Shown in pieces: positions 1-40,487 of a DNA stretch of 40,487 nt (its first letter is position 1; each line of letters starts with the position of its first letter). The stretch covers positions 1-40,487 of the forward strand of contig RECZ01000078.1 in NCBI GenBank assembly GCA_007693765.1. Direction: 5' to 3'. The notes under the pieces are model-generated. The model was not told where the DNA came from. It saw only the letters and a program-made list of their open reading frames with translations, and searched no databases. The DNA comes from Phycisphaerales bacterium (GTDB lineage: Bacteria; Planctomycetota; Phycisphaerae; Phycisphaerales; UBA1924). The position numbers and the translations under genes are program-made.

Positions 1-1362
1 CACCGGCGTGCCGTCCCCCATGGGCAGGCCGTCGACGATCTCGCGCACGCTGTACGCGAACGCGCCGTCGGCGAGCTCGATGAAGCCCGGCTCCTCGGGC
101 CCCATCGCGGGGTCGGCGATCACCTCGTCGATGTCGATGCCCAGCGAGGGCACGCGGATGCGGAGCCGGCGCTCCGAGGGCGTCAGCAGCGGCTCGATCT
201 CGGCGGCGCTATCGACCCACGTAAAACGCAGTTCGCCCTCCGCGGCGGAGTTCTTCTGCGGGTCGAACGCGACGAGTTCGAACGCCTCGCGCCGCCCGCC
301 GTCGGCGTCGACCTGCATCGTGAGGATCGGGTTGAGCATGTCGCCGCCGGGCGAGAGACGGGTCTGCGGATGGGCGTAGCGCAGGTACCCTGTCACGCGC
401 ACGTTGGCGTCGGCCAGCGGGTCGCCCGCTTCGGCCGCGGGCACGGCGATGTCGATCGGGTCCGGCCGCAGCGGGGGGTTGTCAAAGGTGGGCCAGACCT
501 GATCGCGGGAGGCGATGTAGTCGTTGTACCGGGGCATGCGCCGGATCGGGCGCTGCGCCCACTCCGTCTCGCCCACCTCGCGGACGTAGAGCGCCCACGT
601 GTCCATGATGTGGAACCACTCCTGCGCGTGCACATCCATGGACATCCGCAGGTCCTCGTCGACCAGGCGCGTGCCCAGCGTGCGCACGGCCCGCCCGGAG
701 CCGGGGAGGATGTCCTCGGTGTACTGCGGGTAGCCGTCGAGCAGTTGTCGCACGAAGTTTCGCGTGGGCGTGGTCACGCCGATCGAGACGCTGTACGTGA
801 GCTTCCCCTCGTCCTCACCGGAGAGGATCGGCCACGACGGGTTGGTCTCGACGACCTCGTACACCACGCGCTTCGACCCCTCCCCCACCACGCGACGGGC
901 GCCGGGCACGGCGAGCAGTTCGACGGGCCGGCCCTCGTGCATCGGCGACTCGATGGTCACCACGCGCCGGAACACCGGCGCATCGCCCTCGACCTTGCGG
1001 CCGAAGTAGATCACGCTCCCGATGCACAGCACGATGATGCCGGCGTGGATCATCCACACGCCGAGGTTGAGCACATTGAACCTGATGCGCCGAACCGTGA
1101 CCACCGTCAGGTTGATGCACAGCAACAGCACCGCGAGGTTGAAGGGCCACCAGTGGAACCACTCATACTCCGTCATCTCGAACAAGCGCATCTGGCGGAT
1201 GAGGTAGCCGGCGCTCCCGATCGACATGAAGACGAACAGGAAGACCATCAGGCTCACGCCGAACCAGACGCTGTCGAACGGGCGCAGCAGGAGCGGCAGG
1301 GGCTTGCGGACGCCGCGCGGAGCGGCCCCGGAGGACGATCTGGGGTTGGGTGTCGTGCTCAT
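1..1362 (-). CDS. ResB-like cytochrome c biogenesis protein (partial, C-terminus beyond the left edge)
   Basis: There are 454 codons without a stop, running off the left edge. Three membrane segments lie near the N-terminus, at about residues 32-52, 72-90 and 99-119. The third carries a His (about residue 106) in the motif WMIHAGI. A long, mostly hydrophilic part follows, probably on the outer face of the membrane. ResB proteins hold apocytochrome c and heme for attachment together with CcsA, and three early membrane helices followed by a large extracytoplasmic domain is the expected ResB layout. The fourth helix and any CcsA partner would lie outside the window. The start is the ATG at 1362, just before the Ser/Thr/Pro-rich N-terminus. 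The ResB assignment comes from topology and overall resemblance, so it is fairly likely but not certain. Confidence 0.7.
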   Translation of the reverse strand, partial: MSTTPNPRSSSGAAPRGVRKPLPLLLRPFDSVWFGVSLMVFLFVFMSIGSAGYLIRQMRLFEMTEYEWFHWWPFNLAVLLLCINLTVVTVRRIRFNVLNLGVWMIHAGIIVLCIGSVIYFGRKVEGDAPVFRRVVTIESPMHEGRPVELLAVPGARRVVGEGSKRVVYEVVETNPSWPILSGEDEGKLTYSVSIGVTTPTRNFVRQLLDGYPQYTEDILPGSGRAVRTLGTRLVDEDLRMSMDVHAQEWFHIMDTWALYVREVGETEWAQRPIRRMPRYNDYIASRDQVWPTFDNPPLRPDPIDIAVPAAEAGDPLADANVRVTGYLRYAHPQTRLSPGGDMLNPILTMQVDADGGRREAFELVAFDPQKNSAAEGELRFTWVDSAAEIEPLLTPSERRLRIRVPSLGIDIDEVIADPAMGPEEPGFIELADGAFAYSVREIVDGLPMGDGTPV

Positions 1363-1498
1363 CGTGCTCCCAGTCTCGCAGGGACGACGACTCGTGGAAG
1401 GTGGCGACGGGGGGCAAATACTGTAGGCCGGGAATAGATACGGCGACACGCGAATCTGTCGCCTTCGCCGGCGCGGCAGCATACCCTTTTTCGCTCGG

Positions 1499-2002
1499 TC
1501 AGACGGCCGCGCCCACGACGAGGGCCACGCCCACCACCGCCCCGATCACCATTTTGATGAGCGTGGAGACCAGCCGCCCCACGGCCGCGCCCTGCCCGAC
1601 CCGCGCCGACATCCGCCACGTGTGCAGCGGCTTGGATCGGTCCAGCGCCGCCGCCCCGATGCCCGCGCCGACCGCCCCCCCCAGGATCGTGCCCACGACG
1701 GGCGCGATGGGCGTGCCCAGCACCGCCCCGATGAGCCCCCCGGCGATCGCCCCTACGAAGGACCGCTTCGTTCCACCGGCGCCCCTCGCCCCGACGGCGC
1801 TGGCCACGATGTCGAGAACCTCCCCCAACAGCGCCAGACCGAGGCACACGCCGAGCGTCCACCACGAATACGTGTCCGGGCGCCACCACTGGATCAGCAG
1901 CGCGCACACGACCATCAGCCAGACCCCCGGCAGGCCCAGGATCACCAGCGCCATCCCGAACAGCGCCGCCATGAGCATCAGGCTGGGTTCGAGCCACGCC
2001 AT
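1499..2002 (-). CDS. DUF456 family membrane protein
   Basis: This 167-residue, very hydrophobic protein matches the DUF456 pattern. It has an N-terminal pair of helices (about residues 8-40), another around 47-65, and then a Gly/Ala-rich stretch with repeated GG/GxxxG-type motifs (about 70-120, for example VGTILGGAVGAGIG). A last helix closes the C-terminus (about 145-167). The function of DUF456 is unknown, and the glycine-zipper-like segment is typical of the family. It lies 39 bases downstream of the next minus-strand gene (2042-2926), so the two may be co-transcribed. Confidence 0.8.
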   Translation of the reverse strand: MAWLEPSLMLMAALFGMALVILGLPGVWLMVVCALLIQWWRPDTYSWWTLGVCLGLALLGEVLDIVASAVGARGAGGTKRSFVGAIAGGLIGAVLGTPIAPVVGTILGGAVGAGIGAAALDRSKPLHTWRMSARVGQGAAVGRLVSTLIKMVIGAVVGVALVVGAAV

Positions 2003-2041
2003 AGGGTGTCTTTGGGATTCGCGCCGACCCGCCTCCGCGCG

Positions 2042-2926
2042 TCAGGTCTGGGGCGTCGCCGAGTCGTCCTCGGCGGGCGCGGCGGCGTCGGGCTCGGACG
2101 CCGGCGCCTCCTCGGCCTTGGGCTCCGGGGGGGCCGGGGGCTCGTACCCCTCGGTGTGCTTCTCCATCTCGAGCACCCACGCTTCGAGCGGGTCGTAGCG
2201 GAGCAGGTCGAGCTTGACGGCCTCGCCGTCGTTGAGCATCAGGGTGACGAACCACTTGTCCCACTTGCGCTTGTCGAGCTCTTTGATGTCCGCCGGCACG
2301 ATCGAACGCCCGCTGGGGAGGGTGAGGCGCATCGCCCCGGGCTCCCACCGGTACCGCTTGGAGCCGGCCTTCACGAGCACGAACGCGATCCACGCGCCGA
2401 AGCCCAGGCCGAAGGCGGCGATCACCCACTGCGAGGGGATGTCGTAGCTCGAGAGCGGCTTGGGGGCCGTCTTGGCCGCCCACTCGGCGCGGAGCGCCTC
2501 GAAGCGGTCGGTGGGGTCGGCGATGACGGTGTTCTCTGGCTTGAGCGCGCCGATTCGCGCCAGCGCGATGAGCCACTCGAGCTGCGCGAGGTCCGTCGCG
2601 TGGTCCGCCGCGGCCTGCTGGCGGTTCTGCTGCGAGGCCTCGGCGCGTCGGCGTTCGATGTCGGTGCGGTTGGGACGCAGCTCGGCGAGACGCGCTTCGG
2701 GGTCTGGCACCGAGGCGCGGAGCAGCCGCCCGGCCTCGCGGGCCTGCTCGAGGTACTGGTACTCGAGATGCGAGGCCGACTCGGCGCCGCGCTTGGGATA
2801 GGCGTGTAGGCCGTCGTACAAGCCCCACACACCCAGCCCGGAGAGCGCGACGAAGTAGATGAGCGTTTTGATCAGCCAGCGGCGGCTGAGGCTCGTCGTG
2901 GTTTTCTTGAGCGCTTCGGTTTCCAT
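2042..2926 (-). CDS. Two-helix membrane protein with a coiled coil, function unknown
   Basis: The protein has 294 residues. One membrane segment is at about 18-38 (LIYFVALSGLGVWGLYDG). A Glu/Arg/Gln-rich, probably coiled-coil region covers about 60-130. A second membrane segment is at about 167-187 (VIAAFGLGFGAWIAFVLV). A C-terminal domain with alternating basic and hydrophobic residues follows (about 190-260) and could be a bacterial PH-like fold. The last 35 residues are Pro/Ala/Glu-rich and disordered. I do not recognise a named family; proteins like this are common in planctomycetes. It is followed closely by the DUF456 gene and preceded by a small ORF (2954-3247), which suggests one transcript. 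Confidence 0.75.
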   Translation of the reverse strand: METEALKKTTTSLSRRWLIKTLIYFVALSGLGVWGLYDGLHAYPKRGAESASHLEYQYLEQAREAGRLLRASVPDPEARLAELRPNRTDIERRRAEASQQNRQQAAADHATDLAQLEWLIALARIGALKPENTVIADPTDRFEALRAEWAAKTAPKPLSSYDIPSQWVIAAFGLGFGAWIAFVLVKAGSKRYRWEPGAMRLTLPSGRSIVPADIKELDKRKWDKWFVTLMLNDGEAVKLDLLRYDPLEAWVLEMEKHTEGYEPPAPPEPKAEEAPASEPDAAAPAEDDSATPQT

Positions 2927-2953
2927 CGTGCTCCCTGCGGGCGTGAGGCGGGT

Positions 2954-3247
2954 TCAATGGTCGTCGCGTCGGACGGGGGCGCGACGGGCTCGGCGGGGCG
3001 CCGGCGTCGGGTCGTAATCGAGATCGTCGTTGTCGAGGGCCCGGGCCCACCAGCGTGCGGCGACCCGTCGCCCGTGCGGACGCGCGAGCAGGTCGTCGAA
3101 CCCGCCCTCGGAGACGCGGCGCAGCGGGATGCGCGGGAACCGAGACTCGGGGAGCGTCAGGGCCCAGTTGAGCCAGTGCTCGACGGCGCTGCGCACACGC
3201 TCACCGGGGGGCGTGGACGCGTCGGGATCGGCGTCGTGGCGGCGCAT
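2954..3247 (-). CDS. Small hypothetical protein (97 aa)
   Basis: This ATG-initiated frame of 97 residues is embedded in the minus-strand run. The ATG at 3247 opens MRRHDADPD. The middle is helix-like with several Trp residues (VEHWLNWALTLPE, WWARALDND), and the C-terminus is rich in Arg and Pro. It ends 27 bases before the 2042-2926 gene. No family is recognised. The Trp-containing amphipathic middle and the tight spacing make it a believable gene, although the frame stays open further upstream because of the high GC content. Confidence 0.55.
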   Translation of the reverse strand: MRRHDADPDASTPPGERVRSAVEHWLNWALTLPESRFPRIPLRRVSEGGFDDLLARPHGRRVAARWWARALDNDDLDYDPTPAPRRARRAPVRRDDH

Positions 3248-3306
3248 CGAGCCAGTATAGCCGCCCGCACGCACGCCCCCGCCGCGGCCGCCGAGCATCG
3301 CGGGCG

Positions 3307-4032
3307 TCAAATCTCGTCGTCCTCTTCGTCGTCGTCGAGCGGGGGCTTGGGGTGGCGACGGTCGGGACCGACGCGGATCGCCTCGCGGCAGGCGCTCTCG
3401 AGCACCTGATGCAGCAGCTCGTGGTCGGGCGCCGTGGTGAGGCGGTCCATCAATTGGTTGATGCGCGTCGAGGCCGGCGCTTCGGGGTTGAGGCTCTCGA
3501 TCGCGGCGTCTCCCAGCCCCTCGAGCACGTCGAGGAACCAGTCGGGCGTCAGCTCCTCGGGCGGCTCGACGCGGATGCGCACCGTCGCCGGACCGACCGC
3601 GACGATCGGCCAGAGCCCCTCGCTCGTCTCGGGCTCGCGCACGACGACGATCAGGGGCGTCTCTTCCTTGTCCGCCCGCTCGCGCAGGGCCCGCCCGTCG
3701 GCGCCGACGCAACGCGGCGGGTGCATCAGCACGCAGCCGGGTTCGATGCTCGTCGCCTGATCGGGGCTCTCGTGCTGCACGATGCGCCCCGCGTCGGCGG
3801 CGCGCTGGCGCTTGAGCCGTCGCGCCTCCTGCAGCGGCAGCAGCACGCGCGCCATGCGCTCGTAGTCCTGCCCGCGGTGGGCGATGCGCAGCGCGTCGAG
3901 GCACAGGCGCTCGCACTCGAAGATGCGCGTCGCCTGCAGGGCCTCGCTGGCGCGCTCCATCATCTCGTCGATGCGCCGGGCACGGGTCTCGGCGCCTTTG
4001 GAAGGAGTCGAATGGGGCACGTGGAGCCTCAC
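3307..4032 (-). CDS. Hypothetical cytoplasmic protein with an acidic tail
   Basis: The protein has 241 residues and neither a signal peptide nor a membrane helix. The N-terminal 80 residues look alpha-helical and TPR-like (ASEALQATRIFECERLCLDA, then RGQDYERMARVLLPLQEARR), suggesting a helical-repeat scaffold. The middle is beta-rich (TPLIVVVREPETSEGLWPIVAVGPATVRIRV as successive short strands). A helical segment and an acidic end, DDDEEDDEI, follow. The function is unknown. It lies 19 bases downstream of the gene at 4052-4645, so the two are probably one operon. Confidence 0.7.
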   Translation of the reverse strand: MRLHVPHSTPSKGAETRARRIDEMMERASEALQATRIFECERLCLDALRIAHRGQDYERMARVLLPLQEARRLKRQRAADAGRIVQHESPDQATSIEPGCVLMHPPRCVGADGRALRERADKEETPLIVVVREPETSEGLWPIVAVGPATVRIRVEPPEELTPDWFLDVLEGLGDAAIESLNPEAPASTRINQLMDRLTTAPDHELLHQVLESACREAIRVGPDRRHPKPPLDDDEEDDEI

Positions 4033-4051
4033 GATGTGCGCGGTGCGCGGG

Positions 4052-4645
4052 TCAGTCCAGGTCTTGGGCGATCGCCAAGAGCGCGCTCCGCCACGCGTCG
4101 GCGTGGTCGCCCAGTTCGTACGCCAACTCGTCGGACACCCCGGCCCAGTCTCGTTGCTCGAGCGCGCTCTGCAGGCCCACCAGCCGGTCGCGCAGGCCGT
4201 CGATCAGCCCCGCCATGCTGGGACGCTCATCGAGCGGCTCGTTGAGGATCATCCCCCCCTGCTCCACCGCCGACTTCACCTGCTCCCACACCCGCAGGGC
4301 GCCGCCGAGTTCGGAGATCGCCTCCTCCGTCCGCCCCTGCTGCAGCGACGCGGCGGCCTCCGACTGCATCGTCTTGACCTCGAGCAGCGCCTGGGCCGCG
4401 TCGGTCAGGGCGGCCCGCACCAGTGCGCGGGGCGCCTCGCTGAAAAGGCGGATCTCGTCAGCGTAGGGCTCGCGGGTGGCCGTTTCGGGAGAGGCGAGGT
4501 GGTCGTCGGGGATCGGCGTCCCGTCGGCGCGAGCGTCGACGATGATCCGGCCCCGCGATTCGGCCTGTTCGCGACCCACGCGCAGGGCATCGCCGAGCGT
4601 GGAGGCCGCGGCGTCGAGGGGAACGTCGTCGAGGTACACCTGCAT
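4052..4645 (-). CDS. Hypothetical helical protein
   Basis: There are 197 residues when counted from the ATG at 4645 (MQVYLDDVPLDAAASTLGDA). An in-frame upstream ATG at 4702 would add a Trp/Arg-rich, non-conserved-looking stretch, so the shorter form is preferred. The N-terminal 40 residues look like a small alpha/beta unit. The remainder (about 60-197) is almost entirely amphipathic helix, with heptad-like patterns around AAASLQQGRTEEAISELGGA. No family is recognised. It is the first gene of a five- or six-gene minus-strand run (4645 down to 1499) that diverges from the gene at 4855. Confidence 0.65.
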   Translation of the reverse strand: MQVYLDDVPLDAAASTLGDALRVGREQAESRGRIIVDARADGTPIPDDHLASPETATREPYADEIRLFSEAPRALVRAALTDAAQALLEVKTMQSEAAASLQQGRTEEAISELGGALRVWEQVKSAVEQGGMILNEPLDERPSMAGLIDGLRDRLVGLQSALEQRDWAGVSDELAYELGDHADAWRSALLAIAQDLD

Positions 4646-4854
4646 GACCGCATCATCGGCCCTTCCCGCTCGCCACACAACCGAAACTTCCCGGACCCCC
4701 ACCCCCCGGAAACACCGGGGGTGACGGGGGGCGTCCAGGGAGGTCAGAGGAGAGCTCGGGCACGGTCGAGACGGCGGCGAAGGGAGGGGCTTCCGGGAGT
4801 GCCCGGACCGTGCCGGTCGTATCGTGTGCGGCCCCGGCGACCGCCTCGCCGATC
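4646..4854. repeat. Intergenic region with a GC-rich inverted repeat
   Basis: The gap lies between the divergent genes at 4645 (minus) and 4855 (plus). It holds a nested inverted repeat at about 4693-4736. The inner stem is CCCCCGG (4703-4709) with CCGGGGG (4715-4721) around a 5-base loop, flanked by GGAC...GTCC arms. The region also contains a TTCCCGGACCCCC-like segment similar to the TTCCGGGGG repeats seen at about 15210 and 29230. No T-run follows the hairpin, so it is not an intrinsic terminator. Confidence 0.5.
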
Positions 4855-5406
4855 ATGGATGAGCCAGTGCCCACCGCCCACGACCAGCCATCGCGCCGTG
4901 TACCGCTCATCCCGCTCGACGCGGGCTGGTTGTTCCTGTTGCCGGGCATCGCCCTCGTGGCGGCGACGGTGCTCATCCCTGCCTTCGACGACCTCGGCGC
5001 CGCCCAACTCGAGCGCGACAAGCTCCGGGTCGTCGAGAACCACGCCCAGCGCCGCCTCGAGAACTACAGCCTCTACCTCGATGCGCTGCGCCGGGCCGAC
5101 GAAGACCTCACCCTCTCCCTCGCCGCAACGCACCTGAACCTCGCCCCCGTCGACCGCACCGTGATCGTGATGCCCGATCAAGCCCGGGCCTCGCTCAACC
5201 CGTACCCGGCGCTGGAGCCCCCCTCGCCGCGGATGCCCACCCGGGTGACGCCCGACACCGTGCTCCAGCGGTGGGCGACGCACGAGCGGGCGCGGCTGTG
5301 GCTGCTGGCCTCGGGCGCGATGTGCATCCTGCTCGGCCTGCTGCCCCCCACGGCGCGCCGACGCGAGCGGGCGCCGCGCGGCGAATTCAGTCCTGCGCAA
5401 CGATAA
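4855..5406 (+). CDS. Membrane protein with two helices and an extracytoplasmic coiled coil
   Basis: Counting from the ATG at 4855 (MDEPVPTAHDQ), the protein has 183 residues. An earlier in-frame ATG at 4810 is possible. Helix 1 is at about 20-42 (WLFLLPGIALVAATVLIP). A charged, helical stretch of about 30 residues follows (QLERDKLRVVENHAQRRLEN), then a less ordered part. Helix 2 is near the C-terminus (about 150-168, LWLLASGAMCILLGLLPP), and a basic tail ends the protein. The topology resembles small FtsB/FtsL-like or secretion accessory proteins, but no family can be assigned. Its 3' end overlaps the convergent lipoprotein gene by 20 bases. Confidence 0.65.
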   Translation: MDEPVPTAHDQPSRRVPLIPLDAGWLFLLPGIALVAATVLIPAFDDLGAAQLERDKLRVVENHAQRRLENYSLYLDALRRADEDLTLSLAATHLNLAPVDRTVIVMPDQARASLNPYPALEPPSPRMPTRVTPDTVLQRWATHERARLWLLASGAMCILLGLLPPTARRRERAPRGEFSPAQR

Positions 5407-6151
5407 GCCGCGAGACCGACCGCACCGGCACGCCGAAGGCGCGGGCCTGCTCGTCGCTGCGCCGGGCGACGATCCTCGCCTCTCCGTCGGCGTCGATCCA
5501 GAGGTCCGTCGCGCTGCGCACCCGCGCCACGCGCAGACTGATCGAGAGTTCTGTGCGCAGACGCCGCGTCTGGACAGGCGCACCGCCCACCTGCAGCGTC
5601 TGCACGGCGTCGAAGGTGAGTTCGTGCGTCGCCTCGCCGCCGTCGCGCTCGCGGTCGGGGTTGTCGACGGGGTGGATGCGCACGCGCAGGGTTTGCGAGT
5701 GCGTTTCGCCGGCGTTGAGCGTCGCGGGCATCAGCGTCAGCGGCGGCTCGAACGTCGTCAGGACGCGCTCGGCGAAGTCGACGCTGGAGACGAGCACCAC
5801 GGCGCCGTCGTCCGCGACGCGGAGTGTGTCCTCCGTGAGCGCCTCATCGTTGCGGGCGCGACGCTCGACGACGAGCCACGTCTTCTCATCGAGCGGGCGT
5901 GATTCACGCACCAGCGTCTCGCCTTCGAGCGAGCCGGAGACGACGCGGTACCGCGACTGCTTTTCGTCGGCGCCGGGGTGGGCGTAGACGTCCGCAGCGC
6001 GGAGGACGCCCGCGGGAGACGCGGCGGAGGCCATGAGCCCCTCCGGGCTGACGGCCGCTTTGTTCGAGGCGCACCCGCCCAACGCGACGATCGCGGCCGC
6101 GAACATCGCGTGGGTGAGCGCGGGCCCGCACGGAGAGGGTGCGCTGTGCAT
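5387..6151 (-). CDS. Predicted lipoprotein, function unknown
   Basis: The protein has 254 residues from the ATG at 6151. The N-terminus has a hydrophobic stretch ending in a lipobox-like LGGC, with the lipidated Cys at about residue 27. This indicates export and membrane anchoring. The mature part is beta-rich, with alternating hydrophobic residues and many acidic and Arg residues, and has no recognisable enzyme motif. It diverges from the HEAT-repeat lipoprotein gene at 6285. The 133-base gap between them holds a palindromic repeat. Confidence 0.7.
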   Translation of the reverse strand: MHSAPSPCGPALTHAMFAAAIVALGGCASNKAAVSPEGLMASAASPAGVLRAADVYAHPGADEKQSRYRVVSGSLEGETLVRESRPLDEKTWLVVERRARNDEALTEDTLRVADDGAVVLVSSVDFAERVLTTFEPPLTLMPATLNAGETHSQTLRVRIHPVDNPDRERDGGEATHELTFDAVQTLQVGGAPVQTRRLRTELSISLRVARVRSATDLWIDADGEARIVARRSDEQARAFGVPVRSVSRLIVAQD

Positions 6152-6204
6152 GAAGGAACCGTAGCAGGCGCCCCGGGCCCCCCGCCACGCAGTGCACCAC
6201 GGGC

Positions 6205-6240
6205 GACCCTCCCTGGGAGAGGGTGGGCTCGCGGGGCTCG
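6205..6240. repeat. REP-like palindrome (CCCTCC...GGGAGAGGG type)
   Basis: The segment contains ACCCTCCC followed directly by TGGGAGAGGGT, and then a GGGCTCGCGGGG tail. This is the form of a short GC-rich palindromic repeat scattered in many high-GC genomes. The arms resemble those of the element at 28637-28673 inside lysK, so two copies of the family are visible. No T-run follows, so a terminator role is not supported. Confidence 0.5.
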
Positions 6241-6284
6241 TGCGGGGCTCGGCGATGTTGATGGCCGATATACTCGCCGTCGCC

Positions 6285-7133
6285 ATGCATCTCATCCCCA
6301 CGCGCTGTTCGCGAGCCCTGACGCCTCTCCTCTGCGCCCTCGGCGCCGCGGCGGTGCTCGGCGCCTGCGCCCGCGACCGGGGTGCCCCGCGCGGGCAGGG
6401 CGAGAGCGTGTTCGAGCTTTTCACCCCGCCCAGCCCCGCGATCGCCGCGTCCTGGGCGACGGACCCCTTCGACGCCGACAAGCGGCTGCGGGGCCTTTTG
6501 CTGCTCGCCAACGCCCCCTTCGGGGGCGAGCCCCCCTACCTGCGGATGTACGAGTTGGCGACCGAGGACGGCGATCCCGGCGTCCGCGCTGTGGCGCTGC
6601 GGGCGCTGGCCATGCACGGCACGACCGACCACGCCGCGATGCTGATCGCGGGCCTCACCGACGCGAACCAACTCGTGCGCTGGGAGGCCGCCCGGGGCCT
6701 GCAGCGCGTGCACGCCGAATCGGCCATCGGTCCCCTCATCGACCGCCTCTCGCCCGACCGGGAAGAGTCGACGCAGGTCCGCTCCGCCGCCGCCAGAGCG
6801 CTGGGGCAGTACGCGCAGGTGCGCGTGGTCGAGCGATTGATCGGTGTCCTTTCCGACCGCAGCCTGGCGGTGAACGACAGCGCCCTCGCCTCCCTGCGCA
6901 CGCTCACCGGCGAGGACTTCGGCTACGACGCCCGCGCCTGGTTCGATTGGTCGCGCCATCCGCAGACCGACCTCTTCGCCGGTCGCACGCCCTACATCTT
7001 CCCCGTCTTCGAGCGCGACCCGACCATCGTCGAGATGCTGCTGCCCTGGTTCGGCCCGCCCAACGAGATCGCGGCCCAGCCCATCGGCATGCCGCCGCAG
7101 GAATCCGTTGCTCCCGCCGGGCGGGGCGGCTGA
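6285..7133 (+). CDS. HEAT-repeat lipoprotein
   Basis: The protein has 282 residues from the ATG at 6285. Upstream in-frame ATGs at 6192 and 6255 would put non-signal sequence before the leader. The leader ALTPLLCALGAAAVLGAC ends in a lipobox with Cys at about residue 28. Residues about 65-215 form three to four helical repeats of the HEAT/PBS-lyase type (DGDPGVRAVALRALAMHG, NQLVRWEAARGLQRV, TQVRSAAARALGQYA, SLAVNDSALASLRTLTG). Such repeats are protein-binding scaffolds. A TATACT motif at 6269-6274 is only 10 bases before the start, so the transcript may be nearly leaderless. The dehydrogenase gene starts just after, or overlapping, its stop. Confidence 0.8.
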   Translation: MHLIPTRCSRALTPLLCALGAAAVLGACARDRGAPRGQGESVFELFTPPSPAIAASWATDPFDADKRLRGLLLLANAPFGGEPPYLRMYELATEDGDPGVRAVALRALAMHGTTDHAAMLIAGLTDANQLVRWEAARGLQRVHAESAIGPLIDRLSPDREESTQVRSAAARALGQYAQVRVVERLIGVLSDRSLAVNDSALASLRTLTGEDFGYDARAWFDWSRHPQTDLFAGRTPYIFPVFERDPTIVEMLLPWFGPPNEIAAQPIGMPPQESVAPAGRGG

Positions 7134-7134
7134 C

Positions 7135-8139
7135 GTGCGGGCGCTGCGCCGCGACGGCTCCACGATCACCCTCGTGAAGGACGCCCCGGAGCCGACCCCG
7201 CGCCCCGGCGAGGCGCTGGTGCGCCCGTTGCGCTTCGCCGTCTCCTCGATGGACGTCGAGATCGCGCGGGGGCTCGCCGCCTACGAGGGCGTGCTCGGGC
7301 AGGAGTTCGTCGGCGTTGTCGAGCGCATCGAGCCCGCCGGGGGCGGCGCCGACGAGCGGGCCGCGTCGCTCAAGGGGGCGCGCGTCGTGGGCAGCCCGTG
7401 GTGCGCGTGCGGCGAGTGCCACGACTGCCGCCGCGGGCTCTCCGGGCACTGCAAGCACGCGACGATGCTCGGCGTTCGAGGGCGCGACGGCTGCTTCGCC
7501 GACGCGTTCGTCATCCCCGCGCGGAACCTCGTCGCCGTCCCCGAGCAGGTGGACGACGACCGCGCCGTCTTCGCGTGGCTGCTCGCCGGCGCCATCCACA
7601 CCGCCCAGCAGGTGCGCATCGAGGGCAAGCCCTACATCACGGTGCTCGGCGACGGCCGGCTGGGGCTGCTCACGGCGCAGATCATGGCCCGCCTCAACGC
7701 CTCGGTGCGCGTCGTCGGCCTGCACGAGGACAAATTGGCCCGCTGCGAGAAGTGGCGCCTCAAGCACCGGCTGGTGCGCGACGTGGGCGAGCGCGCCGAT
7801 CAGGACATCGTCGTCGACTGCACCGGCACGCGCGACGGCTTCGAACTGGCCATGCGCTACGTGCGGCCCAAGGGCGTGATCCTCATGAACTCGCGCCTCT
7901 CCCACCTCAACGCCGCGGGCGCGCCGGAGCGCCCGCTCGACCTCCGCCCCATCGTCGAGCACGAGATCACCGTCAGCGGCAGCCGCGGCGGGTCGGTCGC
8001 CGAGGCGCTGGGCTTCCTGCGCAGCGATGTGGTCGACGTCGTGAGCCTCATCACCAGGCGCATGCGCCTCGACGACGGGCCGGAAGCCGTCCGCGCCGCG
8101 GAGCAGCCCGAGCAGATCTGCGTTCTCGTGGACCCCTGA
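7135..8139 (+). CDS. Medium-chain (zinc-type) dehydrogenase/reductase, catalytic zinc ligands apparently lost
   Basis: The protein has 334 residues from the GTG at 7135, one base after the upstream stop. An in-frame ATG at 7108 would overlap the upstream gene and is less likely. It has an N-terminal GroES-like catalytic domain and a Rossmann domain with a VLGDGRLGLL nucleotide-binding loop (about residues 172-181). The structural zinc site is intact, with Cys at about 92, 95, 98 and 106. At the catalytic zinc site the usual Cys of CxTD is Ser (SSMD, about 37-40), and the usual His of GHE is Gln (GQE, about 55-57). It therefore probably binds NAD(P) but may not use catalytic zinc. The substrate is unknown. 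Confidence 0.8.
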   Translation: MRALRRDGSTITLVKDAPEPTPRPGEALVRPLRFAVSSMDVEIARGLAAYEGVLGQEFVGVVERIEPAGGGADERAASLKGARVVGSPWCACGECHDCRRGLSGHCKHATMLGVRGRDGCFADAFVIPARNLVAVPEQVDDDRAVFAWLLAGAIHTAQQVRIEGKPYITVLGDGRLGLLTAQIMARLNASVRVVGLHEDKLARCEKWRLKHRLVRDVGERADQDIVVDCTGTRDGFELAMRYVRPKGVILMNSRLSHLNAAGAPERPLDLRPIVEHEITVSGSRGGSVAEALGFLRSDVVDVVSLITRRMRLDDGPEAVRAAEQPEQICVLVDP

Positions 8140-8157
8140 CCCCCGCGCGCACCGGCG

Positions 8158-8901
8158 TCAGAGCTCCAGCAGCTCCCCGTCGGTGAGCGGGCGCATGTCG
8201 GTCGACGCGGGGTCGAAATCATCGCCCATATGGATGAGCCGGATCTTGCGCCGCAGCGCATCGGGCAGGGCGTTGAGCTCTTCGATCGTGGTGTGCGCCG
8301 GCGGGTGGTTCGTCTCGTGGACGATCAGGTCCGCGGCGCTGAGCCACTCGATGTGCGCCGCCTCGAAGAGCGTGTCGCCCGACCACCCCAGCGTGCGCTG
8401 GCCGTCGCTGATGAGCAGGCCGATGGTGGGCACGTGGTGCGTCGTGAACCGGCAGCGCACGCGCAGGCCGGCGATCGTCGCCTCGGTCTCGGGCTCGAGC
8501 AGCCGCACGTCGAAGTAGTCGTCGATCCGCACCGGACGCTCGACGCCGATGAGCGTGTCCATCGCCGGGGCCAGGCGCTGCCACAGGCGGTCGATGACGG
8601 GGGCCGTGGTGTGCAGGCGCGGCGGGTTCTGGCGGGCTCCGGTCTTGCGGTCCACCCAGCCGGTGAACCCCACCGACTCGAGCCCGTTGCAGTGGTCGCC
8701 GTGCAGGTGCGTGAGGACGATGTCGTCGATCACCGAGACATCGACCTCCCACCCGTGGCGCGACGCCGCCTCGTGAATGACGCGGTGGATCGGGTCCGGG
8801 CAGTCGAGCAGGATATGGCCCTCGGGCGCCTCGATAAGCGCGCTCGATCCGTAATGCAGACGTGTAAAGGCGTCGCCGACGCCGAGTATCAACGCGCGCA
8901 T
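8158..8901 (-). CDS. Metallo-beta-lactamase-fold hydrolase (RNase Z-like)
   Basis: The protein has 247 residues from the ATG at 8901, which has GAGGGG five bases upstream. The ATG at 8916 has a poorer context. The metal-binding signature THLHGDH lies at about residue 65. Later ligands are seen as FTTHHVPTIG (about 155), LGWSGDTLF (about 175) and VHETNH (about 195). The layout and length fit the RNase Z/ElaC-like or phosphodiesterase branch of the fold, which hydrolyses phosphodiester or ester bonds with two metal ions. The substrate cannot be told. It converges on the dehydrogenase gene with an 18-base gap. Confidence 0.85.
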   Translation of the reverse strand: MRALILGVGDAFTRLHYGSSALIEAPEGHILLDCPDPIHRVIHEAASRHGWEVDVSVIDDIVLTHLHGDHCNGLESVGFTGWVDRKTGARQNPPRLHTTAPVIDRLWQRLAPAMDTLIGVERPVRIDDYFDVRLLEPETEATIAGLRVRCRFTTHHVPTIGLLISDGQRTLGWSGDTLFEAAHIEWLSAADLIVHETNHPPAHTTIEELNALPDALRRKIRLIHMGDDFDPASTDMRPLTDGELLEL

Positions 8902-9013
8902 CGTATCCCCTCGCATGCCTTACTGACGCGCTCGCCGCGCCCAGTGCACGGCCACTGTAGCGACCCCCGCCAGAGGCCGCCCGCATCGGGCGCCGGACAT
9001 CGGGCGGGGGCGT

Positions 9014-10336
9014 TCACGACTCCCTCCGGATGAGCACGACGGTCTGGTCGTCGGCCGCGGGGGCGCCGCCCGTGAAGGCGTCCACCGTGGAGCGGATGCG
9101 GTCGGAGATCTCGCTCGCCGCCGACCCGCGCATGCCGGTGAAGATGTCGATGAGCCGCTCGAGGCCGAACTGCTCGTTGTCGTCGCGCATGGCCTCGATG
9201 ATGCCGTCGGAGATCACGGCGTAGACGTCCCCGGGCTCGAGACGGATGCGCGTGGAACGCTCGGCGTCGAGGTCGGGCAGGATGCCCAGCGGCATGGTGT
9301 CGGCGTCGCTGACGATCACCTCGTTGGTCGCGTACCGATGCAGGAGCAGCGGCGCCTGCCCGGCGCTGAAGACGTCCAGCGTGTGCGCGAGGGCGTCGAG
9401 CTCGCCCATCCACGCGGTGACGAAGAGCCCGGGGGGGAGATCCTCACAGAGCTGGCGGTTGATCTGCGACATCGTCTCCAGCACGCCCGCGCCGATGCGC
9501 GCCCCCATGCGCAGCATCGAGCGCACCTGCGTCACCGAGAGCGCCGGCCCCACGCCGTGGCCCGTGGCGTCGGCCATGAAGAAGAACGCGCCGTCGGCCT
9601 CGTCGCCGTTGGGCATCACGCGCCGCGACGACCCGTCGTGCGCCAGGCCCACCGCATCGTACGCGTCGCCGCCGGTCTGCTCCGCGGGCTCGCTGAACGC
9701 GGCGAGGTCGTAGCCCTTCATCCGCGGCAGGCTCGACGGGAACGACTGCTGCTGCACGTGCCGCGCGACCTCGATCTCACGCTCGAGCTTCTCGCGCATC
9801 AGGCGGTCCTCGAGCAGGCGGGCACGCTTGATCGCCACCGCGGCCTGCGCGGCGAGGGCGCAGGCGATCTCCTCGTCCTCCGGCCCGAAGCGGCCGCCGC
9901 GCTTGTTGAGCACCTGTGCCACCCCCACCAACTCGCCGCCAACGCTCTCGAGCGGGATCGCCAGGATGGAGCGCGTGCGGAAGCCCGTCGCCTTGTCCAC
10001 CGCGGGGTTGAAGCGCGGGTCGGCGTAGGCGTCGGGCACGTTGATCACGGCGCGGGCGCGGGCGCACTCGCCCGCCAGCCCCTGCCCGACGTCGACGCGG
10101 ATCTCCTCGGGCACGCCCGGCCCCGAAGCCACGCCGTGGGCCACGCTGGAAAAGAGCTGCGACTTGGGCGCATCGTGCTCGAACACCGTGGCGCGCTCGG
10201 CGTCGAGCACGTCGCGCATGGCGTCGATGATCACCGAGAGCACCTCGTGCAGGTCGTCGGTGGCCCCGAGCAGGCGCGCCACCGCCAGCACGCGACGCAG
10301 CGCGTCCTGGTGCAGCGTTGACTCCGCTTCGGGCAT
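9014..10336 (-). CDS. GAF-domain SpoIIE-type serine/threonine phosphatase
   Basis: The protein has 440 residues from the ATG at 10336. A GTG at 10342 adds only two codons. A GAF domain covers about 15-170 (VLDAERATVFEHD; the VGQGLAG loop; FRTRSILAIPLESVGGELVG). A coiled-coil linker, EREIEVARHVQQQSFPSSLP, follows, and then a PPM/SpoIIE phosphatase domain (about 205-440). The metal-binding motifs are TGGDAYDA, ADATGHGVGPAL, SDGIIEAM and DDQTVVLIRR. RsbU-like proteins of this build dephosphorylate anti-anti-sigma factors in response to a signal sensed by the GAF domain. No STAS or RsbW partner gene is nearby. It lies 91 bases downstream of the phosphorylase gene. Confidence 0.9.
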   Translation of the reverse strand: MPEAESTLHQDALRRVLAVARLLGATDDLHEVLSVIIDAMRDVLDAERATVFEHDAPKSQLFSSVAHGVASGPGVPEEIRVDVGQGLAGECARARAVINVPDAYADPRFNPAVDKATGFRTRSILAIPLESVGGELVGVAQVLNKRGGRFGPEDEEIACALAAQAAVAIKRARLLEDRLMREKLEREIEVARHVQQQSFPSSLPRMKGYDLAAFSEPAEQTGGDAYDAVGLAHDGSSRRVMPNGDEADGAFFFMADATGHGVGPALSVTQVRSMLRMGARIGAGVLETMSQINRQLCEDLPPGLFVTAWMGELDALAHTLDVFSAGQAPLLLHRYATNEVIVSDADTMPLGILPDLDAERSTRIRLEPGDVYAVISDGIIEAMRDDNEQFGLERLIDIFTGMRGSAASEISDRIRSTVDAFTGGAPAADDQTVVLIRRES

Positions 10337-10427
10337 GAGCACCGGGCCTTTCGGCGCCGCGGCGCGGCGCGCATCCGAATTGTACGAACGCCGTTCACCC
10401 CCGCAACACGGGGGCGGGCGCGTCGGG

Positions 10428-13100
10428 TCACGCCCGCGCGGGCTCGACGACGAAATCGCTCACCTGGCGCGTGCTGGGCGCATCGGGGTCGGACTCGACG
10501 TCCCACGTGATCAGCCCCGGCACGAACGGGGTCGGCAGCCGCGCTTCTCTGGGCAGCACGCGCACCGAGAACCCGCAACGCCCCGACTGGTGCGCGGTGA
10601 ACGAGCCCGCGAAGGTGTGCAGCCCGGAACCGCGCTCCCCCCCGCCCTCGTGCGTCATCTCCTCGGCGAGCCCGTCGACGAGGTCGCCCGTGCTGGTGAC
10701 CGCGCCGTGGTACACCTGCACCAGCACGTCCTCGGGCGACAGATCGCCCAGCCGCACCGACGCCTCCACCCGCACCCCCGTGCGGATGGGCACCTGGGCG
10801 CTGATGTCGGATCGCACACTCTCGATCGCCACCCCCGGCCAGTGGTCGCGCAGGCGGTGCATCCGGTCGGACACGTCGCGCGCGTTGCGCAGCGCATCGC
10901 GCTGCATCATCATCGCGGCCTCGTGCGCCGGGTAATAGTGCGCCGACGCGTAGCCCATCACCATGCGGTTGGAGTTGAACCGCGGCGCCATGCCCGCGAT
11001 GCTGCGCTTCATCCGCGTGATCCACTTGCGGGGCAGGCCGGCGCTGTCGCGGTCGTAGAACTCGGGCAGGATCTCGCGTTCGATGAGGTCGAACAGGGCG
11101 CGGCTCTCGACCTCGTCCTGCTCGTCGCGGTCGTCGTACTGCTCGCCGCGACCGATCGCGAAGCCGGACTCCGGGTCGTACGCCTCGTCCCACCAACCGT
11201 CGAGGATGGAGACGTGGATCACCCCGTTCATCGCGGCCTTCATGCCCGATGTGCCCGAGGCCTCCATGCCGCGCACCGGCGTGTTCAGCCACACGTCGCA
11301 GCCCTGCACCAGGCGCCGGGCGACGTCCATGTCGTAGTCCTCGAGGAAGACCAGCCGGCCCTCCAGGCCCTCGGCGCGAGCGAAGCGGACGAGGTCGCGG
11401 ATGAGCTCCTTGCCCGGGCCGTCGGCGGGGTGCGCCTTGCCGGCGAGCAGCAACTGCACCGGCCGATCGTCGTTGGTGAGCAGCGCCCGGAGGCGTTCGA
11501 GGTTGCGCAGCAGCAGCGTGCCGCGCTTGTACGTGGCGAAGCGCCGGGCGAAGCCGATCGTGAACGCGGTGGGGTCGACGCGTGCGGCGACGCGGTCGGC
11601 TTCCTCCTGCCCGGCGCCGCGGATGCGCATCTGCTCGCGCGACTTGGATCGCGCCCACGTGACGAGCTGCTCGCGCGTCCGCTGGCGGACGCGCCAGAGC
11701 TCCTCGTCGGGGATGTCGCGCACGCCGCGCCATACGTCGTGGTTGGCCGGGTCGCGCTGCCAGGCGCTGTCGAGATAGCGGTCGAAGAGGTCGATCAGGT
11801 CCGACTTGATCCACGACCGCGCGTGCACGCCGTTGGTGACGTGGCTGATGGGCACCTCCTGCTCGGGCAGGCCGGGCCAGAGGCGCTGCCACATCCGCCG
11901 GCTCACCGCGCCGTGCAGGCGGCTCACGCCGTTGCAGTCGCGCGCGGTGCGCAGCGCCAGCACCGCCATCGAGAAGAACTCGCCGCGGTCCTCCGTGTGC
12001 TCGCGCCCCAGCGCCAGCAGGCCCTCGAGGTCCAGGCCGATGTCGTGGAGCATGTGCCGGAAGTAGCGCTCCATGATCTCGGGCGCGAAGCGGTCGATGC
12101 CCGCGGGCACGGGGGTGTGCGTGGTGAAGACGTGCCCCGCCGCCGCGGCCGTCCGCGCCTCGTCGAACGACACGTTGTGCGCCTGACGAAACACGCGGAT
12201 GCGCTCCAGCGCCAGGAACGCGCTGTGGCCCTCGTTCATGTGGTACACGGTGGGCTCGACGCCCATCTTCTCCAGCGCCCGCACGCCGCCGATGCCCAGC
12301 ACGATCTCCTGCTTGATGCGCATCTCGACGTCGCCGCCGTAGAGGTTGCGGGTGATGTCGCGGTCGTCGCGCTGGTTCTCGGGGAAGTTGGTGTCCAGCA
12401 GGAACAGGGCCGTGCGGCCCACGTTGCACCGCCACACGCCGATGGTCACGCTGCGCCCCGGCAGCTCGACGCTCACGCGGAACTGCTGTCCCGTGGTCGG
12501 GTCGATCACCCTGTGCACGGGCTGGTTGGGGAAGTCCTGCTCGGGGTACGTCTCCTGCTGCCAGCCGTCGGAGTTGAGGTACTGGTGGAAGTACCCGTTG
12601 CGGTAGAGCAGCCCGACGCCGACGAGCGGGACGCCCAGCTCGCTCGCCGACTTGAGGTGATCGCCCGCCAGCACGCCGAGGCCGCCCGAGTAGACATGGA
12701 GGCACTCCGTGAGCCCGAACTCGGCGGAGAAGTACGCCGCGAGGAAGGGCCGATCGGACTTGTCCCCGATCTCAGGGCGCTCGCTCGCCCGCGTGTCGTG
12801 CCACGTCGGGCGCTCCATGTGCGCGGTCATCGAGGCGTGCACGAGGCTCAGGGCGTGCAGGTACGAGTTGTCGGCGGCGGCGCGATCCAGTGTCTCCTGC
12901 GCGATCTGCCCCAGCATCCGCACGGGGTTGTGGTGCGTCTCGTTCCACAACTCGCGGTCGAGGCGCACGAAGAGATCGATGGCGCGGGGGTTCCACGTCC
13001 ACCACAGATTGTGCGCGATCTCCAGTAGTGGCGCGAGCGGGACGGGCAGCGCGGGGATGACGCGGAACGAGCGGACGCGGGCTTGGCCGTAAGGGAGCAT
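10428..13100 (-). CDS. glgP: Alpha-glucan phosphorylase (GT35, with N-terminal DUF3417)
   Basis: The protein has 890 residues from the ATG at 13100 (MLPYGQARV). It releases glucose-1-phosphate from glycogen or maltodextrin, using pyridoxal phosphate. The N-terminal DUF3417 domain is visible as NLWWTWNPRAIDLF and HHNPVRML (about 25-60). The glycosyltransferase core carries GGLGVLAGDHLKSAS, TTHTPVPAG, a HVTNGVH motif, and the PLP-binding GTSGMKAAMNG with Lys at about 621. The length and DUF3417 place it in the long Mycobacterium/Thermotoga-type branch rather than the E. coli GlgP/MalP type. No other glycogen genes are near. Upstream, 230 bases separate it from a divergent small membrane protein. 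Confidence 0.95.
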   Translation of the reverse strand: MLPYGQARVRSFRVIPALPVPLAPLLEIAHNLWWTWNPRAIDLFVRLDRELWNETHHNPVRMLGQIAQETLDRAAADNSYLHALSLVHASMTAHMERPTWHDTRASERPEIGDKSDRPFLAAYFSAEFGLTECLHVYSGGLGVLAGDHLKSASELGVPLVGVGLLYRNGYFHQYLNSDGWQQETYPEQDFPNQPVHRVIDPTTGQQFRVSVELPGRSVTIGVWRCNVGRTALFLLDTNFPENQRDDRDITRNLYGGDVEMRIKQEIVLGIGGVRALEKMGVEPTVYHMNEGHSAFLALERIRVFRQAHNVSFDEARTAAAAGHVFTTHTPVPAGIDRFAPEIMERYFRHMLHDIGLDLEGLLALGREHTEDRGEFFSMAVLALRTARDCNGVSRLHGAVSRRMWQRLWPGLPEQEVPISHVTNGVHARSWIKSDLIDLFDRYLDSAWQRDPANHDVWRGVRDIPDEELWRVRQRTREQLVTWARSKSREQMRIRGAGQEEADRVAARVDPTAFTIGFARRFATYKRGTLLLRNLERLRALLTNDDRPVQLLLAGKAHPADGPGKELIRDLVRFARAEGLEGRLVFLEDYDMDVARRLVQGCDVWLNTPVRGMEASGTSGMKAAMNGVIHVSILDGWWDEAYDPESGFAIGRGEQYDDRDEQDEVESRALFDLIEREILPEFYDRDSAGLPRKWITRMKRSIAGMAPRFNSNRMVMGYASAHYYPAHEAAMMMQRDALRNARDVSDRMHRLRDHWPGVAIESVRSDISAQVPIRTGVRVEASVRLGDLSPEDVLVQVYHGAVTSTGDLVDGLAEEMTHEGGGERGSGLHTFAGSFTAHQSGRCGFSVRVLPREARLPTPFVPGLITWDVESDPDAPSTRQVSDFVVEPARA

Positions 13101-13330
13101 GGGGGTCTCGCGGACGCGGGGTGGGGTTCGGGCAGGACGCACCGGAGCCGATCGCCCCCGGGCGGGGCGGGGCCCACGCGGAGCGCATCGGCGCCGTACG
13201 CTGGACACTTTATCGGCGCAGCGCACTCGAGGCGGAGAATCACCCCTCCGTCTCGGGGAGCGCACACCCCGCCCGAGCGCTTACCATGCGACTTTTCCCA
13301 CTCCGACCAGCCGCACGGGAGACAAAAGCC

Positions 13331-13816
13331 ATGCGATATTTCATCCTCACCCTCGCCTACGCCGCGGTGCTCCTGCTCGCGGGGATCGTCGCCTTCCTGC
13401 TCGCCCCCGAGGGCGCCAGGGCCACCACGGCCCTCATCGTGCCCGGGTTCGCCGCCGCCTTCATGGTGCTGCTCGCCATCGGCATGCGCGCCACCGCGGG
13501 CACGCCGACGTCCAAAAAGATTCAGCTCGCGGCGATCGCCATGGCGGTGCTCTTCGCCCTCGCCTTCGGCGGCCGTGCCGCCAGCGCCTCGCCCAAGGTG
13601 CGTGCGCACATGGATGCGCAGCAGGCCTACACCCAGGCCGTCGAGACCGGCGCGACCCCCGACACGCCCGAGGCGCGCCGCGCCTTCTTCGAAGCCCGCG
13701 ATGCGCCCCCCTACAGCCCCGGCTACCTCACCCGCACGCTCTGGCTGCTCTGCGGCGCCTCGCTGGGCTACGCCGGCGCCATGCTGATGCGCGGCAAGCC
13801 CGTCGAGCCGAAATGA
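13331..13816 (+). CDS. Small membrane protein with three to four helices
   Basis: The protein has 161 residues from the ATG at 13331, which has GGAG about 10 bases upstream. Another in-frame ATG at 13286 is possible but adds a Pro/Arg-rich stretch. Hydrophobic segments lie at about 3-23 (YFILTLAYAAVLLLAGIVAFLL), 33-53, 62-80 and near the C-terminus (about 138-153, LWLLCGASLGYAGAMLM). The loop between the third and fourth helices is Pro/Ala/Glu-rich. No family is recognised. It diverges from glgP and converges on mqnE with a 16-base gap. Confidence 0.65.
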   Translation: MRYFILTLAYAAVLLLAGIVAFLLAPEGARATTALIVPGFAAAFMVLLAIGMRATAGTPTSKKIQLAAIAMAVLFALAFGGRAASASPKVRAHMDAQQAYTQAVETGATPDTPEARRAFFEARDAPPYSPGYLTRTLWLLCGASLGYAGAMLMRGKPVEPK

Positions 13817-13832
13817 CCCGCGTCGGCGCCCG

Positions 13833-15107
13833 TTACTCGGCGATGCGCCACGCCGCGCCGTCGCGGGTGACGCGCCGGTAGAGCGTGTCGCGCTCCACGG
13901 GCGTAAAGCCCGCGTCGCGGATGGTGCGCTGGAGGTCGGGCACGGTCACTTCCTGATGCGTGGTGGCGCCGCCGACCTTGGTGATGTCGTACCACACCAC
14001 GGTGCCGTCGATGTCGTCCGCGCCGCTCTGGAGCATGAGCTGCGCCATCGCCAGCGTCTGCATGATCCAGAACGCCTTCACGTGCGGGAAGTTGTCGAGC
14101 ATCAGCCGCGCCACCGCCAGCGTGCGCAGGTTCTCGATGCCCGAGGGACCGGGCAAACGCTCGAGCGCGCTGCCGTCGGGGAAGAAGGGGAGCGGGATGA
14201 TCGTCTGGAAGTACCCGCCGCGATCGTTCATCGCGGGCGTGGGCGGGCGGACGCCCTCGCGCGTGAGGGTTATGGCGCCGCTCCCGTCGGCGGCGTAGCC
14301 CAACCGCGCCAGCGCTTCGTCCTGCGCTGAGCGCAGCATGTCCATGTGGACGAGCCGCTCGTCGCGCTGCTCGATGTGCCCGTAGAGGATCGTCGCGTTG
14401 GTGTTCAGCCCCAGCTCGTGCGCCACGCGGTGGACATCCAGCCACACGTCGGAGCGGATCTTGCCCTTGAACGCCTCGTCGTGAACGCGGTCGTCGAAGA
14501 CCTCCGCCCCGCCCCCCGGCAGCGAGCCGAGCCCCGCCTCGAGCAGGCGCTCCAGCACCCAGCGGATCGACGCCTTCCGGTCGTCGTTCTTCATCACCTT
14601 GGCGATGCGCGCCAGGTGCACGATCTCCACCGCCGTGAACGCCTTGAGGTGCAGCCCCGGCGCCGACTCGCGGATCGCGCGCAGCATGTCCGTGTAGTAC
14701 TCGAAGGGCAGGTGCGGCTGGAGCCCGCCGACGATGTGCATCTCCGTCGCACCGGACTCGACCGCCCGCAGCGCCTCGGCGCGCACCTCGTCGAGCGAAC
14801 GCGTGTACGCCCCCTCGTCGCCCTTCTTGCGGTGAAACTCGCAGAACGTGCACGAGAGCGCGCAGATGTTCGAGTAGTTCAGGTGCCGGTTGATGTTGTA
14901 GTAGCCCACGCCCGGGTTGAGACGCTGGCGCACCTCGTCGGCGATCTCGCACAGCGACCAGATGTCGGGCGTCTCATAGAGAACGCGCCCGTCCTCCATC
15001 GACAGCCGCTCGCCGGTGAGGGCCTTGGCGCGGATCGCGTCCAGGCGCGGGTCTCCGTGGCCGGGGCCGAGGGCGGGCGGACGGGATGGTGCAGCGGTGG
15101 TGGGCAT
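13833..15107 (-). CDS. mqnE: Aminofutalosine synthase (radical SAM), menaquinone biosynthesis
   Basis: The protein has 424 residues from the ATG at 15107. The radical SAM motif is C82-x3-C86-x2-C89 (CALSCTFC). It is followed by FHRKKGDEGAYT, MHIVGGLQPHLPFEYY, GSLPGGGAEVFDDRV and ATILYGHIEQRDERLVH, all typical of MqnE/MqnC. The MHIVGG and GSLPGGGAE forms favour MqnE, which joins 3-[(1-carboxyvinyl)oxy]benzoate to SAM in the futalosine pathway. No other mqn genes lie in the window. The 243-base gap upstream carries a TTCCGGGGG repeat and the terminator of the anti-sigma operon. Confidence 0.9.
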   Translation of the reverse strand: MPTTAAPSRPPALGPGHGDPRLDAIRAKALTGERLSMEDGRVLYETPDIWSLCEIADEVRQRLNPGVGYYNINRHLNYSNICALSCTFCEFHRKKGDEGAYTRSLDEVRAEALRAVESGATEMHIVGGLQPHLPFEYYTDMLRAIRESAPGLHLKAFTAVEIVHLARIAKVMKNDDRKASIRWVLERLLEAGLGSLPGGGAEVFDDRVHDEAFKGKIRSDVWLDVHRVAHELGLNTNATILYGHIEQRDERLVHMDMLRSAQDEALARLGYAADGSGAITLTREGVRPPTPAMNDRGGYFQTIIPLPFFPDGSALERLPGPSGIENLRTLAVARLMLDNFPHVKAFWIMQTLAMAQLMLQSGADDIDGTVVWYDITKVGGATTHQEVTVPDLQRTIRDAGFTPVERDTLYRRVTRDGAAWRIAE

Positions 15108-15242
15108 GACCGTTCCTTCGTCGGCTTTGGGGCGCTCGATACACGCCCCGCGGACGCAACGATACGCGCAAAGCCCCCGCACCGCGTGCGGGGGACACTG
15201 CGGGAGAGTGTTCCGGGGGACGTTCCGGGGGGTGCACGCGTC
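15108..15242. repeat. Intergenic region with a CCCGCAC/GTGCGGG hairpin and TTCCGGGGG repeats
   Basis: The region lies between the start of mqnE and the terminator of the sigma operon. It holds a CCCGCAC-CG-CGTGCGGG hairpin at about 15177-15195 and two direct copies of GTTCCGGGGG (about 15209-15230). The same core occurs at about 29230-29257 and inside lysX at about 25591-25615. I see no gene here. A promoter for mqnE must lie in this stretch but is not obvious. Confidence 0.45.
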
Positions 15243-15280
15243 AAAAACGACCGTGGCGCCCGGTGAGGACGCCACGGTCG
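15243..15280 (-). terminator. Intrinsic terminator of the sigma/anti-sigma operon
   Basis: A perfect 11-bp inverted repeat (15248-15258 with 15270-15280, arms CGACCGTGGCG and CGCCACGGTCG) has an 11-base loop. On the minus strand it is followed by five T residues (A-run at 15243-15247). It lies 71 bases past the stop of the anti-sigma gene, which fits a Rho-independent terminator for the minus-strand transcript. Confidence 0.85.
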
Positions 15281-15350
15281 GATCGGTTCGTGCGCCCCCG
15301 CGCCGGCGTTTCGCCGACGCGGAAGCGTGTGTGGACGGTGTGGGCCCCGC

Positions 15351-16139
15351 TCAGGCGACGATGCTCACCAGCACCGCGTCGGCGGCGGTGCGCGCCGTGT
15401 AGGGCACGATCGCCAGGCGGACGCCCGCGGGGATCTCCACGCTCACAGGCGAGGCGCCGTGCCCACCGGAGGACTGGATCTGCGCGAGCGTGGCGCCGAT
15501 GCGCCCGTCGTCTTCGAGCACCACGAGGCGGTAGCCGCCGTCGATGGGCGCGAGCCCGCGGTGCAGGAGGTACGCGGCGTTCTTGTCGACGAGGAGCGAG
15601 GCCTGCGCAGCGCCGGGCGCGGGGTTCGACGATGCGGCGAAGGAGACGAGCGTGGCCTCCTGGCTCAGCATGGAGTCGAGGAAGCGGGCGCCGTAGGACT
15701 GCAGCACAGTCGTCAGCATGCCGCCCTCGGTCTCGGCGATCTGGATGCTGCGGAACTGGTCGGACACGCGGTGCACCGAGAAGCCCAGCACGATCGTGCC
15801 GGCGAGCAGCGCGATGCACGCCGCACGCCAGATCGGCGAGACGTTGCGCTGCAGCGCCACCGTGAAGGGGCCGACGCTGCGGGCGATCCGCTGCCGGGCC
15901 TCCGCGTCGCGGATGGCCGCCACGGCGTCGATCACCTTGCGCTTCAGGCCGGGCGGGGGCGGGACGTTGGGCAGGATGTCGTCGATGTCGGAGTGGCGCA
16001 GCATCTCGCGGCGGATCTGCGACTGCACCGCGGGCGCAGCGCGCTCGTACGCCTGTTCAAAGGCCTGACGCTCCTCATCGTCGAGGAGGTTGAGCACGTA
16101 CATGGAGGCTTGTTCGTAGAGTTCTCTTGTGCTGATCAT
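15351..16139 (-). CDS. Anti-sigma factor, RskA-like
   Basis: The protein has 262 residues. The N-terminal cytoplasmic part (LYEQASMYVLNLLDDEER, EQAYERAAPAV) matches the RskA-type anti-sigma N-terminus, which binds the ECF sigma factor without a zinc motif. One membrane helix is at about 103-122 (AACIALLAGTIVLGFSVHRV). The extracytoplasmic domain (about 125-262) is beta-rich and ends in PYTARTAADAVLVSIVA, as in RskA C-terminal domains. Its ATG overlaps the stop of the sigma gene in an ATGA (16136-16139), which suggests translational coupling of the pair. It presumably holds the sigma factor at the membrane until regulated proteolysis or another signal. Confidence 0.85.
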   Translation of the reverse strand: MISTRELYEQASMYVLNLLDDEERQAFEQAYERAAPAVQSQIRREMLRHSDIDDILPNVPPPPGLKRKVIDAVAAIRDAEARQRIARSVGPFTVALQRNVSPIWRAACIALLAGTIVLGFSVHRVSDQFRSIQIAETEGGMLTTVLQSYGARFLDSMLSQEATLVSFAASSNPAPGAAQASLLVDKNAAYLLHRGLAPIDGGYRLVVLEDDGRIGATLAQIQSSGGHGASPVSVEIPAGVRLAIVPYTARTAADAVLVSIVA

Positions 16140-16705
16140 GCCGCGAATTCCTCGCCTGCGCTGCGCTCTCTGAGGCGCACCAGCGCCCTGCTGAGAGCAG
16201 ATTTGATGGTCCCCAAGGGCTTGTTGAGCTCGATCCCGATCTGACGCAGCGTCTGCCCACCGAGGTAGGAACGGATGACCACCGTTCTCTGCAATTCGGG
16301 AAGCTGATCGATGCGTTTCATAAGTGCTTCGTACCGTTCGTCGTTTTCCATCCGGCCCGTCGGGTTCACCGGCTCGGCCGGCGTGGGCAGGGCCTCGTTG
16401 AGCGAGGAGGGCTTGATCCTCGCCTGCGCCCGCCGCATCCGGTCCACGAGGATCCGTCGCGAGAGCAGCATCACCCAAGTCACCAGCGCCGCCTTCTTCG
16501 GGTCGTAGCGCGATGCGGTTCGCCACAAACGAACGAAGATCTCCTGCACCGCGTCCTCGGCGTCGGCCCGAGTCGGCATGGCCTGATACGCCATCCGGTA
16601 CACCAGCGGGCCGAAGCGGTCGTACAGCTCGGAAATCGCGGACTCGTCATCCACGCTCACGCGCTGCATCAGCTCGAGATCGGCGTCGTTCTGTGACGCG
16701 CCCAT
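16136..16705 (-). CDS. ECF-family RNA polymerase sigma factor
   Basis: The protein has 189 residues from the ATG at 16705. Region 2 (about 25-95) contains ISELYDRFGPLVYRMAY, the DAEDAVQEIFVRLWR motif of sigma region 2.2, and WVMLLSRRILVDRMRR of regions 2.3-2.4. A linker rich in Pro and Glu follows. Region 4 (about 130-180) has LPELQRTVVIRSYLGG and the helix-turn-helix QTLRQIGIELNKPLGTIKSA. With the RskA-like partner it fits the SigK-type group. It starts divergently from the pseudopilin gene at 16946, which may be one of its targets. Confidence 0.9.
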   Translation of the reverse strand: MGASQNDADLELMQRVSVDDESAISELYDRFGPLVYRMAYQAMPTRADAEDAVQEIFVRLWRTASRYDPKKAALVTWVMLLSRRILVDRMRRAQARIKPSSLNEALPTPAEPVNPTGRMENDERYEALMKRIDQLPELQRTVVIRSYLGGQTLRQIGIELNKPLGTIKSALSRALVRLRERSAGEEFAA

Positions 16706-16945
16706 GGCTTCCGCCTCTCTGTCCGTTTACGTCGGCCGGGCTTTTTCTATGCCCATCATTCTACGTGCCTCACCCGCAAAGAGATGCGAAAATCTTCGAG
16801 GACCGTACATAATCCTACCATAAAATGGGGCCGATGGAACAAATGAATATGAATGTTCGGTTGTAAGGAGGGTGGGCACACGATAAAGTTCAGAGTGCCC
16901 ACAGGACCGACCCCGGACGGGGCCGTGTCAGGGAGGTGAGCTTCC
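16706..16945. promoter_or_regulatory. AT-rich divergent control region with a structured leader
   Basis: This 240-base gap separates the sigma factor (minus) and the pseudopilin (plus). From about 16735 to 16870 the base composition is far more AT-rich than anywhere else in the window. It contains GGAAC (16836-16840), a 17-base spacer, and CGGTTG (16858-16863), which fits an ECF-type promoter reading right. CATAAT at 16808-16813 could be a housekeeping -10. Downstream lies an inverted repeat, GTGGGCAC (16872-16879) with GTGCCCAC (16895-16902), in the presumed 5' leader. A strong Shine-Dalgarno GGGAGGTGA follows just before the GTG start. The promoter calls are by eye only. Confidence 0.5.
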
Positions 16946-17797
16946 GTGACGAAGACAACCCTAGGCGATCAACGTGCGACGCCCCGGCGTCTTGCCCATC
17001 GACGCAAGAACTCCTCACGCATGTCCTACCGCCGGCTCGCCGGCGGGTTCACGCTTCTTGATCTTTTGGTCTCGATCGTCGTCATCGGGCTGCTGCTCGC
17101 GATCGTGCTGCCGCTGCTCGCGCAGGCTTCTGAGGCCACGAAGCGCGTGGTCTGCCGCTCCAACGTCCGGCAGATCGGCATCACGCTGGCGCTGTACGCC
17201 GAATCGCACAACGGGCGCCTGCCCCAGAGCATCTACGCCACGGAGTACCAGCAGGGCCTCTTCATGCCGCAAGAGATGCTCCTCGTGCGCACGCCCGAAG
17301 CGCTCGATGGCTGGGACGGCCTCGGCCGCCTCTTCATCGAGGACTACATCGCCACGCCGCAGAGCTTCTACTGCCCCAGCCACCGCGCCGGCCACACCTT
17401 CGACGCGTACGAGTCCGCGTGGATCGACCCCGTCGACACCGAGATCGTCACCAACTACCACTACCGGGCCATACCCAGCATGGCCAACTACCTGTACGAC
17501 CTCGACCCCGGCATGGCGCTGATCGCCGACGGCATGCGCTCGATCTCTGATTACAACCACAAGATCGGCTCCAACGTGCTGCGTGCCGACCTCTCCGTAC
17601 GCTGGTTCGAGGACACCAACAGCACGCTCGCCTCCTCGATCCCGCTCGCCGTCGGCGACTCGAACGCCGATGTCAACGTCGCCTTGGCGTGGTGGGTGCT
17701 CGACACAGGTGAGAGCAACAGCTTCCCCGGCCTGCCGTGGTCGCCCAACCCCAACCACAACGCGCCCTCGGGGCTCTCCGCCAGGCTCGCCTGGTAA
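16946..17797 (+). CDS. Prepilin-type N-terminal methylation domain protein (pseudopilin)
   Basis: The protein has 283 residues from the GTG at 16946, chosen because GGGAGGTGA lies just upstream. A basic leader (RRLAGG) precedes the cleavage site G34|F35. The hydrophobic helix FTLLDLLVSIVVIGLLLAIV follows. The +5 residue is Asp (D39) instead of the usual Glu. The rest resembles the planctomycete DUF1559/type II secretion pseudopilin family, with CRSNVRQIGITLALYAE after the helix (about 70-90), a Cys-containing FYCPSHRAGHTF, and HKIGSNVLRADLSVRWF near the C-terminus, a diverged H-x9-DG region. These proteins are exported and processed by prepilin peptidase. It diverges from the ECF sigma gene and may depend on it. 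Confidence 0.85.
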   Translation: MTKTTLGDQRATPRRLAHRRKNSSRMSYRRLAGGFTLLDLLVSIVVIGLLLAIVLPLLAQASEATKRVVCRSNVRQIGITLALYAESHNGRLPQSIYATEYQQGLFMPQEMLLVRTPEALDGWDGLGRLFIEDYIATPQSFYCPSHRAGHTFDAYESAWIDPVDTEIVTNYHYRAIPSMANYLYDLDPGMALIADGMRSISDYNHKIGSNVLRADLSVRWFEDTNSTLASSIPLAVGDSNADVNVALAWWVLDTGESNSFPGLPWSPNPNHNAPSGLSARLAW

Positions 17798-17958
17798 GAC
17801 GCGCAGCCGCCGGTCGGTGGCGATCGCGCCTCGGGCGCCGTACATATCATCCAACTGCGAACCCGCACGGCCGCGATGCGTCAACGAACAGTGGCCCGAC
17901 GCCGTCGCCGCGCCCTGTCCACGCAACGCCAACCGCCCCAGCCGAGGAGCTCAACAGC

Positions 17959-18945
17959 ATGCCCATCAGCCCCCGCCACGCCGCCGCCGCCCTCGCGTCG
18001 ACGACGTTCATCGCCGCCGCCGCCCACGCGCAGCTCACGCCCGACCGCCTCTACTACGGCGTCAATCGCGCCATCCCCATGACCATCGAGGCGCCGCGCG
18101 ACATGGGCGGGGAGATCGAGATCGTCCTGCACCGCCACGGCGTCGACGAGCCCGTCGAGACCGCCAGCGCCGAGGCCGGACGCGTCGACCTCGCGGGCCT
18201 CTTCCCCGTGCTCTGGACCACCAGCGAGCACCGCGTGCTCTTCGCCCAGCTCCGCGTCGGCGGCGTGGAAGTCGGCCCGCCCGTCGTCCTCCAGCCCATG
18301 CTGACCCCCTCGCGCGCTGTGTCGCAGGCCGGCAGGATCTCCTGGCGCACCCCGCCCGCGCCCGTCTTCTCCGGCCTCCGCGCCTGGACAGACCGGCACA
18401 TCGTCCTCGAGACCAACCTCGGCGAGGTCGAGATCGCCCTCCGGCCCGATGAGGCGCCCAACACCGTCTACCACGTCCTCGGCCTCGTCGAAGGCGGCTT
18501 CTACACCGACATCATCTTCCACCGCGTCGTGCCCATGTCCGGATCCGGGCACCCCTTTGTCGTGCAGGCCGGCGACCCCACCGGGCGCGGCGACGGCGGG
18601 CCCGGCCAATTCATCGACCTCGAGAAGAGCGAGCTTCCACACGACTTCGGCGTCATGTCCATGGCCCGCACCAACGACCCCGACACCAACGGCTCCCAGT
18701 TCTTCCTCTGCCTCAGCCGCGAGGGAACCTCCTTCCTTGACGGCAACTACACCGCCTTCGCCCAGAGCGTCCGCGGCGCCGACACCATCGTCGCCCTCTC
18801 CCGCGTCGCCCTCCGCGACGAGCAGTCCGGGCGCCCCGTCGAGCCCCCCGTCATCCAACGCGCGTACACCACCCCCGCGCCCCCATTCAGCCAGCGCCCC
18901 GACCCCGTCTCCCGGCCCCAGGGCGACGCTGAAACGCCCCGCTGA
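17959..18945 (+). CDS. Secreted cyclophilin-type peptidyl-prolyl isomerase
   Basis: The protein has 328 residues from the ATG at 17959, with GAGGAG about 8 bases upstream. The signal peptide ends AAAHA|QL (about residue 22). Residues about 25-140 form an extra beta-rich N-terminal domain of unknown role. The cyclophilin domain (about 150-305) shows FHRVVP, QAGDPTGRGDGGPG, GVMSMART, NGSQFFLCL and LDGNYTAFA. The catalytic Arg of FHR and the QFF strand are present. An insertion, MSGSGHPF, sits between FHRV and the QAGD strand. The Pro-rich C-terminal tail is disordered. It probably folds or refolds exported proteins. Confidence 0.9.
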   Translation: MPISPRHAAAALASTTFIAAAAHAQLTPDRLYYGVNRAIPMTIEAPRDMGGEIEIVLHRHGVDEPVETASAEAGRVDLAGLFPVLWTTSEHRVLFAQLRVGGVEVGPPVVLQPMLTPSRAVSQAGRISWRTPPAPVFSGLRAWTDRHIVLETNLGEVEIALRPDEAPNTVYHVLGLVEGGFYTDIIFHRVVPMSGSGHPFVVQAGDPTGRGDGGPGQFIDLEKSELPHDFGVMSMARTNDPDTNGSQFFLCLSREGTSFLDGNYTAFAQSVRGADTIVALSRVALRDEQSGRPVEPPVIQRAYTTPAPPFSQRPDPVSRPQGDAETPR

Positions 18946-18962
18946 GGCCCGATCTCAGGCTT

Positions 18963-18979
18963 TTGCAACACAGTTGCGG
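18963..18979. promoter_or_regulatory. Palindromic operator candidate (possible Zur box)
   Basis: The sequence is TTGCAAC-ACA-GTTGCGG. GCAAC (18965-18969) and GTTGC (18973-18977) are perfect inverted arms around a 3-base centre. It lies just upstream of a TTGACC-N18-TAGAAC promoter-like pair (18988-19017) and ahead of four genes that look zinc-related. Fur-family regulators bind short palindromes of this size. The specific Zur assignment is inferred from the downstream genes, not from a known planctomycete consensus. Confidence 0.45.
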
Positions 18980-18987
18980 ATCCAACC

Positions 18988-19017
18988 TTGACCGGCGCAC
19001 GAATGGGGGGATAGAAC
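18988..19017 (+). promoter_or_regulatory. Candidate promoter for the His-rich/pseudopilin/all3515-like group
   Basis: TTGACC (18988-18993), an 18-base spacer and TAGAAC (19012-19017) resemble a housekeeping promoter. Transcription would start near 19024. That argues against the in-frame ATG at 19020 and for the ATG at 19047, which has AGGAG four bases upstream. The call was made by eye, and the -10 matches only 4 of 6 bases. Confidence 0.4.
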
Positions 19018-19046
19018 CAATGGTCCGCCGGGGACCCAGGAGCGGC

Positions 19047-19505
19047 ATGCGCAACCGACGCGACATCACGGTCAGGCAGGGTGTCGCACCCATGCTGCGC
19101 CGTGTTCCAAGCGTCTGTGTCGGAGCGTTGCTCTGGCTCTGCCTCGTCGCATTGGTGGCCCAGCCCGTCTTCCTGGCGGCGCACCGGCACGCCGCGCACA
19201 ACGACGCCCACGCCGCTTTGGCCATCGCCGAAGCGCCCGCACCGTCGTCCTGCGTTGCGCAGCACGATTGCGACAGCGCTCCCGAGCCCACGAGGCCCGG
19301 CCCCGACCACCATCACGAGCACGACGACGCCGACTGCGCCGTGTGCCATTACCTCGCCTCCAGCCGCGTAGCGCTGGTGCTCATCGCCGAGAACCCGGCC
19401 TCGACACCCGCTCTGTGCTGCGGCCTCGTGACACTCCCCGACGCCCCGGCCCTGCCGCGGCGCCTCGACACCCCGGCGCAGCCCCGCGCCCCCCCGATCG
19501 GCTGA
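19047..19505 (+). CDS. His-rich exported protein, candidate metal-binding
   Basis: The protein has 152 residues from the ATG at 19047. In-frame ATGs at 19020 and 19092 are alternatives. A hydrophobic export signal covers about 20-44 (VCVGALLWLCLVALVAQPVFLA). Two His clusters follow: HRHAAHNDAH (about 46-55) and DHHHEHDD (about 87-94). Directly after the second comes C97-x2-C100-H101 (DCAVCHYL). There is one more Cys pair, CC, near residue 122. The build resembles small His-rich periplasmic proteins of the DUF2946 kind, but I cannot assign it firmly. It is the first gene after the palindrome and precedes a pseudopilin and two all3515-like proteins. Confidence 0.65.
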   Translation: MRNRRDITVRQGVAPMLRRVPSVCVGALLWLCLVALVAQPVFLAAHRHAAHNDAHAALAIAEAPAPSSCVAQHDCDSAPEPTRPGPDHHHEHDDADCAVCHYLASSRVALVLIAENPASTPALCCGLVTLPDAPALPRRLDTPAQPRAPPIG

Positions 19506-19652
19506 TTGCGCTCCCCGTTTGTCCGACCTCTTGTTTCACGCAGGGTCGAGACGGGTCGACGCATTCGCCGCATCGTCTTTCAACGTCAACGATGGATCAC
19601 GCCCGCGTGCGCCGCCACAGAAGCGCACCCGAGGCGGAAAGGGCTTGCAGCC

Positions 19653-20513
19653 ATGCGCTCCCGCGCGTTCACACTGGTCGAGATGCTCGTCGTGGTGGCG
19701 GTGGTCGGGATCCTCATCGGTATCCTCCTCCCCACGCTCGGCGGCGCACGCGAGTCCGCACGGACCGCCGTGTGCGTCTCGAACATGCGCCAACTCGGCG
19801 TGGCGCACGGGCTGTTCATGCAGGCCAACGACGGGCAGATCATCGACGTGGGCCTCTCCCACGGCGGCGTCGGCAATGCCTCGGGCGCGTGGGTCAACAC
19901 GCTCCAGCGGTATCTCGGCGACCCCCTCAATGTGCGCTGCCCGGAGGACAGGAGCCCCCACTTCCTGCCCGACGAGATCACGCAATACGACGTTGACAAC
20001 GGCGACTTCGGCGGGGCGACCCCCGTCCCCGGCTCGACCGACCGCTTCCGACGCACCAGCTACGGCGCCAACAACTTAATCTCCGATTCTGCCGGGCTCG
20101 ATCAGCAAACGAGCGACCTACGCACCTACTTCAACAACATCGACCGCATCCGCCGCCCCGCGGCCATCGTCGCCTTCTTCGAGCTCGCCGAAACGGGTGA
20201 GTTCGCGGGCAGCGACCACGCCCATGTTGAGCAGTGGAGTCTCCCCGGCGTGCCGGTGCCACCAACGTTCGCCATCTCGCAAGCGTTGCGAAACGCCGAG
20301 TTGCACCAGCACGGCGGCGTTCCCCGGAAGGGGCTCCGCGGTGTCGATGCGGTCCGCGATCAAGCGACTCCCGCGCCATCTGATGATGTGTTGTCGTTGT
20401 TCTTCGATGCCCGTTCCAACTACGCCTTCCTCGACGGCAGCGTCCGAACCGCGGAGTTTCAAGAGGTCTACACAGACGTGGAGCGCAATCTCTTCGACCC
20501 GTCCCTGCAATGA
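19653..20513 (+). CDS. Prepilin-type N-terminal methylation domain protein with HxH motifs
   Basis: The protein has 286 residues from the ATG at 19653. The open frame extends upstream but adds only Arg-rich, non-signal sequence. Leader MRSRA|FTLVEM has Glu at +5, followed by LVVVAVVGILIGILLPTL, a canonical pseudopilin helix, and then CVSNMRQLGVAHGLFMQAND. In the C-terminal half there are DHAHVEQW (about residue 190) and ELHQHGG (about 220). Near the end is SNYAFLDGSVRTAEF, the planctomycete H-x9-DG-type region with the His replaced. The His motifs and its place between a His-rich protein and two all3515-like proteins suggest metal binding at the cell surface. That role is inferred. Confidence 0.8.
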   Translation: MRSRAFTLVEMLVVVAVVGILIGILLPTLGGARESARTAVCVSNMRQLGVAHGLFMQANDGQIIDVGLSHGGVGNASGAWVNTLQRYLGDPLNVRCPEDRSPHFLPDEITQYDVDNGDFGGATPVPGSTDRFRRTSYGANNLISDSAGLDQQTSDLRTYFNNIDRIRRPAAIVAFFELAETGEFAGSDHAHVEQWSLPGVPVPPTFAISQALRNAELHQHGGVPRKGLRGVDAVRDQATPAPSDDVLSLFFDARSNYAFLDGSVRTAEFQEVYTDVERNLFDPSLQ

Positions 20514-20575
20514 CGCGTTGCGCCCGACGAGGGCGCTCGCACCCTGCACACCACTTCGAAAGAGAGCGCTCTGAC

Positions 20576-21367
20576 ATGCCACGCTTCACCCGCCTCGCGA
20601 TCATCGCGTGCGCCGCCTTCTCCTTCGCCGCCCACGCGCAACTGCACTCCGGCGACATCATCCTGCACACCGACGAGGGGCGCATCCTCACCGGCATCGG
20701 CAACCCCGGCGCCGGAACGTTCGAGGAGCGGCAGATCTTCACCGCCATCCTCGGGACGTCCTTCCCCAATTTCACCAGCGACCCGGGCTTCGACTGCCTG
20801 CCCGGGACCTTCCCCGTGCCCAGCGCCAACGGGTTCAACGTGCTCGATGCGCTCTGGCACTGGGACGGCGAGACCTTCGTTCCCACCGCGGGCGAGAACA
20901 TGCGCATCAGCCTCGGCCCCGCGAACGTCACCACCTCCGACGGCTTCGTCGCGGGCTTCACCCTCAACGTAGCTTCCAACGGCTCGTGGCACCGCCACTA
21001 CTCCTTCTTCCTGCAGCAGGGCGCGGCCCCGGCCATCGCCGACGGCGTCTACCTCCTGCAGTTGGAGATCTACAACACCGGCGGCGCCCTCGAACCCACC
21101 GAGCCCATCTACATGCTCTTCAACCAGAACGCCTCCGCGTCGGACGTCGACGACGCTGCGGCGTGGGTGCAGGCCAACTTCATCGACGAGCCCGGGATCC
21201 CCGGCGACCTCAACGGCGACGGCGTCGTTGACTTCGCCGACCTCAGCATCGTCCTCAGCCAGTTCGGCATGGAGGGCGACGACCTCGATGGCGACGCCAA
21301 CGGCGACGGCGTCGTCGACTTCACAGACCTCAGCATCGTGCTGAGCAACTTCGGAACGGGCCTCTGA
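20576..21367 (+). CDS. all3515-like secreted protein with a dockerin-type C-terminus
   Basis: The protein has 263 residues from the ATG at 20576. The signal peptide ends AAHA|QLHSG (about residue 21). The body matches my memory of the all3515 family (described as Zur-repressed PEP-CTERM proteins in cyanobacteria): FNVLDALWHWDG, SDGFVAGFTLNV, the SWHRHYSFFL HxH motif, GVYLLQLEIY and FNQNASASDVDDAAAWVQ. In place of a PEP-CTERM tail, residues about 210-260 hold two dockerin-like calcium-binding repeats (GDLNGDGVVDFADLSIVL and DANGDGVVDFTDLSIVL). It is paralogous to the next gene. The likely role is a surface or periplasmic protein made under zinc limitation, by inference. Confidence 0.75.
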   Translation: MPRFTRLAIIACAAFSFAAHAQLHSGDIILHTDEGRILTGIGNPGAGTFEERQIFTAILGTSFPNFTSDPGFDCLPGTFPVPSANGFNVLDALWHWDGETFVPTAGENMRISLGPANVTTSDGFVAGFTLNVASNGSWHRHYSFFLQQGAAPAIADGVYLLQLEIYNTGGALEPTEPIYMLFNQNASASDVDDAAAWVQANFIDEPGIPGDLNGDGVVDFADLSIVLSQFGMEGDDLDGDANGDGVVDFTDLSIVLSNFGTGL

Positions 21368-21521
21368 TACGCCCACGCAACCCTTGATTCCTCCCGCGCT
21401 GCGCTCGTTGCGCACCGCGCTTCACATCCGGCGTCGCCGTGCGGAAGGCGCCGCCAAGCATTTGTTCGAGCTTCAACCAACACCCGCGCCACCGAGCGCA
21501 CCAGTTCCCAGGAGGAACGAC

Positions 21522-22241
21522 ATGAGCATCAAGCGACTCACCAGCCTCAGCATCCTCGCGGCCATCGCCTCCGGCGCAGCCGCCACCGCCGCCGCCGACC
21601 GCCACATCGGCATCGACGCCGTCGACGGCCGCCTCACCACCTTCAACTACCAGAGCGGCGTCGGCTACCTCAACACGCAGCGCGTCTTCACCAACATCTT
21701 CGACGCCGACCTCTTCTTCACCGACGACAACGGCACCAACATGCCCGGCGGCACGCTCGCCACCCCCGGCGCTGTGGGCTTCAACATCCTCGGCTCGCTT
21801 CTGGTGTGGGACTCGGGTCTGCAGAACTTCGTCAGCACCGACCACACCATCAACATCAGCGCCGGCCCCGCCTCGGTGGACACCGCCGACGGCTTCGTCG
21901 CCGGCTTCGGCACGAACGTGCGCGACGAGATCTCCCACCCCGACAACAGCGCCCAGTGGGGTCGTCACCACACCCACTTCGGCTACACCCTCAACGGACC
22001 CGAAGGCACGCCCAGCGACGGCATCTACCTGCTCAACCTCGAGTGGTGGTACGAGGCCGGCGACGGCAACCCCGTCTCCTACGACACCTCGCTGCCCTTC
22101 TGGACGGTCTTCGGCCTCAACGTTGATGACACCGATCTCCTGAACACGGCCCAGTGGGTGCGCGACAACGTCGTCCCCGCCCCCGGCGCCGCGGCCATCC
22201 TCGGCCTCGCCGCGCTGGCGGGCGTCCGCCGCCGTCGCTGA
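21522..22241 (+). CDS. all3515-like secreted protein with a PEP-CTERM-like sorting tail
   Basis: The protein has 239 residues from the ATG at 21522, with AGGAGG seven bases upstream. The signal peptide ends near ATAAA|DRH (about residue 25). It shares with the preceding gene FNILGSLLVWDS, TADGFVAGFGTNV, the HxH motif in WGRHHTHFGYTL, GIYLLNLEWW and LNTAQWVRDNV. The C-terminus, VPAPGAAAILGLAALAG followed by VRRRR, is a short PEP-CTERM-like signal: a Pro-rich motif, a hydrophobic stretch and a basic end. Such tails are thought to direct processing and surface sorting. It is the last gene before a strong terminator (22295-22328). The family and the zinc link are inferred as for its neighbour. 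Confidence 0.75.
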   Translation: MSIKRLTSLSILAAIASGAAATAAADRHIGIDAVDGRLTTFNYQSGVGYLNTQRVFTNIFDADLFFTDDNGTNMPGGTLATPGAVGFNILGSLLVWDSGLQNFVSTDHTINISAGPASVDTADGFVAGFGTNVRDEISHPDNSAQWGRHHTHFGYTLNGPEGTPSDGIYLLNLEWWYEAGDGNPVSYDTSLPFWTVFGLNVDDTDLLNTAQWVRDNVVPAPGAAAILGLAALAGVRRRR

Positions 22242-22294
22242 TTCAACATCGCCTTCCGCGGCCGCCCCCTCGGAGGAGACGGGTGGCCGTCCAC

Positions 22295-22328
22295 GCCCCG
22301 CGCCGCCCGCACGGCGCGGGGCTTTTTT
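22295..22328 (+). terminator. Intrinsic terminator after the all3515-like genes
   Basis: A perfect 11-bp stem has arms GCCCCGCGCCG (22295-22305) and CGGCGCGGGGC (22312-22322), with a 6-base loop. Six T residues follow (22323-22328). It lies 54 bases past the stop of the second all3515-like gene and marks the right end of the candidate zinc group. Confidence 0.9.
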
Positions 22329-22359
22329 GCGCGCACACTTCGGAGCAAACAGCGCCCGC

Positions 22360-24186
22360 CTACTCGTCGTCCTTCTTCTCTGCATCCCGATCGTTGCGAG
22401 AGCCACCCAGCAGGCCGCGCAGGGCCCGCCCCGCCTCGCCGGCGCGATCGCCCACGACGTCGCCCAGCCGGCGCTCCGCCTCCGCGCCGAGCCTGTTCCC
22501 GAGCTCGCGCGCGCCCGCCTTCACCAGCGCATCGGCGAACCCCTTGTCGTCGACGCCGATGCGCGGGTTGTCGAGCGGGCCGCGCAGCGAGACCGGGAAC
22601 GTGAGGTTGTTCACCGTCGAGGCGCCCACGCCGGGCATCGAGACCTCGGAATTGTTCAGCGTGAGTTGCAGGGGCATGTCGATCGCGCCCGCGTCCCACA
22701 CGCCGCTCGCCGCGACGCTCACCGTCCCGCCGCGCACCGGGCGCTGCCCGCCGATGCGCATGCCCGAGGCCACCTTGTCCACCGATAGATTGCGCAGGGC
22801 GAGGCTCAGGTCGTTGCGCCCGCCCGGCGTCGCCGACGCGGCGCCCAGGGCCACCGTCACGTCGATGTCGCCGGAGCGCGACTTCACGTGCACCCGCGGC
22901 GCCCCCTCGACCAGACGCGGGCTCGTCGAGACGTTCTGCGCCCGCACATCCAGCGGGTCGCCCTCGATCGCCGCCACGCGCACGCCCTCGGCCACGATCT
23001 CGCGCACCAGCAGCGTGGGCGAGCCCTCGACGAGGTGCGACGCCACCACCCGCGCGTAGCCCCGCGACTCGACCTCGCGCGCCAGGCGTTCGCGCAGCGT
23101 CTCACGCGTCGGCGCCCCGGCCGCGTCCTCGCCGCCGCTGGCGCGCTCGATCCACCGCCGCGCCTGCGCCAGGCGCTCCTTCCAGACGCGTGCATCCTCG
23201 AAATAGTCTTCGAGCGTCTTCTCGTCCTCGCGCGCCGGGGGCGGCTCGCGCGGCTCGGGCGCCCGACCCACGATCACCCCGCGGATCCGCCGCGCCTCGC
23301 CGCTGCTGGCCTCGATGGCCTCCACGCGGTCGATCGTCAGCCGCTTGCGCAGCAAGTCGGCGCCGCTGATGGCGAGTTCGACGCGATCGGCGCGGAACAG
23401 GTCTGTCTCTAGGGCGTTGGGGTCGGCCATCGCCAGCCCCTCCACGGTCATGCGGCCCTCGCGCAGGCTCAGGCTGGCGCTGCGCAGGTCCACCGTGGCG
23501 CCGTTGGCCCGCTCCAGACCGCGCTGCAGCGCCGCGGTGACGATCGGCTCACGCAGGAACCCCTGCACCACGATGATCAGCCCGACCAGGAGCAGTGCGA
23601 AGACCACGCCGATGGGTCGAACCGGGTTGCCTACCTTCTTCTGCAGCAGGTCCTCGTACGACCGCTTCCCCTTCTTCCCGCCGATAAACACGAACACCAG
23701 CGCCTTCACCCACCACTTGCTGGTGTACACGCGGTACTTCTCCGAGCCCTGCTCCATCGTCGCCATCTTCCGCCGGAACCCGGTCACCACCGCCACCAGG
23801 CCCACGCCGCAGAGCAGCCCGAACACCAGCCCCACGACCATCCCGCCCGTCGTCGCGTAGCGCTCGAACCCGAAGAGCGCCAGCACCGGGGCGTTGATCA
23901 TCGCCTTGAACAGCGGCTGCGTGGGCCCGTCCAGCAGCACGCGGCCGACCCCGAACGACACCGGCATCAGCGCCAGCGAGGCCAGCTTCGCGACCGCACC
24001 GGTGATCGTCGCCACGAACAGGTTGGCGTTGAGCACGATCAGCACCAGCAGCAGGAACAGGAACAGCCCTGGCCCCTGCACGAACCCCGGCACGAACCCC
24101 ATCATCGAGCCCAGCACGCACGCCAGCACGATCTGGAACGGCGTGGACTTGCCCCTGAGCAGCTTGCCGATCTTGCGGGTGATCAT
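22360..24186 (-). CDS. TIGR03546-like membrane protein fused to an AsmA-like domain
   Basis: The protein has 608 residues from the ATG at 24186. The first 160 residues, FQIVLACVLGSMMGFVPGF and then several helices to about 135, resemble the TIGR03546 membrane family. A further helix lies at about 205-225 (GVVFALLLVGLIIVVQGFL). After it comes an AsmA/TIGR03545-like beta-rich region (LRSASLSLREGRMTVEGLAM, FRADRVELAIS, LTIDRVEAIEA) interrupted by a charged coiled coil (about 315-370). The C-terminal part (about 450-540) again has the AsmA look (LRNLSVDKVASGM, MPLQLTLNNSEVSM, SLRGPLDNPRIGV). In other bacteria the two parts are, as I recall, adjacent genes. A role in lipid transfer or envelope upkeep is inferred. 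Confidence 0.65.
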   Translation of the reverse strand: MITRKIGKLLRGKSTPFQIVLACVLGSMMGFVPGFVQGPGLFLFLLLVLIVLNANLFVATITGAVAKLASLALMPVSFGVGRVLLDGPTQPLFKAMINAPVLALFGFERYATTGGMVVGLVFGLLCGVGLVAVVTGFRRKMATMEQGSEKYRVYTSKWWVKALVFVFIGGKKGKRSYEDLLQKKVGNPVRPIGVVFALLLVGLIIVVQGFLREPIVTAALQRGLERANGATVDLRSASLSLREGRMTVEGLAMADPNALETDLFRADRVELAISGADLLRKRLTIDRVEAIEASSGEARRIRGVIVGRAPEPREPPPAREDEKTLEDYFEDARVWKERLAQARRWIERASGGEDAAGAPTRETLRERLAREVESRGYARVVASHLVEGSPTLLVREIVAEGVRVAAIEGDPLDVRAQNVSTSPRLVEGAPRVHVKSRSGDIDVTVALGAASATPGGRNDLSLALRNLSVDKVASGMRIGGQRPVRGGTVSVAASGVWDAGAIDMPLQLTLNNSEVSMPGVGASTVNNLTFPVSLRGPLDNPRIGVDDKGFADALVKAGARELGNRLGAEAERRLGDVVGDRAGEAGRALRGLLGGSRNDRDAEKKDDE

Positions 24187-24306
24187 CGTCGGGCGCTCCC
24201 TTGTTCGTGTTCTATGGCCCCGCCGAGGTGCGCGGCCCTCCCGATTCTAGAGCGACGCCCGCCGCGCTACGCGGTTCGCACGCTCCCGCGGATTTCGCTC
24301 ATCCGC

Positions 24307-24335
24307 TTGACATCACGCGGCCGATACCGAATAGT
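24307..24335 (+). promoter_or_regulatory. Candidate promoter of the lysW cluster
   Basis: A perfect -35 hexamer TTGACA (24307-24312) is separated by 17 bases from AATAGT (24330-24335), a 4-of-6 match to the -10 consensus. It is followed by AGGAG (24345-24349) and the GTG of a 39-codon ORF. It also lies in the divergent gap to the gene starting at 24186. Confidence 0.5.
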
Positions 24336-24357
24336 CCGCCGACTCAGGAGCAGACCC

Positions 24358-24477
24358 GTGCCCACGCCCGCTTCCATCCGCCGCACCGACGCCGCCCGCA
24401 AGGGCGCGCTGTCCGTGCGCGTCGGCCTGAAAGCGAAAGCCCGCCTCCCGAAGGCATCCGGCGACGGGCGCGCGTAG
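24358..24477 (+). CDS. Small Lys/Arg-rich ORF (39 aa), possible leader peptide
   Basis: A GTG start at 24358 has AGGAG eight bases upstream, and the frame ends at TAG 24475-24477. The product has 39 residues with six Arg and four Lys, including GLKAKARLPK near the C-terminus and RRTDAARK near the N-terminus. It sits between a promoter-like site and a terminator hairpin (24509-24548), and the lysine/arginine-type synthesis cluster starts directly after. This layout fits a leader peptide whose translation senses charged lysine or arginine tRNA. It could equally be an unrelated small protein or a chance ORF. Confidence 0.4.
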   Translation: MPTPASIRRTDAARKGALSVRVGLKAKARLPKASGDGRA

Positions 24478-24508
24478 CCCGCATCCTCAACTGACCACGC
24501 GTCACCCG

Positions 24509-24548
24509 AGGCCCGCCGGAACCTTCCCGCGGGCCTTCGTTGTTTTTT
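24509..24548 (+). terminator. Terminator-like hairpin before lysW (possible attenuator)
   Basis: Arms AGGCCCGC (24509-24516) and GCGGGCCT (24529-24536) form a perfect 8-bp stem with a 12-base loop. A T-rich stretch with six consecutive T residues follows (24543-24548). It lies after the 39-codon ORF and 42 bases before the lysW start. A GGCCT at 24424-24428 within the ORF could pair with the left arm as an antiterminator, but this is weak. Confidence 0.65.
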
Positions 24549-24590
24549 GCGTTCCCACGTTTCGAACACCCATTCATAGGAGACACAACC

Positions 24591-24791
24591 ATGCCCGAGA
24601 CCAACGCCCCCGCCGTCGCGACGACCGCCGCCGCCTGCCCCGAGTGCAACGCCGAGGTCGCCTTCGACCGCGCCCCGCGACGCCACGAGATCGCCCGCTG
24701 CCGCGCCTGCGCCGCGGAGCTCGAAGTCACCTCCACCGACCCCCTGAGCCTCGAACTCGCCCCCGAAGTGGAAGAAGACTGGGGCGAGTGA
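24591..24791 (+). CDS. lysW: Amino-group carrier protein LysW
   Basis: The protein has 66 residues from the ATG at 24591, with AGGAG about 9 bases upstream. A zinc ribbon is formed by C16/C19 (CPEC) and C37/C40 (CRAC), followed by AAELEVTSTDPLSLEL. The C-terminus is EEDWGE. The gamma-carboxyl of the terminal Glu is the point where LysX attaches alpha-aminoadipate or glutamate, so the substrate is carried through the pathway on this protein. The match in size, ribbon and tail is close to textbook. It is the first gene of the lysW-lysX-argC-lysZ-lysK group. Confidence 0.97.
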   Translation: MPETNAPAVATTAAACPECNAEVAFDRAPRRHEIARCRACAAELEVTSTDPLSLELAPEVEEDWGE

Positions 24792-24807
24792 ACCCCTCTT
24801 CCTCTTC

Positions 24808-24840
24808 GGTGGGACGGCTCTCCGAGCCGTCTCCCCACCA
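24808..24840. repeat. REP-like palindrome between lysW and lysX
   Basis: GGTGGGACGGCTC, a TCC loop and GAGCCGTCTCCCCACC form a near-perfect hairpin with one bulge. No T-run follows. Short palindromes of this kind, starting GGTGGGACGGCTC, look like dispersed repetitive elements, not gene-specific signals. It might still stabilise the mRNA or alter the lysW:lysX expression ratio. Confidence 0.5.
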
Positions 24841-24884
24841 CGCCCAAATCTCCATCCAGAAGCACACGCCAACGAGCACACCCC

Positions 24885-25805
24885 ATGCGCATCGCCTTCC
24901 TGCACACCCGCATCCGCGTCGAGGAACGCCTCCTGCTCGATGAACTCGAACGCCGCGGCGTCGAGATCGAACTCCTCCACGCGGACGAAGCGGCCCTCGA
25001 TATCACCGCCGACGCCCCGCCGCGCCCGGTCGACGCCCTCTTCGATCGCTGCCTGAGCAACACCAAGGCGTGCGCCATCGTGCGCGCGTTCACGTCGTGG
25101 GGCGTGCCCTGCGTGAACCCGCCCGAGGCGCTCGAGAACTGCGCCGACAAGGGGCGCACCACGGCCCTGCTCCGGCGCGCCGGCGTCCCCTCGCCGCGGA
25201 CGATCCTCGCCTTCTCCCCCGAGAGCGCGCTCGACGCGGCGGACGACCTCGGCTACCCCGTGGTGCTCAAGCCCGCCGTCGGTTCCTGGGGCCGCCTCGT
25301 CGCGCGACTGCGCGACCGCGACGCCCTCGAAGCGGTGCTCGAGCACAAGGCCACCCTCGGCGGCGTGCAGCACGGCGTGATCTACCTGCAGGAGCACGTC
25401 GACAAGCCCGGTCGCGACATCCGCGCCTTCGTCGTCGGCGGACGCACCCTCTGCGCCGTCGCCCGCTACAGCGAGCACTGGATCACCAACACCGCACGCG
25501 GCGGACGCACCGAGAACGTCCCCCTCACGCCCGAACTCGACGACCTCTGCGCCCGCGCCGCCCGCGCCGTCGACCCGTCCGACAGCGGAGATTCCGGTGG
25601 AACGAGTTCCGGGGGCGGCGCCGCGGCCCTCGCGATCGACATCCTCGAACACCCCGAGCGCGGCCCGCTCGTCAACGAGGTGAACGCCACCATGGAGTTC
25701 CGCAACTCCATCGCGCCCACTGGCGTGGACATCCCCGCGATGCTCGTCGAGCACGTGCTCGCCCGCGCCGAGGCCGGCGCCGGCGCACAGGGAGCCGCGG
25801 CGTGA
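24885..25805 (+). CDS. lysX: LysW-alpha-aminoadipate (or glutamate) ligase LysX
   Basis: The protein has 306 residues with an ATP-grasp fold. The N-terminal domain is MRIAFLHTRIRVEERLLLDEL. VDALFDRCLSNTK and WGVPCVNPPEALENCADKG follow. The ATP-binding part has GYPVVLKPAVGSWGRLVARL and GRDIRAFVVGGRTLCAVAR. The metal-binding end is VNEVNATMEFRNS. It joins the amino group of its substrate to the terminal Glu of LysW using ATP. Whether it prefers alpha-aminoadipate, glutamate or both is not settled by reading. Residues about 231-247 are a Ser/Gly/Asp-rich insert (SDSGDSGGTSSGGG) absent from typical LysX. It overlaps the next gene by four bases. Confidence 0.92.
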   Translation: MRIAFLHTRIRVEERLLLDELERRGVEIELLHADEAALDITADAPPRPVDALFDRCLSNTKACAIVRAFTSWGVPCVNPPEALENCADKGRTTALLRRAGVPSPRTILAFSPESALDAADDLGYPVVLKPAVGSWGRLVARLRDRDALEAVLEHKATLGGVQHGVIYLQEHVDKPGRDIRAFVVGGRTLCAVARYSEHWITNTARGGRTENVPLTPELDDLCARAARAVDPSDSGDSGGTSSGGGAAALAIDILEHPERGPLVNEVNATMEFRNSIAPTGVDIPAMLVEHVLARAEAGAGAQGAAA

Positions 25806-26833
25806 GCGTGCGCGTCGGCATCCTCGGCGGCAGCGGCTACACCGGGGGCGAACTGCTGCGCCTGCTCGTCGCGCACCCGGGGGCGGAGGTCGCGTGGGTC
25901 TCCTCGCGCGGGCGCGCCGGCTGGCCCGTGACCAGCGTCCACCCCAACCTGCGCTCCTTCACCGACCTCGCCTTCATCAACCCCGACGACGCGGAGCCCT
26001 GCGACGTCCTCTTCCTCTGCCTGCCCCACGGCGCCGCCGCGGGCGAGATCGAGCGCTACGCCGCCCTCGCCCACCGCGTGATCGACCTCTCCGCCGACTT
26101 CCGCCTGCGCGACGCCGCGGCGTACGAGCGGACGTACGGCGCAGCGCACCCCAACCCCGCGTGGCTCGACCGCTTCGTCTACGGCCTGCCCGAGGTCTCG
26201 CGCAAAGCGCTCCGCAACGCGCGCCTCGCCAGCGGCGTCGGCTGCAACGCCACCGCTGTCAACCTCGCGCTGCTGCCGCTCGCGCGCGCGGGGCTGATCG
26301 AGCGCGTCGTCGCGGACCTCAAGGTCGGCTCGTCCGAGGCGGGCGCCGAGCCCAGCGCCTCCGGCCACCACCCCGAACGCGCGGGCGCCGTGCGCACCTT
26401 CGCGCCCACCACGCACCGGCACGAGGCGGAGATCCGCCAGGCGCTGGGCGACGCCTTCGCCCTCCACTTCACCGCCACCGCCGTCGAGATGGTGCGCGGC
26501 GTGCTCGCCACCTGCCACGTCTTCACCACCCGGGAACTCACCGACCGCGACGTCTGGGGCCTCTACCGCGACGCCTACGAGAACGAACCCTTCGTGCGCA
26601 TCGTCAAGGAACGCCGCGGCCTCTACCGCTTCCCCGAGCCCAAGATCGTCGCGGGGACGAACTTCGCCGACGTCGGCTTCGAGTGCCAGCCCGGCACGAA
26701 CCGCGTCGTCGCGCTGTGCGCCATCGACAACCTGGGCAAGGGCGCCGCGGGTTCGGCGGTGCAGTCCATGAACCTCATGTGCAACCTCGACGAAACCGCC
26801 GCCCTCCGAACCCCCGGCCTCCACCCGGTGTGA
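25802..26833 (+). CDS. argC: LysW-linked semialdehyde-forming reductase (LysY/ArgC family)
   Basis: The protein has 343 residues from the GTG at 25802, which overlaps the lysX stop as GTGA. A GTG at 25808 is also possible. It shows the N-terminal GILGGSGYTGGELLRLL nucleotide-binding motif, LFLCLPHGAA, VIDLSADFRLRD, and VYGLPEVSR. The active-site Cys is in GVGCNATAVNL (about residue 142), and a catalytic-region His is in THRHEAEIRQ. It reduces the LysW-bound acyl phosphate made by LysZ to the semialdehyde. Within this cluster LysY is the probable role. It ends in a short palindrome, CGGTGT-GA-ACACCG (26826-26839). Confidence 0.92.
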   Translation: MSVRVGILGGSGYTGGELLRLLVAHPGAEVAWVSSRGRAGWPVTSVHPNLRSFTDLAFINPDDAEPCDVLFLCLPHGAAAGEIERYAALAHRVIDLSADFRLRDAAAYERTYGAAHPNPAWLDRFVYGLPEVSRKALRNARLASGVGCNATAVNLALLPLARAGLIERVVADLKVGSSEAGAEPSASGHHPERAGAVRTFAPTTHRHEAEIRQALGDAFALHFTATAVEMVRGVLATCHVFTTRELTDRDVWGLYRDAYENEPFVRIVKERRGLYRFPEPKIVAGTNFADVGFECQPGTNRVVALCAIDNLGKGAAGSAVQSMNLMCNLDETAALRTPGLHPV

Positions 26834-27023
26834 ACACCGTTTCCCTCCGGGCGCCACGTCCTCTACTCCGGGTGACACGTCTTCCCCCCTCCGGGTGCCA
26901 CGCCTCACCGCGCAGCGGGAGGCGTGCCGAATGCAACAGAGATGACCAAACGATGAACCGCAACAAACACGCAACCACTACGGACCTGAAGGTCCGTAGT
27001 GGCACCCGGAGAAGACCGACCAC
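26834..27023. repeat. Repeat element with a perfect 12-bp hairpin between argC/lysY and lysZ
   Basis: Three 16-base imperfect direct repeats of CTCCGGGTGCCACGTC type lie at 26845, 26866 and 26889. An inverted copy, GTGGCACCCGGAG, lies at 26999-27011. Between them is a perfect 12-bp hairpin, CCACTACGGACC (26975-26986) with GGTCCGTAGTGG (26991-27002), around a TGAA tetraloop. The arrangement looks like a composite REP/MITE-type insertion. The distal end supplies CCGGAGAAG ahead of the lysZ ATG, so its border may provide that gene's ribosome binding site. Confidence 0.6.
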
Positions 27024-27827
27024 ATGATCGTCATCAAGATCGGCGGCGCCGCGGGCGTCGGGTTCGAGCGGGTGTGCGACGACCTCGCGCCGCGCATCAT
27101 CGCGGGCGAGCGCATCGTCGTCGTTCACGGCGGATCGGACGAGACCAACCGCCTCGCCGAGCGCCTGGGCCGGCCGCCCCGCTTCATCACCTCGCCCTCG
27201 GGTCACACCAGCCGGCGCACCGACGCCGAGACCATCGAGATCTTTCAGATGGCCTGCTGCGGCGCCGTGAACAAGCGGCTGGTGCGCGAACTCCTGTCGC
27301 GCAACGTGAACGCCGTCGGCCTCTCTGGCGTCGACGGCGCCCTCTGGCGGGGCCGGCGCAAGCACGCGATCCGCGCCGTGGAGGACGGCGCCGTCACCGT
27401 CATCCGCGACGACTACACCGGCACGGTCGACCGCGTGAACGCCGACCTCCTGCGCACACTGCTCGACGCCGGCGCCACGCCCGTGCTCTCGCCCCCCGGC
27501 CTGAGCGAGGAGCACGAGCCCATCAACGTGGACGCCGACCGCGCCGCCGCCCGCACCGCGTGCGCCCTCGGCGCGCACACGCTGATAATCCTCTCCAACG
27601 TGCCCGGCCTGCTGCGCGCCTTCCCGAATGAATCCTCGCTCGTGCCCGAGGTCGCCCGCGCCGAACTCGATAGCGCCGAAGAACTGGCCCAGGGGCGCAT
27701 GAAGAAGAAGGTCCTCGCCGCCCGCGAGGCGATCGAGGGCGGCGTGGCGCGCGTCGTCCTCGCCGATGCCCGCGTGGACAACCCCGTGTCGCGCGCACTC
27801 GAAGGACGCGGCACGGTGATCGCATGA
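27024..27827 (+). CDS. lysZ: LysW-linked acyl kinase LysZ (ArgB family)
   Basis: The protein has 267 residues from the ATG at 27024, with GGAG about 12 bases upstream. It belongs to the amino-acid kinase fold: [11 protein letters not shown] at the N-terminus, [13 protein letters not shown] (about 34-46), [16 protein letters not shown] (about 99-114), [14 protein letters not shown] and [12 protein letters not shown]. It closes with [17 protein letters not shown], the ATP-binding Lys region. It phosphorylates the delta- or gamma-carboxyl of the amino acid held on LysW. The [15 protein letters not shown] form, where ArgB has HGGGPxI, is typical of LysZ. Its stop overlaps the lysK ATG (ATGA). Confidence 0.92.
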
Positions 27828-29080
27828 ACACCGCCCGCCCCCACACCGCCGGCCCAGCGCCCGCCGCCGCCCACAACGACGCCAACGCCGTGCGGCTCCT
27901 GCACGACCTCGTGGCGACGCCCAGCGTCTCGGGCGACGAACGCGCCGCCGTCGAATGTTTCGTCGAACACCTGCGCGCCCTCGGCTACCGCGCCCACATC
28001 GACGCCGCCGGCAACGCCGTGGGCGAACGCGGCGGCCCCGACGGCGCCGACATCCTCCTCCTCGGGCACATCGACACCGTCCCGGGGGACATCCCCGTGC
28101 GCATCGAAGGCGACACCCTCCACGGGCGCGGCAGCGTGGACGCCAAGGGCTCGCTCGCGGCGTTCGCGATCGCTGGCGCCCGCGCCGAACTCCCGCCGGG
28201 CGCGCGCCTCACCGTGATCGGCGCCGTCGGCGAAGAGGCGGACTCGCCCGGCGCCGCCTTCGTGCGCGACCACAGCGACCCGCCCATCGCGTGCGTCATC
28301 GGCGAGCCCAGCGGGTGGGACCGCTGCACGCTGGGCTACAAGGGGCGCCTCGTCGTCGAAGCCGCGTTCACCCGCCCCTGCGCGCACTCCTCCGGTCCCG
28401 ACGCCACCGCCCCCGAGCGCGCCGTCGCGTGGTGGTCAACGCTGCGCGACGACGCCGAAGCGCTCAACACCGCCCGCGCCGACGCCGGCGTGTTCGACAC
28501 GCTCCAGATCACCCTCCAGCGCATCGACACAACCTCCGACGGCCTCACCGAAACAACGACCGCCGAGATCGGCTACCGCCTGCCCACGTGGATCACCCCC
28601 GAAACCCTCGAATCCCGCCTCCGCACGATCTCTCTTCCCCCTCTCCCCCCGGGGGAGAGGCCGGGAGAGGGGGACGCACAATCAACAACCCGCGCACAAA
28701 CACACGCGCACACCACCACCGCCGCCCTTCCGGGCCACACCGGCGTCCCGACGCACCACCCGATCTCGTTGCGCTTCCGCGCCCACGCCCCCTGCGTGCG
28801 CACCGATCGTTCCAACGCGCTCGCCCGCGCCTTCTTCGGCGCCATCGCCGACGCCGGCGGGCGCCCCCGCGCCGTGGTCAAGACGGGCACATCGGACATG
28901 AACACCGTCGGCGCCCACTGGGGCTGCCCCATCGTCGCCTACGGCCCCGGCGACAGCGCCCTCGACCACACGCCCGAGGAGCGCCTCGACATCCCCGAGT
29001 ACCTGCGCTCCATCGACGTCCTCCGCCGCGCGATCGAATCGCTGGGCGCAGAGATCGCGACGGCGTCACGCTCGCGTTGA
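27824..29080 (+). CDS. lysK: LysW-lysine/ornithine hydrolase LysK (M20 peptidase family)
   Basis: The protein has 418 residues from the ATG at 27824. It releases lysine or ornithine from LysW. M20 metal-site motifs are [11 protein letters not shown] (about 83), [14 protein letters not shown] (about 105), [12 protein letters not shown] (about 134), VIGEPSGWD and, near the end, [11 protein letters not shown] and [10 protein letters not shown]. Typical LysK has about 350-370 residues. Here residues about 270-314 are extra ([16 protein letters not shown], then Thr/His/Ala-rich). The DNA for this insert starts with a palindromic repeat (28637-28673) read in frame. The catalytic motifs on both sides are intact, so the enzyme is probably active. 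It is the last gene of the cluster. Confidence 0.92.
28637..28673. repeat. REP-like palindrome inserted in frame in lysK
   Basis: CCCCCTCTCCC (28637-28647) is the exact reverse complement of GGGAGAGGGGG (28663-28673). A second pair, CCTCTCCCCC (28640-28649) with GGGGGAGAGG (28651-28660), nests inside. Its coding product is [13 protein letters not shown] relative with the same GGGAGAGGG core lies at 6205-6240. Confidence 0.65.
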
Positions 29081-29266
29081 AATTCGTTCGCGTCGTCCCG
29101 CGGCGCCCGGCCTCGACCGGCTCCAACGGCGAGCAGCCGAGAACCGCCGTGCAGCCCCCGGGGGTCTCGGCACAGCCGGGAAGATCCGGTTGCAAATCGG
29201 GGACACCGAGAGCGTCCGAAAGCACCGGGGACACTTCCGGGGGCACTTCCGGGGGGGCGGGAAAAA
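29081..29266. other. Gap between lysK and tRNA-Cys with repeats, no gene seen
   Basis: Nothing codes convincingly here. The segment contains GGGGACACTTCC and GGGGGCACTTCCGGGGGGG repeats at about 29227-29258. They belong to the TTCCGGGGG group also found at about 15210 and resembled inside lysX. They lie just past the 3' end of the minus-strand tRNA. No T-run follows the tRNA's 3' end on the minus strand. Confidence 0.5.
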
Positions 29267-29339
29267 GGCCGCGGTGGGATTCGAACCCACGAATGACGGA
29301 TTTGCAATCCGTTCCCTTAGACCACTTGGGTACGCGGCC
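29267..29339 (-). tRNA. tRNA-Cys (anticodon GCA)
   Basis: The gene is 73 bases without an encoded CCA. On the minus strand the 7-bp acceptor stem is GGCCGCG with CGCGGCC. The anticodon stem is ACGGA/TCCGT around loop TTGCAAA, giving anticodon GCA. The T arm is GTGGG-TTCGAAT-CCCAC. The D arm contains AAGTGGTCTAAGG. It reads opposite to the genes on both sides. Because CCA is absent, the organism must add it enzymatically. Confidence 0.95.
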
Positions 29340-29471
29340 GCGTTGTGCCCCGTATCATTGCACCCACGCGTGTTCGCGGCAAATACGGCGCACGACTCCG
29401 TTCCGAACGCCCGCCCAGAGCCCGCGACGCAAGGATGCGCCCCCGACCGGTCGATGGAGACCACCAGCGAC

Positions 29472-30536
29472 ATGCCCCCCTCTCACGCCACACCGTCCAC
29501 GCACCGCACGCCGCGCACCGTTCTCGCGGCCATCGTCGCGGGCCTCATGCTCGCCGGCGGCGCGTGGGCGCAGGACGACCGCCCACGCCCCGACGACCCC
29601 TCACAGGAGCCGGCCTTCCGCGAGGGCGGCGCCATCGAGCGGCTCGACCCGCCCACCCAGCGCGACCGCGAGGGCGTCACGCCCGAGCCGGCGACGCGCA
29701 TCGAGCCCGCACGCCCCGACCTGCCCGGCGTCGCCGACGTCGGCCTGCCCGGCGCCTCGGCGCGGCTCATGCCCGAGGGGTCGCACATCGTGCAGCGGCG
29801 TGGGCGTCTCGGGCGCGCACGCGACACGTGGTGGTTCGTCTTCGACACCGACGAGCACGGCGTCGCCGACCGGCCCATCGCGATGCTGCCCTGCGTCAAC
29901 CTCATGGAGATGCAGCGCCTCGACGAGATGCGCACCGAGGGCGCCACGTTCCTCGTCAGCGGCGAGGTCTTCGTCTATCACGGGCGGAACTACCTGTTGC
30001 CCCTCGTGTTCTCGATCGTCGCCGCGCCGCAGGATGCGCCCGAGCCCGACGCCGAGCCCGCGCCCACGCCCGTCTTCGACGACGACGACCCCGACGCCGA
30101 GGCGCTGATGGAGGAACTCCGCAGCGCCATGCGCCAGCGTACGCCCGGCGAACGCCCCTCCTCCCGCACCGCCCCCGCCACCGCCCCCGGAAGTCCCGGC
30201 GCCCCCCGCGCCCCCGGAGGCGACGCCCAGAGCGCGCCGCGCCGCGAGGGCGAGTTCCTCACGTCGAGGCAGGGCCGGCTCTGGCGAGAGCGCGAGGGCC
30301 GCTGGCGGTTCGTCTTTGATTCCGGCGCAGCGCAGGCGCCGGGCGTCGATCCGCCCATGGTCGTGCTGCCCTGCACCGCCCTCATGGAGATGGAGCGCCT
30401 CATCGAGCGGCGCGGCGAGGCCACGCCCTTTGTCGTCAGCGGGCGCATCTACGTCTTCGAGGGTCGCAACTACCTGCTGCCCACGATGTACGTGCTGGCC
30501 CGCGGGCACGCCGAGCACGCCTCCAGCGCGCACTGA
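29472..30536 (+). CDS. Secreted protein with two internal repeats, function unknown
   Basis: The protein has 354 residues from the ATG at 29472. The in-frame ATG at 29454 adds six residues, and the frame further upstream runs through the tRNA and is ignored. The signal peptide ends GGAWA|QDD (about residue 34). Two related domains of about 85 residues follow, at about 100-180 and 255-345. Each has WWFVFDTD/WRFVFDSG, then MLPCVNLMEMQRLDEM/VLPCTALMEMERLIER, then FLVSGEVFVYHGRNYLLP/FVVSGRIYVFEGRNYLLP. A disordered Pro/Ala/Asp-rich linker joins them. Each repeat keeps one Cys in LPC. It is probably periplasmic or cell-surface; no family is recognised. Confidence 0.75.
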   Translation: MPPSHATPSTHRTPRTVLAAIVAGLMLAGGAWAQDDRPRPDDPSQEPAFREGGAIERLDPPTQRDREGVTPEPATRIEPARPDLPGVADVGLPGASARLMPEGSHIVQRRGRLGRARDTWWFVFDTDEHGVADRPIAMLPCVNLMEMQRLDEMRTEGATFLVSGEVFVYHGRNYLLPLVFSIVAAPQDAPEPDAEPAPTPVFDDDDPDAEALMEELRSAMRQRTPGERPSSRTAPATAPGSPGAPRAPGGDAQSAPRREGEFLTSRQGRLWREREGRWRFVFDSGAAQAPGVDPPMVVLPCTALMEMERLIERRGEATPFVVSGRIYVFEGRNYLLPTMYVLARGHAEHASSAH

Positions 30537-30762
30537 GACGGCGCCCCCGTAAAAGCATCACCGTGTACGCCGCCGAAGTCGCCGCGGTTATCGGCCGGGT
30601 CTGTGCGCGCACGGTGTGAAGATGGTCAAGTCGGGCAATCCGGGGGCCGATGCACCCGTGTGCGCCAGGCGGAGCCTGTGCGGCTTCTCTCGCATGCGCA
30701 GAACGGCCCGCACCGACGCTCGGCGCGTGCCGGTCTCTCGGCCCCTCGGGGAGCGGACACGG
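30537..30762. other. Leader region with complementary arms before the response regulator
   Basis: The gap of 226 bases carries no convincing gene. ATCGGCC (30590-30596) can pair with GGCCGAT (30645-30651). The stretch between and after them can form further stems, so a structured 5' leader is possible. GGGGAG lies about 8 bases before the ATG at 30763. No known riboswitch consensus was recognised. Confidence 0.35.
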
Positions 30763-31404
30763 ATGGGCAAATCATCACCAGACGCTCAGAGCGACGCCCG
30801 CCCCGACGGCGACAAGCAGGTCTTCACGACCGGCGAGGCGGCCCGCATCTGCAACGTGAGCCAGCAGACGATCATCCGCTGCTTCGACAGCGGCCGGCTG
30901 CAGGGCTTCCGCGTGCCGGGCTCGCGCTTCCGGCGCATCCCCCGCGCCGAACTCATCCGATTCATGCGCACCAACGAGATCCCCCTCGACCGCATCGACG
31001 CCGGGCGCAAGCGCGTGCTGATCGTCGACGACGACCCCAACATCGTCGAGCTGCTCACCGAGGTGCTGCAGCGCGACGGGCGCTTCGAGGTGCGCAGCGC
31101 CGGGTCGGGCTACGACGCGGGCATGCTCACCGCCGAGTTCCGGCCGCACCTGATCATCCTCGACTTCATGCTGCCCGACATCAACGGCGACGTGGTGTGC
31201 CGACGCGTGCGCGAATCTTCCGCCACCGCGTCGACGCGCATCATCTGCGTCTCGGGCGTGGTGAACCAGGACGAGGTCGACCGTCTCCTGAAAGCGGGCG
31301 CCGACGAGTTCGTCAAGAAGCCCTTCAACATCGAGCGGCTGGTCGAGCGCGTGGGCGCGCTCGTCTCCGGCCCCGAAGCGGGAGCGTCCGGCAAGGACAA
31401 CTGA
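30763..31404 (+). CDS. Response regulator: excisionase-type HTH plus receiver domain
   Basis: The protein has 213 residues from the ATG at 30763. Residues about 20-62 form a MerR/excisionase-like helix-turn-helix (FTTGEAARICNVSQQTIIR, then GSRFRRIPRAELIRFM). Residues about 84-203 form a receiver domain. It has the acidic pocket D89-D91 (VLIVDDD), the phosphoacceptor D134 (IILDFMLPD), the switch Ser S164 (ICVSG) and Lys K186 (KKPF). The order HTH first and receiver second is the reverse of most response regulators. It stands 17 bases before the histidine kinase gene, which is the likely partner. Confidence 0.88.
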   Translation: MGKSSPDAQSDARPDGDKQVFTTGEAARICNVSQQTIIRCFDSGRLQGFRVPGSRFRRIPRAELIRFMRTNEIPLDRIDAGRKRVLIVDDDPNIVELLTEVLQRDGRFEVRSAGSGYDAGMLTAEFRPHLIILDFMLPDINGDVVCRRVRESSATASTRIICVSGVVNQDEVDRLLKAGADEFVKKPFNIERLVERVGALVSGPEAGASGKDN

Positions 31405-31421
31405 GCGAGGCGTACACCCAC

Positions 31422-33758
31422 ATGCAGCCCAAGCAGGACCCCAGCACGGCGCGCCGCATCGAGCTGATCCTCGAGCAGATCGAGGCGCTGCCGACGCTGT
31501 CCTCCGTCGCCGCACGCCTGCTGCGGGCGTCCTCCTCATCCGAGGTGGACTTCAAAGAGATCGTCACGCTCATCGAGTCGGACCCGGCCCTCACCGCCCG
31601 CCTGCTGGCGTTGTGCCGGCGCGCCGGCAGCGTCACCAGCGAGGAGATCTCCACCGTCGAGCGCGCCGTGGTGCACCTCGGCTTCGACGCCGTGCGCGCC
31701 GCCGCCCTGAGCGTGCACATCTACGACCTCATGGCCGAGCCGCCCGGGCGCGAGCTCGACAAACAGGAAGAGGGCGACGCCCGGGCCTTCGACCGCCGCG
31801 CCTACTGGCGCCGCTCCATCGCCGTCGCCTGCGCCGCCGAGGCCCTCGCCGAGGAGCACCGCGCCGACAGCCGCGTCCCCCTGCCCACCGAGGCCTTCGC
31901 CTGCGGCATGCTGCACGGCGTGGGGCTGCTGGCCCTCGAGTACATCCTGCCGCGGTCCTTCGCGCGCGTGATCGAGCTCGCCGAGCGCACCCAGCGCGAC
32001 ATCGCCGACGTCGAGCGCGCCGTCATCGGCCTCGACCACTACACCGCCGGCCGACGCCTCGCCGAGCACTGGGGCCTGCCCCGCGTCCTCCACGACGTGA
32101 TCTGGATGCACGCGATGCCCTTCGAGAGCCTGCCCGACGTCGCCCACCGCAAGACGATCGGCGTCGTGGGCGTCGCCGTCGCCATGGCGCGCCGCCTGCA
32201 CATCGGCTCCGCGTGCGACTTCGGCCCGCCCAGCGACCCCGCCTCCCTCTGCCGCGCCTGCGGCCTCGACCCCGATGCGCCGCTCCGCATCGAGCGCCTG
32301 CTCCACGAGCGCGTGGCCGAGCGCGCCCGCGCCCTCGGCCTCGACGAGCCGGGCAGCGATCAGCTCCTGCTCGAATCGATCGCGCAGGCCAACCACCACC
32401 TGGCGCGCATGCGGTCCTCGTTCGCCGAACGGGAGCGCACCGCGCAGCGGCAGACCGAGGTGCTCGGCGCCATCGCCGCGTTCCACCGCGCCTCGCTCGC
32501 CACCAGCGACATGCCCGGTGTGTGCGCGCACATCGCGCTCTCCGCCGCCCGCATGCTCCGCGCCGATTTCATCGCCATCGTGCGCCCCTCCGCCGACAGC
32601 GACCGCTGGGAGACGCGCTCCTACCGCGCCGACGCCGAGCCCATCGCCACCAACCTCGTCGACCCGCCCGACGACGCCGCCGACGACCTCAGCGAGGCCC
32701 TCGCCGCCAGCGAGTGCAACGGGCCCGTGGTCTCGCAACTGCGCTGGCTCTGCGAGGCCGCGTCGCCCCCCAACGGCGCCGACGAGCTGCGCGTCATCCC
32801 CCTCATCATCGCGCCGGGGCGCGCCTGCGCGCTCATCCACAACGGCTCGGGCGGCGAGAAGCACTGCTCGCGGACCACCCTCCAGCCCCTCGTCAGCGTC
32901 TGGAGCGCCGCCCTCGCCGGCGCCGACGTGAACGAGGACGCCGAACGCCTCAACGAGGCCCTCGCCGACACCAACCGCAACCTCGTCGAGGCCCGCGAGA
33001 AGCTCGTCGAGATCGAGGCCCTCAAGCGCCTCGCCGAGTTCTCCGCCGGCGCCGCCCACGAGATGAACAACCCGCTGACGGTCATCTACGGCCGCGCCCA
33101 ACTCCTCGCCGAGCGCGTCGCCTCGCAGCGCGACATGCGCTCGCTCGAGGCTATCGAGCAGGCCGCGACCAAGCTCAGCGACATCATGACCTCGCTGCGC
33201 CTCTTCGCCGACCCGCCGCGCCCCTCCCCCGCCGAGGCCGACATCGGCAACATCCTCGGTCGGGCGCTGCGTCAGGCCTCGTCGCGCGTCACGCCCGACC
33301 CGGCCCGCCTGCACCGGCCGCGGGTGCGCCTCATCGTCGAGCAATCGCTGCCCAAGGTCCGCGTCGACGCCGAGCAGATCGTGCTCGCCGTCACCGAGGC
33401 CATCGTCAACTCGCTCGAGGCCGACCAGACGCGCATCGTCGAGGTCCGCGCCCACCAGGACCCCGCCGACGGGCGCCTGATCATCTGCGTGCGCGACGAC
33501 GGCGGCGGCATGTCCGACCACGCCGTCAAGCACGCCTTCGACCCCTTCTTCTCCGAGAAGAAGGCCGGGCGCAAGCAGGGGCTGGGCCTCGCCCGCGCCC
33601 GGCGCCTCGTGGGCCTGAACGGGGGGGACATGGCCATCCGCAGTGTTCCCGGACAGGGCACAACCGTGCTGATCACGCTCGATCCAAACGCCGATGGTGG
33701 GGAACACGCCGCGCCGGAGCGCGACGACGAGGACGCAACCGACAGCATCGCGGCCTGA
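31422..33758 (+). CDS. HDOD-GAF hybrid histidine kinase
   Basis: The protein has 778 residues from the ATG at 31422. An HDOD domain covers about 10-230 (LPTLSSVAARLLRASS, SDPALTARLLALCRRAG, VERAVVHLGFDAVRAAAL, FACGMLHGVGLLAL). A GAF-like region follows (about 345-500, LGAIAAFHRASLA and SAARMLRADFIAIVRP). The kinase core has the H-box AAHEMNNPLTVIYGRAQLL with His at about 546, the N-box AVTEAIVNSLEA, G1 DDGGGM, the F-box DPFFSEKK and G2 GLGLARARRL. There is no membrane helix, so it is cytoplasmic. It phosphorylates itself and presumably the upstream receiver. The HDOD part may bind a signalling nucleotide or a protein partner. Confidence 0.9.
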   Translation: MQPKQDPSTARRIELILEQIEALPTLSSVAARLLRASSSSEVDFKEIVTLIESDPALTARLLALCRRAGSVTSEEISTVERAVVHLGFDAVRAAALSVHIYDLMAEPPGRELDKQEEGDARAFDRRAYWRRSIAVACAAEALAEEHRADSRVPLPTEAFACGMLHGVGLLALEYILPRSFARVIELAERTQRDIADVERAVIGLDHYTAGRRLAEHWGLPRVLHDVIWMHAMPFESLPDVAHRKTIGVVGVAVAMARRLHIGSACDFGPPSDPASLCRACGLDPDAPLRIERLLHERVAERARALGLDEPGSDQLLLESIAQANHHLARMRSSFAERERTAQRQTEVLGAIAAFHRASLATSDMPGVCAHIALSAARMLRADFIAIVRPSADSDRWETRSYRADAEPIATNLVDPPDDAADDLSEALAASECNGPVVSQLRWLCEAASPPNGADELRVIPLIIAPGRACALIHNGSGGEKHCSRTTLQPLVSVWSAALAGADVNEDAERLNEALADTNRNLVEAREKLVEIEALKRLAEFSAGAAHEMNNPLTVIYGRAQLLAERVASQRDMRSLEAIEQAATKLSDIMTSLRLFADPPRPSPAEADIGNILGRALRQASSRVTPDPARLHRPRVRLIVEQSLPKVRVDAEQIVLAVTEAIVNSLEADQTRIVEVRAHQDPADGRLIICVRDDGGGMSDHAVKHAFDPFFSEKKAGRKQGLGLARARRLVGLNGGDMAIRSVPGQGTTVLITLDPNADGGEHAAPERDDEDATDSIAA

Positions 33759-33796
33759 ACGCCGCGCTCACCCAAGGACGGGAAGCAAACAACGCC

Positions 33797-34933
33797 ATGG
33801 CCGGCACACCACGAGGAGAGCGAGCCCGCAAGACCACAGCGCAACGCGTCGCCGCCGCGCCCGCGGCCCGCGTGCTGCTCGTCGAGCCCGCCGCCAAGGC
33901 CGACGCCCACGCCGACGCCGCACTCACCGGCCACGGCGTGGAGTGCTCGCGCGTTCACTGCGCCGCCGACGCCCTCGCCGCCGTCACGCTCGAGCCCTTC
34001 GACCTCGCCGTCGTCGACGTCCGCCTGCCCGACGCCGACGGCCTCGAACTGGCCCGCGAGATCATCAACCAGCCGGGGCAGGCGCCCTGCGTCATCCTCA
34101 TCGCCGACGCGCCCACCCTCGACGACGCCACCGACGCCCTCCGCATGGGCGCGGCGGACATCGTCGCCCGACCCATCGACGCCCACGACCTCACCGCCCG
34201 CGCCCTCCGCGCCATCGCCGCCGCTCGCGCAGCGCGCGAGCAAACCGCCGAGATCGTCCGCCTCCGACGCAACTGCCGACGCCTCAACGATGCGCGCCAA
34301 CAGGTGACGCGCCAGATCGATTCGCTCTGCAACGACCTCGCCGACGCGTACCAGGAGCTTGCCGAACAAATGAGCCAGGTCACACTCGCCAGCGAATTCA
34401 CGTCGATGCTCCGCAACGAGCTGGACGTCGAAGCCCTCCTGCGCACCAGCCTCGAGTTCATCCTCGCGCGATCGGGGCCGACCAACGGGGCGATCTTCCT
34501 GCCCAGCAACCACTGCGACTTCAGCCTCGGCGCCTACGTCAACTACAACTTCCCCAAGGACACCGTCGACGTGCTGCTCGACCACCTCGCCGACGTGCTC
34601 GCCCCCCGCTTCCAAGACGAGAACGAGGTGCTGCGGTTCACCGACGACGAGGCCATCGCCAAGCGCCTCGGCGACGATGCGCACTGGCTGGCGGACTCGG
34701 GCCTGATCGTCTTCTCCTGCCGCCACGAGGGCGAGTGCCTCGCCGTCGTGGCGCTGTTCCGCGACAACGCCGAGCCCTTCGCCGACGACCTCGACGCCCA
34801 ACTGCGCATCATCGGCGACGTCTTCGCCAAGCAGCTCGCCCGCGTCATCCGCATCCACCACCGCCACAAGCCCGAGAACGCGTGGCCCGGCTTCGAGGAA
34901 GACGACAGCGCCGACGGCGGCCTCGCCGCCTGA
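33797..34933 (+). CDS. Degenerate receiver-GAF protein
   Basis: The protein has 378 residues from the ATG at 33797. The N-terminal receiver (about 24-142) keeps the phosphoacceptor D74 (VVDVRLPD) but lacks the acidic pocket (VEPA where DD is usual). It has Ala (A103) in place of the switch Ser/Thr and Arg (R125, ARPID) in place of the Lys. A helical linker, possibly coiled coil, covers about 150-195. A GAF domain (about 205-360) has EALLRTSLEFILARSG, GAIFLPSNHCDFSLGAY and SGLIVFSCRHEGECLAVVAL. The output may be regulated by ligand binding to the GAF domain rather than by phosphorylation. It follows the kinase gene by 38 bases. Confidence 0.82.
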   Translation: MAGTPRGERARKTTAQRVAAAPAARVLLVEPAAKADAHADAALTGHGVECSRVHCAADALAAVTLEPFDLAVVDVRLPDADGLELAREIINQPGQAPCVILIADAPTLDDATDALRMGAADIVARPIDAHDLTARALRAIAAARAAREQTAEIVRLRRNCRRLNDARQQVTRQIDSLCNDLADAYQELAEQMSQVTLASEFTSMLRNELDVEALLRTSLEFILARSGPTNGAIFLPSNHCDFSLGAYVNYNFPKDTVDVLLDHLADVLAPRFQDENEVLRFTDDEAIAKRLGDDAHWLADSGLIVFSCRHEGECLAVVALFRDNAEPFADDLDAQLRIIGDVFAKQLARVIRIHHRHKPENAWPGFEEDDSADGGLAA

Positions 34934-34950
34934 GCCCCCCGGAGGGCCGC

Positions 34951-36627
34951 TCAGCCGCGCCGGGTCGGGCGTTCCGTCGGCGGCGGGGCGGGGGCGTCCT
35001 TCTCCTCGCCCGCCTCGTCGATGCGCTCATCCTCTGATTCGTCCCCGATGTCGTCATCGAGATCGTCGAGATCGTCGATGGGCTCGATGTCGTCGAAGTC
35101 CTCGAGCTCGCCGAACGATTCGTACTCCTCGTCGCTCACGCCCTCCACGCGTCGGACGGCGGCCTTCTTCGCGGGGCGCGCATCCGGGGCGTCGGCGTCG
35201 AACGCCTCCTCGTCGCGACGGCGGCCGCGCACGATCAGCCGCACCGGCACCTCCTCGAAGGCCGTCTCCTCGCGGATGCGGTTGAGGATGAACCGCTCGC
35301 GCTCGGGCGAGAAGAGCTCCGGCTTGTTGACCACCAGCACGATCGTCGGCGGCTCCACGCTCACCTGCGTCGCGTAGAGCAGACGCAGGCGGCGCCCGAG
35401 CTTGGACGACGGCCCCTGATCCACCACGCGCTGCAGCACCCGGTTGAGCTCGCCCGTGCCCACCCGCGTGCGGGCCTGCGCCCGCAGGTCGAAGGCCACG
35501 TCGATCGCGCCCCACACGCGGCCCTTCTTCGCGCCCTCCAGCGCGGAGGTGAAGACGAGCGGGCTGTTCGCCAGCCCCTTGAGCTCCTTGTCGATGTAGT
35601 CGCGGTACGTCTCCGTCGTGACGGGCTTGCCCTTCACGACCCGCCCGCGGGCGACGTCCCACTTGTTCACGACCACCACGCAGGGCTTGAAGGTCTTCTG
35701 CACCTCCTGCGTGAGCTGCTTGTCGACCTGCGAGATGGGCTCCGAGGCGTCCACGATGAAGAGCACCACGTCGGCGCGCCGGATCGCGCGACGGGCGCGG
35801 TCGTACGCCCACCACTCCACTTGGTCCTGCATGCTCTTGCGCTTGCGGACGCCGGCGGTGTCGATGGCGACGAACGCCTTGCCGTCGCGCTCGAACCGCA
35901 CGTCGATGGCGTCGCGCGTGGTGCCGGCGATCTCGCTGACGATCACCCGCTCCTCGCCCGCCAAGGCGTTGACCAGCGTCGACTTGCCCGCGTTGCGCTT
36001 GCCCACGATGGCGACGCGCAGCTCGTCGTCGGGGCGGGCCTCCTCCTCCGTCGCCTCGGGCAGCATCTCGAAGAGCTTGTCGATGAAGTCGCGCCGCAGG
36101 TAGTTGCTCTTGGCCGAGATCATCATCGGCTCACCGAACCCGAGGCGGGCCGCGTCGATCGCGTGCGACTCCCACCCCTGCCCGTCCACCTTGTTGGCCA
36201 CCACCACCACTTTCGACGCGGCGTTGTCGCCCAGCCCGCCCTGGCGCAGCAGCCGCGCGACCTCCTCGTCCGCCGCGACGATGCCCGCCTGGGCGTCGAC
36301 CACGAACAGCACGAGGTCGGCGTCGTTGATGGCGCTGGCGATCTGGCGCTCGATGGGGCCGGTGAGGCGCGTCAGATCGGCGCCCACGTCATCCTGCACG
36401 CGCCCGTCGGCGATGTACACGCCGTAGCCGCCCGTGTCCGTCACCTCCACCATGCGGGGGTCGCCGCTGCCGTCGGGGGAGTCCAGCTCCACGACCACGC
36501 TGACGCGGTCGCGCGTGACGCCCGGCGTCGGATCGACGATCGACACCTTCGCCTTCGCCAGCAGGTTCAACAGCGAAGACTTCCCCACATTGGGGCGACC
36601 GACGATCGCGATGCGGCTCATGGACAT
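34951..36627 (-). CDS. der: Ribosome biogenesis GTPase Der
   Basis: The protein has 558 residues from the ATG at 36627 (an ATG at 36621 is the alternative). It has two GTPase domains in tandem, typical of Der. Domain 1 has GRPNVGKSS, DTGG and NKVD; domain 2 has GKRNAGKST, DTAGVRKRKSM and NKWD. A KH-like C-terminal domain follows (LNRVLQRVVDQGP, FILNRIREETAFEEVPVRLI). It acts in assembly of the large ribosomal subunit. The tail after about residue 475 is unusual: about 80 residues that are strongly acidic (DDIEPIDDLDDLDDDIG, DESEDERIDE) and then Pro-rich. Typical Der is about 440-490 residues. Its gene is first in a minus-strand run and lies just downstream of an ABC exporter gene. Confidence 0.93.
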   Translation of the reverse strand: MSMSRIAIVGRPNVGKSSLLNLLAKAKVSIVDPTPGVTRDRVSVVVELDSPDGSGDPRMVEVTDTGGYGVYIADGRVQDDVGADLTRLTGPIERQIASAINDADLVLFVVDAQAGIVAADEEVARLLRQGGLGDNAASKVVVVANKVDGQGWESHAIDAARLGFGEPMMISAKSNYLRRDFIDKLFEMLPEATEEEARPDDELRVAIVGKRNAGKSTLVNALAGEERVIVSEIAGTTRDAIDVRFERDGKAFVAIDTAGVRKRKSMQDQVEWWAYDRARRAIRRADVVLFIVDASEPISQVDKQLTQEVQKTFKPCVVVVNKWDVARGRVVKGKPVTTETYRDYIDKELKGLANSPLVFTSALEGAKKGRVWGAIDVAFDLRAQARTRVGTGELNRVLQRVVDQGPSSKLGRRLRLLYATQVSVEPPTIVLVVNKPELFSPERERFILNRIREETAFEEVPVRLIVRGRRRDEEAFDADAPDARPAKKAAVRRVEGVSDEEYESFGELEDFDDIEPIDDLDDLDDDIGDESEDERIDEAGEEKDAPAPPPTERPTRRG

Positions 36628-36747
36628 AGTCCGGATTGTAGGCGACCTCACTGGCGGTCCAGCCCCCATCAGTGGGGTCCGCATCCCTCTGGTGGGGCAC
36701 ACTACGGTGGTGGGGCGGCCCTCCGAGGCAGAGAGCACCGCCCCCGC
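36628..36747. repeat. Intergenic stretch with TGGGG repeats
   Basis: The gap has several GTGGGG copies (AGTGGGG, TGGTGGGG, GGTGGTGGGG) and a CCCCA-TCAG-TGGGG hairpin at about 36665-36678. The segment GGTGGGGCACACTACGG resembles the arms of the element at 26975-27011. No T-run is present, so it is not a clear terminator for the ABC exporter gene. Confidence 0.4.
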
Positions 36748-38592
36748 TCAGCCCGGGGCGCCCACCAACTGGTTCGCCGTCAGCACCCGGTAGACGCCGC
36801 ACCGCTCCAGCAGCTCGGCGTGGCGGCCCACGTCCGCCACGCGCCCCTCGTGGAGCACCACGATGCGGTCGGCGTTGATGACCGTGCTCAGCCGGTGCGC
36901 CACCACCAGGCACGTGCGCCCCTTCGAGAACTCCGCCAGCGCCCCGGTGATCTGCGCCTCGCTGTCGGCGTCGATCATGCTCGTCGCCTCGTCGAGCAGC
37001 AGGATCGAGGGGTTGCGCAGGTACGCCCGCGCGATGGCGATGCGCTGACGCTGCCCGCCCGAGAGCGTCACGCCCTGCTCCCCCACCGGCGCGTCGTACC
37101 CCCCCGGCTTCTGCGTGATGAACTCGTGCGCCCTGGCGAACGTCGCCGCCTCGACGATCCGCTCGCGCGACACGTTCTCGGCGCCGTAGGCGATGTTGGA
37201 GGCGATCGTGCCGCGGAACAGCACCACCTCCTGCGTCACCACGCCGATCTGTCGGCGCAGGCTCCGCAGGTGGTGCGCGCGGATATCGAGCCCGTCGAGC
37301 AGCACCCGGCCCTCATCGGGGTCGAACAGGCGCGGCACGAGCGAGATGAGCGTCGTCTTCCCCGATCCGTTGGCGCCGACGAAGGCGACCGTCTCGCCGT
37401 GGCGGATCGTCACGCTCACGCCGTCGAGCGCCGGCCGCTCCGATCCGGGGTACGAGAACCGCACGTCCTCGAAGGCGATCGACTCCGCGTGGCGCGGCAG
37501 GCGGGGCAGCCTCGATGCGCCGTCGGACGAGGCGGACGATTCCGACTCCGCGTCGATGAGCTCCGCGATGCGCTGCGCCGCCGGCGCCGCCGACTGGATG
37601 TCCTGCACGATCCCGCTCAGCGGCTTGAGGCTGCCCGCCGCGACGGCCAGGCCGGTGAGCGCGGCGAAGAAGTTGGCCGCCTCCATGTCGCCGTCGATGA
37701 TCTGCTTGGCGTAGTACAGCGACCACGCCCCCAGCACGAAGATGGCGATCGTCTCCAGCAGCGGGCCCGAGACCGCCTTGGCCGTGCGGGCGCGCAGGTG
37801 CTGGCGCATGAGCTCGCGGTTGAACCGCGAGAACCGGCCCGTCTCGTAGCGCTCGGTGGTGTGCGTCTTGACCACGCGCAGCCCCTGCATCGACTCGTTC
37901 GTCACCGCCAGCAGTTGCGACTGCGCCTTCATCGCCCCGCGCGACGCCCGCTTCACCACCTTGCCCAGCTTGCGGATGATCCACCCCAGCAACAGCGCCA
38001 CGGGGATCGCCCCCAGCGAGCGCCAGTCCACCAGCACCGCCGCGATGAACCCGGCGATGCCCTTGGTGACCTGCGCCGGCCCCTTGTTCACCAGCGCCAT
38101 CAGGCCGGAGTTCAGCTTGGATGTGTCGTTGACGATCCGGCTCACGATGTCGTTCACGCCGCTCGCCAGCACCGACCGCATGGGCAGGTGCACCACGCTG
38201 CGGAAGGCGTCGCGGCGCACGCCCGTCACCACCCGCGTCGCCAGCGTGACGGACCAGTACGCGTGCAGGAAGTTCGCCGTCGCACCGAAGACCGTGAGCA
38301 CGCACAGCGCCAGCACGATCCACAGCACGCTCTGGAAGCGATCCGACGGCAGCGCGTCGATCCACGCCGCGGGCGCGCCCACGCCGATGATGGCCTCCGC
38401 CCTCGCGCTGAGCGAGCCCACCAGTTCCGGCAGCGGCGCCCCCTCGTCGTCGAGGATGTTTTTCAGCGCCGGCGCGAGCGCCATGATTCCCACCCCCAGC
38501 CCGCCCGCCGACAGGAACGCCGCGAGCACCGCCGCCGTCAAGAGGGCGCGGTGCCGCAACATCTGCTTCGCGAAACGCCAGAAGTCGTGCAT
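36748..38592 (-). CDS. MsbA-like ABC exporter (fused membrane and ATPase domains)
   Basis: The protein has 614 residues from the ATG at 38592. The N-terminal part (about 1-340) carries six membrane helices, for example LLTAAVLAAFLSAGGLGVGI, VLWIVLALCVLTVFGATANF and LETIAIFVLGAWSLYYA. The C-terminal ATPase has Walker A GANGSGKTT (about 415), the Q-loop VTQEVVLF, the signature LSGGQRQRIAIARAYL, Walker B ILLLDEATS and the H-loop VVAHRLS. It is a half-transporter that should act as a homodimer. In this layout the exported substrate is usually a lipid, lipid-linked sugar or drug; it cannot be named here. The next gene, aroA, ends 43 bases upstream of its start. Confidence 0.92.
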   Translation of the reverse strand: MHDFWRFAKQMLRHRALLTAAVLAAFLSAGGLGVGIMALAPALKNILDDEGAPLPELVGSLSARAEAIIGVGAPAAWIDALPSDRFQSVLWIVLALCVLTVFGATANFLHAYWSVTLATRVVTGVRRDAFRSVVHLPMRSVLASGVNDIVSRIVNDTSKLNSGLMALVNKGPAQVTKGIAGFIAAVLVDWRSLGAIPVALLLGWIIRKLGKVVKRASRGAMKAQSQLLAVTNESMQGLRVVKTHTTERYETGRFSRFNRELMRQHLRARTAKAVSGPLLETIAIFVLGAWSLYYAKQIIDGDMEAANFFAALTGLAVAAGSLKPLSGIVQDIQSAAPAAQRIAELIDAESESSASSDGASRLPRLPRHAESIAFEDVRFSYPGSERPALDGVSVTIRHGETVAFVGANGSGKTTLISLVPRLFDPDEGRVLLDGLDIRAHHLRSLRRQIGVVTQEVVLFRGTIASNIAYGAENVSRERIVEAATFARAHEFITQKPGGYDAPVGEQGVTLSGGQRQRIAIARAYLRNPSILLLDEATSMIDADSEAQITGALAEFSKGRTCLVVAHRLSTVINADRIVVLHEGRVADVGRHAELLERCGVYRVLTANQLVGAPG

Positions 38593-38635
38593 AGGGGGAG
38601 AGTTCTCTTGTCCGGGCCGGCTCGCTCCGTCGCGA

Positions 38636-40003
38636 TCACGCAGGCCCGCCGCACGCCTCGACCAACGAGGCGAGGTCCGCCCAGTATCGCGGGTAAGTCT
38701 TCGCGACGCACGCCGGATCGGCGACCGCCACGCCTCCACGGCGCAAACCCGCGAGCGAGAGCGCCATCGCCATGCGGTGATCGTTGTACGTGTCGAACAC
38801 GACGGCGCCCGCCGCGGCCACGTCCGTGGGAGGCGGCTCGATCCGAAGCCGGTCCGCCCCCGCCGTCGCCCGCGCCCCCAGTTTCGTCAGTTCGTTCTCC
38901 AGCGCCGCGAGCCGATCCGTCTCCTTGACGCGCAGCGTCCGCAGGCCCGTGATCGTCGTCGGCCCCTGCGCGAAACACGCCACGACCGCCAGCGTGAGGG
39001 CCGCGTCGGGCATGTCGCTCATGTCGATGTCCACGCCGCGCAACGCGCCCGTCCCTTCAACGCCCAGCGTCCCGTCGCGCTCGATCACCCGCGCCCCCAT
39101 CGCCCCCAGCGCATCGACGAACCGCGCATCGCCCTGCGATGAGCCCCTCGTCAGACCCGGCGCCACGCAGCGCAAGCCCGGTGTGATCGCCGCGGCGCCC
39201 CAGAAGTACGTCGCCCCGCTCGCGTCCGGCTCCACGTCCAGCGCGAACCCGCCCAGGGGGCCGTGCCCGACCGCGATGTCGCGCAGATCCTCGCTGGCGC
39301 GCACGCCCTTCGCCCCCAGCGCGCGCAGCAGGCCCAGCGTCATCGCGATGTAGGGCGGGCTCGTCGGCTCACCCTCGATTCGGATGCGCACGCCCTCCGC
39401 CAGCCACGGCGCCGCCAGCAGCAGCGCCGACACGAACTGCCCCGACGCCAGCGTCGGCAGCACGACCTCGCCGCCGACGAACGATGCGCTCGGCTCCACC
39501 CGCACCGGCGGGCAGCCCTCTTCGCCCGCATAAACCACGCGCCCGCCCAGCGCCCGCAGCGCATCGACCAACTGCCCGATGGGCCGCTCGCGCATCCGCG
39601 CATCGCCGTCGATGACCACCGGCGCATCCGCCAGCCCCGCCGCGGCCGTCAGGAACCGCACCGCCGTGCCCGCGTTGCCCAGTTCGAGCGTCGCCCCCGC
39701 GCCCCCCGTGCGCCAGCGGCCCCCGACGCCCTCGACGCGCACCGCGCTCTCCCCCTCGCGCGTGGTGCGCGCGCCCAGCGCCGCGACGGCGCCGAGCATG
39801 CGCTGCGCATCGTCGGCGTCGAGCAGGGCGCCGCGAAGCGAGGAGGAACCCGACGCCAGCCCCGCCAGCAGCAGCGCCCGGTTGGTGATGCTCTTGGACC
39901 CCGGCGGGCGGACCGCGATTTTCGTCGGCGCGCCCACGCGCAACGCGGGGATCGGCAGCGGATCGGGCAGCACGTCCAGCGGCGCGCGCAAGAGGTTGGT
40001 CAT
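38636..40003 (-). CDS. aroA: 3-phosphoshikimate 1-carboxyvinyltransferase (EPSP synthase)
   Basis: The protein has 455 residues from the ATG at 40003. It transfers the enolpyruvyl group of PEP to shikimate-3-phosphate, the sixth step of the shikimate pathway. Family motifs are PPGSKSITNRALLLAGLA (about 34-51), ELGNAGTAVRFLTAA (about 105-119), RMRERPIGQLVDALRALG (about 135-152), SGQFVSALLLAAP, ATYFWGAAAI, the Asp-containing DMSDMPDAALTLAV, and RVKETDRLAALENEL. A short N-terminal extension (about 20 residues) precedes the first motif. It lies between a GroES-like gene and an ABC exporter gene, all on one strand. Confidence 0.95.
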   Translation of the reverse strand: MTNLLRAPLDVLPDPLPIPALRVGAPTKIAVRPPGSKSITNRALLLAGLASGSSSLRGALLDADDAQRMLGAVAALGARTTREGESAVRVEGVGGRWRTGGAGATLELGNAGTAVRFLTAAAGLADAPVVIDGDARMRERPIGQLVDALRALGGRVVYAGEEGCPPVRVEPSASFVGGEVVLPTLASGQFVSALLLAAPWLAEGVRIRIEGEPTSPPYIAMTLGLLRALGAKGVRASEDLRDIAVGHGPLGGFALDVEPDASGATYFWGAAAITPGLRCVAPGLTRGSSQGDARFVDALGAMGARVIERDGTLGVEGTGALRGVDIDMSDMPDAALTLAVVACFAQGPTTITGLRTLRVKETDRLAALENELTKLGARATAGADRLRIEPPPTDVAAAGAVVFDTYNDHRMAMALSLAGLRRGGVAVADPACVAKTYPRYWADLASLVEACGGPA

Positions 40004-40037
40004 CGGGTGCGCCCCCGCGCGATGCGCCGCATCGCGC

Positions 40038-40370
40038 TCATTCGTCGCCCGACGCCTCGCGCCGGAAGACCGCGACGACGTCCTCGACGGGGATCACGTA
40101 GAGGCGGTTGTCGCCCTCGAAATCCACCGGCACGCCGTGCTTGGGGTTGAACAGCACGCGGTCGTACTGCTTGATGGGGTAGTCCTCGTCGTTGGCGACC
40201 TGCGCCGAGATAGCCACCACGCGCCCGGTGAGCGTGGGGATCTCGATCTTGTCGGGCAGGTGGATGCCGGACTTGGTCTGCTTCTTGTCCTCGTCCTTGC
40301 GGATCAGCACGCGGGCGCCCAGGGGCTCCACGACTTCCAGCTTCGACGGCGTGTTCTTTTGCTTTGCCAT
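40038..40370 (-). CDS. groES: GroES-like co-chaperonin
   Basis: The protein has 110 residues from the ATG at 40370; the in-frame ATG at 40385 is less likely. Motifs are EPLGARVLIRKDEDKKQTKSG (the start of the Cpn10 domain), GIHLPDKIEIPTLTGRVVAI (carrying the mobile loop that contacts GroEL), and IKQYDRVLFNPKHGVPVDF. The C-terminus has YVIPVEDVVAVF. It is slightly longer than usual GroES (about 97 residues), with a short Lys-rich N-terminal extension. No groEL is seen. No CIRCE-type repeat is visible in the short upstream stretch. Confidence 0.88.
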   Translation of the reverse strand: MAKQKNTPSKLEVVEPLGARVLIRKDEDKKQTKSGIHLPDKIEIPTLTGRVVAISAQVANDEDYPIKQYDRVLFNPKHGVPVDFEGDNRLYVIPVEDVVAVFRREASGDE

Positions 40371-40431
40371 GGCGGTGTCGGGCACAGTCTAGCGCCGATC
40401 GCCCGGCCCATGCCGAGCGACGCGACCTGTA

Positions 40432-40487
40432 TCATCGGTCCGCCCCCCCCCGCACCCCCCCCACCCCCCCCCCCCCCCGCCCCCGCC
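40432..40487. repeat. Poly-C tract at the right edge
   Basis: The last 50 or so bases are almost all C, with a run of 16 C residues and a few A and G. No gene or signal can be read there. Because it sits at the end, it could be an assembly artefact at a contig edge, or a natural C-rich low-complexity stretch upstream of groES. Confidence 0.6.

Follow-up and report, generated by a model that had tools for sequence, protein, structure and literature searches.

Organization of the locus

The window, a stretch of 40,487 nucleotides from a Phycisphaerales genome (contig RECZ01000078.1), contains four successive plus-strand genes, A–D, which are preceded by a palindrome and closed by a strong intrinsic terminator (Table 1). 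This arrangement had been reported in the first-pass annotation, and the His motifs that it named were all found in the sequences of A–D. It had also pointed out that zur and znuABC are absent from the window, and indeed none of the FUR-family or ZnuA-family matches of the genome lies on the window contig. The TTG start that it gave for gene A at position 18963 falls within the palindrome, and the likely start is instead the ATG at 19092. Starts at 19047 or 19020 are possible alternatives. Genes were called with a custom script rather than a standard gene finder, and signal peptides were assigned by eye. Because of the gene spacing, A–D would constitute a single operon. Across positions 18900–22400, no Rfam family was matched at gathering scores.

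Table 1. Positions in the window of the genes, motifs and candidate regulatory elements of the cassette.
Feature	Position	Strand	Basis or detail
Palindromic box TTGCAACACAGTTGCGG, type 2 (TGCAACnnnGTTGCA), candidate Zur operator	18963..18979		11/12 fixed positions
Gene A, His-rich DUF2946-like leader protein	19092..19505	+	PF11162, CxxC, RAPP
CAVC (CxxC) of A, presumed metal sensor	19335..19346	+	Invariant in 13 aligned leaders
RAPP of A, presumed ribosome-arrest motif, 2 residues from C-terminus	19485..19496	+	PP invariant in 13 aligned leaders
A–B gap, 147 nt, presumed control region	19506..19652	+	Gap length
Gene B, prepilin-type protein (pseudopilin)	19653..20513	+	PF07963, TIGR02532
DHAHVEQW of B (DHxH...W), presumed metal site	20214..20237	+	DHxH conservation in cassette pilins
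Gene C, exported domain protein, C-terminal dockerin	20576..21367	+	PF00404; 36% identity to D
HRH of C (H139, H141)	20990..20998	+	Both His invariant in 12 aligned C-type sequences
Dockerin repeat pair of C	21200..21367	+	PF00404 from residue 209
Gene D, exported Ig-like domain protein, PAPG...RRRR sorting-like tail	21522..22241	+	Domain model
HHTH of D (H149, H150, H152)	21966..21977	+	C/D family alignment
C-terminal tail of D (PAPGAAAILGLAALAGVRRRR)	22176..22238	+	D-type relatives with similar layout
Terminator, intrinsic	22295..22328	+	11 G-C pairs, loop 6, T6

The cassette recurs within the Phycisphaerales

Relatives of this bacterium carry a conserved cassette of the order (leader)-pseudopilin-C-D. 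Conservation of the gene order, which the first-pass annotation had set out to be checked, holds within the Phycisphaerales for the pseudopilin, a direct neighbour of C/D in 75/86 loci, and in part for the leader: a leader-type frame is present in 38/86 cassettes versus 5/711 controls, and 48/86 cassettes have none at the thresholds used. Locus L190, where no C/D gene was called, is left out of these counts. The arrangement is beyond chance, because it recurs in many genomes.

Gene B encodes a pseudopilin with a conserved DHxH motif

The product of gene B has an N-terminal cleavage/methylation motif of prepilins (PF07963, 26.9 bits, cut-off 21.2; TIGR02532, 24, cut-off 16.3), and a prepilin peptidase is encoded in the same genome. 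B starts like a prepilin and matches DUF1559 in part; in these respects it resembles the planctomycete H-X9-DG/DUF1559 prepilins, though it scores below the cut-offs of these families (PF07596, 16.5 versus 23.3 bits; TIGR04294, 13.9 versus 19 bits). Distinct from them, it carries a DHxH...W motif that is rare among the other pilins seen. Specifically, DHxH occurs in all 75 pseudopilins that adjoin C/D, and a comparison within the same loci found it in 60/60 cassette pilins versus 1/15 other pilins. The predicted structure of B was too poor for use (pLDDT 38).

Genes C and D encode twin exported proteins

Both C and D had been likened to the cyanobacterial all3515 family, and this resemblance did not survive: NF040463 matches neither protein, even at E<=10, and its positive control, the true homologue L090, scores 272.9 bits (cut-off 75). 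With neither an NF040463 match nor an hhalign signal, membership of C and D in the all3515/ZepA family was ruled out. The ZepA site, H-X2-9-H-F/Y-H (PMC10957091), is absent from the N-terminal third of C and D, which have HxH near residues 139–152 instead. As judged from their alignment, C and D are a family of their own with invariant His: H152 is found in 59/59 aligned members, position 150 is H in 46 and D in 13, and position 28 is D or H. The likeness to ZepA lies in export, a His cluster, a sorting-like tail (in D) and a Zur-type box upstream, as well as in an Ig-like beta-sandwich that is predicted for both, for ZepA in PMC10957091 and for D by a separate model here. The differences are that the His motif of C/D occupies a different region of the protein and that C/D have a near-constant pseudopilin partner.

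The two proteins end differently. C terminates in a type I dockerin (PF00404, 23.2 bits, just above the gathering cut-off of 22.9; NCBIfam dockerin_GC, 18.9, cut-off 29), and the PAPG...RRRR tail of D scores 11.8 bits against VPLPA-CTERM (cut-off 25.35); two exosortase homologues are encoded in the genome. The domain of D is modelled (pLDDT 93, pTM 0.87) as mainly beta with one C-terminal helix. In fold searches of the PDB, this model was matched by Ig-like domains at no more than a middling level (Foldseek E 4.7e-3 and Z 7.7 at best), which neither identifies a relative nor marks the fold as new.

The resemblance of the D model to pilus/adhesin Ig-like domains, at this middling level, and the calcium-type dockerin on C would also suit a system in which Zur swaps surface proteins as a substitute or structural layer, with no capture of metal and with His that is structural or, along with the dockerin, calcium-binding. 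We regard this as improbable, for H152, the D/H at position 28, the H/D at position 150 and the DHxH of the pilin look like metal ligands, and they do so in two unrelated proteins of one operon. Zinc capture at the surface would be the putative role of the cassette proteins.

Gene A resembles metal-sensing leaders

Gene A had been taken for part of a metal-capture system, and its fixed motif spacing and long following gap fit better with a leader that regulates, like DUF2946/CruR/CutF proteins. Its similarity to PF11162 extends over nearly the full length, with a score below the curated one (E 3e-4; 22.0 bits, gathering cut-off 23.7); 8 of 13 leaders match this family at E<=0.1 (best E 2.7e-6). 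CruR of Bordetella and CutF of Rhodobacter share with A a CxxC motif, a RAPP-like C-terminus, the first position in the operon and a long gap thereafter. In CruR (PMC9426467), RAPP is reported to be required, the gene is followed by a 162-nt gap, and CxxC lies 45 residues from RAPP, compared with 46 residues in A. The spacing between CxxC and RxPP stays within 44–48 residues in 38/38 leaders, and the median gap after the leader is 124 nt versus 56 nt for the remaining cassette gaps. The RNA fold of the A–B gap itself is ordinary (z -0.72). Its motif spacing, first position and long following gap make it probable that A senses metal as a leader of the CruR/CutF (DUF2946) kind. Compared with CruR and CutF, A differs in heading a zinc-linked instead of a copper-linked operon and in having extra His clusters.

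An ordinary exported, His-rich zinc-binding protein with no leader function would account for the signal-like N-terminus of A (assigned by eye), for its two His clusters and for the variable length of its copies, but it is an unlikely reading in view of the CruR-like combination of fixed CxxC-RxPP spacing, R[AG]PP close to the stop codon in 35/38 leaders and a long gap.

The cassette and zinc-class znuA share box types

The palindrome noted in the first-pass annotation belongs to a set of sites that recur upstream of the cassettes. A motif search of the cassette upstream regions (78 of 86 loci, after near-duplicate or too short regions were dropped) scored 195, and none of 19 control sets exceeded 97. 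A single universal operator was ruled out: there are two box types, type 1 (tTGAgAATgcATTcTCAa) and type 2 (that of the window), which co-occur in only 1/79 loci. After the same kind of filtering, which left 79 of 86 loci, a box was present in 41/79 cassette upstream regions and 9/575 controls, at thresholds (14 and 10/12) that were fixed after the scores had been seen; the PWM1 part of the cassette count is partly circular, because the training set of PWM1 consisted of cassette upstream regions. The other 38/79 cassettes lack a box at these thresholds. The leader stands behind a Zur-type box in 18/36 cases.

Applied to znuA promoters, PWM1 is not circular. One start procedure was used throughout this test, with classes set by tblastn, in a non-random set of 22 genomes picked for a cassette box or box-like site, the window's own genome and G086; L203, whose promoter is cut by a contig end, was left out. 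A box lies in 17/20 zinc-class znuA promoters versus 1/21 of the manganese class, where the classes are named after the two ZnuA of the window's own genome, the manganese one of which adjoins an MntR-like gene (by eye), and where the 20 zinc-class promoters include that of a remote third relative (L231, 48 bits). The box type before znuA is that of the same genome's cassette in 17/17 genomes, and a matching box type precedes zinc-class znuA in 17/19 genomes having such a promoter examined. In the window's own genome, the type 2 box before zinc-class znuA (L085) is weak (10/12), and in four relatives it reaches 11–12/12; the manganese-class znuA promoter of G089 also scores 10/12. G070 has a box at its cassette and none before its zinc-class znuA, and the zinc-class znuA promoter of G029 scores 13.0, below the threshold of 14. 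Neither box type was found in six zur-like gene promoters. Of 8 predictions made beforehand, 6 were borne out by the first scan and 7 once gene starts were estimated uniformly. Taken together, these comparisons reveal an operator-like box that is common to the cassette and znuABC, as expected of a Zur regulon.

The type 1 box resembles a general Fur-family box, and the regulators of G446, L053 and L101 are assigned at the level of the FUR family only. Both points would be consistent with a general iron Fur-family box, or a box of another regulator, upstream of a cassette that handles iron or manganese. The split between zinc-class and manganese-class znuA promoters argues against this explanation, which we consider very unlikely.

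Zinc-type genes adjoin some cassettes

Some cassettes have znuABC, COG0523 or ABC + DUF3299 genes as neighbours, and in one relative the order is pilin-C/D-ZepA-FUR-leader, where the cassette encloses a regulator of the Fur family as well as a true ZepA. We scored seven kinds of marker, each assigned by BLAST against a few typical proteins. A Fur-family regulator, ZepA, znuABC, COG0523 or an ABC/FtsX + DUF3299 unit lies at most six genes away in 17/86 loci, and 69/86 loci have no marker within six genes, including that of the window, whose cassette has no zinc gene nearby. Marker genes make up 30/870 near versus 1/377 far genes (p 1.8e-4) when the ABC/FtsX and DUF3299 genes are included, and 9/945 near versus 0/377 far genes (p 0.048) when they are left out. 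Two of the seven kinds, FtsX permease and DUF3299, count as zinc markers solely by likeness to zrgB and by neighbourhood. The zinc-limitation link proposed in the first-pass annotation therefore stands by way of the znuA box sharing and these zinc-type neighbours, and not by way of the all3515 resemblance.

The ABC/FtsX units recall ZrgABCDE of Vibrio (PMC9820375), in that a MacB/FtsX-type permease and an ATPase, comparable to zrgBC, adjoin the cassette in ten relatives; unlike ZrgABCDE, these units also include a DUF3299 protein (permease + DUF3299 in 10/86 loci). Beside the cassette of the window, no ABC ATPase or MacB-like permease was flagged, and a DUF3299 search of its genome gave no match, as in the control genomes.

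These data also bear on copper. The leaders of this family that have been studied, CruR and CutF, are reported to respond to copper (PMC9426467, PMC9973294), so that the DUF2946 leader might sense copper and the His-motif proteins might capture or detoxify it. The box common to the cassette and zinc-class znuA, the ZepA, znuABC and COG0523 genes that adjoin a few cassettes, and the mainly His-rich character of the cassette leaders make such a copper system quite improbable.

A putative zinc-starvation operon with a pilin-like member

From these sequence comparisons, we consider it reasonably likely that A–D are one operon of the Phycisphaerales zinc-starvation (Zur) regulon, in which a surface zinc module is combined with a nascent-chain sensor. 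When zinc is scarce, Zur would leave the box and the operon would be transcribed. The nascent chain of A would read the metal via CxxC and its His cluster, and ribosome arrest at RAPP, by analogy with CruR/CutF, might decide the expression of the rest of the operon. B would be a pseudopilin bearing an extracytoplasmic DHxH site, and C and D a pair of twin proteins at the surface, both with an HxH site, C with its dockerin and D with an exosortase-type tail. Together, B, C and D would retain zinc at the surface of the cell and hand it on towards the interior, the final recipient being ZnuABC or, in some relatives, the adjoining FtsX-type ABC unit.

Extracellular zinc acquisition is known chiefly from small zincophores and ZepA. 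With a pilin-like member in a zinc-starvation module, one of the many planctomycete prepilin-like proteins would gain a function that can be tested, and with a DUF2946 leader inside a zinc regulon, metal sensing by nascent chains would reach past copper. The match between the boxes of cassette and znuA supplies two short candidate operator sequences, together with predictions that can be tested in the laboratory.

More tentatively, the cassette might represent pseudopilus-based zinc scavenging, with the DHxH...W site of the pilin acting alongside paired zinc-holding surface proteins, with dual control by Zur and leader, and with release of Zur from a prepilin. If so, the gene A type would be the first arrest-peptide leader to read zinc, its DUF2946 protein having switched to this metal from copper. 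In two genera (L053 and L101), the pilin forms an in-frame fusion with a regulator that is assigned at FUR-family level; in such lineages, Zur would form the cytoplasmic head of the prepilin, and prepilin peptidase would free the regulator.

Anatomy and conservation of the cassette

Sequence comparison among relatives supports a recurrent gene order, a palindromic box common to znuA, the anatomy of a leader, and His motifs kept in two unrelated proteins. The consecutive plus-strand genes A to D, the terminator that closes them and the palindrome before the first gene are present as the first-pass annotation described; its TTG start for gene A, at 18963, falls within the palindrome and is replaced by a downstream start. 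Gene B is a pseudopilin, as had been proposed: in profile searches, its prepilin N-terminus exceeds the cut-offs of PF07963 and TIGR02532, and the protein falls short of those of DUF1559 and H-X9-DG. Gene C carries a predicted dockerin (PF00404, slightly over cut-off by profile match), gene D ends in a PAPG...RRRR tail, and the two proteins share 36% identity. Two exosortase and two prepilin-peptidase-family matches in this genome could process D and B, respectively.

Coordinates of the cassette features in the window and of the FUR-pilin fusions in relatives
Feature	Position	Strand	Remark
Palindrome TTGCAACACAGTTGCGG	18963-18979		
Gene A	19092-19505	+	placed by own gene calls
Gene B	19653-20513	+	placed by own gene calls
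Gene C	20576-21367	+	placed by own gene calls
Gene D	21522-22241	+	placed by own gene calls
Terminator	22295-22328		closes the A-D gene run
FUR-family/prepilin-type fusions	L053:10049-11245 and L101:2486-3667	-	two genera

D relatives occur in 62 of 100 same-family genomes (own genome counted), and a C/D profile has hits in 24 of the phylum's 392 genomes (8 same family, 13 same order, 1 same class, 2 elsewhere); the lone same-class match is weak, and its locus yielded no C/D gene. The C/D loci collected number 86 and come from 80 genomes; [leader]-pilin-C-D is their recurrent gene order, with some variation. The C-terminus is mostly a dockerin-like pair in C-type copies and a basic tail of sorting-like character in D-type ones. 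A same-strand pilin adjoins C/D in 75 of the 86 loci, the other 11 comprising contig ends, gene-call misses and also true absences. All 75 of these pilins carry DHxH (FAGSDHAHVEQW in the window). In the first locus set, the motif is found in 60/60 cassette pilins versus 1/15 other pilins of the same loci, the single exception (L093_11) itself coming from the cassette region of G446, a genome of the same order. Across 59 aligned C/D domains (D numbering), H152 is invariant; H outnumbers D by 46 to 13 at position 150, and D outnumbers H by 54 to 5 at position 28.

C and D are distinct from all3515/ZepA

All3515 is the zinc exoprotein ZepA, according to PMC10957091. The first-pass annotation had called C and D all3515-like; the family model NF040463 matches neither even at E<=10, while a planctomycete ZepA scores 272.9 bits (cut-off 75). 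The latter was located with a query sequence that had matches in two of the 392 phylum genomes, a partial one in one case. Profile comparison of the 59 C/D domains with this single ZepA gives a probability of 0.5% (E 0.13). Because NF040463 is silent and this probability is so low, no family link is drawn and membership of C and D in all3515/ZepA is rejected. The D domain, predicted with high confidence (pLDDT 93, pTM 0.87, 11 sequences), is mostly beta with a C-terminal helix; it matches pilus and adhesin Ig-like domains in the PDB at a middling level, and we therefore claim no relative.

Gene A as a candidate DUF2946-type leader

Gene A is probably a regulatory leader of the DUF2946 type. 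It matches DUF2946 over nearly its full length (22.0 bits, slightly below the cut-off of 23.7) and contains CAVC followed 46 residues on by RAPP, which lies two residues before the stop; 147 nt separate it from gene B. CruR (PMC9426467) and CutF (PMC9973294) are operon-head DUF2946 proteins that sense copper as nascent chains and share a CxxC or CxxxC motif plus a C-terminal RAPP or proline-rich motif. Gene A resembles CruR in motif order and in spacing, which is 45 residues in CruR (PMC9426467). A few members of the family from Planctomycetes are noted in PMC9426467, and according to PMC9973294 copper specificity does not extend to every member. In a Caulobacter Zur study, DUF2946 genes stand in the lowered, not the raised, set (PMC4176598), which calls for caution. 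An upstream frame with CxxC and, near its end, R-x-PP precedes 38 of 86 cassettes versus 5 of 711 control regions; the spacing, which lay outside the search criteria, is 44-48 residues in 38/38. CxxC and PP are invariant in 13 aligned leaders, eight of which match DUF2946 at E<=0.1.

A palindromic box shared with zinc-class znuA promoters

A shared-palindrome search of 78 cassette upstream regions finds tTGAgAATgcATTcTCAa (type 1) with a likelihood score of 195, compared with <=97 in 19 control sets of same-locus upstream regions. The remaining cassettes yield a second type, TGCAACnnnGTTGCA, to which the window palindrome belongs (11/12 fixed positions). Once leader starts are taken into account, a box is present at 41 of 79 non-duplicate cassettes versus 9 of 575 control regions; 31 have type 1, 11 type 2 and one of these both. 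The type 1 cassette count is circular in part, since the same regions served to train the matrix.

Promoters of znuA were taken from this genome, G086 and 22 genomes mostly picked for having a cassette box. Each znuA gene was assigned to a class from its tblastn scores against this genome's own pair of ZnuA, at L085 (zinc) and L084 (manganese, so named from an adjacent MntR-like gene judged by eye); the classes are clearly apart, two remote copies excepted. The box is found in 17 of 20 zinc-class promoters (12 type 1, 5 type 2) and in 1 of 21 manganese-class promoters (G089, 10/12). The zinc-class promoters span 19 genomes, 17 with a box, and the type equals that of the cassette in the same genome in 17/17. 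G029 (13.0, below threshold) and G070 lack it, and no zinc-class promoter was obtained from G026, G046, G066, G339 and G431. The box at this genome's own znuA fits 10/12 positions, weak alone. For eight genomes the type was predicted before scanning; six predictions held at first (G013 only at 15.6) and seven with a uniform start estimate, G070 failing. Six scanned zur-like gene promoters hold no box.

Zinc-linked neighbours and a proposed mechanism

The G446 operon consists, in this order, of pilin, C/D, ZepA, a FUR-family regulator, a DUF2946-like leader, a second pilin and a further PEP-CTERM protein. Two genera, represented by G013 and G070, have an in-frame fusion that joins an entire FUR-family regulator to the pilin of the cassette (398 and 393 aa); cleavage by prepilin peptidase would free a cytoplasmic regulator. 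The pilin may instead have an internal start at these loci. COG0523 adjoins the cassette in G088, and an ABC ATPase, FtsX permease and DUF3299 protein lie beside it in 10 loci. All seven marker kinds account for 30/870 genes within six genes of a cassette versus 1/377 farther away (Fisher p 1.8e-4). Without the FtsX permease and DUF3299, which count as markers through zrgB likeness (PMC9820375) and cassette neighbourhood, the figures are 9/945 and 0/377 (p 0.048). ZnuABC adjoins the cassette in G086, and a FUR gene lies a few genes off in G056 and G339. Of the 86 loci, just 17 have a marker of any kind; the window is without one.

We propose that Zur acts on the cassette box, that gene A would cause metal-dependent ribosome arrest, and that B, C and D would hold zinc outside the inner membrane and then hand it on. 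In searches of open-access papers, no listed title or abstract opening deals with a planctomycete pseudopilin cassette linked to zinc, or with a DUF2946 leader of a planctomycete zinc operon. Zur-regulated extracellular zinc handling is a kind already known; some parts of the cassette may be categorically new.

Other observations around the cassette

A small conserved gene follows znuB in this genome and in G086 (L085:13231-13416 and L073_12); in G086 the cassette comes next, and in this genome the contig ends soon after. In another family of the phylum (L188 and L189), a DHxH pilin precedes a remote C/D relative whose N-terminal part is very rich in His. Upstream of the window cassette (15351-18945) are genes for a sigma factor, another pilin and a cyclophilin, and a similar set precedes the cassette of G040 (L063). 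A PAS-LuxR regulator and a LOG-family gene are repeatedly upstream (L066, L067, L069, L044, L049), and a conserved run (clusters c11-c16), phage-like in capsid/portal order by eye, adjoins the cassette in three genomes (L041, L053 and L070). Window 24591-29080 holds LysW-like, LysX-like and ArgC-like genes, by eye a LysW-type arginine/lysine synthesis cluster. The named relatives, all metagenome genomes, are titled Phycisphaeraceae, Phycisphaerales or Planctomycetota bacterium; several of them (L139-L144) bear sample labels that probably refer to mats or sediments of soda lakes, settings in which free zinc is scarce.
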